NCBI GenBank assembly: GCA_938048455.1 | Contig: CALIUY010000046.1 | Location: forward strand, 1-55,929 | Direction: 5' to 3' | DNA: 55,929 nucleotides | From: an uncultured Desulfobacterales bacterium | GTDB taxonomy: Bacteria; Desulfobacterota; Desulfobacteria; Desulfobacterales; SpSt-501 | In this document: in pieces, positions 1-55,929 of the stretch | Layout of the letters: each line of letters opens with the position of its first letter | Numbering within the stretch: position 1 is the first letter of the stretch | Position numbers and translations under genes: made by a program | The notes under the pieces: generated by a model | What the model was told of the DNA's origin: nothing | What the model saw: the letters and a program-made list of their open reading frames with translations, nothing else | Databases searched by the model: none

Positions 1-1131
1 CTCCGCCAACGACTGCGCCGCACCCGAAACCTGCCCCGCCGCCGAGGCCACCTCCTCCGCCCCCTCGGACAGCCCCGCAATCACCCGCCGCAACGCCCCC
101 GTCACCGACCGCGTCACCCACAACCCCAAAAAAACCGCCAAGGCGAGCCCGGTCAGCACCGCCGCGAGCATCATCGCCTTCTGAAAACCCGATTGGGAGA
201 CCCCTTCGCGGGATTCGGTATGGGCGACCTCACGGTTGATCTCCACGAGCTTGTCCAACAAGCCCATCGCCTCGCGCTGCTTGCGGGTGACCTCGCCCAG
301 GGCGAGCTCGTCGGCCTGCTTCTTGGTCGCCGCGGCCTCGTTCGCCACGGCGAGCATCTCCTGGAATTGCTTGAACACCTCCTGCATCGCGGGAATCATG
401 TCGCGCCGGAAGAGCCCCTGGGCCTCGTCGGCTTTTCCCTCGGCGACGAGTTTCTTGATCCGGCCGATCGCTTCATGAAAGCGGCGGTGGGGGTCCTCGA
501 AGGCCTTGAGGGTCGCGCCCAGAGACGGGTTTTCGGTCTTGAACGTGGGAAAGAATTTTCCCGCGTTGCAGGCCGTGTGGTCTTCGCCGCCCTCGAAATG
601 GGCGCTCCGGTCGGCAAGCAGGCTCTGAACGCGATAGGCCAGGATATAGTGGTCCTTGGTGAACTGCTCGAGCCTGCGGGCGAGCTCGACCGGGCTCTGG
701 ATGCCGAGCGAGTCGAAGCGGCGGTGCAGCTCGAGCAGGCGGTTGTTTTCCGCGCGCCAGGCCTCCCAGGCGGGAACGAATCGCTTCCAGGTCTCGGCCT
801 CCTCCGGGGTCTGGGGCAGCGGCTCGTAGATCTTCCAGGCTTCTTCATAGCTTTTTCGGCTCGCGGCGATGTTGTCGTACTGGCGTTTGCGGATCTCGGG
901 GGGGAGCCCTTCGATCGAAAGGGTGCGGATCGAGCCCCGCACGGACTCCGCCGCCCCCTGGATCAAAAGCAGGCTGTCCACCGCGGGCAGGCGCACCATC
1001 CCCACGTCCTCGATCACCGCATGATTCTTCACCGCGCCGTAATAGCCCACGCCGCCCATGACCAGCATGATCAGGGCGAGGGCGGCAAAACTGGCCGCCA
1101 GCCTCTTTCCGACCGTCCATTGGCTTTTCAT
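1..1131 (-). CDS. Methyl-accepting chemotaxis protein (3' end beyond window)
   Basis: Inner-membrane chemoreceptor that would pass ligand binding to a CheA-CheW complex. The frame is open for 377 codons from the ATG at 1131 to the window edge and has no stop, so the signalling domain is cut off. There is a transmembrane helix at about residues 11-31, then a long helical periplasmic region (about 32-315) resembling four-helix-bundle sensors, a second helix at about 319-338, and an Ala/Ser/Gln-rich coiled coil starting at about 355 (EEVASAAGQVSGAAQ), typical of the cytoplasmic part of receptors. The start is followed by a basic stretch (KSQWTVGKR) as expected before the first helix. cheW lies 67 bases upstream on the same strand and a receiver gene precedes that, so all three probably share a transcript. 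No cheA is visible. The ligand is unknown. Confidence 0.9.
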   Translation of the reverse strand, partial: MKSQWTVGKRLAASFAALALIMLVMGGVGYYGAVKNHAVIEDVGMVRLPAVDSLLLIQGAAESVRGSIRTLSIEGLPPEIRKRQYDNIAASRKSYEEAWKIYEPLPQTPEEAETWKRFVPAWEAWRAENNRLLELHRRFDSLGIQSPVELARRLEQFTKDHYILAYRVQSLLADRSAHFEGGEDHTACNAGKFFPTFKTENPSLGATLKAFEDPHRRFHEAIGRIKKLVAEGKADEAQGLFRRDMIPAMQEVFKQFQEMLAVANEAAATKKQADELALGEVTRKQREAMGLLDKLVEINREVAHTESREGVSQSGFQKAMMLAAVLTGLALAVFLGLWVTRSVTGALRRVIAGLSEGAEEVASAAGQVSGAAQSLAE

Positions 1132-1198
1132 GACCCTCTTCTCCTTCCGTGATCTGTTTTGCGTTGCGTTCTTAAAAATCGTTGCGGCGATCCCGGAC

Positions 1199-1711
1199 TC
1201 AGGCCGCCTGCCGCATGGCCTCGAGATCCTCCGCGCCGAGCACGCGGTCGATGTCGAGCAGGATCTTGACCCCCTTGTCGCGCTTCGCCATCCCCAGGAT
1301 GTAGTCGGTGTTCAGGCGCACGCCGAAGGAAGGCGGGTCCTCGATTTCTTCGGCGCGGATGTTCAGCACCTCGGAGACGGCATCGACCACGATCCCGACC
1401 GGCATGAGGCCGCCTGCGCCGGCGGTTTCGACCACGATGATGCAGGTGCGGTCGCCGATCTCGATCTCGGGCATCCCGAAGCGCAGCCTCAAATTCACCA
1501 CCGGGATGACCTTGCCGCGCAGGTTGATCACCCCCTTGACGTAGTGGGGGGTCTCGGGCACGGCGGTGATGGGGAGCATACCGATGATCTCGCGGATCTT
1601 GAGAATGCCGATCCCGTATTCCTCGTTTCCGAGGGAAAACGTGAGGTATTTCCCTTCCCGCCCCCTCGCCGGGGAGCCTGGATCCCCGATCCCCTTGCGT
1701 TCCTGATCCAT
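1199..1711 (-). CDS. cheW: Chemotaxis coupling protein CheW
   Basis: Adaptor that links chemoreceptors to the kinase CheA at the inner membrane. The 170-residue product fits a single CheW domain with a short N-terminal extension. After about residue 20 the usual succession of beta strands is visible, including YLTFSLGNEEYGIGILKIRE, the block ITAVPETPHYVKGVINLRGK and PVVNLRLRFGM, which is the most conserved part of the family. The ATG is preceded by purine-rich AAGGAATAAGGAA, a good ribosome-binding site. It lies 22 bases downstream of a degenerate receiver gene and 67 bases upstream of a chemoreceptor, so it is probably dedicated to that receptor. A CheV-like role is unlikely because its own receiver domain is missing, although the receiver encoded next to it could serve in trans. 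Confidence 0.95.
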   Translation of the reverse strand: MDQERKGIGDPGSPARGREGKYLTFSLGNEEYGIGILKIREIIGMLPITAVPETPHYVKGVINLRGKVIPVVNLRLRFGMPEIEIGDRTCIIVVETAGAGGLMPVGIVVDAVSEVLNIRAEEIEDPPSFGVRLNTDYILGMAKRDKGVKILLDIDRVLGAEDLEAMRQAA

Positions 1712-1733
1712 TTCCTTATTCCTTTCCGGCGTT

Positions 1734-2120
1734 TTACGCCCTGAGATTCATCCGTTTCGCTCCCCGGCGCCGCCGGCGTTCCAGGTGAGCGAGCAGGCCG
1801 ATCAATTCCGCGCTGCGGAGCGGCTTGATCAGATAGCAGGCGATCCCCAGCCGCCGGATGCCGAGCTCGAGCTCGCGGCTGCTTTCGCCCGTCATTGTCG
1901 CGACCGGCAGCCCCGGCTGGAAGGCGCGCAGGCGCGGAATGAGCTCGAGCGCCGTCGCATCCGCCAAGAAGACATTCACCACGGCCAGATCGAGCGCCCA
2001 GGCGGCGGCGATGTCCAAAGCGGAAGCGGCCGAGGCGGCGGCAAGCACCCTGTGCCCTGCCGCGAGGATGAGACCGGCGAGCGCCCGCCGCTGCCCCTGA
2101 TCACCTTCCGCCACCAGCAC
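1734..2120 (-). CDS. Receiver-domain protein lacking the phosphoacceptor Asp
   Basis: Single receiver domain of about 118 residues with a short Arg-rich tail. It is clearly a paralogue of the receiver at 2828-3373: both contain a VFL-D-TALELIP block followed by a TGxSSR motif. In the neighbour the block reads LLLDVFLPDTTALELIP with the phosphorylated Asp. Here it reads AVVNVFLADATALELIP, so Asn (codon AAT, residue 49) replaces Asp. The N-terminal acidic pocket is also weakened, VAEGD instead of VEDED. The Thr (MTG) and Lys (IKP) of the switch are kept. The start is GTG at 2120; an in-frame stop lies six codons upstream. The gene heads the cheW-receptor group, so an output role in chemotaxis that does not depend on phosphorylation is plausible. 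Whether it folds and works as a pseudo-receiver is inference. Confidence 0.8.
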   Translation of the reverse strand: MLVAEGDQGQRRALAGLILAAGHRVLAAASAASALDIAAAWALDLAVVNVFLADATALELIPRLRAFQPGLPVATMTGESSRELELGIRRLGIACYLIKPLRSAELIGLLAHLERRRRRGAKRMNLRA

Positions 2121-2176
2121 CGTCAGCGTAGAGCCTCACCCCCCGACCCGCCGCGAGGCGGATCGCCGGGAAGTGA

Positions 2177-2192
2177 ATCAAGTAGCGTGCCA
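2177..2192 (-). promoter_or_regulatory. Weak sigma-54-like promoter before the receiver-cheW-receptor genes
   Basis: On the minus strand the sequence reads TGGCACGCTACTTGAT, about 57 bases before the GTG of the degenerate receiver. The -24 half (TGGCAC) is perfect for sigma-54. The -12 half is TTGA where TTGC is expected, and the GC pair at -12 is nearly invariant in real sites. The rest of the 2121-2514 gap is AT-richer than its surroundings; it contains this site and the promoter at 2463 but no convincing gene. Confidence 0.25.
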
Positions 2193-2462
2193 TGATACCT
2201 AAAAATGAAGCAACATGCCGTATTTCATAGAAATATTTTCAGGCCTCAATTCTTGGGCAAACCTCAGCCACGTGGTGGAACGGTTACGCGAAGCCGGCGA
2301 TTCGCAAATAATGATCTGTTTTCAATATGAATTTTTGTGTGGCGGATTCGCCCCGACCTGGCCGCTTCGGCCACCAGCCGCCAAAGCGATCGGAAGGGAA
2401 ATCGGATGGCAAGGCAGAGGTTTTCTAGCGGCGACCGGGAAGGCGCTGCCCTTCGGCCCGGT

Positions 2463-2490
2463 TTGACAGAGATCGGAGGGCTGGTATAAT
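2463..2490 (+). promoter_or_regulatory. Near-consensus sigma-70 promoter
   Basis: TTGACA (2463-2468) and TATAAT (2485-2490) are both perfect hexamers separated by 16 bases. The ATG of the response regulator follows at 2515, with the ribosome-binding site AGGGGA between. Such a match is unusual in this GC-rich sequence and predicts strong constitutive transcription. Confidence 0.85.
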
Positions 2491-2514
2491 TGATTTATTC
2501 AGGGGAAAAAGCCG

Positions 2515-2892
2515 ATGCCACGCCACATCCTCATCGTCGACGACGACCGCGAACTGTGTGCCGTGAAAAAGGCGCAGCTCGAGCTCGACGGGGAGTTCAC
2601 GGTCACGGTGACGAACGATCCGCGCCAGGCCCTCAAGGCGGCGCGCAAGAAGAAGCCCGATCTCATTCTTCTCGACATCATGATGCCGGGAAAAGACGGC
2701 TTCGAGGTCCTCGAGGAGCTCAAGGCCGACCTCGCCACCGCCGCCATCCCCGTCATCATGCATACCGGGGTCGAAGAAGAGGAAAGCCGCCTGCGGGCGG
2801 CCGAACTCTACAACGAGGATTACGTTCTCAAGTCGGCCGACCGCGAAACCCTCGTCTCTTCCATCCGCCGCGTTCTCGCCCGCCGCCGCTGA
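2515..2892 (+). CDS. Single-domain response regulator
   Basis: A 125-residue free-standing receiver of the CheY type. The acidic pair lies in IVDDD (residues 7-11), the phosphoacceptor is Asp54 in LILLDIMMPGKDG, the switch Thr follows in IMHTG and the conserved Lys in VLKSAD near residue 108. No output domain is present, so it must act through protein contacts or as a phosphorelay intermediate. The sequence KDGFEVLEELKAD is typical of receivers in delta-proteobacterial signalling clusters. It has its own strong promoter and faces the opposite way from the other genes of this block. Its last 65 bases overlap the 3' end of the convergent receiver gene at 2828-3373. The cognate kinase cannot be told from the sequence. 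Confidence 0.92.
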   Translation: MPRHILIVDDDRELCAVKKAQLELDGEFTVTVTNDPRQALKAARKKKPDLILLDIMMPGKDGFEVLEELKADLATAAIPVIMHTGVEEEESRLRAAELYNEDYVLKSADRETLVSSIRRVLARRR

Positions 2893-3373
2893 CGCTGTTT
2901 CTTCCTTGCAGGGCGGCCCGGTAGCCGCCGACGGCGCCGTTTTCCAAGCCGGAGGCGTTCCCGGGCCGGTCGGAGGGATGAGGCCGGGAGAGGGGCCGGC
3001 GCCTGCTCTCCGGCCGCGGGAGCTGTCCCATGTGGTCGAGGATGCTCTTGAGCTCGACGGCGGCCACGGGCTTGGCCATGTAGTAGGCGATCCCGAGCTC
3101 GCGCAGGCGGCGTTCGAGATCGCGGCTGCTTTTTCCGGTAAGGGTGATGATCGCGGCGTTCACCCCCAGCGCGCGAAGCTGCGGGATCAGCTCCAGGGCC
3201 GTCGTGTCGGGCAAAAACACATCGAGAAGCAGCAGGTCGAGATCCGCGGCCGTCGCGGCGCAAAGCGCCTCCTTGCCGCTGGCTGCCGTGGACACCGCAT
3301 GCCCCCAGCCGGCGACCTGCGCCTCCAGCACGCGGCGCTGCAGATCCTCGTCCTCGACGATCAAAATCCTCAT
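2828..3373 (-). CDS. Response regulator receiver protein with low-complexity tail
   Basis: The first 118 of 181 residues form a complete receiver: acidic VEDED (residues 6-10), phosphoacceptor Asp51 in LLLLDVFLPD, Thr in TLTGKS and Lys in MAKP. The start ATG overlaps the stop of the sigma-54 activator gene as ATGA, so the two are translationally coupled and probably work together. The activator lacks a receiver of its own, so this protein may regulate it in trans; this is inference. The last 60 or so residues are Arg-, Gly- and Pro-rich without recognisable structure. They run into the opposite strand of the convergent regulator gene, as if a normal stop had been lost. It is the intact paralogue of the Asn49 receiver at 1734-2120. 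Confidence 0.88.
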   Translation of the reverse strand: MRILIVEDEDLQRRVLEAQVAGWGHAVSTAASGKEALCAATAADLDLLLLDVFLPDTTALELIPQLRALGVNAAIITLTGKSSRDLERRLRELGIAYYMAKPVAAVELKSILDHMGQLPRPESRRRPLSRPHPSDRPGNASGLENGAVGGYRAALQGRNSVSGGGRERGGWKRRGFRGRPT

Positions 3374-4464
3374 TCCGCACTCTCTAAGGAAGACAACAGC
3401 CCGTATTTTTTCATCTTGGTGAACAGCGTCTTGCGGTGGATGCCCAGGGCGGCCGCGGTCCGCTCCCGCTGCCAGCGGTTTTCTTCGAGCGCCCGCAGGA
3501 TCAGCCCCCGTTCGTAGTGCCGCAGCATCTCCTCGAGCCCTTCGCCCGCGCCGCCGGCGCAGGCGCGATCCCCGCGCCGCGGCGCCGGTTCCGGCCCCAA
3601 TCCGCGCCCGCCCGCAAAATCGAGCCGCCGGAAGACGAGATAGCGCTGGACGGTGTTCTGAAGCTCGCGCACGTTTCCCGGCCAATCGTGCGTGCAAAGC
3701 GCCTCCAGGACATGAGGCGGAAGCGGGGGGGCGGCGTTGCGGCGCCCGAAGCGCAGGGCGAAATGCTCCGCCAGCGGGGCGATGTCTTCGCGGCGCTCCC
3801 GCAAAGGCGGCAGATGGATCGGCAGCACATGGATGCGGTAAAAGAAATCCTCCCGCAGCCGGCCGTGACGGACCTCCGCGAGCAGATCGCGGTGGGTGGC
3901 GGCGATGACGCGGAAGTCGGGTTTCTTGAGCTCGCCGCCGCCGACGGGGGTAAAGCCCCCGCCGTCGATCGCGCGCAAGAGCTTCACCTGGATGCGCGGG
4001 CCGATCTCGCCCAGCTCGTCGAGAAAAAGCGTCCCGCCGTCGGCGAGGTCGAGATAGCCGTGCTTGTCGATCAGCGCCCCGGAAAAGGCGCCCTTGCGGT
4101 ACCCGAAAAACTCGGATTCCATCAGCGTCTCGGGGATGGCGCCGCAGTTCACGGGAACGAAGGACCCCGCCCGGCGCGCGCTCAGATCGTGGATCGCGCG
4201 CGCCACGAGCTCTTTTCCGGTCCCCGATTCGCCGTAGACGATGACGTTCGCCTCGCAGGCGGCGGCGACCTCGATCAGGTCGAAGACGTGCTGCATCGCG
4301 GGGCTCGCCCCGATGATCTCCCCCAGCCGGTCGCGCTCGCGCCGCGGCGGTGCGGGCGGAGGCGCCGAACCGGAAAGCAGGGCGCGGAAGGTCTTTCCCG
4401 CCGGAGAAAGGCCGGCAGGGGAGGTCACACCCGGGACCGTCGGTTGCAAAGCAGATCCGCTCAT
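3370..4464 (-). CDS. Sigma-54-dependent transcriptional activator (AAA+, Fis-type HTH)
   Basis: Bacterial enhancer-binding protein that hydrolyses ATP to open sigma-54 promoters. From the ATG at 4464 it has 364 residues: a short unstructured N-terminus (1-45), an AAA+ domain with Walker A GESGTGKE (78-85), loop GAFSGA (125-130; canonical GAFTGA, a conservative Thr to Ser change) and Walker B TLFLDE (145-150), then arginine-finger and sensor regions (REDFFYRIHVLPI), and a C-terminal Fis-type helix-turn-helix (RERTAAALGIHRKTLFTKMKKYG). The chosen ATG has GGAG five bases upstream; longer frames upstream would run through the regulatory region. There is no receiver, GAF or PAS input domain, so control must come from a partner, perhaps the coupled receiver downstream. 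A sigma-54 promoter lies directly upstream. Confidence 0.95.
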   Translation of the reverse strand: MSGSALQPTVPGVTSPAGLSPAGKTFRALLSGSAPPPAPPRRERDRLGEIIGASPAMQHVFDLIEVAAACEANVIVYGESGTGKELVARAIHDLSARRAGSFVPVNCGAIPETLMESEFFGYRKGAFSGALIDKHGYLDLADGGTLFLDELGEIGPRIQVKLLRAIDGGGFTPVGGGELKKPDFRVIAATHRDLLAEVRHGRLREDFFYRIHVLPIHLPPLRERREDIAPLAEHFALRFGRRNAAPPLPPHVLEALCTHDWPGNVRELQNTVQRYLVFRRLDFAGGRGLGPEPAPRRGDRACAGGAGEGLEEMLRHYERGLILRALEENRWQRERTAAALGIHRKTLFTKMKKYGLLSSLESAE

Positions 4465-4515
4465 GGACGCTCCAGAGGGTCCAGCAGACAACCCGACAAG
4501 ACGAAAACGTCTATT

Positions 4516-4531
4516 AGCAACAAAAGTGCCA
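4516..4531 (-). promoter_or_regulatory. Sigma-54 (-24/-12) promoter
   Basis: On the minus strand the sequence reads TGGCACTTTTGTTGCT: TGGCAC and TTGC separated by five bases, with GG and GC exactly ten bases apart as sigma-54 requires. Transcription would start near 4505, about 40 bases before the ATG of the sigma-54 activator. The activator gene therefore appears to be controlled by the sigma factor it serves. Confidence 0.75.
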
Positions 4532-4571
4532 CCGCCCCCGGAAAAACCGATGCCTCGGATATTTGATGTAT

Positions 4572-4587
4572 AAACAATAGGTTGTTT
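4572..4587. promoter_or_regulatory. Palindrome AAACAA-TAGG-TTGTTT, candidate enhancer site
   Basis: A perfect inverted repeat with six-base arms and a four-base spacer in an AT-rich patch, about 70-80 bases upstream of the predicted sigma-54 transcription start. This is near the range used by upstream activator sequences of enhancer-binding proteins. Only one copy was found. Confidence 0.4.
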
Positions 4588-4643
4588 GAATCGTGGGGCG
4601 GCTGGGCTTCGTCCCGGGCCGCCGGCGGGGCGGCGGCGGGCGG

Positions 4644-5297
4644 TCAAGGGCTTGACGACCCCCCTTCCTCAGCGAGGCGGTTGCGAACGGCGTAGGCGAT
4701 GAGCTCGGCCGTGTTCGCCAACCCCAGCTTGCGGCCGATGCGGCTGCGGTAGGTGGCGACCGTCTTGGCACTCAAGCCCAGAAGGCGGGCGATCTCGCTC
4801 TGCGATCTGCCGGCGGCGAGCAGGATCAGAACCTGGAGCTCGCGGTCGGAGAGGTTCTCGTGGGGCAGCCGGTCCGGCCGGCCTCCGAATTCCCAGGCGA
4901 GCTTCTCGGCAAACGAGGCACTCAAGAACCGCCCCCCGGCGGCCACGCGGCGCACGGCCCGGATGAGCTCCTCGGGCGCGCTCTCCTTGGCGAGGTAGCC
5001 TGAAGCCCCGGCCTTGAGGGCCCGCAGCGCGAACTGCTCCTCGGCGTAGATGCTGAGCACGAGAACGGGAATCCCGGGCCGCAGACGCTTCAACCGCCTC
5101 AAGGCCTCGAGGCCGTCGATCCCGGGAAGCCGGAGGTCGAGCAGGACCAGGTCGAAGCGCAGCGCCCCGAGACGGTCCAAGAACTCTTCGGCGCTCGCGA
5201 ACTCCGCGGTCACGCGCGCCTCGGCGGACGCCGCGAAGATCTGCCGGATCCCGGCGCGGACCACGGGGTGATCGTCGACGATGACCACATCGATCAT
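4644..5297 (-). CDS. NarL/LuxR-family response regulator
   Basis: DNA-binding response regulator of 217 residues. The N-terminal receiver has DD at residues 8-9, phosphoacceptor Asp54 in LVLLDLRLPG, the Ser/Tyr switch (LSIYAEE) and Lys in YLAKES. A linker leads to a C-terminal LuxR-type helix-turn-helix (about 150-210) with LSDRELQVLILLAAGRS and a recognition helix near SAKTVATYRSRI. The ATG overlaps the stop of the kinase gene as ATGA, making the two a coupled pair. The 179-base gap downstream holds the sigma-54 promoter of the next gene, so the chain may be transcribed both through and from within. Its targets are unknown; the palindrome at 4572 is one place to look. Confidence 0.95.
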   Translation of the reverse strand: MIDVVIVDDHPVVRAGIRQIFAASAEARVTAEFASAEEFLDRLGALRFDLVLLDLRLPGIDGLEALRRLKRLRPGIPVLVLSIYAEEQFALRALKAGASGYLAKESAPEELIRAVRRVAAGGRFLSASFAEKLAWEFGGRPDRLPHENLSDRELQVLILLAAGRSQSEIARLLGLSAKTVATYRSRIGRKLGLANTAELIAYAVRNRLAEEGGSSSP

Positions 5298-6871
5298 AAC
5301 CCGGCCCCCTTCACCGGAAACGGCACGCGGACCCGCAACCGGCTTCCACCGCCGGAGGGGCGCTCGACGCAGAGCGTCCCGCCGTGCGGCCGGAGCCGCT
5401 CGCGCATGCCCGCAAGACCCAGCGCCCCCGGCGGAAATTCGCCTGTTTCCGGAAAGCCCCGGCCGTCGTCTTCCACGGCGAGATCCGCCATCCCGCCCTT
5501 CACGCGCAGCGCGATCCGCACGTTTCGGGCTCGGGCATGGCGGGCGACGTTGTTCAGCGCCTCCTGCACGATGCGGAAAAGATCGGTGGCGAGCTCGGCC
5601 GGCGCCTCGATTTCCTCGGGGTCGACGCGCAGACGGGCGCAAAGACCGCTGTAGCGGGAGAACTCGCCCGCAAGCCAGGCGAGCGCATCGGCGAGCCCCA
5701 GGGTGTCGAGAACCGCCGGTCGCAGCGAGGTCGCGATGCGGCGGATGGAGTTCAGGGCGCGATCGACGATCCCGCGCATGGCGGCCAGCGGCTCGCCCGC
5801 CGCCGCCTCAGGCCCGAGGGCCCGCTCGAGCCGGGCGATGGCAAAACGAAGCGCGGTGATCTCCTGGCCGAGCTCGTCGTGGACCTCGCGCGCGATGCGC
5901 CGGCGCTCCTCTTCGCGCGCCCGCTCCAGGCCGCAAACCAGACGCTGCAGCTCTTCGCGGAAGCGGCGCTGTTCTTGCTCGGCGCGTCTTCGCAGGACGA
6001 TATCCCAGATAAGACCCGCCAGCGAGGAAAGCGCCGCCGTGTCCGCCTCGTCATAGTCCACGGCCTTGTTTCCCACCCCGAGGAGAGCGACGACCCGGCC
6101 GCGGCGCACGACGGGGACCACAAGCTCGCGCCGAACCGGCACATGCCCCGCGGGAAAGCCCCTGCGGCCGGCACAGGCGGCGAAGTCGTTGTGCACGACC
6201 GGCCGTCGTCGGGCAATCCCCTCGGTCCAGATCCCGGCCCGCTCGATCGGGTAGTGCCAGCCCTCGCCCGCGGCGCGGCAGCGGCGCAGGGTATTCGAAG
6301 ACCAGGCCTGAAGGGAGAGGGCGCCCGCCGCCTCGTCCACGAAGTGGAAAAAGCCGATTTCGCTCTCGGTGACCGCCTCGGCCTCGTCCGACGCCAGACG
6401 GAGCAGCTCCCGCAGCCCGATTCGGGAACCAAGCTCGCTCAGCCGCAGCCGGGCTTCCAGGATCCGCTCGGTCCGCTTGCGGGCGGTGATGTCCGCCACC
6501 AGGGCGAAGGCGCCCTGGAATCCTCCCGCGGGATCCTCCAGCACCGAGGCGGAGAGGTTCGCCCAGAGGGTTGAGCCGTCGGCGCGGCGGAAGCGTCGCT
6601 CGTAGACTTCCTCCTGGCCCGCCTTGCGCTCCTTCATGCGCCGGCGGTGATCGGCCCGGTCCTCGGGAAAAAGGAAATCTTCGACCGGCCGCCCCAGCAT
6701 CTCGCGGGGCTCCCGGCCCAGCATGGCGGCGAGGCGCTGGTTGACAAAACAGGTGCGCCGCCGGGCGTCCAGGACCCAGACGCCTTCGAGGGCCTTTTCC
6801 ACGATGCGCCGAAAGAAAATTTCATCGGAGAGCTTCGCCGCAGGGGAGGCGGAAGGCGACTCGCCGCTCAC
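5294..6871 (-). CDS. Cytoplasmic sensor histidine kinase (PAS-GAF-HisKA_3-HATPase)
   Basis: A 525-residue NarX/DesK-type kinase without membrane helices. Residues 15-135 form a PAS domain (EGVWVLDARRRTCFVNQRLAAMLG) with the usual PAC tail (FQGAFALVADITARK). Residues 145-295 form a GAF-like sensor in which the histidine and cysteine content (FFHFV, HNDFAACAG, AGHVP) could support a ligand or metal. The dimerisation helix carries the phospho-His at about 331 (REEERRRIAREVHDELGQ), and the ATPase part has N-box EALNNVARHA and G-box DDGRGF. Its start overlaps the stop of the amidohydrolase gene by four bases, and its stop overlaps the start of the regulator. The signal is probably a cytoplasmic metabolite, which would fit the enzyme encoded just upstream; that link is inference. 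Confidence 0.93.
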   Translation of the reverse strand: MSGESPSASPAAKLSDEIFFRRIVEKALEGVWVLDARRRTCFVNQRLAAMLGREPREMLGRPVEDFLFPEDRADHRRRMKERKAGQEEVYERRFRRADGSTLWANLSASVLEDPAGGFQGAFALVADITARKRTERILEARLRLSELGSRIGLRELLRLASDEAEAVTESEIGFFHFVDEAAGALSLQAWSSNTLRRCRAAGEGWHYPIERAGIWTEGIARRRPVVHNDFAACAGRRGFPAGHVPVRRELVVPVVRRGRVVALLGVGNKAVDYDEADTAALSSLAGLIWDIVLRRRAEQEQRRFREELQRLVCGLERAREEERRRIAREVHDELGQEITALRFAIARLERALGPEAAAGEPLAAMRGIVDRALNSIRRIATSLRPAVLDTLGLADALAWLAGEFSRYSGLCARLRVDPEEIEAPAELATDLFRIVQEALNNVARHARARNVRIALRVKGGMADLAVEDDGRGFPETGEFPPGALGLAGMRERLRPHGGTLCVERPSGGGSRLRVRVPFPVKGAGL

Positions 6872-7731
6872 GCATCCCCTCCGGGGAATTCCTCCAGGCC
6901 GAGCAGCCGGGCGGCGTTTCCGCCGCAGATCGCCTCGCGCTCGGCCGCGGAGAGACCGCTGGATTCCATTTCCCGAAAATAGCGGGCGGGCGGGATCAGG
7001 GGAAAGTCGCTTCCGAAGAGGATGCGCTCGACGCCCACGCTCTGCACGGCGATGCGGTAGACGGCAGACTCATAGAGAAAAGGCGAGGCCGCGGTGTCGA
7101 AAGAAAGGCGCCGGAATCGCTCGCGCACCTCCTTTTTCAGAAGACCGTAGAAGAAAAGCCCCCCGCCCCAGTGGGCGAGCACGATTTCGTTTTGCGGAAA
7201 CCGGCCGGCAAGAGCATAGATCTGGGCCAGGCTGAGAGGGGTCTTTCCGGGGTAAGCGTGGCCGATCGGCTCGTTGGTGTGCAGCAGGACGATGCGGCTT
7301 CGCTCGCGGCAGAGATCCATCACCGGAGCCAGGCGCGCCAGCGCCGCCGCGTCCAGCCCGGAGCCGTAAAAGGCGAGCTCCCCGATACCGGCAAGACCGG
7401 CATCCAGGCAGCGCTCGGCCTCGCGCGCCGCCTGCGGGCTTGCCGGGTCGAAGCAGCCGAAGCCGATCAGCCGCTTCGGGTGCCGGCTGACCGCCTCGAG
7501 GATGGCGTCGTTGTGCCTCCGGAAGCGCTCCGGACTGCGCCAGGGAAAACCGAAGACGACCGCACGATCCACCCCCTGCTCGTCCATGGCCGCAAGCAGC
7601 CCGTCTTCGCTCACCAGCCGCGCGGCGGGCCGGCCGTAGAGCAACTCGAACTCGGGTTCCTCGGCGAAATGGCATTGCCGGTCGGCGCATATGGACTCGG
7701 GAAAGAGGTGGACGTGGAAGTCGATGATCAT
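6868..7731 (-). CDS. Amidohydrolase-family metal-dependent hydrolase (TIM barrel)
   Basis: A 287-residue protein of the amidohydrolase-2 family, which contains decarboxylases and hydrolases acting on cyclic or aromatic acids. The N-terminal HxH metal motif is IDFHVHLFPE. Later family landmarks are a glycine-rich strand (LIGFGCFD), a His in LLHTNEPIGHAYPG, AHWGGG (a metal or catalytic His) and the C-terminal LFGSDFPLIPPARY with the conserved Asp. I start it at the ATG at 7731; a TTG start 54 bases further upstream is possible but has no ribosome-binding site. It overlaps the kinase gene by ATGA. An enzyme translationally coupled to a two-component system suggests that its substrate or product is what the kinase senses. 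The substrate cannot be predicted. Confidence 0.85.
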   Translation of the reverse strand: MIIDFHVHLFPESICADRQCHFAEEPEFELLYGRPAARLVSEDGLLAAMDEQGVDRAVVFGFPWRSPERFRRHNDAILEAVSRHPKRLIGFGCFDPASPQAAREAERCLDAGLAGIGELAFYGSGLDAAALARLAPVMDLCRERSRIVLLHTNEPIGHAYPGKTPLSLAQIYALAGRFPQNEIVLAHWGGGLFFYGLLKKEVRERFRRLSFDTAASPFLYESAVYRIAVQSVGVERILFGSDFPLIPPARYFREMESSGLSAAEREAICGGNAARLLGLEEFPGGDA

Positions 7732-8058
7732 TCGCACCGACTTTGCAAATGGAAACGGCTGACCGGTTTCCCGATCAGCCGTCAAGGAGGAGAACAGATG
7801 AAGATTTTTTCAGGCTTTGACAAATGTAATATTCAATCTTCATGCCAACACTTACCATGACCGGCGAAGAAAAGCCGAATATCTTTCTTTATCCAACAAT
7901 TCCAAGAAGATATTTCTGAGTCCCGCCTGCTCCGGCTCGAGCATGAACACGGGTTTAGGAATCCCTGGAATCGCGGCGAAGTTCATTTTTGTAAACAAGG
8001 CGCAGGCTTCTTTTATTCAACCATCTGGAATTTTGATTAAAAATGATTTTTCCTCTGT
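7732..8058. other. AT-richer intergenic gap with short open frames
   Basis: The base composition drops clearly from the surrounding GC-rich genes. No known RNA gene or mobile element is recognisable. A 44-codon frame on the minus strand (7852-7986) lacks a ribosome-binding site. A six-base inverted repeat GTTCAA-GAAT-TTGAAC at 8057-8072 overlaps the stop of the radical SAM gene but is not followed by a T run. The structured segment at 7755-7860 is listed separately. Confidence 0.5.
7755..7860 (+). other. Structured leader with a 20-codon open frame
   Basis: A hairpin ACGGCTGA/TCAGCCGT (7755-7762 and 7775-7782) is followed at once by a perfect ribosome-binding site AAGGAGG, an ATG at 7798 and 20 codons (MKIFSGFDKCNIQSSCQHLP) to a TGA at 7858-7860. 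The first nine bases, ATGAAGATT, are repeated in inverted form at 7835-7843, so the start codon could be sequestered. It lies opposite the 5' end of the amidohydrolase gene. It could be a leader peptide, an antisense RNA or chance; no downstream gene on this strand supports a leader role. Confidence 0.3.
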
Positions 8059-9099
8059 TCAAGAATTTGAACTTCCCCCGGATCCGTCATCCCAGACGCC
8101 GGCGATCCCGGCGCCGCAGGATGCACAGAGGCCCTTTTCCATCCGGATGCGGTTGACCTGGAATCCCCAACGCTCGATCACCAACTCCCCGCATTGCGGG
8201 CACAGGGTGTTTCCGCCCGCATCGCCGGGGACGTTTCCGGTATAGACGTAACGCAGCCCGGCCGCAAGACCGATCTCCCGGGCACGCTGCAGCGTGGACA
8301 CCGGGGTGGGCGGCCGATCGGTCAGGCGGTAGGTGGGGTGAAAGCGGCTGACATGCCAGGGGGTGTCGGGGCCGAGGGCGTTGACGAGAAATCCGGCGAG
8401 CTTCTCGAGCTCCCCGGGGTCGTCGTTCAAGCCGGGGATGAGCAGTGTGGTCACTTCGAGAAAGATCCCCCGCTCCCGGAGATATCCCAGGGTGTCGAGC
8501 ACGCCTGCGAGGCGCGCCCCGCAGATCTCGCGGTAGAAGCGGTCATTGAACGCCTTGAGATCGACGTTGGCCGCATCGAGGACCGGGGCGATCCGGTCCA
8601 CGGCCTCGCGGCTCATGTAGCCGTTGGTGACGAAGATGTTTCTCAAACCCGAATCGCGGGCCATGCGGCAGGTCTCGAGGGCGAACTCGAAGAAAACGGT
8701 GGGCTCCGTGTAAGTGTAGGCGATGCTCCGGCAGCCGGTCGCGCGCGCGGCGGCGACCACCTCCTCGGGGGCGGTGGGCGAGCCGGCGATCGCACCCCGG
8801 TGATCCGCGGGGTACTGGGCGATGTCCGCGTTCTGGCAGAAGCGGCAGCGGAAATTGCACCCTACGGTGGCGATCGAGTAGGAAAGCGTGCCGGGCAGGA
8901 AATGGAACAGCGGTTTTTTTTCCACCGGGTCGACATGCCGGGCGATCAGCCTCCCGTAGACGAGGCTTTCCAATACGCCTTCCCGGTTTTCACGCACGCG
9001 GCACAGGCCGCGCTTTCCGGGGTCGATCACACAGCGGTGGTTGCAAAGATGACAGCGGACCTTCTTTTCATCCAGGCGTTCGTAGAGAAGGGCTTCCAT
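8059..9099 (-). CDS. amrS: AmmeMemoRadiSam system radical SAM protein AmrS
   Basis: Radical S-adenosylmethionine enzyme of 346 residues related to pyruvate formate-lyase activating enzymes. The [4Fe-4S] motif is CNFRCRFC (81-88), preceded by a cysteine-rich N-terminus (CHLCNHRC at 16-23 and GLCR at 32) and followed by the PFL-activase-like ITATYTEP-type region (IAYTYTEPTVFFEF) and NVDLKAFND. A C-terminal zinc-ribbon-like pair, CPQC and CASC, is typical of the family. The length is normal. The ATG has GGGGGAGGG just upstream. The usual partners of this system, AMMECR1 and Memo proteins, are not in the window, so the gene is isolated here. It follows the methyltransferase gene by 20 bases and probably belongs to the helicase transcript. 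The reaction of the family is still unclear. Confidence 0.92.
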   Translation of the reverse strand: MEALLYERLDEKKVRCHLCNHRCVIDPGKRGLCRVRENREGVLESLVYGRLIARHVDPVEKKPLFHFLPGTLSYSIATVGCNFRCRFCQNADIAQYPADHRGAIAGSPTAPEEVVAAARATGCRSIAYTYTEPTVFFEFALETCRMARDSGLRNIFVTNGYMSREAVDRIAPVLDAANVDLKAFNDRFYREICGARLAGVLDTLGYLRERGIFLEVTTLLIPGLNDDPGELEKLAGFLVNALGPDTPWHVSRFHPTYRLTDRPPTPVSTLQRAREIGLAAGLRYVYTGNVPGDAGGNTLCPQCGELVIERWGFQVNRIRMEKGLCASCGAGIAGVWDDGSGGSSNS

Positions 9100-9119
9100 C
9101 CCTCCCCCCTTTTGTTCCC

Positions 9120-9866
9120 CTATCCCGGCACCGTCCCCGGGGTTTGGGCGCCTTGGGGGCAGCGCAGGGCGAGCGGCCGGGTGCGCAGCCGGGGCACGAG
9201 CACGGCGACCATGCCGACGAAGGCGCCGAAAGGGCAGCGGGCAAGAACCGGATTGCCGACCCGCGAAGCGAGCCTTCCCGCGGACAGGGGGATTTGGCAC
9301 ACCGTGCGCCAGGCGATCGGCACCGGACCGACCACATCGCGGAGCATGGCCTTCAGCTGCCAGAGGCTGAAAAAACGGGCATGGTTGTAAATCGAAGGCC
9401 CAAACAGGCCGCGGATGCGGCGCTCGACGCCCTTGATCGCGTAGCGGTTCAGCACCCCGATGAAAATCCGGTTCCTGGCGACGCGGCAGGCCTCGGCGAG
9501 CGCCCGGCGTGGGTCGTCCACGAACTCGAGGGTGGTGAAAAGGCAGGCGTGGTGAAAGGCGTTGTCCTCGAAGGGGAGTTCCTCGGCGACCCCGCGGTGC
9601 AACTCGGCCCGATGCCCGAGGCGCCGCCGGGCGAACTCCAGCATCGCCTCCGAGGGCTCGATGCCCGCCGCCCGCAGGCCTCGGGCGACGAAGTCCTCCA
9701 GGCACATCCCCGTGCCGCAGCCGATGTCGAGGATCGTCTCCCCGGGACGCGGCTGGAGAAGATCGCCAAGCAGCCGCATCTGCGCCCGGAAAACGGTCTC
9801 GTTCTCCGGCTTCCGCATCCAGCGCTCGAAGGCGACCGCATCCTGGAAGTCGAAGACGTATCCCAT
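9120..9866 (-). CDS. Class I SAM-dependent methyltransferase
   Basis: A 248-residue methyltransferase of the UbiE/type-11 superfamily. Motif I is ILDIGCGTGMCLEDF (about residues 44-58), the acidic residue at the end of the second strand is in AAGIEPSEAML, and the post-motif II block is ELPFEDNAFHHACLFTTLEFVDDP. The C-terminal third (RRIRGLFGPSIYNHARFFSLWQLKAML) has a YNHARFFS segment resembling small-molecule methyltransferases, followed by a Cys- and Val-rich end (GMVAVLVP). The start ATG is 13 bases after the end of the helicase gene, with amrS 20 bases further on, so the three form an operon. Nothing in the sequence fixes the substrate; a lipid, quinone or heavy-metal role cannot be told apart. 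Confidence 0.85.
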   Translation of the reverse strand: MGYVFDFQDAVAFERWMRKPENETVFRAQMRLLGDLLQPRPGETILDIGCGTGMCLEDFVARGLRAAGIEPSEAMLEFARRRLGHRAELHRGVAEELPFEDNAFHHACLFTTLEFVDDPRRALAEACRVARNRIFIGVLNRYAIKGVERRIRGLFGPSIYNHARFFSLWQLKAMLRDVVGPVPIAWRTVCQIPLSAGRLASRVGNPVLARCPFGAFVGMVAVLVPRLRTRPLALRCPQGAQTPGTVPG

Positions 9867-9879
9867 GGGCCTCTGCGTT

Positions 9880-11562
9880 TCAGGGGATAAAGCCGTCAGG
9901 CTCCTGCGCAGGCGTCTGCCCGTTCGCCTCCGCCGCTGAAGGCGCGGCGGGGGGCGGCGGGGGCGATCCCGCGGCGTCCTCGGCGGCGGGGGCGCTGCGT
10001 TTTTTGCGGCGCCTCCGGCGCCGCTTTTTCGGCCGCTCCGTCGTCTCGCCGGCCGGGGCGGACTCCGGCGGCGGCGTCGAGGCCGGGGCGGGGACCGCGT
10101 CCTCGGCTTCGCAAGGGGCTTCCGGCTCCTGCTCCACCGGCTGGGGCCCGAAACCGAAAAAAGCCCCCGGCACACGCTTTTCCCTGGGTTTGCGCGGCTC
10201 GGCCGCGGCTGCCGCGGAAGCCGCCGCGCCGCGGCCCCGCTCCCGGACGCCGCGGCGGCCGGGACGTTCGGCGTCGCGCCGGCTCTCGCGGCGCTCGGTC
10301 CTTCGCGGCCGACGGAGGTCCTCCGGCCGCGAGCGGTCCTCGAGAAACCAGTCGTCCTCGGGCCAGACGACCGGAAGGCGGAAGCCGAGAAACGCCTCGA
10401 GCGGCTCCAGGTGGTAGACGTACTCCTCGCAGGCGAGCGTGATCGCTTTTCCGGTCCGGCCGGCGCGGGCGGTGCGGCCGATCCGGTGCACGTAATTTTC
10501 CGGGTCCTGCGGCACGTCGTAGTTGATGACGTGGCTGACGTCCTCGACGTGGATGCCGCGGGAGGCGACGTCGGTGGCGATGAGGATCCGGACCTCGCCG
10601 CTCTTGAAGCGTTCCATCAGCCGGAAGCGCTTGCGCTGGGGCAGATCCCCGGTGATCCCCTCGGCCGGATGTCCGTTGCGTTGCAGGCGCCGCGCCAGGC
10701 GCTCGGCCTCGATCTTCGTGTTGACGAAGATCAGCATGCGGCTGAAGGACTCGCGCTGCAGGATGCCGAGCAGGAGGGAAAACTTGCGATCGCTGCCGAC
10801 GTGAAAGAGGCTTTGGTCGATGCCGGCGACGGTCACCTTGTCGGGGACGACGGAGATGAACTCCGGCAGGTTCATGAACTCGTAGGTGAGCTCGAGCACG
10901 CGGTGGGAAAGGGTCGCCGAAAAAAGCATCGACTGGCGCTTCTCGTAGGAGGGAAGCTTGCGCAGCAGGAAGCGCATGTCTTTTTCGAAGCCGAGATCGA
11001 GCAGCCGGTCGGCCTCGTCGATCACGAGATAGCGGATCTCGCGCGTCTTGAAGATCCCCTGCTTGTAGTAGTCGATGATCCGCCCGGGGGTGCCGATGAC
11101 GATGTCCACGCCTTTGCGCAGATCCTCGGCCTGCTCTTTGTAGTCGATCCCGCCGACGACCTCGAGCAAGGAAAGGCCCGTATAACGGCCGAGCAGCCTC
11201 GCCTCCTCGACGATCTGGCGCGAGAGCTCACGCGTGGGGGCGAGGATGAGGGCCTGCGGCAAAGACGGGCGCTCTTCCCGGCCGAGCAATCCGGCGAGCA
11301 CGGTCACCAGAAAGGCGGCCGTTTTGCCGGTGCCGGTGTGCGCCTGGCCGGCGACGTCACGGCCCGCGAGCAGGACCGGCAGGGCCTCGGCCTGGATCGG
11401 AGTGCAGTATTCGAACCCGGCGTCCGCAAGCCCCCGCAGGATCTCGGGCGGAAGGGGGAAGGAATCGAAACGGGTGGTGGTGAGGAATTCGGGTTTCGGG
11501 GCCCGGGGAGGTTCGGAGGAGGCCTCGATCGGCTCGCTCGGGCCCTGCGGTTCATCGTTCAT
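9880..11562 (-). CDS. DEAD-box RNA helicase, RhlB-like
   Basis: ATP-dependent RNA helicase of 560 residues. The helicase core (about 40-400) contains the Q motif region (YCTPIQAEALPVL), motif I AHTGTGKT, Ia PTRELSRQ, motif II DEAD, motif III SAT, motif IV (LIFVNTK), motif V ATDVASRGIH and motif VI HRIGRTARAG. Spacing and the segment VVGGIDYKEQAEDLRKGVDIVIGTPGRIIDYYKQ place it nearest to RhlB, a degradosome helicase. From about 420 a long low-complexity tail follows, rich in Arg, Pro and Ala with a very basic RRRRRRKKRS block, likely for RNA binding. I start it at MNDEPQG (11562); an upstream start would add 23 residues without support. A perfect TATAAT promoter precedes it. Confidence 0.95.
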   Translation of the reverse strand: MNDEPQGPSEPIEASSEPPRAPKPEFLTTTRFDSFPLPPEILRGLADAGFEYCTPIQAEALPVLLAGRDVAGQAHTGTGKTAAFLVTVLAGLLGREERPSLPQALILAPTRELSRQIVEEARLLGRYTGLSLLEVVGGIDYKEQAEDLRKGVDIVIGTPGRIIDYYKQGIFKTREIRYLVIDEADRLLDLGFEKDMRFLLRKLPSYEKRQSMLFSATLSHRVLELTYEFMNLPEFISVVPDKVTVAGIDQSLFHVGSDRKFSLLLGILQRESFSRMLIFVNTKIEAERLARRLQRNGHPAEGITGDLPQRKRFRLMERFKSGEVRILIATDVASRGIHVEDVSHVINYDVPQDPENYVHRIGRTARAGRTGKAITLACEEYVYHLEPLEAFLGFRLPVVWPEDDWFLEDRSRPEDLRRPRRTERRESRRDAERPGRRGVRERGRGAAASAAAAAEPRKPREKRVPGAFFGFGPQPVEQEPEAPCEAEDAVPAPASTPPPESAPAGETTERPKKRRRRRRKKRSAPAAEDAAGSPPPPPAAPSAAEANGQTPAQEPDGFIP

Positions 11563-11682
11563 CGCCGGGGAATCGCCTTTCGCCTCGGAAGTCGGCCGCC
11601 CCACGGAAAGCGCCGCGCGGCAGGGCCGCAAGGCGGGTGCCGATCGACAGGCCGCCTTTTCCGGGGAGGGCTGCGGCGACAG

Positions 11683-11710
11683 ATTATAGCCTTGTTTCAG
11701 GAATTTGCAA
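11683..11710 (-). promoter_or_regulatory. Promoter of the helicase operon
   Basis: On the minus strand TTGCAA (11705-11710) and TATAAT (11683-11688) are 16 bases apart in an AT-rich patch, about 120 bases upstream of the helicase ATG. Confidence 0.65.
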
Positions 11711-11719
11711 GCCGATCAA

Positions 11720-11748
11720 TTGACTTTCGCAATCAAACGCCCTTATAT
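11720..11748 (+). promoter_or_regulatory. Promoter of the moeA genes
   Basis: TTGACT (11720-11725) and TTATAT (11743-11748) with a 17-base spacer, about 70 bases before the moeA start. It lies back to back with the helicase promoter, so both may share regulation. Confidence 0.55.
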
Positions 11749-11816
11749 CTGGAAAAAGCCCCAGGGGAGATGACGCGGTGCAATTGTGGACGACTTCTCC
11801 CCCCGGCGGAAACAGA

Positions 11817-13043
11817 ATGGACTTTTTCAAAGTTCTCGATATCGCGCAGGTCCTTGAGCTGCGCGCCGAATTCGGTCGGGTTTCCATAGAGGAGGTGTTT
11901 CTCGAAGAGGCGCTCGACCGGGTTCTGGCCCGGGAAGTGCGCGCTCCCGAAGACCTCCCGCCGTTTGCCCGCTCGACGGTCGACGGCTTCGCCGTCCGCG
12001 CCGCCTCGACCTTCGGGGCGGGCGAGGGAAACCCCGCCTGCCTGACCCTCGTCGGCGGCGTCGGCATGGCGGAGGTGCCGCGGATCCGCCTCGGCCCCGG
12101 CCAAGCGGTCCGGATCGCCACGGGGGCCATGCTCCCCGAGGGCGCCGACAGCGTGGTCATGGTCGAACATGCCGAGGTGCTCGATGAGACCTCGATCGAG
12201 GTCTTCCGCAGCGTGGCTCCCGGGCAGAACGTGATCGCCCGCGGCGAGGACTTCGCGGCCGGCGCCGTGGTCGCCCCGGGCGGAAGACGGCTCAGGCCCC
12301 AGGATCTAGGGGCTCTCGCCGCTTTCGGCCGCCTGCGGGTCACCGTCTTTCGGCGTCCCGTCGTCGGCATCCTCTCGACCGGCGACGAAATCGTGCCCGC
12401 GACCGAGTCTCCCGGCCCGGCACAGATCCGCGACGTCAACCGCTACAGCCTGGCCGGCCTCGTGCGGCAGGCGGGATGCATCCCGCAGCCCCTCGGGATC
12501 GTCGGCGACCGCTTCGAGGCGCTGCATGCCGCCTGCCGCGAGGCGCTTGCGGCCTGCGACGTGCTGCTCCTTTCGGGGGGAAGCTCGGTCGGCACCCGCG
12601 ATTTGACGGTGGAGGCCCTGCAGGCCTTCGCCGACTCCCGCATCCTGGTCCACGGGATCGCCATCAGCCCCGGCAAGCCCACCATCCTCGCCCGCGTGGG
12701 CGACAAGGCGGTCTGGGGGCTGCCCGGCCATGTCGCCTCGGCGATGATCGTCTTTGCGCGCATCGTGCGGCCCTTTTTGCTCTCGCTTGCAGGCCTCGCT
12801 CCGGAAGAAGAGCGGGAATACCGCCTGCCGGCGCGCCTGGACCGCAACCTCGCCTCGGCCCAGGGACGGACCGACTTCGTCCGGGTGCGTCTCGAGCGCC
12901 GCGACGGGCAGTGGTGGGCCGAGCCCGTGCTCGGCAAGTCGGGGCTGATCCAGACGCTCGTCCACTCCGAGGGTCTCGTGGAAATCCCCGCTTTCTGCGA
13001 GGGCCTCGAACGGGGGGCCGCGGTCGAGGTGATTCTTTTCTGA
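11817..13043 (+). CDS. moeA: Molybdopterin molybdenumtransferase MoeA
   Basis: Inserts molybdate (or tungstate) into adenylated molybdopterin, the last common step of molybdenum and tungsten cofactor synthesis. The 408 residues match the usual length. Landmarks are the substrate loop FARSTVDGFAVRA near 50, the domain III nucleotide-binding part ILSTGDEIVP and DVNRYSLAGLV, the SGGSSVGTRDLT signature near 250, and PGKPTILARVGDKAVWGLPGHVASAM near 290. The start at 11817 is followed by MDFFKVLDI, the normal N-terminus; a longer frame starting 39 bases upstream is less likely. The second moeA-type gene follows after 28 bases. A likely client in this window is the AOR at 43620, which needs a tungsten or molybdenum pterin. 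Confidence 0.95.
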   Translation: MDFFKVLDIAQVLELRAEFGRVSIEEVFLEEALDRVLAREVRAPEDLPPFARSTVDGFAVRAASTFGAGEGNPACLTLVGGVGMAEVPRIRLGPGQAVRIATGAMLPEGADSVVMVEHAEVLDETSIEVFRSVAPGQNVIARGEDFAAGAVVAPGGRRLRPQDLGALAAFGRLRVTVFRRPVVGILSTGDEIVPATESPGPAQIRDVNRYSLAGLVRQAGCIPQPLGIVGDRFEALHAACREALAACDVLLLSGGSSVGTRDLTVEALQAFADSRILVHGIAISPGKPTILARVGDKAVWGLPGHVASAMIVFARIVRPFLLSLAGLAPEEEREYRLPARLDRNLASAQGRTDFVRVRLERRDGQWWAEPVLGKSGLIQTLVHSEGLVEIPAFCEGLERGAAVEVILF

Positions 13044-13071
13044 GCCGAAGAATCCGGAGGAAACGAAATCG

Positions 13072-15020
13072 GTGTCCCGCAACGTCTACCTGAACATGAA
13101 AACCCTCGCCGAGGCGCGGCGGCTCGTCTGCGCGCGGCTCGGCCCCCTGGGAAACCTCGAGAGCGAAACCCTCCCCGTCCCCGAGGCCGTGGGGCGGGTG
13201 CTCGCCGAGCCGGTCTATGCCGCCCTCTCCTCGCCCGCCTACCCTGCGGCGGCGATGGACGGGATCGCCGTGCGCGCCGAGGCGACCTTCGGGGCGAGCG
13301 AGGGCCGCCCCCTGCGGCTCGTGCTGGGAAAGGAAGCCTTCTGGGTCAACACCGGAAACCCCCTCCCCGCGGGGACCGATGCGGTCATCATGGTCGAGCA
13401 GGTCCGCGTCGAAAACGACCGCGAGGCGCTGATCGAAGCCCCGGCCTTTCCCTGGCAGCACGTGCGAAAAGTGGGCGAGGACATCGTGGCGACCGAGCTG
13501 CTTTTTCCGAGCCGCCATCGCCTTACGCCCTACTGCGTCGGCGCCCTGCTCGCGGGCGGGGTGTTTCGCGTCCCGGTGTGGAAACGGCCCCGGGTCCGAA
13601 TCGTACCCACCGGCTCCGAGCTGCTCGACTGGCAGACGACGCCGCTCTCCGAGCTCCGTCCCGGACGGATCCTGGAGACCAACTCGTTTCTGCTCGAGGC
13701 GCTCCTCAACCAGGCCGGAGGCTCGGCCCGCCGCCGGCCGCCCGTCCCCGACGACCGCGCCCGGATCCGCCGCGAGATCGAAGCGGCCGCGGCCGAGGGC
13801 GACGATCTGGTGATGATTCTCGGCGGCTCCTCGGCCGGCTCCGAAGACCACGCGCGCGCGGTCATCGCCGAGGGCGGCGAGGTCCTGATTCACGGGGTGG
13901 CGATGATGCCCGGAAAGCCCGTCGTCGTCGGCCTCGTCGGCCGAACCCCCGTCTTCGGGATCCCCGGCTACCCGGTGTCGGCGATCCTCGCCTTCGAGGA
14001 GCTCGTCGTCCCCTTGCTCTGCGCCTGGCTCGGCCAGCCCGAGCCCGCGCGCGAAACGGTGACCGCGCTGCCCACCCGCAAAATCCCCTCGCGGCTCGGG
14101 ATCGAGGAGTTCGTGCGCCTCAAGTTGGGCGAGGTCGGCGGACGCGTGGTGGCGACCCCGCTGCCGCGGGCGGCCGGCTCGATCACCTCGATCACGGAGG
14201 CCGACGGCATTCTGCGCATCCCCCCCGGCACCGAAGGTGTGGCCGAAAACGAGCCCGTGCGGGTCGAGCTGCTGCGGCCCCGCGCGGAGCTGGCGCGTAC
14301 CCTCGTGGCGGTCGGCAGCCACGACAACACGCTCGATGTCCTGGCCGATCTCCTCAAGGCGGGCCCGGACCGCATTCACCTCTCCTCGAGCCACGTCGGC
14401 AGCCTGGGGGGGTTGATGGCCATCAAGCGCGGGGTCTGCCACCTCGCCGGGTGCCATCTGCTCGACCCGGCCGACGGTCGTTACAACGTTTCCTACATCC
14501 GCCGCTACCTGCCGGACCGGACGGTGCACCTGGTCCATCTCGTGGAGCGCGAAAACGGCCTGATCGTCGCCCGCGGCAACCCGCGGGGCATCCGCGGGAT
14601 CGAAGACCTCACCCGGCCCGAGGTCTCCTTCGTCAACCGCCAGGCGGGCTCGGGGACGCGCATCCTGCTCGACTGGCGCCTCGCCCAGCTCGGCATCGAT
14701 CCGGCGGCCATCCGGGGCTATGGAAACGAGGAGTTCACCCACATGGCGGTCGCGGTTGCGGTGGCAAGCGGAGCGGCCGACGCGGGGTTGGGGATTTACG
14801 CCGCCGCCCGGGCGCTCGGGCTGGATTTCATTCCCGTCGTCACCGAAAGCTACGAACTGGTGATTCCTTCGGAGCAGCGGGAGGCGCTTCCCGTGCGGGC
14901 GCTGCTCGAGGTGATCGCCTCGGCCGAGTTCCGCCGTCGCGTGGAAGCCCTGGGGGGCTACCATACCGCGCGCACGGGGCAGGAGCACACGATCGGCCCC
15001 GGCGGCTTCTGCCCGGGAAA

Positions 15021-15024
<4 letters not shown>
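13072..15024 (+). CDS. MoeA fused to a periplasmic-binding-protein-like domain
   Basis: A 650-residue two-part protein. Residues 1-400 are a complete MoeA (YPAAAMDGIAVRA, GNPLPAGTDAVIMVEQV, IVPTGSELLDW, GGSSAGSEDH, PGKPVVVGLVGRTPVFGIPGYPVSA). Residues 410-650 form a type-2 periplasmic-binding fold like that of ModE-associated or LysR-type ligand domains: VAVGSHDNTLDVLADLL, HVGSLGGLMAIKRG, then FVNRQAGSGTRILLDW, which usually contacts an oxyanion, and AVASGAADAGLGIYAAA. No signal peptide precedes it, so the binding domain is cytoplasmic. The start is GTG with GGAGG 13 bases upstream. This fusion is known in archaea and anaerobic bacteria. A role in supplying or sensing tungstate or molybdate for a specific cofactor is inference. 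Confidence 0.92.
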
Positions 15025-16224
<1,200 letters not shown>

Positions 16225-16265
16225 AGCCGGGAGTCGCCGCCGCTCAAGCGTCTCAAGAGGACTGG

Positions 16266-16718
16266 ATGTACGAGCTGAAGATCGTGACGCGCTTCGCCGC
16301 CGCCCACCGTTTGGCCCTGGTCGGCTCCCGCTGCGAAAACCTCCACGGACACAACTGGAAGATCGAAGTCGCGATCGCGGGGGAGAAACTCGACCCGGCC
16401 GGGGTCCTGCTCGATTTCGGCGTCCTCAAGGAACGCGTGCGCGGGATCGTGGAGCGGCTGGACCACCGTTTCCTGAACGAGCTCGGGCCGTTCGCCGCGG
16501 GGCAGCCTTCCTCGGAGCGCATCGCCGCCTTCGTCGCCCACGAACTGGCTCGGGAACTCCAGGAACCCGGCCTGCGTGTGAGCCGGGTGAGCGCCTGGGA
16601 GTCGGAGGACGCCTGCGCGACCTACATTCTTCCGGCCCCGGCTTCGCGGATCAGGAGGCAGGTCCGCCCGAAACGCCGCCGAGTTCCCGCCAGCGCGCGA
16701 AGAGCTCCTCGCGGGTGA
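16266..16718 (+). CDS. queD: 6-carboxytetrahydropterin synthase family protein (QueD-like)
   Basis: Converts dihydroneopterin triphosphate to 6-carboxytetrahydropterin on the way to queuosine. The 150-residue product has the zinc and catalytic residues in order: His in FAAAHRL, Cys in SRCEN, HGH in NLHGHNW, Asp in LLDFGVLK, the LDHRFLNE block and the Glu of [11 protein letters not shown]. The first 125 residues match the family well. The last 25 ([17 protein letters not shown] and on) are basic and overlap the end of the convergent pyrE gene by 68 bases, so the C-terminus is extended compared with normal QueD. Other queuosine genes (queC, queE, queF) are not in the window, so a related pterin role is possible. 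Confidence 0.88.
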
Positions 16719-17250
16719 CGATCGCGCTCGCCTGCGGCACCGCAGCGCGGATGGCCTCGAGTCCGCCCTCCTGACGGTCGACGAGGACGACGGCGCAGCA
16801 GACTTCGAAGCCCTCGGAGCGCGCCCGCTCGACCGCGGTCAGGGTCGAGCCCCCCGTGGTCGCCACGTCGTCGACCACGGCGAGCCTTTCTCCGGGGTTC
16901 AGATCCCCCTCGATCCAGCGCACCATGCCGTGATCTTTTTGGGTCTTGCGCACCGAGAAGGCCTTGAGCGGCCGTCCCCGGAGCTCGGAGACGAAAGCCG
17001 CGGCGAAGGCGACGGGGTCCGCGCCGAAGGTGAGCCCCCCGACGGCGCTGACCCCGGCGCCGGCGAGCGCCTCGAAGACGAGCTGCCCCACGAGGAACAT
17101 CCCCCGCGGGTGCAGGGTGGTCGGCTTGCAGTTCACGTAGTAACGGCTCATGCGGCCGGAGACGAGCCGGAAGACCGGCTCCGGGCGGTATTGGAAGGAC
17201 TTGCGGCACAAGAGATCGATCAGTTCGCGTTTCATCTCCGCCCGTTCCAT
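16651..17250 (-). CDS. pyrE: Orotate phosphoribosyltransferase
   Basis: Transfers phosphoribose from PRPP to orotate in UMP synthesis. The 199 residues are a complete PyrE: N-terminal helix with [13 protein letters not shown], the substrate loop [23 protein letters not shown] with the conserved Lys, [10 protein letters not shown], the flexible catalytic loop [12 protein letters not shown], and the PRPP signature [15 protein letters not shown]. The frame allows an ATG at 17250 or at 17235 (MKRELID); the first is used here. A terminator hairpin in the leader 40 bases upstream points to attenuation, as is known for pyrE in enterobacteria. Its 3' end overlaps queD by 68 bases on the other strand. 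Confidence 0.96.
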
Positions 17251-17288
17251 CCGCCGCCTCCCGCCTTGACCCTGCGCTCCGGTTGACG

Positions 17289-17351
17289 ATATAAAAAGCC
17301 CCCACCCCTCGGGGATGACGCCCTCGTGTAAGGGGAGAGGGTGGAGGCTTT
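17289..17351 (-). terminator. Terminator hairpin in the pyrE leader (candidate attenuator)
   Basis: Read on the minus strand, AAAGCCTCCACCCTC (17351-17337) pairs with GAGGGGTGGGGGCTTT (17310-17295), with one mismatch and one bulge, and is followed by TTATAT so that the stem ends in a T-rich run. The loop is 26 bases. It lies inside the pyrE leader 40 bases before the ATG. No other minus-strand gene ends here, so a normal gene-end terminator is ruled out. A strong AAGGAGGG lies upstream in the leader (17374-17381). Confidence 0.65.
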
Positions 17352-17394
17352 GAGCAAGAAAAACCGCGTTCGGCCCTCCTTGAACTCGCCCGCC

Positions 17395-17423
17395 TTTCTA
17401 TCAGGCCCGGGCCCCGGGGTCAA
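17395..17423 (-). promoter_or_regulatory. Possible pyrE promoter
   Basis: On the minus strand TTGACC (17418-17423) and TAGAAA (17395-17400) are 17 bases apart. This would give a leader of about 140 bases that contains the hairpin. Confidence 0.4.
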
Positions 17424-17450
17424 CGCCCGCAGGTTCCGAAAAGGTCGACC

Positions 17451-18779
17451 ATGCCTCGTTCCGTGATCGCCGCCCTCCTGGGAGCGGCGCTGCTGGCGGC
17501 CGTGCCGGCCGCCTTGGCCCAGCCTCCGGATACCCCCCTCACCTTGCGGGAAGTCGTCGAGCTCGCGCTGCAGGCGAACCTCGCCTTGAAGCGTTCCGCC
17601 GAAGAGATCCTCGCCGCCGAGGCCCAGCGGCGGGTCAGCCTCTCCCGTTTTCTGCCCTCGCTCGGGATGAGCTACAACGCCGTGCACCGCAACCGGGAAC
17701 GGGTCTCGGTCAGCCCGCTCACGGGCCGGGAGGTCGTCAGCCTCCCCGAGGACCAGTACACGTTCACGACCAGCCTCACCCAGCCCCTCTTCACCGGTTT
17801 CGGGCTGATCCAGGAATATCGCCTGGCGGAGCTCGGCTTCGACCGCGCCGAGGTCGCCCTCAAGCTCGCCCGGCAGGACGTCATCCTCGACGCCCAGAGC
17901 GCCTTCTTTCAGGTCCTCAAAACCCAGCAACTCCTCGAAGTGGCCCGGCAGACGGTCGCCTCGATCGCCGCCCAGCGCGACGTGGCCGAGAATTTCCACC
18001 GCGTGGGGCTCACCCCGCTGAACGACCTGCTGCAGAGCGAGGTCCAGCTCGCCAACGCCAAGCAGCAGCTCACGAGCGCCCAGAACGACCTCGACATCGC
18101 CCGCGCCCGGTTCAACACGCTGCTCCGGCGTCCGGTCGGAGCCGCGGTCCGGCTCGTCGAGGAGACGGAGTTCGCGCAATTGGACTGGCGGCTCGAGCAG
18201 TGCCTCGAGGAAGCCGCGAAGGGCCGCCTCGAGCTCGAGATCGCCGGCCTCGACATCGCCATCGCCGAGCGGCAGGTGCGCCTGACGGAAAAGGATTTCT
18301 ACCCCGCGATCAACCTCACCGGCGCCTACGTCCGCACGGGCGACCGCTGGGACGTGGACGGCGGCGAGGGGATCTCCGACGCGGCGGGATGGAACGTCCA
18401 GGCGACGGCCACCTGGGAGTTCTGGCAATGGGGACGCACGGCCTACGGGCGGCGCGAAAAGCTCGCCCGGCTTTCGCAGTCCAAACTGCGGAAAACCGAA
18501 ATCGAGGACGCCATCCGTCTCGAGGTCCAGCAGGCGTACCTGAAGGCGCGCGAAGCCGAGCAGAACATCGCCACCGTCGAGCGGGCGGTGGCGCAGGCGA
18601 AGGAAAACCTGCGCATCACCGAGGAGCAGTACCGCGAGCAGGTCGCCACCCAGACCGATGTCCTCGTCGCGCGCACGCTGCTGACGCAAACCGAGACGAA
18701 CTACACCAACGCGCTCTACGACTTCAAGATCGCCAAAGCCATTCTTTTCCGGGCCATGGGCCGCAACCCCTTCGAGTGA
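17451..18779 (+). CDS. TolC-family outer membrane efflux protein
   Basis: Outer-membrane channel of the TolC/OEP family, 442 residues. A signal peptide covers about residues 1-23 (hydrophobic VIAALLGAALLAAVPAALA, cleaved before QPPD). Two related halves of long alpha-helical repeats follow. The first contains LTLREVVELALQANLALKRS and FTTSLTQPLFTGFGLIQEY; the second contains QATATWEFWQWGRTAYGRRE and the coiled helices EAEQNIATVERAVAQAKENL. The stop overlaps the ftsE start as TGATG, so this exporter is co-translated with a cell-division ABC protein, an arrangement I have not seen described as functional. No inner-membrane pump or membrane-fusion protein is adjacent. The partner could be the FtsEX complex itself or a pump elsewhere. 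Confidence 0.92.
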   Translation: MPRSVIAALLGAALLAAVPAALAQPPDTPLTLREVVELALQANLALKRSAEEILAAEAQRRVSLSRFLPSLGMSYNAVHRNRERVSVSPLTGREVVSLPEDQYTFTTSLTQPLFTGFGLIQEYRLAELGFDRAEVALKLARQDVILDAQSAFFQVLKTQQLLEVARQTVASIAAQRDVAENFHRVGLTPLNDLLQSEVQLANAKQQLTSAQNDLDIARARFNTLLRRPVGAAVRLVEETEFAQLDWRLEQCLEEAAKGRLELEIAGLDIAIAERQVRLTEKDFYPAINLTGAYVRTGDRWDVDGGEGISDAAGWNVQATATWEFWQWGRTAYGRREKLARLSQSKLRKTEIEDAIRLEVQQAYLKAREAEQNIATVERAVAQAKENLRITEEQYREQVATQTDVLVARTLLTQTETNYTNALYDFKIAKAILFRAMGRNPFE

Positions 18780-19462
18780 TGGCACCCCCGGCGGAGCCCC
18801 CCCTGATCCGCCTCCGCGGCGTCAGCGTCTTCTACGGCAACCGCCCGGCGCTCGAGGAGCTCGATCTCGAGGTCGGAAAAAACGAGCGCCTCTGGATCAC
18901 CGGGCCGAGCGGAGCGGGCAAAACCACGCTCTTGCGCCTGCTCTGCGGCGCCGTCCGCGCCGCCCGGGGGGAAGTGGAAGTCGACGGGGTGCGGCTGGAC
19001 CGCGCCGGCCGGCGGGATCTCGAACGGCTGCGCCGCCGCCTGGGGATCGTCTTCCAGGATCCGCGGCTGATCGCCGGTTTCACCCTGCACGAGAACCTCG
19101 TCCTCGGGCTCGAGGCCTGCGGCGAGCGCCCCGAGCGGATGGGGCCGAAAATCGAGCGCATGCTGGCCCGGGTCGGTCTCGCCGGGCGCGGCGCCTCCTT
19201 TCCTACCGCCCTCTCCGGAGGGGAACAGCAGCGCGCGGCGGTCGCCCGCGCGCTCGTGCGCGAGCCCCGCCTCCTGCTGGCCGACGAGCCGACGGGAAAC
19301 CTGGACCCGGCCTCCGCCCGCGCCGTGGCCGAGCTTCTCGAAGAGGCCTGGATCCGGGGGGCGACGCTGCTGATCGCCACCCACGACCCGGAACTCGCCG
19401 CCCGGCCGGGCGGCAGGCTGCTGCGCCTCAAGCGCGGCCGGATCGCCGTGGAGGCCCCATGA
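18779..19462 (+). CDS. ftsE: Cell division ABC transporter ATP-binding protein FtsE
   Basis: ATPase that powers conformational changes in FtsX to switch on septal peptidoglycan hydrolases. The 227 residues hold Walker A GPSGAGKTT (about 42-50), a Q-loop in IVFQDPRLI, the signature LSGGEQQRAAVARALV and Walker B LLLADEPTGNLD followed by the H-loop in IATHDPEL. The FQDPRLI and DEPTGNLD forms are typical of FtsE rather than of metabolite importers. Its ATG overlaps the tolC stop, and its own stop overlaps the start of the ftsX-envC gene by four bases. This places it in the usual ftsE-ftsX order. Confidence 0.93.
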   Translation: MAPPAEPPLIRLRGVSVFYGNRPALEELDLEVGKNERLWITGPSGAGKTTLLRLLCGAVRAARGEVEVDGVRLDRAGRRDLERLRRRLGIVFQDPRLIAGFTLHENLVLGLEACGERPERMGPKIERMLARVGLAGRGASFPTALSGGEQQRAAVARALVREPRLLLADEPTGNLDPASARAVAELLEEAWIRGATLLIATHDPELAARPGGRLLRLKRGRIAVEAP

Positions 19463-21495
19463 CGCCCGGCTCGCTCCGGCGCCTGGCCGCCGACCTGCGC
19501 GCCCACCGGCTGCTGCACGCGGTGACCGTGCTCACGGTGACGCTGGCCACGCTGATCTCGGGGGCGACTTGGCTGGCCGCCTCGCAGGCGAAAGCGGCGC
19601 TCGAGGTCTGGCGCCGGGAAACGCGGATCCTCGTCTACCTCCGCCCGCTCCCTCCCGAAGACCGGGTCGGCCTTCAGGTCGGGCTGGAGGCGCTCGGGGG
19701 CGTCCGTGCCGTGACCTTCCTGCCCCGCGAGGAGGCCTATCGCGAACTCCAGGGTTTCTATCCGCACCTGGCGCTCCTCTTCGATCCCCTCGAGGATCCC
19801 CCCCTGCCCGACGCCTTCGAGGTGGAGCCCCGGGAAACCGCCCTCGCTGCGGTCGAGCGGCTGGCGGAGGCGATCCGCGCTCTGCCGGAGGTCGAGGAAG
19901 TCGCCTATGGCCGGCGCCGGCTCGAAGCTCTGCAGGCGTTTGTCGATTTTCTGCAAAGCGGCGGCCTTCTGCTGCTCGGCCTGTCGTTTCTCACCGCCGC
20001 CTCCATGGTCGCGGCGACGACCCGGCTCGTGCTCCACGCCCGCCGCGAGGAGATCGAGCTCCTCGATCTCTTCGGCGCAGGTCCCGTCCTGCTCCACGGG
20101 CGCTTCCTGCTGGGCGGTGTGCTCCACGGGCTCGCCGGCGGCCTGCTGGGCTTGGGTTCGTTGCGGCTGCTCTACGACGCCCTCCTGCCGGCCGCCGAAG
20201 GGCTCGCCCGGGCGGCGGGGCTCACGCTGCGGTTTTTCTCGCCGGTCGAATCCGCAGCTATGGTTGTCGGCGCCGTCCTCGTCGGGGCGATCGGCGCCGT
20301 CTGCCCCCTGCGGCGGGCGCGCGTCGCGGTGCTTCTGGCGCTCGCCGCGGGGATCCTCGCCGCGGCCCAGACGCCGACGTCGGCCGCCGGGGATCCGCAG
20401 CCCGTCCCCCTCGAACGCGAGGCCGAAGTGCTGCGTCGGGAACAGCGGGAACTCGAAGCCGACCTCGAGCGGCTGGAGCGCCGCGAGACCGACCTCGCGG
20501 CCGGCCTCGAACGGGCGGCCCGGGAGCTCGGCGAAGCCCGCCGGCGCGTCGCGGCCGCCCGGGCGGATCACGAGGTCCTCGAGCACCGTCTGCGCCTGCT
20601 CGAGGAGGCGCGCGAGGATCTCGGCCGACGCCTCGGGGCGTTGCAGCGGGAGCTTTTCCGGCGCCTGCGGGCGCTCTACGGGCTCAACCGACTGGGGGCC
20701 GGAGCGGCCGGCGGCCCGCACGCCCTGTCTCCCGCCGGGGTCGTACGCGCCGAGGCGGGACTCGCGCGGCTTCTCGCGCACGACGCCCGGCTGCTCGCCA
20801 TGCTTCGGGCGGACGCCGAGGCGCTCGCCGCCCTGGAGGCTGAAATCGCCGCCGCAAGCGAGCGGTTGCGGAGGAACCTCGTGCGGACCGAGCAGGAAGT
20901 CCGCGCCCTCGAGCAGGCCGCCGCCGCGCGCGAGCGGCTGCTCACGAAGATCCGCGGCGACCGCGACGCCCGCCGCATCGCCGCCGTGCGGCTCGGGGAG
21001 GCAAGCGGGCGGCTCGAGGAAGAGATCCGCCGCCGCGCCGCCGGCCGGGCTTCCGGGCAGGAGCTCTCCCCCCGTTTCCCCGGGCCGCCGCTGTCGGAAG
21101 CAAAGGGCTTGCTTCTCTTTCCGCTTCAGGGTAGCATCAATCACTGGCGCATTCTGCCGCCGCGACCGGGGTTCGCCTCCGCCGAATCTCCTCAGGGAAT
21201 CGAAATCGCCGCTGCGCGCGGCGAGCCGGTCCGGGCCGTGCACGACGGCGTCGTCCTCTTCGCCGACTGGTTCGGCGGTTACGGCAACATGATCATCATC
21301 GACCACGGGGATCACTTCTACTCCCTCTACGCCCACCTCGAAGACCTCTTCACCGCCCCGGATCGCCCCCTTGCGGCCGGCGACGTCATCGCCACCGTCG
21401 GCGATTCGGGCGTCCTGGGGGGAAGCAGCCTGTACTTCGAACTGCGGCATCGCGAGCGGAGTCTCGACCCCCTGGAATGGTTCCCGCGGCAGTAA
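19459..21495 (+). CDS. FtsX-EnvC fusion: division ABC membrane protein joined to a LytM amidase activator
   Basis: One uninterrupted frame of 678 residues encodes two proteins that are normally separate. Residues 1-288 are FtsX: helix 1 at about 20-42, a periplasmic domain (50-165), then helices at about 168-190, 214-238 and 262-284. Without a stop the frame continues through RRARVAVLLALAAGILAAAQTP (285-306), which has the shape of a signal peptide. A long coiled coil follows (about 315-530, Glu/Arg/Leu-rich), then a LytM domain (about 549-678). That domain has lost the zinc ligands (QGIEIAAARG, SSLYFELR), as in EnvC, which activates amidases instead of cutting. The signal-like helix would serve as a fifth transmembrane helix and put the EnvC part in the periplasm, or could be cleaved. 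There is no ribosome-binding site for a separate EnvC. Confidence 0.9.
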   Translation: MTPGSLRRLAADLRAHRLLHAVTVLTVTLATLISGATWLAASQAKAALEVWRRETRILVYLRPLPPEDRVGLQVGLEALGGVRAVTFLPREEAYRELQGFYPHLALLFDPLEDPPLPDAFEVEPRETALAAVERLAEAIRALPEVEEVAYGRRRLEALQAFVDFLQSGGLLLLGLSFLTAASMVAATTRLVLHARREEIELLDLFGAGPVLLHGRFLLGGVLHGLAGGLLGLGSLRLLYDALLPAAEGLARAAGLTLRFFSPVESAAMVVGAVLVGAIGAVCPLRRARVAVLLALAAGILAAAQTPTSAAGDPQPVPLEREAEVLRREQRELEADLERLERRETDLAAGLERAARELGEARRRVAAARADHEVLEHRLRLLEEAREDLGRRLGALQRELFRRLRALYGLNRLGAGAAGGPHALSPAGVVRAEAGLARLLAHDARLLAMLRADAEALAALEAEIAAASERLRRNLVRTEQEVRALEQAAAARERLLTKIRGDRDARRIAAVRLGEASGRLEEEIRRRAAGRASGQELSPRFPGPPLSEAKGLLLFPLQGSINHWRILPPRPGFASAESPQGIEIAAARGEPVRAVHDGVVLFADWFGGYGNMIIIDHGDHFYSLYAHLEDLFTAPDRPLAAGDVIATVGDSGVLGGSSLYFELRHRERSLDPLEWFPRQ

Positions 21496-21544
21496 CCGGG
21501 AAAGCGTCCGGGGGCGGATCGCCCCCGGCAAGGAGCGGCCGACC

Positions 21545-22912
21545 ATGAAACCCAGGATTGCCCGACCCGTTCGCCTGTGGGTCATCATGCTGATCGCGCT
21601 CGCGGCCTGGATGGCGAGCGCCGCTTTTCAGCGCGCCGATTCCGCCGGCAAAGAGCAGCTCTACGAGCAGCTCAAGATCTTCTCCGATGTGCTCGAGCTG
21701 ATCCAGCGGGACTACGTCGACGAGGTCGATCCCAAGGATCTCATCCAGAAGGCCATCCAGGGGATGCTCCAGGGGCTCGATCCCCATTCCTCGCTGCTTC
21801 CCCCCGACGCCTACGAAGACCTCCAGATCGACACCAAGGGCAAGTTCACGGGGATCGGCATCCACATCACCCTGCAGAACGGCTTCGTCACCGTCATCTC
21901 CCCGATCGAGGACACCCCCGCCCACCGGGCGGGGATCGAGCCGGGCGACCGCATCATCAAGGTGAACGGCCAGCTCACGAAGGACCTGCGCGAGGCGGTC
22001 CGCCTGATGCGCGGGCCCAAAGGGTCCAAGGTCACCGTAACCATCCTGCGCGAAGGGGTGAAGAAGCCGATCGACTTCGAGATCACCCGCGACGAAATCC
22101 CGATCCTGAGCGTGAAGCATATCCTGCTCCGTCCCGGCTTCGGCTACGTGCGCATTTCCAACTTCACCGGGACGACGACCCAGGATTTCGAAAAAGCGCT
22201 CGAAAAGCTCGAGTCCTCGGAGCCGCCGCTCAAGGGCCTGATCCTCGATCTGCGCAACAACGGCGGCGGGCTGCTCAACCAGGCGATCAGCATCGCCGAC
22301 GAGTTCCTCGATCAGGGGACGATCGTGTCCATGAAGGGACGCGACAAACGCAACACCAAGGTCTTCAGCGCCACCGCCTCGCGCAACCCCCGCACCTACC
22401 CCATGGTGGTTCTGATCAACGGCGGCACCGCCAGCGCTTCGGAGATCGTGGCCGGCGCCCTCCAGGACCAGAAACGCGCCCTGATTTTGGGCACGACCTC
22501 CTTCGGCAAGGGCTCGGTGCAGACCGTGGAGACGCTGCGCGACGGCTCCGGCGTCAAGCTGACCATCGCCCGCTATTACACCCCGAGCGGACGCTCGATC
22601 CAGGCCAAGGGCATCGAGCCCGACATCGTGCTCAAGTTCCGGCGTCTCGACGAGTCCGAGACCACCGGCGGCGAGGAGGGAACCGTCAAGGAGAAGGACC
22701 TCGAAAACCATCTCGCGGACGAAGGCGCCGCGCGCCCGCCGCGGCCGGAGAAGCCGCAGACGAAACCCGAGGACGACGCCAAAAAGCGCCTGAAAGAGGC
22801 CGAATCGCGGGTCGGGCCGCTCCAGGTGGAAGCCCTGCAAAACGACAACCAGATCATGCGGGCGCTCGAAATCCTGATCGGCCACGACGTGCTGCGCCAG
22901 GCCCGGCGCTGA
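21545..22912 (+). CDS. ctpA: S41 carboxy-terminal processing protease
   Basis: Periplasmic serine protease of 455 residues that trims cell-wall hydrolases or lipoproteins. A membrane anchor or signal sequence covers residues 9-28 (VRLWVIMLIALAAWMASAAF). A PDZ domain lies at about 96-180 (TGIGIHITLQNG, PAHRAGIEPGDRIIKVNG). The protease domain has the nucleophile block INGGTASASEI (291-301) and the catalytic Lys in TTSFGKGSVQT (318-327). The C-terminal tail is charged and ends with a helical segment (EALQNDNQIMRALEILIG), typical of delta-proteobacterial CtpA. The gene follows ftsX-envC by 49 bases and has the ribosome-binding site AAGGAG. In related bacteria this position next to envC is conserved, which suggests control of septal hydrolases. 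Confidence 0.94.
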   Translation: MKPRIARPVRLWVIMLIALAAWMASAAFQRADSAGKEQLYEQLKIFSDVLELIQRDYVDEVDPKDLIQKAIQGMLQGLDPHSSLLPPDAYEDLQIDTKGKFTGIGIHITLQNGFVTVISPIEDTPAHRAGIEPGDRIIKVNGQLTKDLREAVRLMRGPKGSKVTVTILREGVKKPIDFEITRDEIPILSVKHILLRPGFGYVRISNFTGTTTQDFEKALEKLESSEPPLKGLILDLRNNGGGLLNQAISIADEFLDQGTIVSMKGRDKRNTKVFSATASRNPRTYPMVVLINGGTASASEIVAGALQDQKRALILGTTSFGKGSVQTVETLRDGSGVKLTIARYYTPSGRSIQAKGIEPDIVLKFRRLDESETTGGEEGTVKEKDLENHLADEGAARPPRPEKPQTKPEDDAKKRLKEAESRVGPLQVEALQNDNQIMRALEILIGHDVLRQARR

Positions 22913-22921
22913 CCTCCGCTC

Positions 22922-23980
22922 ATGGCCTTGACGCCGTCCCCCTCGCGCCGGCGGCCGCGGCGAAAAAGACCCTCGCGGAGAAAGCCCTTCTCGCCCTGGT
23001 CGCGCCGACTGGGGTGGGCGGCTTGCTTTCTGGGATTGACGGCGGCCCTCCTCTGGGGGATGCACCGCTTGCTGGGTCCCCCCGCCGGGCCGCAAGGTTC
23101 CCCTCCGGCGCGGGCCCTCGCCCGGAGCATCCCACCGGCTTCCGCCTCCGGGTCGGCGCCGCCGGCGCCGACGCTCGGCGCTCCCGGCCGCAAGGCCCCC
23201 TCCGCTCCGGCACAGCCCAAAGCAAGCCCTCGGTCCCCGACCCCCGCCGAGGGGGAACTCCTCGCCGCGCTCCCGACCGTTCCGCCTCCGGAGGCGCCCG
23301 TTCCCCGCGGGCTTCCCCGAGTCGCTCTGATCATCGACGACATCGGCTACGATCGGCCGCTCGCCGAGAAGCTGATCGCCCTCGAGGCCCCGCTCACCTT
23401 CTCCGTGCTGCCTCACAGCCCGCACCAGAAGGCGCTCGCCCGCCTCGCCCACGAGCGGGGCCGCGAGATCCTGCTCCACCTGCCGATGGAGCCGCTCGAG
23501 TACCCGACGATCCAGCCGGGCCCGGGGGCGCTCTTGTCTTCGATGACGCCCGATCAACTCCTCGCGGAAGTCGAGCGGAACCTTCAAGCCGTGCCCTATG
23601 TCCGCGGGGTGAACAACCACATGGGCTCGCGCCTCACGGCCGATCCCGACCGCATGAACCAGGTCTTCTCCGCCCTGCGGCGGCACGGGCTCTTCTTCGT
23701 GGACAGCCGCACGACCGAGGAAAGCGCCTGCCTTGCGGCGGCGCGGCTTTTCCAGGTGCCCTTCGCTCGGCGGGACGTCTTTCTCGACCACCGACCCGAG
23801 CCCGAGTTCATCCGCCGCCAGCTGGCATCCCTCGTGCGCCTGGCTCGGCGCCAGGGCGAGGCGATTGCCATCGCCCACCCGCACCCGGCGACCTATGAGG
23901 TGCTGCGGGGGGAGCTGCCGCGGCTGAAAGCGGAGATCGAGTTCGTCCCCGCCTCACGACTGGTCCGGCTCATCGAGTAA
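22922..23980 (+). CDS. Divergent polysaccharide deacetylase (DUF610/YibQ family)
   Basis: Envelope protein of 352 residues. A basic N-terminus (RRRPRRKRPSRRK) precedes one transmembrane helix (about 31-48), and a Pro/Ala-rich linker of about 80 residues spans to the catalytic-type domain (about 130-350). That domain is the YibQ form of a NodB-like fold: VALIIDDIGYD with the metal Asp pair, FSVLPHSPH, LLHLPMEPLEYP, GVNNHMGSRLT, and a final AIAHPHPATYEVL. It follows ctpA by nine bases and closes the division cluster; tolC, ftsE, ftsX-envC, ctpA and this gene are probably one transcript. Its last 27 bases overlap the convergent FHA gene. The natural substrate of this family is unknown; sugars of the cell wall are likely. 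Confidence 0.9.
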   Translation: MALTPSPSRRRPRRKRPSRRKPFSPWSRRLGWAACFLGLTAALLWGMHRLLGPPAGPQGSPPARALARSIPPASASGSAPPAPTLGAPGRKAPSAPAQPKASPRSPTPAEGELLAALPTVPPPEAPVPRGLPRVALIIDDIGYDRPLAEKLIALEAPLTFSVLPHSPHQKALARLAHERGREILLHLPMEPLEYPTIQPGPGALLSSMTPDQLLAEVERNLQAVPYVRGVNNHMGSRLTADPDRMNQVFSALRRHGLFFVDSRTTEESACLAAARLFQVPFARRDVFLDHRPEPEFIRRQLASLVRLARRQGEAIAIAHPHPATYEVLRGELPRLKAEIEFVPASRLVRLIE

Positions 23981-24628
23981 GGCCGCCGGGGGGTCCGGCG
24001 GGGGCTGCAGCATGGCGTGCAGGGAGGCGGGCTCGAGCAGGTGAAACCCGCAACGCGCAAAGCTCACGAGATCCCGGTCCTTCAGAGCGACCGGGGCGCC
24101 CTCCAAGCGCCGGCCGTTCACCCAGGTGCCGTTGGTGGAGCCGAGATCCTGGAGCCGGACTCCGTCGCTGCGGATTTCGATCCGTGCATGCTCCTTGGAC
24201 ACCGCGGGGTCGGGCACGATGAAGTCGCAGCCCGCCGCACGGCCGACGGAGAAGAGGTCTTCGCGGCCGGCCGCGTGAACCCCCTTGACCAGAGGGTAGA
24301 TCGCCGTCCGCAGGCTCTCGGAGGCCAGCACGCCTCCGGCCGCCTGCTCGGCCGGCTGAAACAACACGGTGCGGTTCAAGGCCGGCGAGCCGCCGCGGCC
24401 CGGGCCGCCGAGAGTCCCCTCGAGGATCCCCGAGCCGGCCAGCACCGGCCGCCGGAGAAACGCCGTGAACTCGGCGGCGGAAAGCGACCCGGCCAGCTCC
24501 TGGAGCACGGCGAGGGCAACGCGCCCTCCGGCGTTGATGAGCCGGGAAACCCCTTCCGCGGGCGGCTCCCGCAGGGGGGGCGAAACCCCGCCCGTCGCGG
24601 TTTTTCCTGCAGATCGGCGGAAGAACAT
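23954..24628 (-). CDS. FHA-domain protein
   Basis: A 224-residue protein with a C-terminal forkhead-associated domain, which binds phosphothreonine peptides. The domain lies at about 135-205: FSVGRAAGCDFIVPDPAVSKEHARIE carries the conserved Gly-Arg, Ser and His, and LQDLGSTNGTWVNGRRL the Ser-Asn-Gly motif. The N-terminal half (about 1-130) is predicted helical and of no recognised family (GGRVALAVLQELAGSLSAAEFTAF). The ATG at 24628 has GGAGGG nine bases upstream. It is divergent from the 7TM-HD gene and may share its regulatory region. No Ser/Thr kinase is encoded nearby, so the phospho-partner is unknown. Confidence 0.88.
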   Translation of the reverse strand: MFFRRSAGKTATGGVSPPLREPPAEGVSRLINAGGRVALAVLQELAGSLSAAEFTAFLRRPVLAGSGILEGTLGGPGRGGSPALNRTVLFQPAEQAAGGVLASESLRTAIYPLVKGVHAAGREDLFSVGRAAGCDFIVPDPAVSKEHARIEIRSDGVRLQDLGSTNGTWVNGRRLEGAPVALKDRDLVSFARCGFHLLEPASLHAMLQPPPDPPAALLDEPDQS

Positions 24629-24690
24629 CGGCGTCCCTCCGGCGGGGGCCCGTCGTCTTCGGCCCCCGCCCGAGTTGGGTGTCCCCCGAT

Positions 24691-24720
24691 TTGACCCCCA
24701 CGGCGAATCGATCGTAGGAT
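24691..24720 (+). promoter_or_regulatory. Possible promoter of the 7TM-HD gene
   Basis: TTGACC (24691-24696) and TAGGAT (24715-24720) with an 18-base spacer, in the 130-base gap between two divergent genes. A good GGAGG lies at 24732-24736, but it is far from the annotated start. Confidence 0.4.
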
Positions 24721-24758
24721 AAAGACTTTCCGGAGGATCTATCGCCCTTTCGGCGCTT

Positions 24759-26399
24759 TTGCTTGAGCCGTTTTCGGTCAAGGGGGCGAAGGCGAAGGCT
24801 TGGGTCATGGTGCGGGTGGTTCTTGTCGTGCTGCTCATGGCGGTTCAGCTGCTCGCCGGCTTCGGGGAGGATCTGGCCCTGCGTTTGCAACCCGCCAGGG
24901 AGGGCGAGCGGGCGGTCCTCACCCTGCGGGCCGACCGGTTTTGGAGAGCGCCGGACGGAGAGGAGTTCCTGCCGGGGGAGATCGTGGTCGGATTCCGCCG
25001 GACCCTCACCGCGGATGACTTGCAACGGATCCGGCAGTTCGCGGCGCGGCGGGGGGATTTCCTGCCGCGCGAAATCTCCGCCGCCCTGCTCCTGGGTCTC
25101 TGGGCGATCGTCTTCCTCCATTGTTATCTCTTCGCGCTGCGGGAGGGGGGGGTCCGCCGGCGCGTTTCGCTTTCGCTGCTGCTCTCGCTTTTGATCCTGC
25201 AGACGGCGGTCTTCAAGGGAATCCTCGCCTTCACCACCCTTCCGATCCAAGCGCTGCCGATCGTGCTCCTGCCCTTTCTGGTCGTCGGGCTGCGACAGGG
25301 CCGACCCGCGGCGCTCGGTGCCTTTCTTGCGGGCTTTCTGCTCTGCCTGCCGCTCTTCGAGCGTTCCCTCGAAACCGCCGGGGGGTTTCTCCTTGCCGGG
25401 ACCGCGGCCGTCATGTTCGCCCCGCAGGATCTTCGCCTCCGAAAGGCCCTCGTCCCCGCCTTGGGAATCGGTCTGTTGCACACGCTCTGGGTCGGCATCG
25501 AGCGGGTCGAGGGACTCGCCCTCCCTGCCGGGGTTTCGCTCGCGGAGCTCGGAGAGCGCCTCGCCGCCGCCGCCTGGGCCGAGCCGAGCCTCGGGGCGGG
25601 GTTGGCCGTCCCGGCGGCGGCCGGGCTGGCCCGGGTGCTGCTGCCGGGGCTGCGCGCCCTGATGGACGTGGGTTCGCTGCTCACCCTGCGCCGGTTCGCC
25701 GACCTCGAGCATCCGCTGCTCAAGAAACTCTTTGCGGAGGCCCCGGGGACCTATCAGCACTCCCTCAACGTCGCCTACCTCGCCCAGGCCGCCGGCGAGG
25801 CGATCGGCGCCGACGGGGTTCTGCTGCGCGTGGGGGCCTATTTTCACGACATCGGCAAGTTGGACCGCCCCGAGGCCTTCGTCGAAAATCAGCGAAACGG
25901 CATCAACCCCCACGACGACCTCGACCCGCGGGAGAGTTGCACCATTCTCTTCGAGCACGTCACCCGCAGCCGGACCGTCTGCCGCGCGGCCGGCCTGCCG
26001 GGACCCGTCCGGGACCTCGTCGCCCAACACCACGGAACCCAACTCGTCGAGTATTTCTACCAGAAGGCCCTCGCTCGATCTCCCCAGGCGGCGCTGCACG
26101 AGCAGGAGTTCCGTTACCCCGGCCCGAAACCGCGCAGCCCGGAGGCGGCCTTGCTGATGATCGCCGATGCCGTCGAGGCCGCCTCGCGCACGCTCGAACG
26201 GCCCGGCCGCGAGGCGTTCGAGGAGCTCGTGCGGCGGATCGTGCTCGGACGCATCGCCGACCAGCAGTTCTGCGAGTGCGTCCTCGACACCCAGGAGATC
26301 GACGCCGTGATGCGCGCCCTGGTCGACGCCCTGGAGGCCGCCTTCCACGGACGGATCGTCTATCCCTGGCAGCGATCCACCGTCGCCCGGAAGCCCTGA
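24759..26399 (+). CDS. Membrane HD-domain phosphohydrolase (short 7TMR-HD/PgpH type)
   Basis: Cyclic-dinucleotide-phosphodiesterase-like membrane protein of up to 546 residues. One helix near the N-terminus (VMVRVVLVVLLMAVQLLAGF) is followed by a small extracytoplasmic segment of about 75 residues, where PgpH has a much larger domain. A block of hydrophobic helices follows from about 105 to 310. The HDIG-type HD domain (about 320-500) shows TYQHSLNVAYLAQAAG, YFHDIGKLDRPE, the ENQRNGINPHDDLDP motif diagnostic of the PgpH group, VAQHHGTQLVEYFY and ADAVEAASRTL. PgpH proteins hydrolyse c-di-AMP; activity here is inference. The start is unsure: TTG at 24759 has only a distant ribosome-binding site, and ATG at 24807 would begin right at the first helix. 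Confidence 0.88.
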   Translation: MLEPFSVKGAKAKAWVMVRVVLVVLLMAVQLLAGFGEDLALRLQPAREGERAVLTLRADRFWRAPDGEEFLPGEIVVGFRRTLTADDLQRIRQFAARRGDFLPREISAALLLGLWAIVFLHCYLFALREGGVRRRVSLSLLLSLLILQTAVFKGILAFTTLPIQALPIVLLPFLVVGLRQGRPAALGAFLAGFLLCLPLFERSLETAGGFLLAGTAAVMFAPQDLRLRKALVPALGIGLLHTLWVGIERVEGLALPAGVSLAELGERLAAAAWAEPSLGAGLAVPAAAGLARVLLPGLRALMDVGSLLTLRRFADLEHPLLKKLFAEAPGTYQHSLNVAYLAQAAGEAIGADGVLLRVGAYFHDIGKLDRPEAFVENQRNGINPHDDLDPRESCTILFEHVTRSRTVCRAAGLPGPVRDLVAQHHGTQLVEYFYQKALARSPQAALHEQEFRYPGPKPRSPEAALLMIADAVEAASRTLERPGREAFEELVRRIVLGRIADQQFCECVLDTQEIDAVMRALVDALEAAFHGRIVYPWQRSTVARKP

Positions 26400-26411
26400 G
26401 CCGCCCGCCGC

Positions 26412-26440
26412 TTGCACGACGTCTTCGCCCGTGATACACA
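26412..26440 (+). promoter_or_regulatory. Possible kor promoter
   Basis: TTGCAC (26412-26417) and TACACA (26435-26440) with a 17-base spacer, 62 bases before the korA start. Confidence 0.4.
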
Positions 26441-26501
26441 GACAGCCTTTTTGCGGGGGCCCCTGCGGGTCCCGAAAGCGTTTTCCCGAAAGGATCGCCC
26501 C

Positions 26502-27623
26502 ATGGCCAGGGTCTGGCTCGACGGCAACGAAGCGGTCGCCCGCGGGGCGGTAGCGGCCGGCTGCCGCTTTTTCGCCGGCTATCCGATCACCCCGGCGACC
26601 GGCATCCTCAATCACATGCTCGCCCTGCTCCCTCCGGCGGGCGGGATCTGCCTGCAGGGCGAGGACGAAATCGCCTCGATCGGTTTCTGCATCGGGGCCT
26701 CCATGGCGGGCCTGCGGGCGATGACGGCGACCTCGGGGCCGGGGATCAGCCTCTACAGCGAGCAGATCTCCTTCGCCGTGGGCAGCGAGATCCCGCTGGT
26801 CATCGTCGACGTCCAGCGGCTGGGGCCCTCGACCGGCTCGGCGACCCGCGGCGCGGACGGCGACATCCAGTTTCTGCAGTGGGGCAACAGCGGCGGACTG
26901 CCCGTGGTCGTCTACGCCCCGGTCGATGCCGCCGACTGCTTCCGGCTGGTTCAAACCGCCTTCCACACCTCCGATGCGCTTCGGACCCCGGTCTTCATCG
27001 CCTCGAACAAGGAAATCGCCCTCACGCGCGAAAGCCTGGACGAAGCGGCCCTCCCCGTTCTGCCGCCGGGCGGGCGGCCCTCCCCCCCGGAGGGCCGCCC
27101 CTATCGGCCTTTCGAGACGCCGGAAGGCGGCCGCGTGCCCCCTTTCCTTCCGATCGGCGGCGGAACCCTGGTGCGGCAGACCTCCTCGACCCATGGCGCC
27201 GACGGCTACATCACGACCGACCCCGCCGAGATCACGCGCATGCTGCGGCGCATGCAGGCGAAAATCGAGGCCGCCGCGGAAGAACTGGCGCTCTTCGAGC
27301 ACCGGCGGGCGCCGGGGGCCGACACCCTGCTCGTTACCTACGGGGTGACCTCGCGCTCCGCCGCCGCCGCCTGCAAGACGCTCGCGCGGCGGGGTACGCC
27401 CGTATCCCACCTCATCCTCAAAACCCTCTGGCCCGTCCCCGCCGGCGCGATCCGGCGGGCCGCCGAAGGCCTGCGTCGCATTCTCGTCGTGGAGATGAAC
27501 CTCGGCCAATACGTGCGGGAGATCGAACGCGTCCTTCCCGGCCGGTCGGTCGCCTTTCTCGGGCAAATGGACGGCCGGCTGATCGCGCCGGAGACGATCC
27601 TCGAGGCGGTGCTTCATGGATAG
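26502..27623 (+). CDS. korA: 2-oxoacid:ferredoxin oxidoreductase, alpha subunit
   Basis: Subunit of a thiamine-diphosphate enzyme that oxidatively decarboxylates a 2-oxoacid to its acyl-CoA, reducing ferredoxin. The 373 residues comprise the pyrimidine-binding domain (GNEAVARGAVAAGCRFFAGYPITPATGI, then GEDEIASIGFCIGASMAGLRAMTATSGPG) and the transketolase C-terminal domain (about 250-373; LLVTYGVTSRSAAAACKTL, VVEMNLGQYVREIE). The start is the ATG at 26502 before MARVWLDGN; a longer frame from 26412 covers the promoter. The beta-gamma gene overlaps it by eight bases. The PITPATGI motif and the lack of a fused gamma domain place it with 2-oxoglutarate or branched-chain oxoacid enzymes rather than pyruvate synthase. 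The substrate is not resolved. Confidence 0.92.
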   Translation: MARVWLDGNEAVARGAVAAGCRFFAGYPITPATGILNHMLALLPPAGGICLQGEDEIASIGFCIGASMAGLRAMTATSGPGISLYSEQISFAVGSEIPLVIVDVQRLGPSTGSATRGADGDIQFLQWGNSGGLPVVVYAPVDAADCFRLVQTAFHTSDALRTPVFIASNKEIALTRESLDEAALPVLPPGGRPSPPEGRPYRPFETPEGGRVPPFLPIGGGTLVRQTSSTHGADGYITTDPAEITRMLRRMQAKIEAAAEELALFEHRRAPGADTLLVTYGVTSRSAAAACKTLARRGTPVSHLILKTLWPVPAGAIRRAAEGLRRILVVEMNLGQYVREIERVLPGRSVAFLGQMDGRLIAPETILEAVLHG

Positions 27624-28914
27624 CCTGTTGAACGCGGCGCGCCCGCCGGTGTTCTGCCCCGGCTGTTCCCACGAACGGATCACCCGCAGCCTGGACCGGG
27701 CCTTCGCCCGGCTCGCGCTGCGCGGCGAGCAGATCGCGATCGTCAGCGACATCGGCTGCTCGGGGCTGTTCGACACCTTCTTTCACACCCACGCCCTCCA
27801 CGGCCTGCACGGACGCGCCCTCACCTACGCGGCCGGCATCAAGCTCGCCCGCCCGCAGACCACGGTCGTGGTGACGATGGGCGACGGGGGCCAGGGCATC
27901 GGGGGCGCCCATCTGCTCGCCGCCTGCCGCCGGAACCTCGACCTCACCCTGCTCGTCCTGAACAACTTCAACTTCGGGATGACGGGCGGGCAGTACTCGG
28001 CCACTACCCCTTCCGAGGCCGATGTGGGCTCGGGATTCCTCAACCGGCTGGAGCGCCCGCTCGACCTCTGCGCCGTCGCCCGCGCGGCGGGAGCCCCTTA
28101 CGTCGTCCGGTGTTCGGCCTACCGCGAGGACGTGGATCAGGTGATCGCCCAGGCGATCGCCTACCGGGGCTTCTCGCTCGTGGACCTCTGGGGCATCTGC
28201 CCGGGACGTTTCTCGCGGAAAAACCGCTTGACGGTGCAGGAGATCGACCGGCAGCTCGCCGGGCTGCCCTCCTGTGAAGGTCCGGTGCCCGAAAACGAGC
28301 GCCGCGAATTCGGCGCGCACTACCGCGAGCTCGCCGCCGGGGTCAAGGCGCCGGAGGCGCCGCTCGGGCTGTCGCCCCGCTTCGATTCGCAGGCTGCGGG
28401 CCGAGAGGAGGTGCTGCTGTTGGGAAGCGCCGGCCAGCGCATCCTCACGGCCGGCGAGATCTTCTGCCTCGCCGGGATGCTGGCGGGGCTTTACGCCACG
28501 CAGAAGAGCGACTACGACATCACCGTACTCCGCGGGCCTTCGATCAGCGAAATGATCCTTTCGCCGGAGCCGATCGACTATACCGGTATCACGCGCCCGA
28601 CGGTCGTCTTCGCCCTCGGGCCCGAAGGGGTCGCCCGGCGCAAGGCGCTCTGGGCAGAGCTGGACGAGGAATGCCTCGTGCTGCAGGCCGAAGGGGTCGA
28701 CACCCCGCCGACCCGCGCCCGGCAGGTGAGGCTCGCGCTGAAACAACAGGGGTTTTCCCGCCCCGACTGGGCGCTGGCCGCCTTGGGGGCGCTCGCCAAA
28801 TCCCGCCGCGTGATCCGCGAGGAGATGCTTCTGGCGGCGCTCGAGGCGCGCCTGTCGGGGGCGGCGCTCGAGGCGGCGTGCGCGGTGGTCCACCGCGTCG
28901 CGCCCGCCGGATGA
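27616..28914 (+). CDS. korB: 2-oxoacid:ferredoxin oxidoreductase, fused beta-gamma subunit
   Basis: The first 250 of 432 residues are the thiamine-diphosphate-binding beta subunit: FCPGCSHERI with two metal-cluster-type cysteines, IVSDIGCSGLFD, THALHGLHGRALTYAAGIKLA, and the cofactor motif GDGGQGIGGAHLLAACRRN followed by NNFNFGMTGGQYS. The rest, from about 258, is a complete gamma subunit (LLLGSAGQRILTAGEIFCLAGMLAG, LRGPSISEMILSPEPIDY, TRPTVVFALGPEGV), which is often a separate protein. A ferredoxin-like delta subunit is absent. The ATG lies inside the alpha gene, eight bases before its stop. The convergent biotin carrier gene ends 26 bases further on. Confidence 0.92.
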   Translation: MDSLLNAARPPVFCPGCSHERITRSLDRAFARLALRGEQIAIVSDIGCSGLFDTFFHTHALHGLHGRALTYAAGIKLARPQTTVVVTMGDGGQGIGGAHLLAACRRNLDLTLLVLNNFNFGMTGGQYSATTPSEADVGSGFLNRLERPLDLCAVARAAGAPYVVRCSAYREDVDQVIAQAIAYRGFSLVDLWGICPGRFSRKNRLTVQEIDRQLAGLPSCEGPVPENERREFGAHYRELAAGVKAPEAPLGLSPRFDSQAAGREEVLLLGSAGQRILTAGEIFCLAGMLAGLYATQKSDYDITVLRGPSISEMILSPEPIDYTGITRPTVVFALGPEGVARRKALWAELDEECLVLQAEGVDTPPTRARQVRLALKQQGFSRPDWALAALGALAKSRRVIREEMLLAALEARLSGAALEAACAVVHRVAPAG

Positions 28915-28939
28915 GCGGCGAGGGCCGAGGAAGGTCGAG

Positions 28940-29155
28940 CTATTCGAGGACCAGCAGCAGCTGGTGGGTGGAGACCGTGTCGCCCTTCTTCACGGCGATC
29001 TCCTTCACCCGACCCGCCTGAGGGGCGGGAATCGCGTTTTCCATCTTCATGGCCTCGAGGACCAGCACCTCCTGGTACTCTTCCACCGCATCCCCCACGT
29101 TGACCAGGATGTCGATCACCTTGCCGGGCATCGGGGCCACGATCTGCGTGCTCAT
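28940..29155 (-). CDS. Small biotin carrier protein
   Basis: A complete 71-residue biotinyl domain with no linker. The biotin-accepting Lys is residue 37 in EAMKMEN, flanked by the usual Gly residues (PMPGKVIDILVNVGDAV, and AGRVKEIAVKKGDTV). At this size it resembles the gamma subunit domain of sodium-pumping decarboxylases or the small BCCP of acyl-CoA carboxylases. It is transcribed away from the carboxyltransferase gene at 29379, from a back-to-back promoter, which suggests that the two act together. The ATG has GGAGGAA nine bases upstream. Biotin carboxylase and the membrane beta subunit of a decarboxylase are not in the window. Confidence 0.92.
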   Translation of the reverse strand: MSTQIVAPMPGKVIDILVNVGDAVEEYQEVLVLEAMKMENAIPAPQAGRVKEIAVKKGDTVSTHQLLLVLE

Positions 29156-29235
29156 CGGGTGGGTTCCTCCGTCGGTCGGATTGGCACGGTCCCTCAGGGC
29201 AATCCCCGCCGGGGGGATCCCGCGGGCGGCAGTTT

Positions 29236-29264
29236 CTGGTACTGGAAGGATCGGACGATGTCAA
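29236..29264 (-). promoter_or_regulatory. Promoter of the biotin carrier gene
   Basis: On the minus strand TTGACA (29259-29264) and TACCAG (29236-29241) with a 17-base spacer, about 80 bases from the ATG. Confidence 0.5.
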
Positions 29265-29295
29265 GCCTGCGCCGCGTGCCCGCAGCAGGCCTTTC

Positions 29296-29324
29296 TTGAC
29301 GGCCCTTTCCGCTTTGGCTAAAGA
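29296..29324 (+). promoter_or_regulatory. Promoter of the carboxyltransferase gene
   Basis: TTGACG (29296-29301) and TAAAGA (29319-29324) with a 17-base spacer, 55 bases before the ATG. It is divergent from the biotin carrier promoter, 31 bases away. Confidence 0.55.
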
Positions 29325-29378
29325 TCCCCAAACCCCGGCGGAGCCGGCCCATCCCGTCGACGAAAAGGAGCCCAGCTT

Positions 29379-31112
29379 ATGCGCCCGTACTTCGAGAAGA
29401 TGAAGGAGTTCGGCAGCCCCCTCAAGCCCGGTCTCGTCAAAAGCCGCGAAAAGAACGTGGAGCAGATTCGGGAAGTCGAAGACGAAATCGAACGGGAGGT
29501 GGAGCGCCTGAAAAACGTGGGCATCCCCGCCGCGGAGATCAACAAGCGCGGCCAGTGGACGGTGTGGCAGCGTCTGGAATACCTGGTCGACCCCGGAACC
29601 TGGAACCCGCTCAACACCCTCTACAACCCCTGCCGCAACGTCGAGGGCACCAACAACGTCGTCCACGGCCTGGCCAAGATCTCCGGCAAATGGGCCGTGG
29701 TCATCGGCTTCGACAACAAGGTGCTCGCCGGCGCGTGGCTTCCGGGCCAAGCCGAGGAGGTCTTCCGGGCGACCAACCTCTCCAAACGCCTGAACATCCC
29801 GCTCGTCTGGCTCGTCAACTGCAGCGGCGTGAAGCTGCCGGAACAGGAGAAGTTCTATGCCGACCGCCGCGGCTCGGGAACGACCTTTTTCCGGCACGCC
29901 GAGCTCGAAATCGCCGGGATTCCCATCCTGGCGGGCATCTACGGCACCAACCCCGCGGGCGGGGGCTATCAAGGCATCAGCCCGACCATCCTCTTCGCCC
30001 ACAAGGACGCCAACATCGCCGTCGGCGGGGGGGGAATCCTGAGCGGCATGTCGCCCAAGGGGTATTTCGACTTGGAGGGCGCCGAGCAGCTGATCGAGGC
30101 GGCACGGCAGTACAAGGCCGAGCCCCCCGGCTCGGTGAAAATCCACTATCACGAGACGGGCTTTTTCCGCTACGTCTACGACACCGAGCAGGGGGTGCTC
30201 GACGGCATCAAGGACTACATGAAGGACATGCCGGCCTACCACCCGAAATTCTTCCGCGTGGCCGAACCCCAAGAGCCGCGTTTTCCCTCCCAGGACCTCT
30301 ACTACCTGCTGCCCTTCAATCAGAAGCAGATGTACGATTTCGACGAGATCCTGGCCCGCCTCGTCGACGGCAGCGAGCACATGGAATACCGCCCGGGATA
30401 CGGTCCGGAGGTGTACACGGGCTTGGTGAAAATCGACGGCTTCCTGATCGGCGCCATCGGCAACCGCCAGGGTTTCCTGGGGGAGGACTACCCCGAGTAC
30501 GCCCCCTACGCCGGCATCGGCGGCAAGCTCTACCGTCAAGGCTTGATCAAGATGAACGAGTTCGTCGTCCACTGCGGCCGCGACCGGGTCCCCATCGTCT
30601 GGTTCCAGGACACGACCGGCATCGACGTGGGCGATCTCGCGGAGAAGGCGGAACTTCTGGGTCTGGGGCAGGCCCTGATCTATTCCATTCAGCAGACCGA
30701 CATCCCCATGATGCTCGTCGTGCTGCGCAAGGGCACCGCCGCCGCGCACTACATCATGGGCGGACCGACGGCCAACCGTCACAACGCCTTCACCCTCGGC
30801 ACGGCGACCACGGAAATCTACGTCATGCACGGCGAGACCGCGGCCGCGGCGAGCTATTCCCGACGGCTGCTCAAGGAAAAGCAAAGCGGCCGCCCGCTCG
30901 AGCCGGTGATCGAGGAAATGAACCGCCTGGTGCGCTCCTACTACGAGAACTCGCGCCCGCTTTACTGCGCACAGCACGGGCTGGTCGACGAGGTCGCCCG
31001 CCTGAGCGCGGTCCGCGGCTACCTGCAGGCATTCGCCGGCGCCGCCTACCAGAATCCGCGTTCGATCTGTCCGCACCATCAGATGATGCTGCCGCGCATC
31101 ATCAAGGGATGA
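29379..31112 (+). CDS. gcdA: Glutaconyl-CoA decarboxylase-type carboxyltransferase (alpha subunit)
   Basis: A 577-residue carboxyltransferase of the acyl-CoA carboxylase beta-subunit superfamily. The start MRPYFEKMKEFGSPLKPG, the early GQWTVWQRLEYLVDPGTWNPL block and the length match the alpha subunit of glutaconyl-CoA decarboxylase, which moves CO2 from glutaconyl-CoA onto biotin. Two crotonase-like halves are visible: the first with GISPTILFAHKDANIAVGGGG, the second with GLIKMNEFVVHC and the oxyanion-loop type PIVWFQDTTGIDVG, then AAHYIMGGPT. The ribosome-binding site is AAAAGGAG. In glutarate and benzoate degraders this enzyme turns glutaconyl-CoA into crotonyl-CoA. Here the membrane sodium-pump subunit is not nearby, so a carboxylase on a related acyl-CoA is an alternative. 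Confidence 0.85.
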   Translation: MRPYFEKMKEFGSPLKPGLVKSREKNVEQIREVEDEIEREVERLKNVGIPAAEINKRGQWTVWQRLEYLVDPGTWNPLNTLYNPCRNVEGTNNVVHGLAKISGKWAVVIGFDNKVLAGAWLPGQAEEVFRATNLSKRLNIPLVWLVNCSGVKLPEQEKFYADRRGSGTTFFRHAELEIAGIPILAGIYGTNPAGGGYQGISPTILFAHKDANIAVGGGGILSGMSPKGYFDLEGAEQLIEAARQYKAEPPGSVKIHYHETGFFRYVYDTEQGVLDGIKDYMKDMPAYHPKFFRVAEPQEPRFPSQDLYYLLPFNQKQMYDFDEILARLVDGSEHMEYRPGYGPEVYTGLVKIDGFLIGAIGNRQGFLGEDYPEYAPYAGIGGKLYRQGLIKMNEFVVHCGRDRVPIVWFQDTTGIDVGDLAEKAELLGLGQALIYSIQQTDIPMMLVVLRKGTAAAHYIMGGPTANRHNAFTLGTATTEIYVMHGETAAAASYSRRLLKEKQSGRPLEPVIEEMNRLVRSYYENSRPLYCAQHGLVDEVARLSAVRGYLQAFAGAAYQNPRSICPHHQMMLPRIIKG

Positions 31113-31180
31113 GCCAGACCGCCGGGGCGCCGCCGGCGGCGCCCCTTTACCGCCGGAAAAGGCATCCTTACGGTTCACGC

Positions 31181-32119
31181 ATGGACCGCCCGATCCGTTC
31201 GCTTTCCGCGCTCGTCGCGGCCTTTCTGGTCTTCTGCCTCGGTCTTGCCTCCGCCGCGCCGGCGGCGGGGCCCTCCGACCCGGACCCCGCTCCGCTGCGG
31301 ATCGTGCTCACCCCCGACGAGCCGCAGACCGGAGACGCGGTCCTGGTCGAGGTGGAGTGCCGCTCGGGCACCTCCTGCCCGCCGGACGTGCGCCTATCCT
31401 GGTCGGAGCAGGAAATACCCCTCTTTCCCCATCCTCTCCGGGGCCCCTCCTTCCGCGCCGGCCTGCTCGCCGTTCCGCTCTCCGCCCGGCCCGGGGAGGC
31501 CCTGCTGGAGGCGTCGTGGACGCTGTCGGAACGCCGCCGGGGCTTTCGTTTTCCGTTCCGGATCCGGCCGGGATCCTTCGCCGAAGAGGCGTTGCGTGTG
31601 GATCCGCGTCACGTGCGGCCTTCGGCGAAGGATCTTCAACGCATCCGGCGCGAGCGCGAGGAGCTCGAGCGCATCTATGCGGCGGGAGCCCCCGGGCCTC
31701 TCTGGGAGGGGGGGGGATTCTCGGTTCCGGTTCCCGGCGAGGTCAGCGGCGCTTTCGGAACCCGCCGCCTCTTCAACGGCGAGCTGGTCAGCCGCCACAA
31801 CGGGGTCGATTTCCGCGCCGCGAGCGGCGATCCCGTCGCCGTCGCCGGCTCGGGCGTCGTACGGTTGGGAAAAGAGCTCTTTTATTCCGGAAACGCGGTC
31901 ATCGTCGACCACGGCGCCGGGGTCTTCACCTCTTACTCGCATCTGAGCCGGATCGAGGTCACCCCCGGCCAACGGGTGGCCCGCAACGAAATTCTCGGCA
32001 GGGTGGGGGCTACGGGTCGCGCGACGGGGCCGCATCTGCACTGGGGAGTGAAGCTGAACGGGGTTTCCGTCAACCCGATCGTTTTCTTGGAAGCGACGGC
32101 GCGCCTGGCGGGGAAATGA
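31181..32119 (+). CDS. M23-family (LytM) peptidoglycan endopeptidase
   Basis: Secreted cell-wall hydrolase of 312 residues. A signal peptide covers residues 1-29 (LSALVAAFLVFCLGLASAAPAAG). Residues 30-130 form a beta-rich domain (LTPDEPQTGDAVLVEVE, SWSEQEIPLF), probably Ig-like and used for targeting. A short helix follows (LQRIRREREELERIYAAG), then an active LytM domain (about 185-312) with the zinc His and Asp in SRHNGVDFRA and the HxH pair in GPHLHWGV. All metal ligands are present, unlike the EnvC part of the FtsX fusion. The start at 31181 fits the signal peptide; an ATG at 31109, overlapping the stop of the carboxyltransferase gene, would add 24 residues and hide it. It probably depends on the upstream promoter. 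Confidence 0.9.
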   Translation: MDRPIRSLSALVAAFLVFCLGLASAAPAAGPSDPDPAPLRIVLTPDEPQTGDAVLVEVECRSGTSCPPDVRLSWSEQEIPLFPHPLRGPSFRAGLLAVPLSARPGEALLEASWTLSERRRGFRFPFRIRPGSFAEEALRVDPRHVRPSAKDLQRIRREREELERIYAAGAPGPLWEGGGFSVPVPGEVSGAFGTRRLFNGELVSRHNGVDFRAASGDPVAVAGSGVVRLGKELFYSGNAVIVDHGAGVFTSYSHLSRIEVTPGQRVARNEILGRVGATGRATGPHLHWGVKLNGVSVNPIVFLEATARLAGK

Positions 32120-32138
32120 GGGGGCTCTGCGGGGGGGC

Positions 32139-32167
32139 TTGACGGGGATCTCGGCTCGGCTTATAAG
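32139..32167 (+). promoter_or_regulatory. Promoter of the HD-GYP gene
   Basis: TTGACG (32139-32144) and TATAAG (32162-32167) with a 17-base spacer. The ATG follows only 12 bases later, so the leader is very short and has no clear ribosome-binding site. Confidence 0.6.
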
Positions 32168-32178
32168 GACCGCCTCGC

Positions 32179-32865
32179 ATGAAAGGAAATGCGGTGACGG
32201 AGACGGCCTGCGGGCCGTTTCGTTCTGTCGGAAGAATGGCCTCGACCTTCACATCGCTCTACGGGCCGGATCTGCGGATCCCCTCCCCCTCGCCTCCGTT
32301 GCGCCAAGGGCTCACGCTCGCGGGGCTGCTTGCCGCCCAGGACGCCTATCATCAGGGTCACGGTCGGCGGGTCGCCGCCTATGCCGAGCGCCTGGGCCGG
32401 CGTCTGGGCCTGCCGGAAGCGGAAGTCGAAATTCTGCGCCTGGCCGGGCGGCTGCACGACATCGGCAAAATCGCCTTCAGCCGCGATCTGCTCTGTAACC
32501 GCCGGCGCCGTCTCAGCCCGGCGATGGTGGAGGAAATCCGCCGTCATCCTCTGTGGGGGGGCGAGCTCTTGCGGGCGATCGAAGTCGCCGACGCCGTGGT
32601 CGACGGCGTGCGCTTCCACCACGAGCGTCGCGACGGCTCCGGCTATCCCTACGGCCTGCACGGCGAAGAGATCCCGCAGACCGCCGCGGTCATCGGGATC
32701 GCGGACTGCTTCGACGCCCTGACGACCGACCGCTCCTACCAGAAAGCCCGCAGCATCGAGGAAGCCCTCGCCCTCCTCGCCGGTTTCGCCGGCCGAAGCT
32801 TCGATCCCCGCCTGGTCGAGGCTTTCAGGCGGGAAATCCGCGACCACGGCCCCGCCGCCGGCTGA
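32179..32865 (+). CDS. HD-GYP domain protein (c-di-GMP phosphodiesterase type)
   Basis: A 228-residue protein of which about residues 45-215 form an HD-GYP domain. The metal and signature residues are in order: HGRRVAAYAERLG, the HD pair in RLHDIGKIAFSRD, RRHPLWGGELL, VRFHHERRDGSGYPYGLHGEEIP with the GYP tripeptide, and IADCFDALTTDRSYQKA. Such enzymes hydrolyse c-di-GMP to GMP. No receiver, PAS or other input domain is present, and the first 40 residues are unstructured, so the activity would be constitutive or controlled by partners. It ends 47 bases from the convergent ModF-like gene. An internal start at MASTF (residue 20) is also possible given the weak initiation signal. Confidence 0.9.
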   Translation: MKGNAVTETACGPFRSVGRMASTFTSLYGPDLRIPSPSPPLRQGLTLAGLLAAQDAYHQGHGRRVAAYAERLGRRLGLPEAEVEILRLAGRLHDIGKIAFSRDLLCNRRRRLSPAMVEEIRRHPLWGGELLRAIEVADAVVDGVRFHHERRDGSGYPYGLHGEEIPQTAAVIGIADCFDALTTDRSYQKARSIEEALALLAGFAGRSFDPRLVEAFRREIRDHGPAAG

Positions 32866-32912
32866 CCCGCCCCTTTCCGCATCCTCTTTCCCCGGGTGGC
32901 CCTCCTGCGCCT

Positions 32913-34463
32913 TCACCCCCGTTGCGCCTCCTGCCGGGCCTCGAGGAGGAAGGCCCTCGTCGGACCTTCCGCCGGCCGTGCGAGCCGCAGGCGGTGGGTG
33001 ATGCAGCCGGGCAACTCGTCTTCGCGGTGGGAAACGTAGATCAGCGCGGTTCGGCCCGATGCCGCCGCCCGGTCGACCGCGTCGAGAAAGCGGCGGCGGT
33101 GGACGGGATCAAGTCCCTGGCAGGGCTCATCGAGGAGGAGCACCCGGGGCGCTTTGACCATCGCGCGGGCGAGCAGCACCAGGCGCTGCTCGCCGCTCGA
33201 CAGATGCCGCAGGCGCCGTCCGGCGAGGGAAAGCGCCCCGAGTTCCTCAAGGCGGCGACGGGCCGCCGCGCGTTCGGCGGCCGTCGTGTTCCGGTAAAGG
33301 CCGATCGAGTCGAAAAACCCGGAGAGCACGACCTCTTCGGCGGTCGCGGATCGCCTGTACCCCAGGTGCAGCTCGGAGGAAACCCAGCCGATCCGGCGAC
33401 GGTGCTCGCTCAGGCTGCGGCCCGGTCCGAGCCGCCCGCCCAGCAGCTCCACCCGGTTGGCGTAGACCTGGGGATGCTCGCCGGTCAGCAGCCGCAGCAG
33501 CGTCGATTTGCCCGCGCCGTTGGGGCCGAGAACCGCCCAATGCTCACCGGCGCGCACCGTCCAGGAGAGATTCTCGAAAACCGGCTTCCCGCGGTGCGTC
33601 AGGCGTACCCCCTGCAGGGCGATCAGAACTTCCCCGGGCGCGCCGGATTCCGCCGCGGCGACCCGCGGCCGCGCCAGCGGGGAAGGTTCCCGATAGAGCA
33701 CCCGCCACAGCCGCGCGAGGGTTCCCTCCCCCGCCGGCCCCTGGAAGACGACGCGGCCGTCGCGGAGGGCGAGCAGGTGGGTGATCCCCGCGGGGAGATC
33801 CTCCGGCCGGTGGGTCACCCAGACGATCGCCCGCTCCCCGGTCATCCAGGCGTCGAACACGCCGGCGAGCGACGCCCGGGTTTCGGCATCCACCCCTTCG
33901 AAGGGCTCATCCAGGATCAGCAGCCGCGGCGCCGTGGCAAGGGCGAGAGCGATCTGAAGGCGCCGAAGCTCCCCGCTGGAGAGCTCGGCGAGGCGTCGCT
34001 CCCGGAGCCGGGAGATCTCCCGGACCCACGCCGAGGACTCCTCTTCCGGGAGGCCGCGCGCGGCCGGCCGAAGCATCTCCTCCACGCGCGGTCCGGCGTC
34101 CGGAAGGCCGCCGAAGGCGCGGAAGTCGGCGATCGCCTCCGCGCGAGAGAGAAGCGCGCGGCCGCCCTCGAAGGAAACCCGGGCCGCCTGGCCGCGCAGC
34201 CGCCGCGGGTCGGCCGGACGGATGGAACCGGCGATGACGGGAATTTCGCCCGTGAGGGCGCAGACGAGGGTCGTCTTGCCGGCGCCGTTCGGCCCGAGGA
34301 CCGCCCAGCGCTCGCCCGCGCGGATCGTCCAGCTCGTCCGCGGCAGGATCGGCCGGTCGCGCAGCCGCAGGGTCGCCTCGTGAAGGCGGACCAGGACCTC
34401 CGGCGCACCGGCGGAGGGGTCCTTCGGCGGGGTTCGGGCGTCGGGGTCTGCGGAGGGGCGCAT
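32913..34463 (-). CDS. Tandem ABC ATPase, ModF-like
   Basis: Soluble protein of 516 residues with two complete ATP-binding cassettes and no membrane segment. The first has Walker A GPNGAGKTT (about 57-65), signature LSSGELRRLQIALAL and LLILDEPFEGVD. The second has GPNGAGKSTLL, signature LSSGEQRLVLLARAM and LLLDEPCQGLD. The motif spacing, the phrase GWVSSELHLGYRR and the pairing of two cassettes match ModF/PhrA, a protein linked to molybdate genes but of unclear function. It is divergent from the 14-gene operon. The window also holds two moeA genes and a pterin enzyme, so a molybdenum or tungsten theme is plausible but not shown. Confidence 0.88.
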   Translation of the reverse strand: MRPSADPDARTPPKDPSAGAPEVLVRLHEATLRLRDRPILPRTSWTIRAGERWAVLGPNGAGKTTLVCALTGEIPVIAGSIRPADPRRLRGQAARVSFEGGRALLSRAEAIADFRAFGGLPDAGPRVEEMLRPAARGLPEEESSAWVREISRLRERRLAELSSGELRRLQIALALATAPRLLILDEPFEGVDAETRASLAGVFDAWMTGERAIVWVTHRPEDLPAGITHLLALRDGRVVFQGPAGEGTLARLWRVLYREPSPLARPRVAAAESGAPGEVLIALQGVRLTHRGKPVFENLSWTVRAGEHWAVLGPNGAGKSTLLRLLTGEHPQVYANRVELLGGRLGPGRSLSEHRRRIGWVSSELHLGYRRSATAEEVVLSGFFDSIGLYRNTTAAERAAARRRLEELGALSLAGRRLRHLSSGEQRLVLLARAMVKAPRVLLLDEPCQGLDPVHRRRFLDAVDRAAASGRTALIYVSHREDELPGCITHRLRLARPAEGPTRAFLLEARQEAQRG

Positions 34464-34521
34464 GGTCGAGGGCTCTACCGGGAGCGGCCGGCGCTGTCAA
34501 CGGTCCGCCCGCAAAAACCCC

Positions 34522-34550
34522 TTGACAGGGATCGGGCAAGTTTGTATGAC
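34522..34550 (+). promoter_or_regulatory. Promoter of the 14-gene operon
   Basis: TTGACA (34522-34527) is perfect and TATGAC (34545-34550) follows after 17 bases. The GTG of the regulator gene is 42 bases downstream of the -10 box. Confidence 0.75.
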
Positions 34551-34552
34551 AA
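34542..34552 (+). promoter_or_regulatory. FadR-family operator TTGTATGACAA
   Basis: The sequence TTGT-ATG-ACAA matches the consensus TNGTNNNACNA known for FadR-subfamily regulators such as LldR and PdhR-like proteins. It overlaps the whole -10 box, so binding would block RNA polymerase. The adjacent gene encodes a regulator of this subfamily, which suggests autorepression relieved by a pathway metabolite. Confidence 0.65.
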
Positions 34553-34591
34553 TCTTACCATCTAATCTTCAAACCATCTGGAGGCCCCGGG

Positions 34592-35347
34592 GTGGCGCGG
34601 GTCGTCAAAAAGAAGGTTTCCGACTCGGTGCTCGAAGAGCTCCTCCGCATGTTCGAGGCGGGCGAGCTCCAGGAAGGCGACAAGCTGCCCAACCAGAACG
34701 TGCTCGCCGCCCAGCTCGGCGTCTCCCGCGCCTCCCTGCGCGAATCCCTGCACACCCTCGCCATCGCCGGAATCCTCGAGCAGCGCCCCGGCTTCGGCAC
34801 CGTGGTCCGCGGCCCGTTGCCGCAGAACCTCTCCGAGTTCTTCAACCTGCCGCTCATCTCGGACCCCAAGGAAACCATCGAGCTCGTCCAGGCCCGCCGC
34901 TACATCGAGGTCGCCAACGTGGAGCTCGCCGTCGAGCACGCCACCGAAGCGCAGCTCGCCGAAATGGGCCGCCTCTACCGCGAGATGGCGGCCGCCGCGC
35001 GCCGCGGCGACCAGCAGACCTACGTGCGGCGGGACGCCGAGTTCCACCGCCTGCTCGCCCGGGCCACCGGCAACCGCTTCATGGAGCATCTCTTTCTCAC
35101 CCTGCGCCGGATCATGGAACAATTCATCCACGAATCCTTCCGCGCGCTGCCCCGCATGCTCGACCGCTCCCTCGAGGACCATCGCCGCATCTACGAGACG
35201 CTTCGCCGTCGCGACCGCCGCCGGGCGGTGGCGGCGATGACCGCCCACATGGATCACATCCGCACGGCCATGAAGAACCTCTACGAAATCACCCGTCCCG
35301 AGCAAGCCGCTTCCGCCGCGCCCGCGCGGCGGACGGCGATCGGCTGA
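34592..35347 (+). CDS. FadR-subfamily GntR transcriptional regulator
   Basis: Regulator of 251 residues that heads the long operon. The N-terminal winged helix-turn-helix lies at about 8-70 (LQEGDKLPNQNVLAAQLGVSRASLRESLHTLAIAGILEQRPGFGTVV). The FCD ligand domain lies at about 80-225, with metal or ligand residues of the family in the Asp-x3-His pair (RRDAEFHRLLARATGN), then FRALPRMLDRSLEDHRRIYE and MTAHMDHIRTAM. FCD domains bind small carboxylates, often through a metal held by one Asp and three His, all present here. The start is GTG with CTGGAGG eight bases upstream. The downstream ferredoxin-domain gene starts 14 bases after the stop. The inducer is probably the acid imported by the Liv-type transporter of the same operon. 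Confidence 0.94.
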   Translation: MARVVKKKVSDSVLEELLRMFEAGELQEGDKLPNQNVLAAQLGVSRASLRESLHTLAIAGILEQRPGFGTVVRGPLPQNLSEFFNLPLISDPKETIELVQARRYIEVANVELAVEHATEAQLAEMGRLYREMAAAARRGDQQTYVRRDAEFHRLLARATGNRFMEHLFLTLRRIMEQFIHESFRALPRMLDRSLEDHRRIYETLRRRDRRRAVAAMTAHMDHIRTAMKNLYEITRPEQAASAAPARRTAIG

Positions 35348-35361
35348 CCCCGGAGGTCTCG

Positions 35362-36102
35362 ATGCTGATCGACCCGGAACGCTGCCGTTGCTGCGGCGAC
35401 TGCCTCGCCCTCTGCCCCATGAACGCCATCCGCTTATTTGCCCCGGACCGGGCCGCCGGCCGCCCCGCCCACGCCGCCATCGACCGCGACGAATGCGTCG
35501 AATGCGGGGTCTGTTTCCGTTCGGCCGTCTGCCCGCAGCAGGCCATCCGCGAGGAAGACCTCCCCTGGCCGCGGATCCTGCGCAAGGCGTTCTCGGATCC
35601 GGTCTTCACCCATCCCGGAACCGACATCCCCGGGCGGGGCACCGAGGAGATGAAGACCAACGACGTGACCGGCCGTTTCCGCCCCGGGTTCATCGGGCTC
35701 GGCCTCGAATTCGGACGTCCCGGCATCGGAACCCGGTTGCGCGAAACCGAGGCCGCCATCCGCCGCCTGCTTCCCCTGGGGGTCGTCCTTGAGCCGAACA
35801 ACCCGCTCACCCAGCTGATCGCCGACCCGGCGACCGGAGCGCTCCGTCCCGAGGTCCGCGACGAAAAGGTTCTTTCGGCCATCGTCGAGGCCCTCGTTCC
35901 CGAGGAGGCCTTCGACCGCATTCTCGCGGAGGTGCGTGCGATCGCCGCCGAAGCCGACACCGTGATCAGCGTGGGCGTGATCGGCAAGGTCGCCGCCGAC
36001 GGCCGGGTTCCGGCAGCCGAGGCCATGCGGCGCGCCGGTCTCCCCCCCTCCGCCAACGGCAAGGTGAACGTCGGCCTCGGGCGGCCGCTTTATCCCTTCT
36101 GA
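35362..36102 (+). CDS. Two-cluster ferredoxin domain fused to an unknown C-terminal domain
   Basis: A 246-residue protein. Residues 1-75 bind two [4Fe-4S] clusters: CRCCGDCLALCP (first set, 8-19) and CVECGVCFRSAVCP (second set, about 47-60). The remaining 170 residues form a domain I do not recognise, with TNDVTGRFRPGFIGLGLEFGRPG, LPLGVVLEPNNPLTQLIAD and VISVGVIGKVAADGR as striking conserved-looking blocks and a C-terminal GKVNVGLGRPLYPF. The ribosome-binding site is GGAGG. It sits between the regulator and another unknown gene, with gaps of 14 and 16 bases, so the three are tightly linked. It could carry electrons to the AOR encoded further on, but the large second domain suggests more than simple electron transfer. 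Confidence 0.8.
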   Translation: MLIDPERCRCCGDCLALCPMNAIRLFAPDRAAGRPAHAAIDRDECVECGVCFRSAVCPQQAIREEDLPWPRILRKAFSDPVFTHPGTDIPGRGTEEMKTNDVTGRFRPGFIGLGLEFGRPGIGTRLRETEAAIRRLLPLGVVLEPNNPLTQLIADPATGALRPEVRDEKVLSAIVEALVPEEAFDRILAEVRAIAAEADTVISVGVIGKVAADGRVPAAEAMRRAGLPPSANGKVNVGLGRPLYPF

Positions 36103-36118
36103 GCCTCGAGGAGGACCC

Positions 36119-36751
36119 ATGTCCCACACGCTCCACCGCTGCGGCGTCCCCGAAGAGCTGAAAAAAGACTTCGTGGTCTTCAGCATGTCCGCCAAGACCG
36201 TGAACGCCCCCGGCTCCGGCGAGAAGATGAAGCGCTTCTTCGAAATCCTGAGCCGCTTTCCTTCGACGAACTTCGGCGACGTCAAGACCGGCAGCCGCTA
36301 CAACGCCGACTGGCAGACGATCCACGACCGGTTCCGCGACCAGTCGGTCGCCCACTACGTCTTCACCGACCGCGGCACCGTCGCGCAGGCCCTGCGCGAG
36401 CTCAAGCAGGCCGATCTCGGACTCTCGGTCATCGTGAGCGGGCTCTTCGGGGAGATCGAGGCGATCTGCCGCGAGGTCGGGCTGCCCGTCCACACCGTGC
36501 AATATTCCGGCGGGGTCCTCGGCCGCACCGAGCGGCTGCCGCCGGGGCCGGTGCTGGCGATCACGACGATGTGCGGCCACGGACTCGTCTCGGCCCGGCT
36601 GGTCGAGAAGCTCGCGCGCCAGGTGAAACGCGGCAAGAAAGAGGCCTCCGCGGCGGCGGCCGAACTCGCCCGCCCTTGCATGTGCGGCGTCTTCAACGTG
36701 GAGCGCGCCGAGCGGCTGCTGCGGGAGATCGCCGAACGCCAGGAGGGCTGA
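36119..36751 (+). CDS. Protein of unknown function (210 residues)
   Basis: No family recognised. The protein is soluble, without signal peptide or membrane segment. An N-terminal mixed alpha/beta region (FVVFSMSAKTVNAPGSGEKM, RYNADWQTIHDRF) is followed by a Rossmann-like alternation (GLSVIVSGLFGEIEAICREVGLPVHTVQYSGG). The second half contains cysteines in TTMCGHGLVSARL and PCMCGVFN, which could bind a metal or cluster. The block ITTMCGHGLVS recalls catalytic or cofactor loops. It follows the ferredoxin-domain gene by 16 bases, and the pair probably forms a functional unit. A hairpin downstream separates it from the aldehyde dehydrogenase gene by 59 bases. Confidence 0.75.
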   Translation: MSHTLHRCGVPEELKKDFVVFSMSAKTVNAPGSGEKMKRFFEILSRFPSTNFGDVKTGSRYNADWQTIHDRFRDQSVAHYVFTDRGTVAQALRELKQADLGLSVIVSGLFGEIEAICREVGLPVHTVQYSGGVLGRTERLPPGPVLAITTMCGHGLVSARLVEKLARQVKRGKKEASAAAAELARPCMCGVFNVERAERLLREIAERQEG

Positions 36752-36753
36752 GC

Positions 36754-36772
36754 CGGCTCCGGAGCGGAGCCG
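36754..36772 (+). other. Intra-operon hairpin CGGCTCC/GGAGCCG
   Basis: Seven-base perfect stem with a five-base loop in the 59-base gap before the aldehyde dehydrogenase gene. It is not followed by a T run, so it is more likely an mRNA processing or stability element than a terminator. A weaker six-base hairpin (CCCGTT/AACGGG, 43557-43574) precedes the AOR gene in the same operon. Confidence 0.35.
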
Positions 36773-36810
36773 AAACCATTCGCGTTCAGCAACGAAGGAG
36801 AGCCGAAATC

Positions 36811-38301
36811 ATGGAATCCAGAATCCCACGCGTGGAAGGATGGCAGAAAGGGGTCGGGCGCGTCCCGATGATGATCGACGGCGAGTGGGTGGAGGCCGGG
36901 GGGCGCTGGATCCCGGTCGAAAACCCCGCCCACAAGGGCACGCTCGCCGGGGAAGTGCCCCGCGGGGGGGCCGCGGAGGTGGACCGCGCGGTTCAGGCCG
37001 CGAAAGCCGCTTTCCCCGCCTGGAAGAGGACCCCGGCGCGGGAACGGGGCAAGGCGTTTCTGAAACTCGCCGACGCCCTGGAGGCCGAGCGCGAGGAGTT
37101 CGCGCGGCTCTACTCGCTCGAAACCGGAAACGCGATCGCCACCCAATCCCGCGGGGAGACGATGCTCACGGCCGATCTCCTCCGCTATTTCGGCGGCGTC
37201 GCCAGCGAGATCAAAGGGGAGGTCATCCCCCTGGGCGAGCAGCTCTTCAGCTACAGCCGCCGGGAGCCGCTTGGGGTGGTGGGCGGGATCGTGCCTTGGA
37301 ACGCTCCGCTCGCCCTGGCGGCCCTCAAGATTTGCATGGCGCTCGTCGCCGGGAACACCCTGGTGTTGAAGCCTTCCGTGGAAGCCCCGCTGGCGGTGAC
37401 CCGGCTGGTGGAACTCGCCCACCGGTTCCTGCCCAAGGGGGTGCTGAACGTCGTCACCGGAACCGGCGCCGAGGCGGGCGAAGCCCTGCTCCGGCACCCC
37501 GGCCTCGCCAAGCTTTCCTTCACCGGCTCGACCGAGGTCGGCCGCACGGTGATGAAGGCCGCCGCCGAGCGCATCATCCCCGTCTCGCTCGAACTGGGCG
37601 GCAAAAGCCCTCAGATCGTCTTCCCCGACGCCGACGACGAGGCGACGGCGGCCCAGGTTATCAACGGCATGCGCTTCGTCCGCCAGGGCCAATCCTGCAC
37701 GGCGGGCTCGCGGCTTCTGCTGCACGCCTCGATCTTCGATTCCTTCCTCGAGAAGCTCACCGCCCGGCTGCGGGCTTTCAAAATCGGCGAGCCGCTCGAT
37801 GAGGCGACCCAGATGGGCGCGATCGTCAACGAACGCCAATACCTCACGGTGCTCGACTACATCCGCGAGGCGCTCGCCCAGCCGGGCGCCCGGGCCCTCT
37901 GCGGCGGCCTTCCCCCGCCGAAGGCGCCCTTCACCGAAGGCTACTTCGTCGAGCCGACCGTCTTCGTCGGGGTGCGCCCCGAATGGCGCATCTGCCGCGA
38001 GGAGGTCTTCGGACCGGTCCTCGTCGCCCTTCCCTGGAACGAGGAGGCCGAGGCGATCCGCATGGCCAACGACACCCACTACGGGCTGGCCGCCTTCCTC
38101 TACACCCGCGACGTCACCCGGGCCTTGCGTACCGCCCACGAAATCGAGGCCGGCTTCGTCCAGGTGAACCAGGGCGGCGGCATCGTCCCCGGCCAGTCCT
38201 ACGGGGGCTTCAAAGCGAGCGGCATCGGCCGCGAGTGGTCGCTCGAAGGCATGCTCGAAGCGTTCACCCAGCGCAAGAGCGTCACCCTCAACCTGGCCTG
38301 A
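36811..38301 (+). CDS. NAD(P)-dependent aldehyde dehydrogenase
   Basis: Oxidises an aldehyde to the acid, 496 residues, the normal length of the family. The coenzyme-binding part has PWNAPLALAALKICMALVAGNTLVLKPS (about 168-195) and FTGSTEVGRTVM. The catalytic Glu is in LELGGKSP (about 264) and the catalytic Cys in RQGQSCTAGSRLL (about 298). The C-terminal conserved block is CREEVFGPVLVALPW and GYGGFKASGIGREWS-like (SYGGFKASGIGREW). Sequence style resembles betaine, vanillin and hydroxyaldehyde dehydrogenases; the substrate is not fixed by the sequence. The ATG has AAGGAG ten bases upstream. It shares the operon with an AOR, which acts on the same class of substrate with ferredoxin, so the two could run in opposite directions or on different aldehydes. 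Confidence 0.93.
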   Translation: MESRIPRVEGWQKGVGRVPMMIDGEWVEAGGRWIPVENPAHKGTLAGEVPRGGAAEVDRAVQAAKAAFPAWKRTPARERGKAFLKLADALEAEREEFARLYSLETGNAIATQSRGETMLTADLLRYFGGVASEIKGEVIPLGEQLFSYSRREPLGVVGGIVPWNAPLALAALKICMALVAGNTLVLKPSVEAPLAVTRLVELAHRFLPKGVLNVVTGTGAEAGEALLRHPGLAKLSFTGSTEVGRTVMKAAAERIIPVSLELGGKSPQIVFPDADDEATAAQVINGMRFVRQGQSCTAGSRLLLHASIFDSFLEKLTARLRAFKIGEPLDEATQMGAIVNERQYLTVLDYIREALAQPGARALCGGLPPPKAPFTEGYFVEPTVFVGVRPEWRICREEVFGPVLVALPWNEEAEAIRMANDTHYGLAAFLYTRDVTRALRTAHEIEAGFVQVNQGGGIVPGQSYGGFKASGIGREWSLEGMLEAFTQRKSVTLNLA

Positions 38302-38329
38302 GTCCCCCTCGGCGAGAAAGGAGTCCTCC

Positions 38330-38842
38330 ATGAGCCACGCCGACCCTGCAGCGGATCCGCGGTTCGTCGAAACCGTGGACCTCTCCGAAGTGATTCTCAC
38401 CCGCTTCCACCCCGGCGACGACCTGTTCCCCACGCTCGTCCAAACCGTGCGCCAGCGGGGCTGGGAGCGGGCCGTGATCCTCTCGGGCATCGGCAGCCTG
38501 GAGGACGTGGTGTTCGTCGCCCCGAAGCCCGCCTTCCGCATCCCCGTCCAGCCGGCCGAAAACCTCAACCGGATCGCGATGAAGGGGCCCTTCGAGCTGA
38601 TGAGCATCGAGGGCAACATCGTGCCGCTGGTGGGCGAGTTCGGCAATCTCCGACACGGCGACCCGGTGCTGCATGTCCACTGCCTGCTTTCGCACGGAAA
38701 CGGCGAGCTGACCGGAGGCCACATGGTATCGGCCAAGGTCTTTACGACGACCGAGATCTTCATCGCTCACGTCCGCAACTCGCGGGTGAAGAAAACGAAG
38801 AGCGCCGTCACCGGCCTGCTCGAATTCCGAAACGACCTGTGA
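38330..38842 (+). CDS. PPC/DUF296 domain protein
   Basis: A 170-residue protein consisting mainly of one PPC (PCC, DUF296) domain, about 20-150. Features are the early ILTRFHPGDDLFPTLVQTV, the Gly-Ser pair in AVILSGIGSLEDVVF, FELMSIEGNIVPL, and the metal-type histidine motif VLHVHCLLSHGNGELTGGHM near 118-138. Bacterial stand-alone members form trimers, and their function is largely unknown; in plants the domain occurs in AT-hook DNA-binding proteins. No AT-hook is present here. The gene follows the aldehyde dehydrogenase by 28 bases and precedes the transporter. A metabolic or metal-dependent role in the pathway seems more likely than DNA binding; this is inference. Confidence 0.88.
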   Translation: MSHADPAADPRFVETVDLSEVILTRFHPGDDLFPTLVQTVRQRGWERAVILSGIGSLEDVVFVAPKPAFRIPVQPAENLNRIAMKGPFELMSIEGNIVPLVGEFGNLRHGDPVLHVHCLLSHGNGELTGGHMVSAKVFTTTEIFIAHVRNSRVKKTKSAVTGLLEFRNDL

Positions 38843-38891
38843 GGGAGACGCTCGGAAGCCGCAACCCCTCAACCGCAACCGGGAGGATGTC

Positions 38892-40157
38892 ATGAACAGG
38901 ATTTCCAGGAAACGGGCATGGAGGATTCCGGCCTTCTGTCTGCTCGCGGCCCTGCTGGGTCCGGGAGCGTCCGCGGCCGAGACGGCCAAGATCGGGGTGA
39001 TGTTTTCCACCACCGGCGCCGGCGCGGTCATCGGCATCGGGCAGATGCAGGGGGCCACGCTGGCCATCGCCGAGGTGAACCAGGCCGGCGGAGTCAACCT
39101 CGGCGGGAAAAAGATGAAGCTCGAGGGCGTCTTCCGCGACGACGAGACCAATCCGCAGGTCGCCGTCGGGCGCTTCAAGGAAATCGTCAAGGACCAGGGG
39201 GCCACGGCCGTGGTGGGCGGCACCTTCGGCAACATCTCCATGGCCTTGAACGAGGAGGCGAAAAAGGCGAACGCCTTCTTCATGGCCACCAACGGCGTCC
39301 CCGAAGGCTTTTTCCGGAAGGGCACGCGCGGGCCCGCCTCCTTCTGCATCGTCGCCGCGGCGGAATGGGCCGGCCGCGGGGCGGCGGCCTACATGGCCGA
39401 CCAGATGAAGGCCAAGCGCATCGCCTGCTTCATGCCCGATTACGCGATCGGCAAGGGGACGATGAAGGGTTTCGAGGAGGTCATCCGCGACCGTCCGGGC
39501 GTGCAGTACACGACCGTCTGGCACCCCGTCCAGAGCCCGGACATGACGAGCTACCTGATCAAGGCGCTCGAATTCAACCCCGAGGTCCTTTTCATCGGCT
39601 CCTGGGGGGGGGATGCCGTAAACGCCCTCAAACAGGCCCTGGAGACGGGAGCCGCCCGCAAAGCGCCGCTGTTCCACTTCTGGCTGATGAACGCCTTCGC
39701 GACCGGCATCCCGGCGAACGCCATGCAGGGGGTGAAGGGCCAGATGTTCTGGTACCATGACATGCGCGGGTTCCGGGACGCCGAGGTCGTCGCCGCCAGC
39801 GAGGCCTTCGTCAGCCGCTGGATGAACGCGCAGAAGGAGCCGCCGGATCCCTACGCCATGAGCACCTATTACGGGGTCAAGGAAACCGTGCGCGCCATGG
39901 AGCTCGCCCAGTCGACCGACCCCAAGAAGATGGCCGCCGCCTTGCTCGCCCATCCCGAGTGGAAGGGCGCCAAGGGCCCGGCGAAATGGCGCGAGGACGG
40001 AGCCTGCATCTACCGCTACTCCACCTGGATCGTGGAGGGCAAGGGCGAGGCCGAACGCAAGGAAACGCGGTACCCCGCGAAATTCGACTACGCCCGGGTC
40101 GTCGACGTCTACGCCGGCGACGCCTTCGTGCCCTCGTTGAAGGACCTCGGGTATTGA
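38892..40157 (+). CDS. Liv-type ABC transporter substrate-binding protein
   Basis: Periplasmic receptor of 421 residues. A signal peptide spans about residues 1-28 (RAWRIPAFCLLAALLGPGASAAE). The type I binding fold is evident: KIGVMFSTTGAGAVIGIGQMQGATLAIAEVN, RDDETNPQVAVGRFKEIVKDQGATAVVGGTFG, then VILE-type strands (KRIACFMPDYAIGKGTMKGFEEVI, EVLFIGSWGGDAVNALKQA). The size and motifs fit the leucine/branched-chain amino acid receptor family, which in anaerobes also binds aromatic and short-chain carboxylates. GGAGG lies eight bases before the ATG. The genes for two ATPases and two permeases follow in the same operon, so the importer is complete. The ligand cannot be named from sequence. Confidence 0.94.
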   Translation: MNRISRKRAWRIPAFCLLAALLGPGASAAETAKIGVMFSTTGAGAVIGIGQMQGATLAIAEVNQAGGVNLGGKKMKLEGVFRDDETNPQVAVGRFKEIVKDQGATAVVGGTFGNISMALNEEAKKANAFFMATNGVPEGFFRKGTRGPASFCIVAAAEWAGRGAAAYMADQMKAKRIACFMPDYAIGKGTMKGFEEVIRDRPGVQYTTVWHPVQSPDMTSYLIKALEFNPEVLFIGSWGGDAVNALKQALETGAARKAPLFHFWLMNAFATGIPANAMQGVKGQMFWYHDMRGFRDAEVVAASEAFVSRWMNAQKEPPDPYAMSTYYGVKETVRAMELAQSTDPKKMAAALLAHPEWKGAKGPAKWREDGACIYRYSTWIVEGKGEAERKETRYPAKFDYARVVDVYAGDAFVPSLKDLGY

Positions 40158-40239
40158 CCGACTCCCGCCGCGGGGCCGCAAGCCCGCCACCGGCTTGCCG
40201 GGCCCCGCGGCGCACCCTGCTTCGGCCGGAGTGCGCCGC

Positions 40240-41004
40240 ATGGCTGACCTGATCACCACCTCGGCGCTGACCAAGCGCTTCCACGGCCTGACCGCCGTCC
40301 AGGCGGTCGATTTCCACGTCCGCGAAGGAGAGACCACCGGGGTCATCGGCCCGAACGGTTCCGGCAAGACCACCCTGTTCCATCTGCTCTCCGGTTTTTT
40401 CCCGCCGACCGCGGGGGAAATCCGCTTTTGCGGCGAGCCGATCACGGCGCTTCCGCCGCACCGGCGCGTCGCCCTCGGCATCGCCCGGACGTTTCAGCTC
40501 GTCTCCGTGTTCTCCTCCCTCACCGTCTGGGAAAACGCGGTCCTCGCCGTCCTGCGGATCCAGCCGGAGGGCGCCGCACCGGCGCGCTTTTTTCTCCGCT
40601 CCTGTCGTCACCCGGCGGTCCTGGAGCGTTGCGCCGAGGCGCTCGAACGCGTCGGCCTCACGGCTCAGGCTTCGCTTCCCGTCGCCGAGCTCTCCTACGG
40701 CGACAAGCGCATGCTCGAGATCGGCATCACGCTCGCGCTGCGTCCCCGGCTGCTGCTCCTCGACGAGCCGTTGGCCGGCCTGAGCGACCACGAAATCGCC
40801 CGCGTCGTGAAGCTGATCGGGGAGATCCGCCGCCAGTTCACCGTGGTGATCATCGAGCACAAGATCTCGAAAATCCTCGAACTCGTCGAACGGTTGAGCG
40901 TCATGAACGAAGGCCGCCTGATCTGCGAGGGCAGCCCTGCCGAGGTCCTCTCCGATCCCCGGGTTCGGGAGTGCTACTGGGGAAAGGAGGCCCCGGCGTG
41001 TTAG
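40240..41004 (+). CDS. livG: Liv-type ABC transporter ATP-binding protein (LivG)
   Basis: One of two ATPases energising the importer, 254 residues. It has Walker A GPNGSGKTT (about 38-46), Q-loop in IARTFQLVSVF (the FQL form typical of LivG), signature LSYGDKRMLEIGITLAL, Walker B LLLLDEPLAG and H-loop in IIEHKIS. The signature deviates from LSGGQ as is normal for LivG. The ATG at 40240 is used; a GTG nine bases upstream lies closer to a CCGGAG site and is an alternative. The stop lies inside the start region of the second ATPase gene. The gap to the receptor gene is 82 bases. Confidence 0.93.
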   Translation: MADLITTSALTKRFHGLTAVQAVDFHVREGETTGVIGPNGSGKTTLFHLLSGFFPPTAGEIRFCGEPITALPPHRRVALGIARTFQLVSVFSSLTVWENAVLAVLRIQPEGAAPARFFLRSCRHPAVLERCAEALERVGLTAQASLPVAELSYGDKRMLEIGITLALRPRLLLLDEPLAGLSDHEIARVVKLIGEIRRQFTVVIIEHKISKILELVERLSVMNEGRLICEGSPAEVLSDPRVRECYWGKEAPAC

Positions 41005-41687
41005 AGGTCCTCCGCCTCGATGCGGGCTACGGGCCCGCGCGCGTGCTGCACGAGGTCGACCTCGTCGTCCGGCCGGGGGAGATGGTCTTCGTCGTCGGCC
41101 GCAACGGCGCCGGCAAGACGACCTTGCTCAAGACGATCGCCGGGCTGCTTGCTCCCGCGGCGGGGGAGATCCGCTTCGAGGGGCGTTCGCTGGCCGGTCT
41201 GACCCCGGAGCGGCGCGCCCGGATGGGCTTTCGCTACGTCAACCAGGAAAAGCGGGTCTTCAGCCGACTCTCCGTGCGCGCAAACATCGAGCTCGCCGCC
41301 CGCGGGGCGGGCGAGCCGTTCGATGCCGCCTGGCGCCGCGCGGTCGCGCTCTACCCCAAGCTGGAGGAATTCCGCGCCCTTCCGGCGGGCCGCCTCTCCG
41401 GAGGCCAGCGCGAGATCCTGCTGATCGGACGGGCACTCGCCGGGGAGCCGCGGCTGCTTTTGATCGACGAGCCGACCGAGGGACTGGCCGCGATCGTGAT
41501 CGAGGACATCCTGCGCATCCTCGAGCGCATGCGCCAGAGCGTCTCGGCGATCATCGTCGAGCAGAACCTCGCCGTCGTTCGGCGCCTGGCCGATCGGATC
41601 TACGTGATGAAAGAGGGGCGGATCGTCCACGAGATCGCCGACCCGCGGCAGCTCGCCGCCTCGGAACAACTGGAGTGTTTCCTGTGA
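40998..41687 (+). CDS. livF: Liv-type ABC transporter ATP-binding protein (LivF)
   Basis: Second ATPase of the importer, 229 residues. Walker A is GRNGAGKTT (about 35-43), the Q-loop lies in FRYVNQEKRVFSRLSV, the signature is LSGGQREILLIGRAL and Walker B LLLIDEPTEGL. The H-loop position reads IIVEQN, where LivF normally has EQN in place of a canonical His. GTG is the start, with a perfect AAAGGAGG seven bases upstream; it overlaps the end of the previous gene by seven bases. It overlaps the permease gene at its 3' end by four bases, so the two ATPases and the permeases are translated in series. Confidence 0.94.
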   Translation: MLEVLRLDAGYGPARVLHEVDLVVRPGEMVFVVGRNGAGKTTLLKTIAGLLAPAAGEIRFEGRSLAGLTPERRARMGFRYVNQEKRVFSRLSVRANIELAARGAGEPFDAAWRRAVALYPKLEEFRALPAGRLSGGQREILLIGRALAGEPRLLLIDEPTEGLAAIVIEDILRILERMRQSVSAIIVEQNLAVVRRLADRIYVMKEGRIVHEIADPRQLAASEQLECFL

Positions 41688-42706
41688 GTTCTCCGGCACC
41701 TTCCTCGGCCTTTCCCGTGTCCCCCGCTCCGCGCGGCGGGCTTGTCCGCGAGCTTGCCTTGATCGCCGCGGGCCTGGTCCTGCTCTCCTTCGTCATTCGG
41801 ATCCACTGGATGGCCGACTTCGCCGTCTTTTTCATTCTCGTGCTGAGCTTCGACCTGCTTTACGGGTACATGGGGCATCTGAGCTTCGGGCACATGCTCT
41901 ACTTCGGCGCCGGGGCTTACGGGGCGGCCCTCTGGCTCGTTTACGGCAACGCAAGCGCCCTCATCGCCCTCGGGGTCGGCATGGCCGTGGCGGCGGCGAT
42001 GGCGGCTCTTTGGGGCGGGATCGTGCTGCGCACCCACGGGGCCTCGTTCGCCCTGATCAACATGGCCTTCAACGAGATCGGCCATTTTCTGGTCCAGTCC
42101 CCGCTTGCGGCCTATACGCTCGGCGAAGACGGCCTGAGCTGCTCGGCCGACCCGCTCTTCGGCGTCATTTCCCTCCATGAGGACCGCTGGGCGTTCGTCT
42201 TTACGGGATCGATGCTGCTTGCCGTCTACGCGCTGCTGCGGGTCCTCACGCGCTCGCCCTTCGGCATCCTCGTGCGCTCCATCCGCGAAAACGAGTCCCG
42301 GGTGCAGTTTCTCGGCTACGACACCTTCCGGTTCAAGTGGGTCACCTTCGTGATCGCCTCCACGATCGCCGCCCTGGCCGGTGCTCTGTTCACCCTGGTC
42401 CAGGGCTTCGTCAGCCCCCGGGTCATCAGTCCCTTCGGCAACGTGGACGTGATCTTCGCCGTCCTGATCGGCGGAGCGGGGCATCTGGGCGGCGCCTTGA
42501 TCGGGGCCGCGGTGTTTTTGGCGATCAAGAACTTCCTGCCGGTGATGATTCCGGAGCTCTCCCGGTGGCTCGACGTGAAGCTCCCCCAGTGGGAGCTCTG
42601 GCTGGGGATCGTGCTGCTCGTGATCGTCTTCTCGCTGCGCGGCGGCATCGTCGGCACGCTGCGCGCCCGGTGGCGGAAATCCCGTGCGGTGGAGGCCGGC
42701 GCATGA
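41684..42706 (+). CDS. livM: Liv-type ABC transporter permease (LivM)
   Basis: Inner-membrane permease of 340 residues with about nine or ten hydrophobic helices. The family landmarks are LSFDLLYGYMGHLSFGHMLYFGAGAYGAALW near residue 55, LALINMAF-type ALINMAFNEIG, and the EAA-type cytoplasmic loop RSIRENESRVQFLGYDTFRFKWVTFVIAS, which contacts the ATPases. The end LWLGIVLLVIVFSLRGGIVG is also typical. I start it at GTG 41684, which overlaps the livF stop as GTGA and has CTGGAG eight bases upstream; a GTG nine bases earlier falls on the ribosome-binding site. The order livM then livH is the reverse of the usual one. Its stop overlaps the next start as ATGA. Confidence 0.93.
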   Translation: MSSPAPSSAFPVSPAPRGGLVRELALIAAGLVLLSFVIRIHWMADFAVFFILVLSFDLLYGYMGHLSFGHMLYFGAGAYGAALWLVYGNASALIALGVGMAVAAAMAALWGGIVLRTHGASFALINMAFNEIGHFLVQSPLAAYTLGEDGLSCSADPLFGVISLHEDRWAFVFTGSMLLAVYALLRVLTRSPFGILVRSIRENESRVQFLGYDTFRFKWVTFVIASTIAALAGALFTLVQGFVSPRVISPFGNVDVIFAVLIGGAGHLGGALIGAAVFLAIKNFLPVMIPELSRWLDVKLPQWELWLGIVLLVIVFSLRGGIVGTLRARWRKSRAVEAGA

Positions 42707-43539
42707 TCCAGACCGTCGTCTACGGCTTGACGATCGGGGCCATCCTCTATTTTTTCTCGGTCGGGCTGGCCCTGACCTTCGGCACGATGCACATCATCAA
42801 CTTCGCCCACGGGATGGTCTACACGCTGGGGGTTTATCTCTTCATCACCTTCCTGCAGGCCCTGGGAGAGTCTTTCCTTCTGGCGCTCGTGGCGAGCCTG
42901 CTCGCCATGCTGCCCGTCGCCTGGGTCATCGAGCGCTTCGTGATCCGCCGGCTCTACGGCGAAAGCCTCGACTACGCCATCATCGCGACCTACGGCGTGC
43001 TGCTGATCGGAACCGACGCGATCAAGATGATCTGGGGGACGACCCCTCACCCCGTGAACGACCCGATCGGGATCGCCCTGCCGCTCGCCGGCATGGATCT
43101 TCCGCTCTACCGCGTCGGGATTGTGCTGAGCGCCTTCGCCCTCTACGGCGCGCTGCGCGCTTTCTTCAAGCGCTCGCTCGTCGGGAAAGTGGTCGTCGCC
43201 GCCCTGGAAGACGCCGAGGGCGTGCGCTGTCTGGGGATCGACGTCAACCGCCATTTCAGCATCATTTTCGTGCTCGGCAGCGCGCTCGCCGTGCTCGGCG
43301 GCGTCCTCTACGCCCCGATCTCCACGGCCGATCCCTACATGGGCTTTCACATCCTGCTGCTCGCCTTCGCCGTCGTCATCGTGGGCGGCATGGGCAACCT
43401 GAACGGAACCTTCCTCGCCGCCCTGGCGCTCGGGATGGTCATGGCCGTCACCGGCCGCTTCTGGTCCCAGGCGGCGAACGCCATGGTCTTCGTGGTGATG
43501 GCGCTCGTGATCCTGCTGCGGCCGAGGGAGGCGCACTGA
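42703..43539 (+). CDS. livH: Liv-type ABC transporter permease (LivH)
   Basis: Second permease, 278 residues with about eight helices. Conserved features are the N-terminal GLTIGAILYFFSVGLALTFGTMHIINFAHG, where the INFAHG box is diagnostic of LivH, the coupling loop VAALEDAEGVRCLGIDVNRHFSIIFVLGS and the late AFAVVIVGGMGNLNGTFLAALALG. The ATG lies in the last codons of livM (ATGA overlap). It completes the importer with receptor, two ATPases and two permeases. The AOR gene starts 80 bases downstream, after a small hairpin, still on the same transcript as far as can be seen. Confidence 0.94.
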   Translation: MIQTVVYGLTIGAILYFFSVGLALTFGTMHIINFAHGMVYTLGVYLFITFLQALGESFLLALVASLLAMLPVAWVIERFVIRRLYGESLDYAIIATYGVLLIGTDAIKMIWGTTPHPVNDPIGIALPLAGMDLPLYRVGIVLSAFALYGALRAFFKRSLVGKVVVAALEDAEGVRCLGIDVNRHFSIIFVLGSALAVLGGVLYAPISTADPYMGFHILLLAFAVVIVGGMGNLNGTFLAALALGMVMAVTGRFWSQAANAMVFVVMALVILLRPREAH

Positions 43540-43619
43540 AACGTTGAAGACGGCGTCCCGTTTTCCGCAACGGGCGACGGCACAAGCCAACCGCTGGGAC
43601 CCGAGGGGAGGAACAGATC

Positions 43620-45494
43620 ATGAACGGGGTGTGGAACAGAATTCTCAAGATCGATCTCACGGAAAAAAAGACCGGCATCCAGGCGGTGCCCGATCCCGTC
43701 TACGAGTACTTCCTCGGCGGGGAGGGTCTCGCCGCGTGGGTGCTCTGGAAAGAATGCCCTCGCGGAGTGACGGCCTTCGACCCGGCGAACCGCCTCACGC
43801 TCGCCGCCGGGCCGATGCAGGGCATCCGGCAGAGCGGAGCGTCCAAATGGGCCGTGGGCGGGATCTCCCCCTCGATCCAAATGAACGCCGGCTCGGCGAT
43901 CACGCACGCCTTCGGAATCGAGATGAAGCAAGCGGGGATCGATGCCGTCGTGATCCACGGCCGGGCGGAAAAACCGGTCTACCTCGTGATCGACGATGAC
44001 CGCGTGCGGGTCAAGGACGCCTCGCGGCTTTGGGGACTGGATGCCTACGAGGCCCAGGATGCGATCCAGGAAAAGGAAGGCGAGGCCTTCGAGGTGATCA
44101 CGACCGGGCAGGCGGGCGAGCGGCTGGTGCGCTATGCGAACCTCCAGACGGCGAAGAAATCCTTCGCCGGCCGCTGCGGCTTCGGCGCGGTGATGGGCTC
44201 GAAGCTCCTCAAAGGGGTCGCCGTGCGCGGCACCCAGAAGTGCGCCATACACGACCCGGCCGGAAACGACGCCCTGAACAAGGCGATCAACCGCCGCCTC
44301 GCCGAGGTCGACGCCTCCAAGCCCGAAGAGTTCCGGATCTCGTGGCTGGGGACCGCCATGGCCACCGCGCTTTTCGCCCCCCAGGGCAATCTGCCCATCA
44401 AGAACTACAGCCGGGGGACCTTCCCCGAGGGGGTCGCCAAGCTCGGCGGCCGTCCCTACGTGGAGACGCTGAACGCGAAGCCCTGGCCCTGCAAGTATTG
44501 CGTCATCAAGTGCCACAACAAGTGCGAGGTGAAGAGCGGACCGTACGCCTACCGGGGCAAGGGCCCCGAGTACGAGTCCTTCGCCATGATGGGCTTCAAC
44601 CTGATGATCGACGACCAGGCGGCGGTCGCCTACGCGGGCGAGCTCGCCAACCGCTACTCGCTCGACACGATCTCGCTCGGCGGGGTCCTCGCCTGGGCGT
44701 TCGAATGCTACGAGAAGGGGATCCTCACCCGCGAGGACACCTACGGTCTCGAGCTCACCTGGGGCAACGCCCCGGCGCTGGTGGAGATGACGCGCAGGAT
44801 CGGCGAGCGTGCGCCGGGTCTGGGCTATCTCCTGGGCGAGGGCTGCAAGATCGCCTCCGAGCGCATCGGTCAGGGCTCCGAGGATTGGGCCGTCCAGATG
44901 AAGGGCCAGGAGATCGCCGCCCACAACTGGCGCGCGCAGTACATCTCCGCGCTCAACTACTGCACCGGGGTCGCCTCCGGCCCGAACCACGAGCGCGGCA
45001 ACTCCCAGCACATCTGGGTCGGCCACCGCTATCTCCCCGAGTGGGGGATCGACCATGTGGAAAACGAGGAGCGCTGGTCCTGGGACAAGGCGGCCGAGCG
45101 CAACGCCAAGTTCCACGACTACTGCAACGTGATCAACTCCGCCGTACACTGCAAGTTCCAGGAATTCGCCGGCTACACGCTGACCGATCTCTTGCAAACG
45201 ATCAACACCTGCACCGGCCTCGGCTGGACCCAGGACGACCTGCAGCGCTGCGGCGACCGCATCACCAACCTGCAAAAACTGCTCAACCTGCGCTACGGCT
45301 GGAAACGCGAGGACGACTTCCGCTACCCCAAGCGCTTCCTGGAGCCGGTGAGCGACGGGGTCGCCGCGGGCCGCATCCCGGTCGGCCTGGAACAGGCGAT
45401 CGTGGACTACTACCGCTACCGCGGCTGGGACGACGAGGGGCGGCCCACGCCGCAGAAGCTGCGCGAACTCGGCCTGGAGACCATCCCCGGATGA
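43620..45494 (+). CDS. Aldehyde:ferredoxin oxidoreductase family protein (tungsten-pterin)
   Basis: A 624-residue member of the AOR family, which oxidises aldehydes or reduces acids with ferredoxin, using a tungsten-bis-pterin and one [4Fe-4S] cluster. The N-terminal pterin domain shows NRILKIDLTEKKT, YFLGGEGLAAWVLWKE and AAGPMQGIRQSGASKWAVGG. The cluster cysteines are C291-x2-C294-x3-C298 (PCKYCVIKCHNKC), with a fourth probably in NTCTGLGW near 543. The length and motifs are those of AOR-like enzymes; BamB of the benzoyl-CoA reductase complex is a distant alternative, but its partner subunits are absent. A ThiS/MoaD-like gene follows, as often seen for this family. It likely acts on the compound imported by the Liv-type system or on its derived aldehyde. 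Confidence 0.93.
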   Translation: MNGVWNRILKIDLTEKKTGIQAVPDPVYEYFLGGEGLAAWVLWKECPRGVTAFDPANRLTLAAGPMQGIRQSGASKWAVGGISPSIQMNAGSAITHAFGIEMKQAGIDAVVIHGRAEKPVYLVIDDDRVRVKDASRLWGLDAYEAQDAIQEKEGEAFEVITTGQAGERLVRYANLQTAKKSFAGRCGFGAVMGSKLLKGVAVRGTQKCAIHDPAGNDALNKAINRRLAEVDASKPEEFRISWLGTAMATALFAPQGNLPIKNYSRGTFPEGVAKLGGRPYVETLNAKPWPCKYCVIKCHNKCEVKSGPYAYRGKGPEYESFAMMGFNLMIDDQAAVAYAGELANRYSLDTISLGGVLAWAFECYEKGILTREDTYGLELTWGNAPALVEMTRRIGERAPGLGYLLGEGCKIASERIGQGSEDWAVQMKGQEIAAHNWRAQYISALNYCTGVASGPNHERGNSQHIWVGHRYLPEWGIDHVENEERWSWDKAAERNAKFHDYCNVINSAVHCKFQEFAGYTLTDLLQTINTCTGLGWTQDDLQRCGDRITNLQKLLNLRYGWKREDDFRYPKRFLEPVSDGVAAGRIPVGLEQAIVDYYRYRGWDDEGRPTPQKLRELGLETIPG

Positions 45495-45594
45495 CCGCCG
45501 GGGTGGCCCGCCGATCCGGGAGCGGCGCGGCCGGATTCGGACGGATCCCGGAGCGCCGCCGGCGGCGACGGAGGGGGGAAGAACCGGAGGCCCC

Positions 45595-45840
45595 ATGAAG
45601 ATCACGATCAACGGGAGACCCGAGGAAGTGGCGCCGGGGACCCGGCTGCGAAACCTGGTCGACCGCCTGGAGGAGCGGGTGCGCCGCGATCCGATGATCA
45701 TCGCCCTGATCGCGAAAACGGGCAAAAGCCAAATGCTCTACATCCTCAACGGCACGGTCGTTCCCGCCGCAGAGATCGACCGGATCGAGCTGCAGGAAGG
45801 GGACGATGTGCGCTACGTTCACCCCTTCTTCGGCGGCTGA
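45595..45840 (+). CDS. ThiS/MoaD-family small sulphur-carrier-like protein
   Basis: An 81-residue beta-grasp protein ending in FFGG, the diglycine tail that forms a thiocarboxylate in MoaD and ThiS. The body shows MKITINGRPEEVAPGTRL, IIALIAKTGKSQMLYILNG and EIDRIELQEGDDVRYVHP. It differs from typical MoaD in the KTGKSQ segment, so it may be specialised. The gene stands 100 bases after the AOR and 29 bases before panB; its ribosome-binding site is GGAGG. Such genes accompany AOR-type enzymes and could supply sulphur for their pterin cofactor. No adenylating MoeB/ThiF partner is encoded in the window. The 45495-45594 spacer is very GC-rich with two imperfect copies of GATCC(C/G)GGAGCG. Confidence 0.88.
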   Translation: MKITINGRPEEVAPGTRLRNLVDRLEERVRRDPMIIALIAKTGKSQMLYILNGTVVPAAEIDRIELQEGDDVRYVHPFFGG

Positions 45841-45869
45841 AGCGGAAACGATTCCACGGAGGCGAAGGC

Positions 45870-46727
45870 ATGAGTGCAAAAAAGAAGCAGATCCACGATT
45901 TCTACCGCATGAAGCGCGAAGGCGAAAAAATCACCTTTCTCACCGCCTACGATTACCCCACGGCCCAATTCGCCGAGGCGGCCGGCCTGGACATGCTCCT
46001 CGTCGGCGACTCCCTCGGCATGTGCGTCTACGGCTATTCGGGGACGGTGCCGGTGGTGATGGACCAGTGCATCCGCCACGCGGAGGCGGTGCGTCGCGGC
46101 GCGCCGAACACCTTCGTCGTGGGCGACATGCCCTTTCTCTCCTATCAGACCTCGATCGAAAAGGCCGTCGAGAACGCCGGCCGTTTCTTGAAAGAGGCCG
46201 GCTGCGATGCGATCAAGCTGGAGGGCGGGGTCCGCGTCGCCCCGCAGATCCGGGCGATCGTGGATGCGGGGATCCTGGTCATGGGCCACATCGGGCTCAC
46301 CCCGCAGAGCTCGGGGCAGCTCGGGGGCCACAAGGCGCAAGGCCGCACCCTCGAATCGGCGCGGCTGGTCGTCGAGGACGCGCTCGCCGTGCAGCAGGCC
46401 GGCGCGCAGCTGATCCTCCTCGAGGCGATCCCCCCGGAGGTCGCCGCCTATATCGCCCGCACGCTCGCGATCCCCGCGCTCTCGATCGGCGCCGGTCCCG
46501 ACTGCGACGGACAGCTGCTGATCGTCTCGGACATGATCGGCCAGTTCCAGGCCTTCACCCCGAAATTCGTCAAACGCTACGGCAACGTCGCGGAAATCGT
46601 CACCGAGGCGATGAAGGCCTATGTGGCCGACGTCCGCGCGAAGCGCTTCCCGGAGGAAGAGCACTGCTATCGCATGCTGCCGGGTGAGCTCGAAAAATTC
46701 CAGGCCGCCTACAAGGCGCCCGCCTGA
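45870..46727 (+). CDS. panB: Ketopantoate hydroxymethyltransferase family protein (PanB)
   Basis: A 285-residue TIM-barrel enzyme that normally transfers a hydroxymethyl group from methylene-tetrahydrofolate to 2-oxoisovalerate in pantothenate synthesis. The family residues are present: ITFLTAYDYPTAQFAEAAGLDMLLVGDSLGM with the metal Asp, VVGDMPFLSYQ, AIKLEGG with the metal-binding region, MGHIGLTPQS, and LLEAIPPEVAAYI with the catalytic Glu, then SIGAGPDCDGQLLIVSDMIG. panC and panD are not adjacent, and the gene lies inside an operon for transport and aldehyde/acid conversion. That makes a catabolic or alternative 2-oxoacid aldol reaction possible; the ordinary housekeeping role cannot be excluded. 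Confidence 0.92.
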   Translation: MSAKKKQIHDFYRMKREGEKITFLTAYDYPTAQFAEAAGLDMLLVGDSLGMCVYGYSGTVPVVMDQCIRHAEAVRRGAPNTFVVGDMPFLSYQTSIEKAVENAGRFLKEAGCDAIKLEGGVRVAPQIRAIVDAGILVMGHIGLTPQSSGQLGGHKAQGRTLESARLVVEDALAVQQAGAQLILLEAIPPEVAAYIARTLAIPALSIGAGPDCDGQLLIVSDMIGQFQAFTPKFVKRYGNVAEIVTEAMKAYVADVRAKRFPEEEHCYRMLPGELEKFQAAYKAPA

Positions 46728-46741
46728 GGAGGAGGGCTTCC

Positions 46742-47998
46742 ATGCCGGAACTGTCCGATCGACTGCCCCTCGACCCCCGCCGGATCGAGGAGTTGAACGC
46801 CCTGCTGACCGACCCCGGAAACGAAACCGTGCGCGAACTCGTGCGCCTGGTCGAACGCCTCGGGGGGCCCGAGGCGATCAACCGCCGCGCCGCGGAGGCC
46901 TCGCGCCTCGAAAACCGGCTCGCCCGTCTCGAGGCGCTGGGTTCCCCCTATCTCGCCGACCTCCACTGGCTGATCGAACAGCGCGACCGCAAGGCGTTCG
47001 TGCCGCTCGCCGAGTACGCGCGGCGCGTGCGCGGATCCGCCGAGGGCATCCTCTGGAGCCATGCGGTGACCCTCGAAATCAGCGCGCTGCAATATTTCCC
47101 CTGGCTGATCCTGCAGGCCCGGCACTGCCTCGAGGCGGGCGAGCTCATGCCCGGCCGCTTCATCCGCGTGCGCCGGATGGCCGAGCAGACCCGGGACCGG
47201 GGCGACACGATCGCGGTCGCCGCCGCCATGCAGATCCTCGGGGCAAGCTATGTGGAAACCCTGGACACCAAGGGGACCGACGGCTCGAACGTGCACCTGG
47301 GCGGCCCCGAGACGATCACCGGCTACTTCGGCGGCATCGGCCAGCCCAACCACTACCCGCTGCGCTGGATCGAGGAGTACCTCACCTACTACATGGAGTA
47401 CGGCATTCGCCAGGTCCTGAACATCAACCCCGGGACGGTGCTCGCCGGCTATCTGCTCCGCCGGCTGGGGATCGACAACGAGTTTAAGATTTCGGTCTTC
47501 ATGGGCAACGACAACCCCTTCGCCGTCCTCTGGACGCTGCTCACCGCGCGGCTCTTCGCGCGCGAGGACGGCAGCACTCCGCTCATCGGCTTCAACCTCT
47601 CGAACTCGGTCAACAACGACACCATCCGTCGGGCGGCCTGGATCCGCCGTGCGCTCGGCTTGGAGAACCAGGTCCGCTTCGAACACCACATCACCGAAAC
47701 CTGGAAATCGATCGTGCGCCAGCCTTACAACCGGCGGGACGAACTCGTCGCGATCGCCCGGGAGGTGCCGAACATTTCGGCCAAACACGAGGGCGGAGAG
47801 CCCGAGATCGAGCCAACCCTCGAGCACCCCTCCGACATTCTCGACTACTTCCTGTCCAAGGAGGAGATCGAGCGCGCGGGCCTCATGCCGGCCCTGGAGC
47901 GGAACTACCTCGAAAAGCAACGCTCGGTGGAACGGACGGCGCGGGCCTTGCTTCAAGCCGGAATCGGCGTCGTCTGCGCCGAGCGGCTGCATCGCTGA
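46742..47998 (+). CDS. Protein of unknown function (418 residues), last gene of the operon
   Basis: No family recognised. The protein is soluble. Residues 1-75 are helical (IEELNALLTDPGNETVRELVRLVERLGG). The rest looks like an alpha/beta, perhaps TIM-barrel, enzyme with blocks that read as conserved: VETLDTKGTDGSNVHLGGPETITGYFGGIGQPNHYPLRWIEEYLTYYMEYG, LNINPGTVLAGYLL, FMGNDNPFAVLW, IGFNLSNSVNND and VRFEHHITETWKSIVRQPYNRRDELV. Several His, Asp and Asn residues in these blocks could bind a metal. It starts 14 bases after panB with GGAGGAGG before the ATG, and a strong terminator follows 70 bases after its stop. The adjacency to PanB suggests that it acts on the same or the next intermediate. 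Confidence 0.8.
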   Translation: MPELSDRLPLDPRRIEELNALLTDPGNETVRELVRLVERLGGPEAINRRAAEASRLENRLARLEALGSPYLADLHWLIEQRDRKAFVPLAEYARRVRGSAEGILWSHAVTLEISALQYFPWLILQARHCLEAGELMPGRFIRVRRMAEQTRDRGDTIAVAAAMQILGASYVETLDTKGTDGSNVHLGGPETITGYFGGIGQPNHYPLRWIEEYLTYYMEYGIRQVLNINPGTVLAGYLLRRLGIDNEFKISVFMGNDNPFAVLWTLLTARLFAREDGSTPLIGFNLSNSVNNDTIRRAAWIRRALGLENQVRFEHHITETWKSIVRQPYNRRDELVAIAREVPNISAKHEGGEPEIEPTLEHPSDILDYFLSKEEIERAGLMPALERNYLEKQRSVERTARALLQAGIGVVCAERLHR

Positions 47999-48069
47999 AT
48001 CCCGCCGCGGAAGAAGACCAGCCGCCGGGTCTTTCCCGCCCGTTATCGCTCCGCTGGCCCTCTGGAGGC

Positions 48070-48107
48070 GCCGAGGGGAATCCACGGTTCCCCTCGGCTT
48101 CTTTTTT
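48070..48107 (+). terminator. Intrinsic terminator of the 14-gene operon
   Basis: A perfect 11-base stem, GCCGAGGGGAA (48070-48080) and TTCCCCTCGGC (48088-48098), with a seven-base loop and a following T-rich run (48099-48107). Confidence 0.92.
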
Positions 48108-48188
48108 CCGCGGTTCCCTGGGGGGGCTTTTGCAGGTCTCGACCCGCAGGGCGATTTCTCCCGACCGCGGCCGCCTGCCCCGCCGCGG

Positions 48189-48217
48189 TTGAATTCCGGT
48201 CGGGCGAATGCTATGGG
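48189..48217 (+). promoter_or_regulatory. Promoter of the acyltransferase gene
   Basis: TTGAAT (48189-48194) and TATGGG (48212-48217) with a 17-base spacer, about 50 bases before the ATG. Confidence 0.5.
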
Positions 48218-48268
48218 GAAAGGCCCTCACGCCCGGTTCGGCGCGAGACCTCCGGGAGATCGGCCGGC

Positions 48269-49600
48269 ATGAAAAAGACGCTCTACGAAAAGCTCAAGCC
48301 GATGTTTCCCCTGATCGCCCACGATTATCAGGAGATCGGGCCGATCGAGGAGCTGCTTTATCGGCTGGCGATGGGCAACACCTTCGACACCCGGGTCGTG
48401 GGGCTCGATGCCGTCAAGCGATTGCGTCACGAGCATCCCGGCTGCAGCGTCACTTTCAAGCCGAGTCATTTCAGCGAAGCCGATTTCGTCGTGCTGGGGG
48501 TCGTTTTCCGCCGCAACGGCCTGCGGGTCGTGATCGAGGGCGGAAACAACCTCTTCATCGAGGAGATCGACGTCTTCCGCGATGTCCTTCCCGCCCTGGT
48601 GCACCCGGATCTCCGGCGCCTGGCCGCCGAGCGGGCGATGACGATCGCGGAATACCTCAAGCGGCGCGGCGCCTTTAAAGTCTTCCGACAACCGGTGGTC
48701 GTGAAACACCCCGAGGACGGAAGCGAGCTCAAGCTCGGCCGCAAGGACATCCTTTCCTTGAGCCGCGCCTACCGCCAGCATCTGGTCGAGCAGCGCGAGA
48801 TGTACCTCACCTTTCCGGGATACTCGGCGCTGCGCTCGAGCCTGCTCGACATCCTGAAGCTGGACAGCGTCAAGACCGGCCGCAGCTACACCGGCCGAAT
48901 CGACGGCTTCCACCACCTGCCGTTCCAAATGGACATCGAGGCCGCGCTCGACAGCGGGGTGGACCTCTATGTCGTCCCCGTGAACATCGCCTATGAGCGC
49001 GTCCTCGAAGACGAGAACTTCGCCGAGCTCACCCGGATGCACGAAGCAGGGGAGCCGCAGGAGAAGATCTACCTGCAGGACATCGGCTACATCATCCGCC
49101 GCTTCCTGGAAGACAAGCGCAAGGTGAACCTTGCGATCAAGTTCGGCGAGCCCCGCAAGATCGATTTGAAAGCCCATCGCGGCGACGTGCTCGGAGCGCG
49201 CATCAAGTTCGCCGCCCACGCGCTCGCCCGCGAGACCTACGAGCGCATGCTTGCCATGCAGCCCGTCTTCCCCGCGAACATCTATTTCCACGCCTTCGAC
49301 GAGGAGTTCACCCGGCTCCCCACGCGGGTTCTGCGCGAGCGCATCGACGACGTCCGCGAGCGGCTGCGGCAACTCGTCTGGGGCCGGCAGCGGCGGAGGA
49401 TCGATCTGCATTACGTGCTCGGCTACAACCACCAGATCATGTCCGCCGACGAGATCATCAACCGCACCTTCGAGGTGTTTGCAGCCCTCGAGCGGCCCAT
49501 CACTTCGCTCGACGGCGACACCTTCGTCGTCCACAACGTGGACGTCGCCCGCCAATACCGCAACCACATCGCCCACTTCTTCGAGCCCGCCAAAAAATAG
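48269..49600 (+). CDS. PlsB-like acyltransferase
   Basis: A 443-residue protein related to glycerol-3-phosphate acyltransferases of the PlsB group, which attach the first acyl chain in phospholipid synthesis. The catalytic His-x4-Asp box reads KPSHFSEADF (about 65-74), followed by the substrate-binding segments VIEGGNNLFIEEIDVFRDV and, later, MYLTFPGYSALRSS and LYVVPVNIAYERV, which resemble PlsB motifs II to IV. It is about half the length of E. coli PlsB, lacking its large N- and C-terminal regions, and has no membrane helix. The start has GGAG-type purines (CGGGAG) upstream. Its TAG stop lies inside the long palindrome at 49598-49660. Acyl-chain transfer to another acceptor is possible. Confidence 0.75.
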   Translation: MKKTLYEKLKPMFPLIAHDYQEIGPIEELLYRLAMGNTFDTRVVGLDAVKRLRHEHPGCSVTFKPSHFSEADFVVLGVVFRRNGLRVVIEGGNNLFIEEIDVFRDVLPALVHPDLRRLAAERAMTIAEYLKRRGAFKVFRQPVVVKHPEDGSELKLGRKDILSLSRAYRQHLVEQREMYLTFPGYSALRSSLLDILKLDSVKTGRSYTGRIDGFHHLPFQMDIEAALDSGVDLYVVPVNIAYERVLEDENFAELTRMHEAGEPQEKIYLQDIGYIIRRFLEDKRKVNLAIKFGEPRKIDLKAHRGDVLGARIKFAAHALARETYERMLAMQPVFPANIYFHAFDEEFTRLPTRVLRERIDDVRERLRQLVWGRQRRRIDLHYVLGYNHQIMSADEIINRTFEVFAALERPITSLDGDTFVVHNVDVARQYRNHIAHFFEPAKK

Positions 49601-49660
49601 GGGACGTCCATTTATTTATTGGTATGCTGCCTTTACCAATAAAACAATGGACGTCCCCTA
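49598..49660. repeat. 63-base palindromic element supplying two stop codons
   Basis: Outer arms of 15 bases, TAGGGGACGTCCATT (49598-49612) and AATGGACGTCCCCTA (49646-49660), are perfect inverted copies. Inner arms TTTATTGGTA (49615-49624) and TACCAATAAA (49634-49643) extend the stem around a nine-base loop. The TAG at the left end is the stop of the acyltransferase gene, and the TAG at the right end, read on the minus strand, is the stop of the HDAC-like gene. Composition is AT-rich compared with both genes. It resembles REP-type elements moved by IS200-like transposases and could also act as a bidirectional terminator. Confidence 0.85.
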
Positions 49661-50662
49661 AATTTGCGGGAGGGCCCACGCGAGGAACTGCGCGTAGACC
49701 CGCCAGCTCTCGCGGCCGTAGCCGCCGGCCATCACCCAGGCGCCGGGGACGCCGCGGGCCCGGAGAAACTCCCAGACCAAGCGGTCGCGCTCGAAGAGCT
49801 GGGCGAGCGAAAGCCGCAACCCCGCCGTCGAGGGCAGCTCATCCTTCTCGTAGGGATCGGCCCCGCAGACGACCAGCGCGAGGTCGGCCGAAGGCTGTTC
49901 GGCCTCCAGCCGCGAAAGCCCCTCGCGCAGCCGAACGTTGTAGTCCGCCTCCTCCCCGGCGGCGATCGGCAGATCGATCGTGCTCGGGATGAAGGAGGGG
50001 TTGGGGTTCCCCCGGGCATCGACGGGAGGCTGGTCGAGGGGCCATCCGGCCGCCATGTGGATGCTCAGGGTGGCGATCGTGGGATCGTCCGCGGTCAGGG
50101 CGGCGGTGCCGTCCCCCTTGTGGGCGTCCACATCGATCACCCAGGCGTTGCGGATGCGGCCCTCGGTCTGAAGCCGCCTCAGGGCGACAACGAGATCGTT
50201 CACCAGGCAGAAACCCGCTCCAAAGTCCCGCTGCGCATGGTGCATGCCGCCGCCGAAATAGAAGCAGAAGCCGGTCTGCAGGGCGATCCGGCCGCACTGC
50301 AGAGTGCCGGCCGCGCGCTCCAGAATGCGGGCGAAGAGCTCACGCAAAGGCAGTCGAGCCAGCCTCGGATCGTAGCGGTTCCAGCCTCCGTCCGGCAAGA
50401 GCAGTTCGAAGGCCCGAAGAATTTCCTCTTCCAGCCGCTCGGATTCGAGCCGGGAAACGTAGCCCGGCGCATGGACCCGGAGGAGATCCTCGCGGGTGAT
50501 GCGCTCCTGGATGCGGTCGATGTGCCAGACGGCCCGCCGGGGGCCGAGAAGCGGATGGGAGCAGAGCCGCGCGAACGTTTCGCGCGCGCGGCTCTCCTCC
50601 ACCGGAATGAGGATTCCGAATTCACGCAGGCTGTGCGCCTGCCGGGGATCGTAGAGGATCAT
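49658..50662 (-). CDS. Histone deacetylase family hydrolase
   Basis: Zinc-dependent amide hydrolase of the HDAC/acetoin-utilisation superfamily, 334 residues. The catalytic pair of histidines lies in GGGMHHAQ (about 138-145). The zinc ligands are in VIDVDAHKGDGTAAL (Asp and His) and the later Asp in CGADPYEKD. The usual HDAC Tyr region is represented by VMAGGYGRES. The Lys in DAHKGDG replaces the His found in most members (DxHHGDG), a variation seen in some bacterial proteins. Bacterial members deacetylate polyamines, acetoin-related compounds or acyl-lysines; the substrate here is open. The last codons, ATT TAG, belong to the palindrome shared with the convergent gene. Confidence 0.9.
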   Translation of the reverse strand: MILYDPRQAHSLREFGILIPVEESRARETFARLCSHPLLGPRRAVWHIDRIQERITREDLLRVHAPGYVSRLESERLEEEILRAFELLLPDGGWNRYDPRLARLPLRELFARILERAAGTLQCGRIALQTGFCFYFGGGMHHAQRDFGAGFCLVNDLVVALRRLQTEGRIRNAWVIDVDAHKGDGTAALTADDPTIATLSIHMAAGWPLDQPPVDARGNPNPSFIPSTIDLPIAAGEEADYNVRLREGLSRLEAEQPSADLALVVCGADPYEKDELPSTAGLRLSLAQLFERDRLVWEFLRARGVPGAWVMAGGYGRESWRVYAQFLAWALPQI

Positions 50663-50672
50663 CGCCTGCCCG

Positions 50673-51212
50673 CTAGCGGGCCGCCGCCAGCCGGAAACTC
50701 TTCATCACCTCTTCGAAGGTTTGTAGGTCCTGAGAAAAGTACTCATCCCGGGTCGCCCCGTAGCGGATCGTGTAGTAGGTCTCCCCGCGAATGAAGCCGC
50801 AATAGATGGTCTTGAAGACGAATCCGTCCGCATCGGTGTAGGTGAACACCAAGCGGAACCCCGGGTTGCCGGCGATCGTCGCCGGCTGGTTCTCCAGCAG
50901 GTGGAAATCGCGGATCTGGGTGTCCAGCGCCAGCTCTTCGACGACCAACGCCGCCGCCTCTGCGGGGGTCATCCGGCCGTGGAGAGCGCGCTTGCTGAAC
51001 TGAAACGGCTCGGCGGCCGGGCGTTCCCGGATGAGGACGAACTGCTTGTAGCCGCCGTCCCGGGTCATGAAAAGCATGGCTTCCTCGTTGGGAATCTCCC
51101 GCCAGCCCTCGGGCACGGCCGCCTGGAAGCTAAGAGGGGGTTTTCCCCCTCCATGAGCGCAGCCCACGAGCCAAAGGGCGATGAGCAACGAAAGAATCGA
51201 TCGCTGATTCAT
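50673..51212 (-). CDS. Putative lipoprotein (179 residues)
   Basis: Exported lipoprotein with a lipobox LVGC at about residues 15-18 (LLIALWLVGCAHG). The mature part of about 160 residues is a single alpha/beta domain with PEGWREIPNEEAMLFMTRDGGYKQFVLIRERP, a Thr-rich strand ATIAGNPGFRLVFTYTDADGF, and a C-terminal EEVMKSFRL helix. This layout resembles small lipoproteins of the PsbP/LpqN-like type, but I cannot name a family. It lies ten bases upstream of the HDAC-family gene on the same strand and is probably co-transcribed with it from the promoter at 51300-51328. Confidence 0.82.
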   Translation of the reverse strand: MNQRSILSLLIALWLVGCAHGGGKPPLSFQAAVPEGWREIPNEEAMLFMTRDGGYKQFVLIRERPAAEPFQFSKRALHGRMTPAEAAALVVEELALDTQIRDFHLLENQPATIAGNPGFRLVFTYTDADGFVFKTIYCGFIRGETYYTIRYGATRDEYFSQDLQTFEEVMKSFRLAAAR

Positions 51213-51299
51213 GGGATTCCTCGCTTTCGGATGGCAAGGCGCCGGGCCGCGAAAAACGGCCGCACGCTGTCCACCCCGGGAAATCGGTTGATGATGAGC

Positions 51300-51328
51300 T
51301 ACTTAAAACGCCCCCTTGCTTGCGTCAA
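51300..51328 (-). promoter_or_regulatory. Promoter of the lipoprotein-HDAC pair
   Basis: On the minus strand TTGACG (51323-51328) and TAAGTA (51300-51305) with a 17-base spacer, 88 bases before the lipoprotein ATG. Of the 51213-51667 gap, the stretch between this site and the promoter at 51574 shows no convincing gene or repeat. Confidence 0.6.
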
Positions 51329-51573
51329 CCCGGATTTTCCACCTCTCTTTTCCGCGGGAACCTCTTTTTCCGCCATGAGCTTGCCCGCAAAAGTCCCCCT
51401 TTCCTCCGGTCCGGATGACCGACCCCGTCATGACCCGACGGTCTCGGAGGATTCAATCGGCCGGAGTACGCCGCAACTTGAACTCGGAAGGAAACCCCCG
51501 CGGGCCGGTGCATAAGGCGGGATCGGCGAACGGCGTTTTGGCGAAGGAAAAAGGAAAAAATCTCCGGGGGGGA

Positions 51574-51602
51574 TTGGACAAATGCGAAAGAATGACTATA
51601 GT
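51574..51602 (+). promoter_or_regulatory. Promoter of the small lipoprotein gene
   Basis: TTGGAC (51574-51579) and TATAGT (51597-51602) with a 17-base spacer in an A-rich context. The start codon lies 66 bases downstream behind AAAGGAGG. Confidence 0.7.
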
Positions 51603-51667
51603 TTCCCCGTCCGCGGAGGGAAACGCCCGATTCTCCAACCCAATCCAAGAACAAAGGAGGCTGAAAA

Positions 51668-51874
51668 ATGAAAAAGGTGTTTTTGCTTCTCGCCGCCGCC
51701 CTGCTGATGACCGGCTGTACCTCCGAATTCTACAAGCACGATCGCCTGTTCGCCACCAACGCCCATGCCGCCTACAGCTGGTGGGGCTACAAGAACACGA
51801 CGGCCGATCACGCCAAGAAGTCGGCGGAGCAGGGCTGGTGGGGCAAAGAGATCCCCTACGTTCCCGCCAAGTAA
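51668..51874 (+). CDS. Small lipoprotein (68 residues)
   Basis: A short exported lipoprotein: signal peptide KKVFLLLAAALLMTGC with the lipobox MTGC at 14-17, leaving a mature chain of about 52 residues rich in aromatic residues (FYKHDRLF, AAYSWWGYKN, EQGWWGKEIPYVPAK). The WWG motif occurs twice. No family recognised. It has its own promoter, a perfect ribosome-binding site (AAAGGAGG, then seven bases to the ATG) and its own terminator, so it is a one-gene unit likely to be highly expressed. This pattern is typical of abundant outer-membrane lipoproteins such as Lpp-like or stress-related ones, but there is no heptad repeat. Confidence 0.85.
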   Translation: MKKVFLLLAAALLMTGCTSEFYKHDRLFATNAHAAYSWWGYKNTTADHAKKSAEQGWWGKEIPYVPAK

Positions 51875-51908
51875 CCCTCTCTTCGCCCGATCAACCGTAC
51901 TTTTCGCG

Positions 51909-51946
51909 AACCGGCCTGGCGTTCGGCAACGTCGGGCCGGTTTTTT
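51909..51946 (+). terminator. Intrinsic terminator of the small lipoprotein gene
   Basis: AACCGGCC (51909-51916) pairs with GGCCGGTT (51935-51942), with further pairing GCGTT/AACGT inside, and a T run ending at 51946. Confidence 0.9.
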
Positions 51947-52008
51947 CTCCGCATCGTATCGGGCGTTCGGAAGCCCCCGCGTCCCGTCGGAGGCGCCGGC
52001 GCCGAGTC

Positions 52009-52416
52009 TTACTTCACGCCTCGGGCCGTAAGGAAAGGCCCGTATTGGCGATCGGTTTCCAGGATGTGCTTGGACAACCAGTCTTTTAAGAAATTGGTCA
52101 TCTGGATCGGGCTGGAAAGTGTCCCGGCGCGGAACTGTTCGCTCAGCTCCTTCACCTTCTGCGTCATGCGCTCGTGTCGTTGCCGGTGATCGTCGAATCC
52201 GGGATAACCGTGCGCCTTCATGAGCTGCTCTTCGGCGGCGAAATGGGTCTTGGTGTAGAGCAGAAGATCCCCCAGCACCTTGCCCAGCGCCTCGCGCCCC
52301 TGCCCGGCCTGCATGGACTCGTAGAGCTCGTTCAGAAACCCGACGAGCCGCCGGTGCTGCTGGTCGATTCGCGCGATTCCGACACTGAATTCCTCTCTCC
52401 AGTTCAAAAATGCCAT
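52009..52416 (-). CDS. Bacteriohemerythrin
   Basis: Oxygen-binding di-iron protein of 135 residues, one complete hemerythrin domain. The iron ligands are in order: His in RIDQQHRRLVGF (about 20-31), His and Glu in THFAAEEQLM, His in DDHRQRHERM and the final His/Asp in KHILETDRQYG. Such proteins in anaerobes and microaerophiles buffer or sense oxygen, sometimes near chemoreceptors. The ATG at 52416 has GGAGG eight bases upstream. It is a single gene on the minus strand, convergent with the small lipoprotein gene and divergent from the VWA/OmpA gene. The 175-base divergent gap may hold its promoter, but none is clear. Confidence 0.94.
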   Translation of the reverse strand: MAFLNWREEFSVGIARIDQQHRRLVGFLNELYESMQAGQGREALGKVLGDLLLYTKTHFAAEEQLMKAHGYPGFDDHRQRHERMTQKVKELSEQFRAGTLSSPIQMTNFLKDWLSKHILETDRQYGPFLTARGVK

Positions 52417-52532
52417 GATCCCGTCCCTCCTTCCGGCGCTCCTTTTTCGGCGTTCCACCGGTTTTCGCTTTTCACTATCGGCACCTCCCGCCGCAGGCTT
52501 GAACGCCGCTGTCGGCCTCGCGGCAGTTGCAA

Positions 52533-52561
52533 TTGACAGGCCGGGGCCGAACGGATAATTT
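52533..52561 (+). promoter_or_regulatory. Promoter of the VWA/OmpA gene
   Basis: TTGACA (52533-52538) is perfect; TAATTT (52556-52561) lies 17 bases further, or GATAAT (52554-52559) after 15. The start codon is 30 bases downstream, with GGGAG between. Confidence 0.6.
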
Positions 52562-52591
52562 CGCGCGCAATCTTTCCAACCGGGAGTCTCC

Positions 52592-55456
52592 ATGACCGTC
52601 GCCGCAAGGCTGGCCGCGGCCATGCTGGCGGCCGTGGCCTCTTGCATCGCCCCGGATCTTGCCGCCGGGAGATTGATCGTCGAAACCCCGCTGCGGGAGG
52701 GGCAGGTGCTCATCGAGGCCACCCCCGAGCCCCAGCAGGCCGTGGTCTCCGTTTTCGACCCCCGGGGAGAGCCCCTGCGCGGCCTGCAGGCCCGGGACTT
52801 TTTTCTGGCGCGCGACCTCCGGCCGGGCAAGGTCCTTGCCGTGGAGACGCTCCCCGCAAACCAGATCCCGCCCCTCAATCTGGTTCTCGTGATCGACAAC
52901 TCCTTTTCGATGCAGGAACGCGGGGCGGTCAAGGCGCTGCTTTCCGCTCTGGATCTCCTGTTGGGCGATATCCGGCCGATCGACCGCGTGCACGCCGTGG
53001 TCTTTTCCGCCGAAGAACGACGATCGCCCGGGGGGCGGCCCCTGCCGGTGCGCTTGCTGAACGCCCGCACCGCCGCGGAATGGAAGCGCCTCTTCTCCGA
53101 GGCGCTCGAGCGCGGCTCCACCTCCCGCACCCCTCTTTACGATGCCATGCTGGCGGCCGTGGAGATCGCCCGTACCCTTCCCGAGGGGGAGCCGAAATTT
53201 CTCGCGGTCTTCTCCGACGGCGAGGATCTGAACAGCCGGGTCCGGCCGGCGGAGGTGGAAGCTGCGGCCCGGACCGTGCCCCATCTGCGGGCCTATGCCA
53301 TCGACTTTCGGCCGGAGGAGGCGGCGGACGCTTTCCTCACCGCATTCGCCCGCAACCATCAGGGGCGGCTGTGGAAGGCACGCTCCGCGGCGGAAATCCT
53401 TCCGAGTTTTCAAAACTTTAAGAGCACGATCACCCATCGCTATCGCCTCAGCTACGAACTGGCCAACCCGGTGATGTTGGAGCCCCGGCTCCTGCAGTTC
53501 GACCTGCCCGCGACCGTCGCGGGATCCCCGGCACAGAGCATGATTTTCTTCCCTACGGGCCGCAGCACCTTGCCGGAGACTTATATCCAGCTGAAAACGC
53601 GCGAGGAAACCGAAGCCTTTCGCTCCGCGAAGCTCACGGGCTTCTCCAGCCGCTATTTCAACCTTCTCAATTGGGTGGGGAAAGGCTTGCGCGAGATTTC
53701 CGAGGCGAAGCTCCTCATCACGGGATGCACGTCCTCCTGGGGCCCCGAGGCCGACAACCTGAAACTGGCCCAGCAGCGGGCCGAGGCCGTCCGGGATTAT
53801 CTCCAGCGGGTGTGGGGCATCGACCGCAGCCGGTTGCTGCTCGAGGCCCGCGGGCTGCCGGCCGTGCCCTCCTCCGAGGAGGATCCGGAGGGGCGCCGCG
53901 AAAATCAACGGGTGGAGCTGGCGATCGACCCCCCGGACGCCCATGCCCGCATCCTCGGCGCGGTGATCGCCGAAACCCGGGGGCAATCCGCCGTGCGCGT
54001 GGGCCTGGAACTGAACCCGCGGCTGGAGATGGTCGAGGGGGAAATCGAGATCCGTGCCGGGGAGCTCGTACTGCACCGCATCCGCCTTCCCTCCGGCACC
54101 GGCGCCAAGGTCTCCCCCTCCGTGACGCTCGACGAGCTGCGACGCGACCGTGTGGCCGGCGCCTCGGCGCTCGAAGCGGTCCTGCGGGTTCGGGACCGAG
54201 AGGGTCGGCTTCATGAAGCCTCCTCGGATCTCTGTCACATCCGGACCCAGCCGCGTACCGTGCTGCGGGAGCTCTCCTTTCCCCCTTACGGGACGGTGAC
54301 CCTCGAGCCTCCCGTACTGCGTGTGGAAGAGGTGGCCGTCCGGGAAAGCTCCCCCGTGCTTCCTTACATCTATTTCGACACCGGACGCGCGGAGTTCCCG
54401 GAACGCTACACCCGGTTTTCCTCCGCCGAGGAGGCCGGCGCCTTCGACCCCGCCGGGCTGCGCGGGACCCTGACCAAATACCGTCAAGTGCTCAACGTGA
54501 TCGGCCGCCGCGCCGCCGAGAGGCCCGGAAGCCGCCTCAGGATCGTCGGTTGCCGCTCGGAAAACGGCGAGGAAAAAGGCCGCGTCGAGCTTTCCCGGGC
54601 GCGGGCGGCGGCGGTCCGGGATTACCTGCGGACGATCTGGGGCATCGACCCGGCGCGCATGACGATCGAAGCCCGTGGACTTCCCGAAATCCCCAGCTCC
54701 GGCCTCTCCCCGGAGGGTCGCGCGGAAAATCAGCGGGTCGAAATCTACAGCGACGATCCGGAGATTCTCGATCCGGTCACCAGTGTCTTTCTCGAAGCCC
54801 GCTGCGCGGCGAAGGCGCTGCGGATCCTCCCCGTGGTCGAGCCCGGAGCACGGCTGCGGAAATGGACGCTCTCGGTCTACGGCGACAGCCAACGCCTGGA
54901 TGCCCTGCAGGGGGAAGTCGGCCTGGAGGCGGCCTACGTGCTGCCGCTTGCGGAACTCGGCCTGCAGGATGTCGCCCGCTACCCGGCGATCACCGTGCAG
55001 CTCGAGGCGGTGGACGAGCGCGGGCACCTCCTGCGGGCCCGCTCCAGCGCCACGGTCGAGCGGATCCAACGCGAGGAAAGCGACAGCCGACGGCAGGGCG
55101 GCCGGGTCGAGGAACGCCATGCTCTGATTCTCTTCGATTTTGACCGCGCCGAGATCCGGGAGCGCAACCGCCGGCTCATCGATCGCATCGCCCAGCGCAT
55201 CCGCGAGCTGCCCGAGGCCCGGGTCCGCATCGCGGGGCACACCGACGCGATCGGAGCCCCCGCCCGCAATCTCGAGCTTTCCCGCAAGCGGGCCGAAGCC
55301 GCGGCGCGCCTGCTTGCGGCAGTTCTCTCGGATCCGGCCCGCCTGACCGTCGAAGGCCACGGGCCGGAGGCCCCGCTCTACGACAACGCCCTGCCGGAGG
55401 GCCGAGCCTACAACCGCACGGTCACCGTGACGCTCGAATACGACGAGCACCCTTGA
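52592..55456 (+). CDS. Exported VWA protein with three OmpA-like domains
   Basis: A 954-residue envelope protein. A signal peptide covers about 1-25. A von Willebrand A domain spans about 95-285 with a complete metal site: DNSFS (D102-x-S104-x-S106), the Thr180 in SRTPLYDAM and Asp209 in FSDGED. Three OmpA-C-like domains follow: about 316-445, 590-720 and 845-950. The first two are near-duplicates of each other, each ending in WGI-D-R, ARGLP and ENQRVE, and have lost the GHTD motif (GCTSS, GCRSE). The third is canonical (FDFDRAEIRERN, GHTDAIG, LSRKRAEAAARLL) and should bind peptidoglycan. Between them lie beta-rich linker domains. The protein probably displays a ligand-binding VWA module tethered to the cell wall; the ligand is unknown. 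It has its own promoter. Confidence 0.9.
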   Translation: MTVAARLAAAMLAAVASCIAPDLAAGRLIVETPLREGQVLIEATPEPQQAVVSVFDPRGEPLRGLQARDFFLARDLRPGKVLAVETLPANQIPPLNLVLVIDNSFSMQERGAVKALLSALDLLLGDIRPIDRVHAVVFSAEERRSPGGRPLPVRLLNARTAAEWKRLFSEALERGSTSRTPLYDAMLAAVEIARTLPEGEPKFLAVFSDGEDLNSRVRPAEVEAAARTVPHLRAYAIDFRPEEAADAFLTAFARNHQGRLWKARSAAEILPSFQNFKSTITHRYRLSYELANPVMLEPRLLQFDLPATVAGSPAQSMIFFPTGRSTLPETYIQLKTREETEAFRSAKLTGFSSRYFNLLNWVGKGLREISEAKLLITGCTSSWGPEADNLKLAQQRAEAVRDYLQRVWGIDRSRLLLEARGLPAVPSSEEDPEGRRENQRVELAIDPPDAHARILGAVIAETRGQSAVRVGLELNPRLEMVEGEIEIRAGELVLHRIRLPSGTGAKVSPSVTLDELRRDRVAGASALEAVLRVRDREGRLHEASSDLCHIRTQPRTVLRELSFPPYGTVTLEPPVLRVEEVAVRESSPVLPYIYFDTGRAEFPERYTRFSSAEEAGAFDPAGLRGTLTKYRQVLNVIGRRAAERPGSRLRIVGCRSENGEEKGRVELSRARAAAVRDYLRTIWGIDPARMTIEARGLPEIPSSGLSPEGRAENQRVEIYSDDPEILDPVTSVFLEARCAAKALRILPVVEPGARLRKWTLSVYGDSQRLDALQGEVGLEAAYVLPLAELGLQDVARYPAITVQLEAVDERGHLLRARSSATVERIQREESDSRRQGGRVEERHALILFDFDRAEIRERNRRLIDRIAQRIRELPEARVRIAGHTDAIGAPARNLELSRKRAEAAARLLAAVLSDPARLTVEGHGPEAPLYDNALPEGRAYNRTVTVTLEYDEHP

Positions 55457-55529
55457 TCCCCCAGGCGGCCGTCTTATGTTGCAGTCTGCATGCGGCGCGG
55501 CGCGCCGACCAACCGGAAAGGACCGACGC

Positions 55530-55700
55530 ATGAACGCCCCTCTCAGGGAAGATCAACTGATCACCATCGTCAAGAACGTGGTCGAGCAGAACGGCTGCCG
55601 GCTGATCGAAATCGATTTTGAAACCCACACCCTGCACATCGACGGCCCGGAGGAAAACCAGGTCGCCTGCGCCGTCGCGCTCCAGGACGTCCTGGGCTGA
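55530..55700 (+). CDS. Conserved small protein (56 residues), function unknown
   Basis: A short acidic protein beginning MNAPLREDQLITIVKNVVEQNGC and ending VACAVALQDVLG. It looks like one alpha-beta-beta-alpha unit: helix about 6-20, two strands (RLIEIDFETHTLHIDG) and a final helix. No family recognised. The ATG at 55530 has AAAGGA seven bases upstream, and codon usage is like that of the neighbours. It lies 74 bases after the VWA/OmpA gene and 80 bases before the HAD gene on the same strand; a shared transcript with either is possible. Confidence 0.7.
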   Translation: MNAPLREDQLITIVKNVVEQNGCRLIEIDFETHTLHIDGPEENQVACAVALQDVLG

Positions 55701-55779
55701 TCGCCTACCCGACGTCTTCCGCGGATCCGGGCTCGAGGAGCACCCGACCTTCGCCCCGACCCTCTCAGGGATCGACGGT

Positions 55780-55929
55780 ATGCGGGACTTCCGGGAATTC
55801 CCCGCGGACGCGAAACGCGGGATACGCTTCGTCCTCACCGACATCGACGACACGCTCACCTTGAGCGGGCGGCTTCCGGCCGCGGCGCTCGAGGCCATGG
55901 AGCGGCTCGAGGCCGCAGGCCTCGGTGTC
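55780..55929 (+). CDS. HAD-superfamily hydrolase, N-terminal part
   Basis: Only the first 50 codons are inside the window. After a short N-terminal stretch (MRDFREFPADAKRGI) the HAD motif I follows: RFVLTDIDDTLTLSGRLP, with the nucleophile Asp and the second Asp two residues on. The sequence after it (AALEAMERLEAAGLGV) is the usual helix leading to motif II and fits the Cof or mannosyl-phosphoglycerate/sucrose phosphatase group. No stop is seen. Substrate class cannot be assigned from this part. Confidence 0.8.
   Translation, partial: MRDFREFPADAKRGIRFVLTDIDDTLTLSGRLPAAALEAMERLEAAGLGV

Follow-up and report, generated by a model that had tools for sequence, protein, structure and literature searches.

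The window, by which we mean the whole 55,929-nucleotide stretch analysed, comes from an uncultured Desulfobacterales bacterium whose genome (G000) is 96.52% complete in 64 contigs. On its forward strand lies a conserved gene neighbourhood, the first gene of which (17451..18779) encodes a TolC-like outer-membrane efflux protein (Pfam OEP, 216.8 bits). It is followed by ftsE (18779..19462), encoding the ABC ATPase partner of FtsX; the best NCBIfam match of the product is FtsE (TIGR02673), with 219.2 bits against a cut-off of 264.85. What we take to be the Walker A, signature, Walker B and H-loop motifs are legible in FtsE of both the window and G003, the genome of Desulfatibacillum sp. isolate Tomsk_70_44, whose genus NCBI places in the Desulfobacterales. 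ftsE overlaps at an ATGA with a single open frame of 678 amino acids (19459..21495) in which an ftsX and an envC gene are joined. Downstream are genes for a ctpA-like S41 protease (21545..22912; Pfam Peptidase_S41, 203.1 bits) and a divergent polysaccharide deacetylase (22922..23980; Pfam Polysacc_deac_2, 273.7 bits). The order, with the TolC-like gene first, then ftsE, ftsX, envC and ctpA, and then the deacetylase gene, is kept in G001, G002, G003, G004 and G005, and in the E. coli annotation the deacetylase-domain gene yibQ lies 3' of envC.

The FtsX half of the fusion spans residues 1-288 (19459..20322). Pfam recognizes the FtsX_ECD domain (PF18075) at residues 65-148 with 40.1 bits, and with 48.4 bits in the corresponding protein of G003, both above the cut-off of 23.5; the FtsX permease C-terminus (PF02687) scores 24.9 bits at residues 171-288, just below its cut-off of 25.5, and 22.1 bits in G003. 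The top NCBIfam match for FtsX is TIGR00439, with 156 bits in the window and 163 bits in G003 (cut-off 255), and that for EnvC is NF008644, with 86.4 bits (cut-off 270). As both scores fall below their cut-offs, the halves are of FtsX and EnvC type, yet divergent. For FtsX this is borne out by a sample of 147 genomes of the class, 137 of which match TIGR00439 and 104 of which pass the cut-off that the fused FtsX fails. Sequence searches against the PDB returned FtsX chains as the best matches of the N-terminal half and EnvC chains as those of the C-terminal half. In the latter, Pfam detects a Peptidase_M23/LytM domain at residues 579-671 (90.8 bits).

An AlphaFold model of the whole protein (mean pLDDT 71.6) folds the FtsX helices and the periplasmic domain, with the last FtsX helix at residues 262-284; residues 285-323 have pLDDT values below 50, and a two-helix hairpin and then LytM lie C-terminal to them. 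When the EnvC half was modelled alone, the mean pLDDT was 85.1. Helix I is predicted at residues 317-411 (20407..20691), the hinge, which by homology would be the FtsX-docking tip, at 412-424 (20692..20730), helix II at 425-532 (20731..21054), and a degenerate LytM domain, a predicted amidase activator, at 548-678 (21100..21492). Foldseek with the whole model placed FtsX chain 8ymc_C first (E 4.1e-14, TM 0.77 by target). The best fold match of the EnvC half was V. cholerae EnvC 8tzl_E (Z 19.7 over 262 residues, with an rmsd of 26.4 that reflects moved parts), and E. coli EnvC 6tpi_A gave Z 14.4 with an rmsd of 28.3. The LytM part alone reached Z 17.9 with E. coli EnvC, a value tied by other M23 folds, for example Csd3 (17.4). 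The models thus predict an FtsX fold, with ftsE adjoining the gene, and an EnvC-type coiled-coil hairpin followed by a LytM fold.

At the positions that we take, reading by eye, to correspond to the LytM zinc ligands, the fusion has Pro578, Glu582 and Tyr659. Glu582 remains acidic, and the domain appears to be poor in zinc ligands, lacking the usual set. The earlier note had described one frame joining a complete FtsX at residues 1-288 to an EnvC-type half with coherent topology and a zinc-less LytM domain, and this description is borne out by the 678 open codons, the Pfam matches and the models. An antisense frame of 918 amino acids overlaps the gene, and long frames of this kind arise by chance in GC-rich DNA, so the open frame by itself is weak proof. 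What makes the fusion real is that both halves are homologous in one frame and that the arrangement is kept in a second species with 69% identity. Our results confirm a natural translational fusion of FtsX with an EnvC-type half directly behind ftsE.

That second species, G003, was found in a search of 58 genomes (the window's own included), and its stop-free fusion is 682 amino acids long. The gaps in the alignment of the two fusions fall in whole codons, and identity between G000 and G003 is 78% for FtsE, 71% for FtsX and 67% for EnvC. An assembly or sequencing error that deleted a stop or shifted the frame could be imagined in a genome of 64 contigs. With the same stop-free joint in a different genome, we regard such an error as practically excluded and set it aside. 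The earlier note had named a frameshift or stop in raw reads near 20311-20340, or homologues in which the two genes are always separate, as what would refute the fusion; the assembled sequence contains no stop there, and in G003 the genes are fused as well.

The fusion is rare and derived. A whole-chain profile of 14 rows, two of them the fusions and the other twelve neighbouring gene pairs that had been read through, was run against 389 genomes of the order, the window's own included. Among the matches listed, 18 spanned both halves; 16 of these carry ftsX and envC in one frame with 1-5 stop codons between them, and only G000 and G003 have none, a count that leaves aside one-frame pairs that failed to chain. 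Searching 291 genomes of the order with the query P0001 at E 1e-60 matched 6 genomes, only G000 and G003 over the full length. In a phylum sample of 395 genomes (E 1e-55), 15 of the 16 spanning matches contained stops, and the window alone was stop-free. An FtsX profile found FtsX in 137 of 147 genomes of the class, with frames longer than 600 amino acids only in G000 and G003, and in 113 of 198 genomes of the phylum, with such a frame only in the window. Among 297 genomes from the phylum of a Holophagaceae genome, none of the matches listed spanned both halves, and a plasmid search gave no match. These samples cover few phyla and they overlap, so their counts are not additive. Frame lengths reported by a genome search can bridge stops and were not trusted alone: the long frames of G012, G025, G028, G043, G181, G060, G353 and G308 were opened and hold no fusion. 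The open-access literature searched yielded no description of an FtsX-EnvC fusion in nature.

Trees of TolC, FtsE, FtsX, EnvC and CtpA each recover the fused pair as a clade, inside a clade with four unfused congeners. In the FtsX tree the pair joins G001 and G006 with a support of 0.886, whereas its position in LytM and EnvC N-terminal trees is a different one and weakly supported; we do not claim any particular nesting among the congeners. Since the genes are unfused in congeners and outgroups, the fusion is most simply read as having arisen once, from two genes. The earlier note had attributed this origin to the loss of a stop codon, an account that has to be loosened. In the unfused congeners G001, G002, G004 and G005 envC lies in a different frame from ftsX, and in unfused G006 it shares the frame of ftsX and is separated from it by a single TGA and 10-14 codons, so that the loss of a stop is no likelier than an indel or a deletion.

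At the joint lies an apolar core of 15 residues (289-303; 20323..20367), to be read as a fifth membrane helix or as what was once the signal peptide of EnvC. It falls inside the signal-peptide-like helix that had been noticed at residues 285-306. The core is followed by a 13-residue linker (304-316; 20368..20406) with Pro306 and with small residues at 308-311, which, applying the -3/-1 rule, we assume to form a predicted signal-peptidase site. The core of G003 has 16 residues, and in both species a short basic tail precedes it and small residues follow. Judged by these features, the joint is the former signal peptide of EnvC. Signal-peptide cores of unfused EnvC proteins have a median length of 14 residues (range 8-26; 42 measured among 49 relatives), and the apolar runs of the fused proteins' own membrane helices measure 21-22 residues in TM1 and TM2, 18 in TM4 and only 12 in TM3. 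Given that 12-residue run, length does not cleanly separate cleavage from a tether, and the KD19 peaks of the joint (1.78 and 1.94) would suit a membrane helix too. Between the window and G003, the codons of the core differ at 11 of 15 third positions, as against 4 first and 4 second positions; across codons 280-317, a wider stretch of the joint, the bias is less marked: of 38 codons, 14 differ at position 1, 11 at position 2 and 20 at position 3.

The only in-frame ATG, GTG or TTG among codons 270-323 of the window is the GTG of codon 291 (20329..20331), inside the signal core, and production of EnvC also or mainly by initiation there must be considered. No Shine-Dalgarno-like motif occurs in the 20 bases upstream, and the codon is not kept in G003. 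In G003 the sole ATG, GTG or TTG of codons 270-335 is the GTG of codon 308, at the last core residue, and CTG codons 284 and 295 are possible rare starts. With none of the three usual starts near the joint before the signal core of G003, exported EnvC almost certainly comes from the fusion. As there is also no stop codon, the fusion would be produced regardless, and we consider internal initiation very improbable.

Our preferred reading is that a single polypeptide is cut by signal peptidase I, releasing a normal EnvC beside FtsEX; from the sequence, we rate this as slightly better than an even chance. One polypeptide would be made from the fusion gene, and FtsX would insert through its four membrane helices, leaving the basic C-terminal tail PLRRAR in the cytoplasm. 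The retained signal peptide would then take the EnvC half across the membrane, where signal peptidase I would cut at about residue 310-311. The freed EnvC would find itself near the FtsEX complex that produced it and could dock between two FtsX periplasmic domains, and the ATP cycle of FtsE would cause the LytM domain to activate an AmiC-like amidase. Observed directly are the single frame, its presence in a second species, the lack of a separate start at the joint in G003 and the prediction of both folds. The genome also contains the genes for ftsE, an amidase and signal peptidase. The one Amidase_3 protein of G000 (E 1e-10) has 716 amino acids, residues 332-700 of which align with E. coli AmiC; signal peptidase I is encoded by one gene each in G000 and G003, and neither genome has a second FtsX (one TIGR00439 match per genome at E 1e-15).

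The main competitor is a permanent tether, in which EnvC remains covalently attached to FtsX through the old signal peptide, now a fifth membrane helix, giving two arms per dimer; we hold this to be a real but lesser possibility, and signal-peptidase cleavage to be somewhat likelier. Cleavage is favoured by the small residues after the core together with the signal peptidase I genes, by cores as short as the signal peptides of unfused EnvC and shorter than TM1, TM2 and TM4, and by the third-position bias of the core codons. In so alanine-rich a sequence, small-residue motifs come cheaply and are a weak sign of a cleavage site; for its part, the tether can draw on a joint hydrophobicity that lies within the range of membrane helices. 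Stoichiometry speaks against the tether. The solved E. coli complex contains two FtsX and one EnvC (PMC7668044, PMC11139282), as does that of P. aeruginosa (PMC11627006), so a permanent fusion would carry one EnvC in excess. The fixed 1:1 ratio put forward in the earlier note as an advantage is weakened by the same structures, and the release by signal peptidase that it offered as an alternative is now slightly favoured.

Geometry also weighs on the tether. In the P. aeruginosa complex the hinge of the EnvC hairpin touches FtsX at TM1-3 (PMC11627006), and since the hinge contacts FtsX near the membrane helices, helix I must start at the far end. Its 95 residues extend about 142 A, and the 13-residue linker reaches at most about 46 A, with a rise of 1.5 A per residue in a helix and 3.5 A in an extended linker. 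To dock in the known way, an uncut EnvC would thus have to unwind some 20 residues. In E. coli EnvC, 21 residues at the N-terminus are unpaired (PMC7668044), close to the number needed, so that docking of an uncut chain would be awkward but not impossible and the geometrical argument is not absolute. A permanent tether would otherwise imply a changed docking, in which the hinge faces away from the membrane or just one of the arms engages.

The proteins of the module have also changed fast. Relative to four unfused congeners, the mean ratio of tree distances to outgroups is 1.77 for FtsE, 1.67 for FtsX and 1.41 for EnvC, and 1.16 and 1.14 for the neighbouring controls TolC and CtpA. Median chi-square values of Tajima-type tests were 11.0 and 13.3 for FtsE, 8.9 and 6.9 for FtsX, and 7.4 and 4.8 for EnvC, compared with 0.5-1.9 for the two controls, with the proviso that the triples are non-independent and that individual ones fall as low as 0 for the EnvC of G003. 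On the branch leading to the fused pair FtsE, FtsX and EnvC all evolved fast, and the neighbouring TolC and CtpA much less; as FtsE is a separate protein, the change extends past the joint. Base composition may contribute in part, being 0.68 in the window stretch, 0.71-0.73 in those of G003 and 0.58-0.66 in those of four congeners. For the deacetylase two genes downstream, compared without an outgroup, fused-unfused identity is 51-56% as against 59-65% among unfused relatives (80% in one close pair), a drop of the same kind as for FtsE, FtsX and EnvC, if milder.

Altered conserved columns are spread widely. In the EnvC hinge, 5 of 9 are altered in both fused proteins, compared with 4 of 9 in G001 but 1 of 9 in three further congeners; in LytM the fused proteins have 28-29 of 107 against 11-21 in the congeners, and in the far part of helix I there is no difference (7-8 of 21 against 6-8). 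In FtsX, compared with five congeners, the X-lobe has 8 of 19 altered in the fused proteins against 2-5, the TM3-ECL-TM4 region 21 and 25 of 49 against 7-15, and the N-terminus with TM1 17 and 12 of 34 against 5-11. Such counts suggest a broad acceleration in which the contact regions are included, and do not prove a new interface. The Pfam family CC_PcsB matches neither fused EnvC half, even at E 1. It matches 29 of 49 unfused EnvC proteins at E 0.01 and is absent from two of the four congeners scanned, and for the latter reason we do not take a lost CC_PcsB tip to distinguish the fusion.

These changes bear on the choice between readings. The altered hinge and FtsX contact zones and the rapid evolution of the three proteins along the fused branch also fit a tether that relaxed docking, and the missing CC_PcsB match may be added, though two of four congeners share it. 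Against this, the changes are scattered over the module and not limited to the interface. A fuller version, in which a tethered FtsEX-EnvC machine with two arms per dimer docks otherwise than in E. coli and its FtsE, FtsX and EnvC have adapted anew to one another since they were fused or came to serve the fused chain, strikes us as tentative and rather unlikely. Fast evolution would also be expected of a decaying module in which the fusion is a harmless accident. The frames are intact in both species, however, and keep legible FtsE ATPase motifs; with the identities retained between G000 and G003 and no second FtsX to take over, we think decay very improbable.

With the FtsEX-EnvC-amidase pathway of E. 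coli, P. aeruginosa and V. cholerae, the system described here shares an FtsE-type ATPase, the FtsX periplasmic domain, an EnvC-type hairpin, a degenerate LytM domain and an AmiC-like amidase. About 185 kb lies between the separate ftsX and envC genes of E. coli K-12, whereas here the two specify one polypeptide; the complexes solved for E. coli and P. aeruginosa contain a single EnvC for each FtsX dimer. Side-by-side ftsX and envC genes of the same order resemble the fusion in the gene order ftsE-ftsX-envC-ctpA of the congeners and in the 16 one-frame pairs, all of which are interrupted by one to five stops. Other coiled-coil partners driven by FtsEX outside the membrane are RipC (PMC11627006) and PcsB (PMC7668044). 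These two are hydrolases and separate proteins, unlike the fused chain with its zinc-ligand-poor LytM domain. The polyprotein reading has a precedent in FbcH, the cytochrome b-c1 precursor of Bradyrhizobium, in which a membrane protein and an exported protein are synthesized as a single chain that is cleaved at an internal signal peptide. FbcH belongs to a respiratory enzyme and its cleavage is known, whereas that of FtsX-EnvC would be predicted from the joint.

In two related bacteria, then, a wall-cutting activator and the division membrane protein that controls it, normally separate, are one protein, a covalent version made by nature of a complex that is being studied for its stoichiometry and for the path of force through it. 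If the chain is cut, it would be a division polyprotein that guarantees that EnvC arises beside FtsX. If it is uncut, it would offer a direct test of the 2:1 hinge-docked model, and were the tether true, activation by the FtsE ATP cycle would not need that complex. In both cases the lineage amounts to a natural experiment, in which three proteins of a machine accelerated on the branch where two of them were joined.

No stop-free ftsX-envC fusion was found in the phylum or order surveys, among the matches listed, beyond those of the window and of G003 (Desulfatibacillum sp. Tomsk_70_44). Pfam scanning revealed no SH3_3 domain in either of these fused FtsX-EnvC proteins; two members of the order whose EnvC-type protein is unfused have a bacterial SH3 domain N-terminal to its coiled coil: G060 (L068:1895-3349; SH3_3, 47.3 bits) and G043 (L038:2868-4334; 37.0 bits).

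On the minus strand, a 918-aa open frame (18832-21588) runs antisense to ftsE and the fusion gene and is probably a chance product of GC-rich DNA. A second M23 domain (31793-32077, plus strand), encoded some 10 kb past the 3' end of the fusion gene, has a counterpart in G003 (G003:C30:31904). The frames taken at this locus gave no Pfam match and were probably wrong; a longer open frame extends over 29555-32119. Elsewhere in the window, a single plus-strand frame of 650 aa (13072-15024) joins MoeA to a PBP-like domain, with matches to MoeA_N, MoCF_biosynth, MoeA_C and PBP_like.

In-frame ftsX and envC separated by stops alone (L058-L066 and L111-L118, among other loci) occurred in 15 of the 395 phylum genomes (just one stop in 14) and, among the matches listed, in 16 of the 389 order genomes (just one stop in six). 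In several such unfused pairs, one mutation would suffice for fusion.
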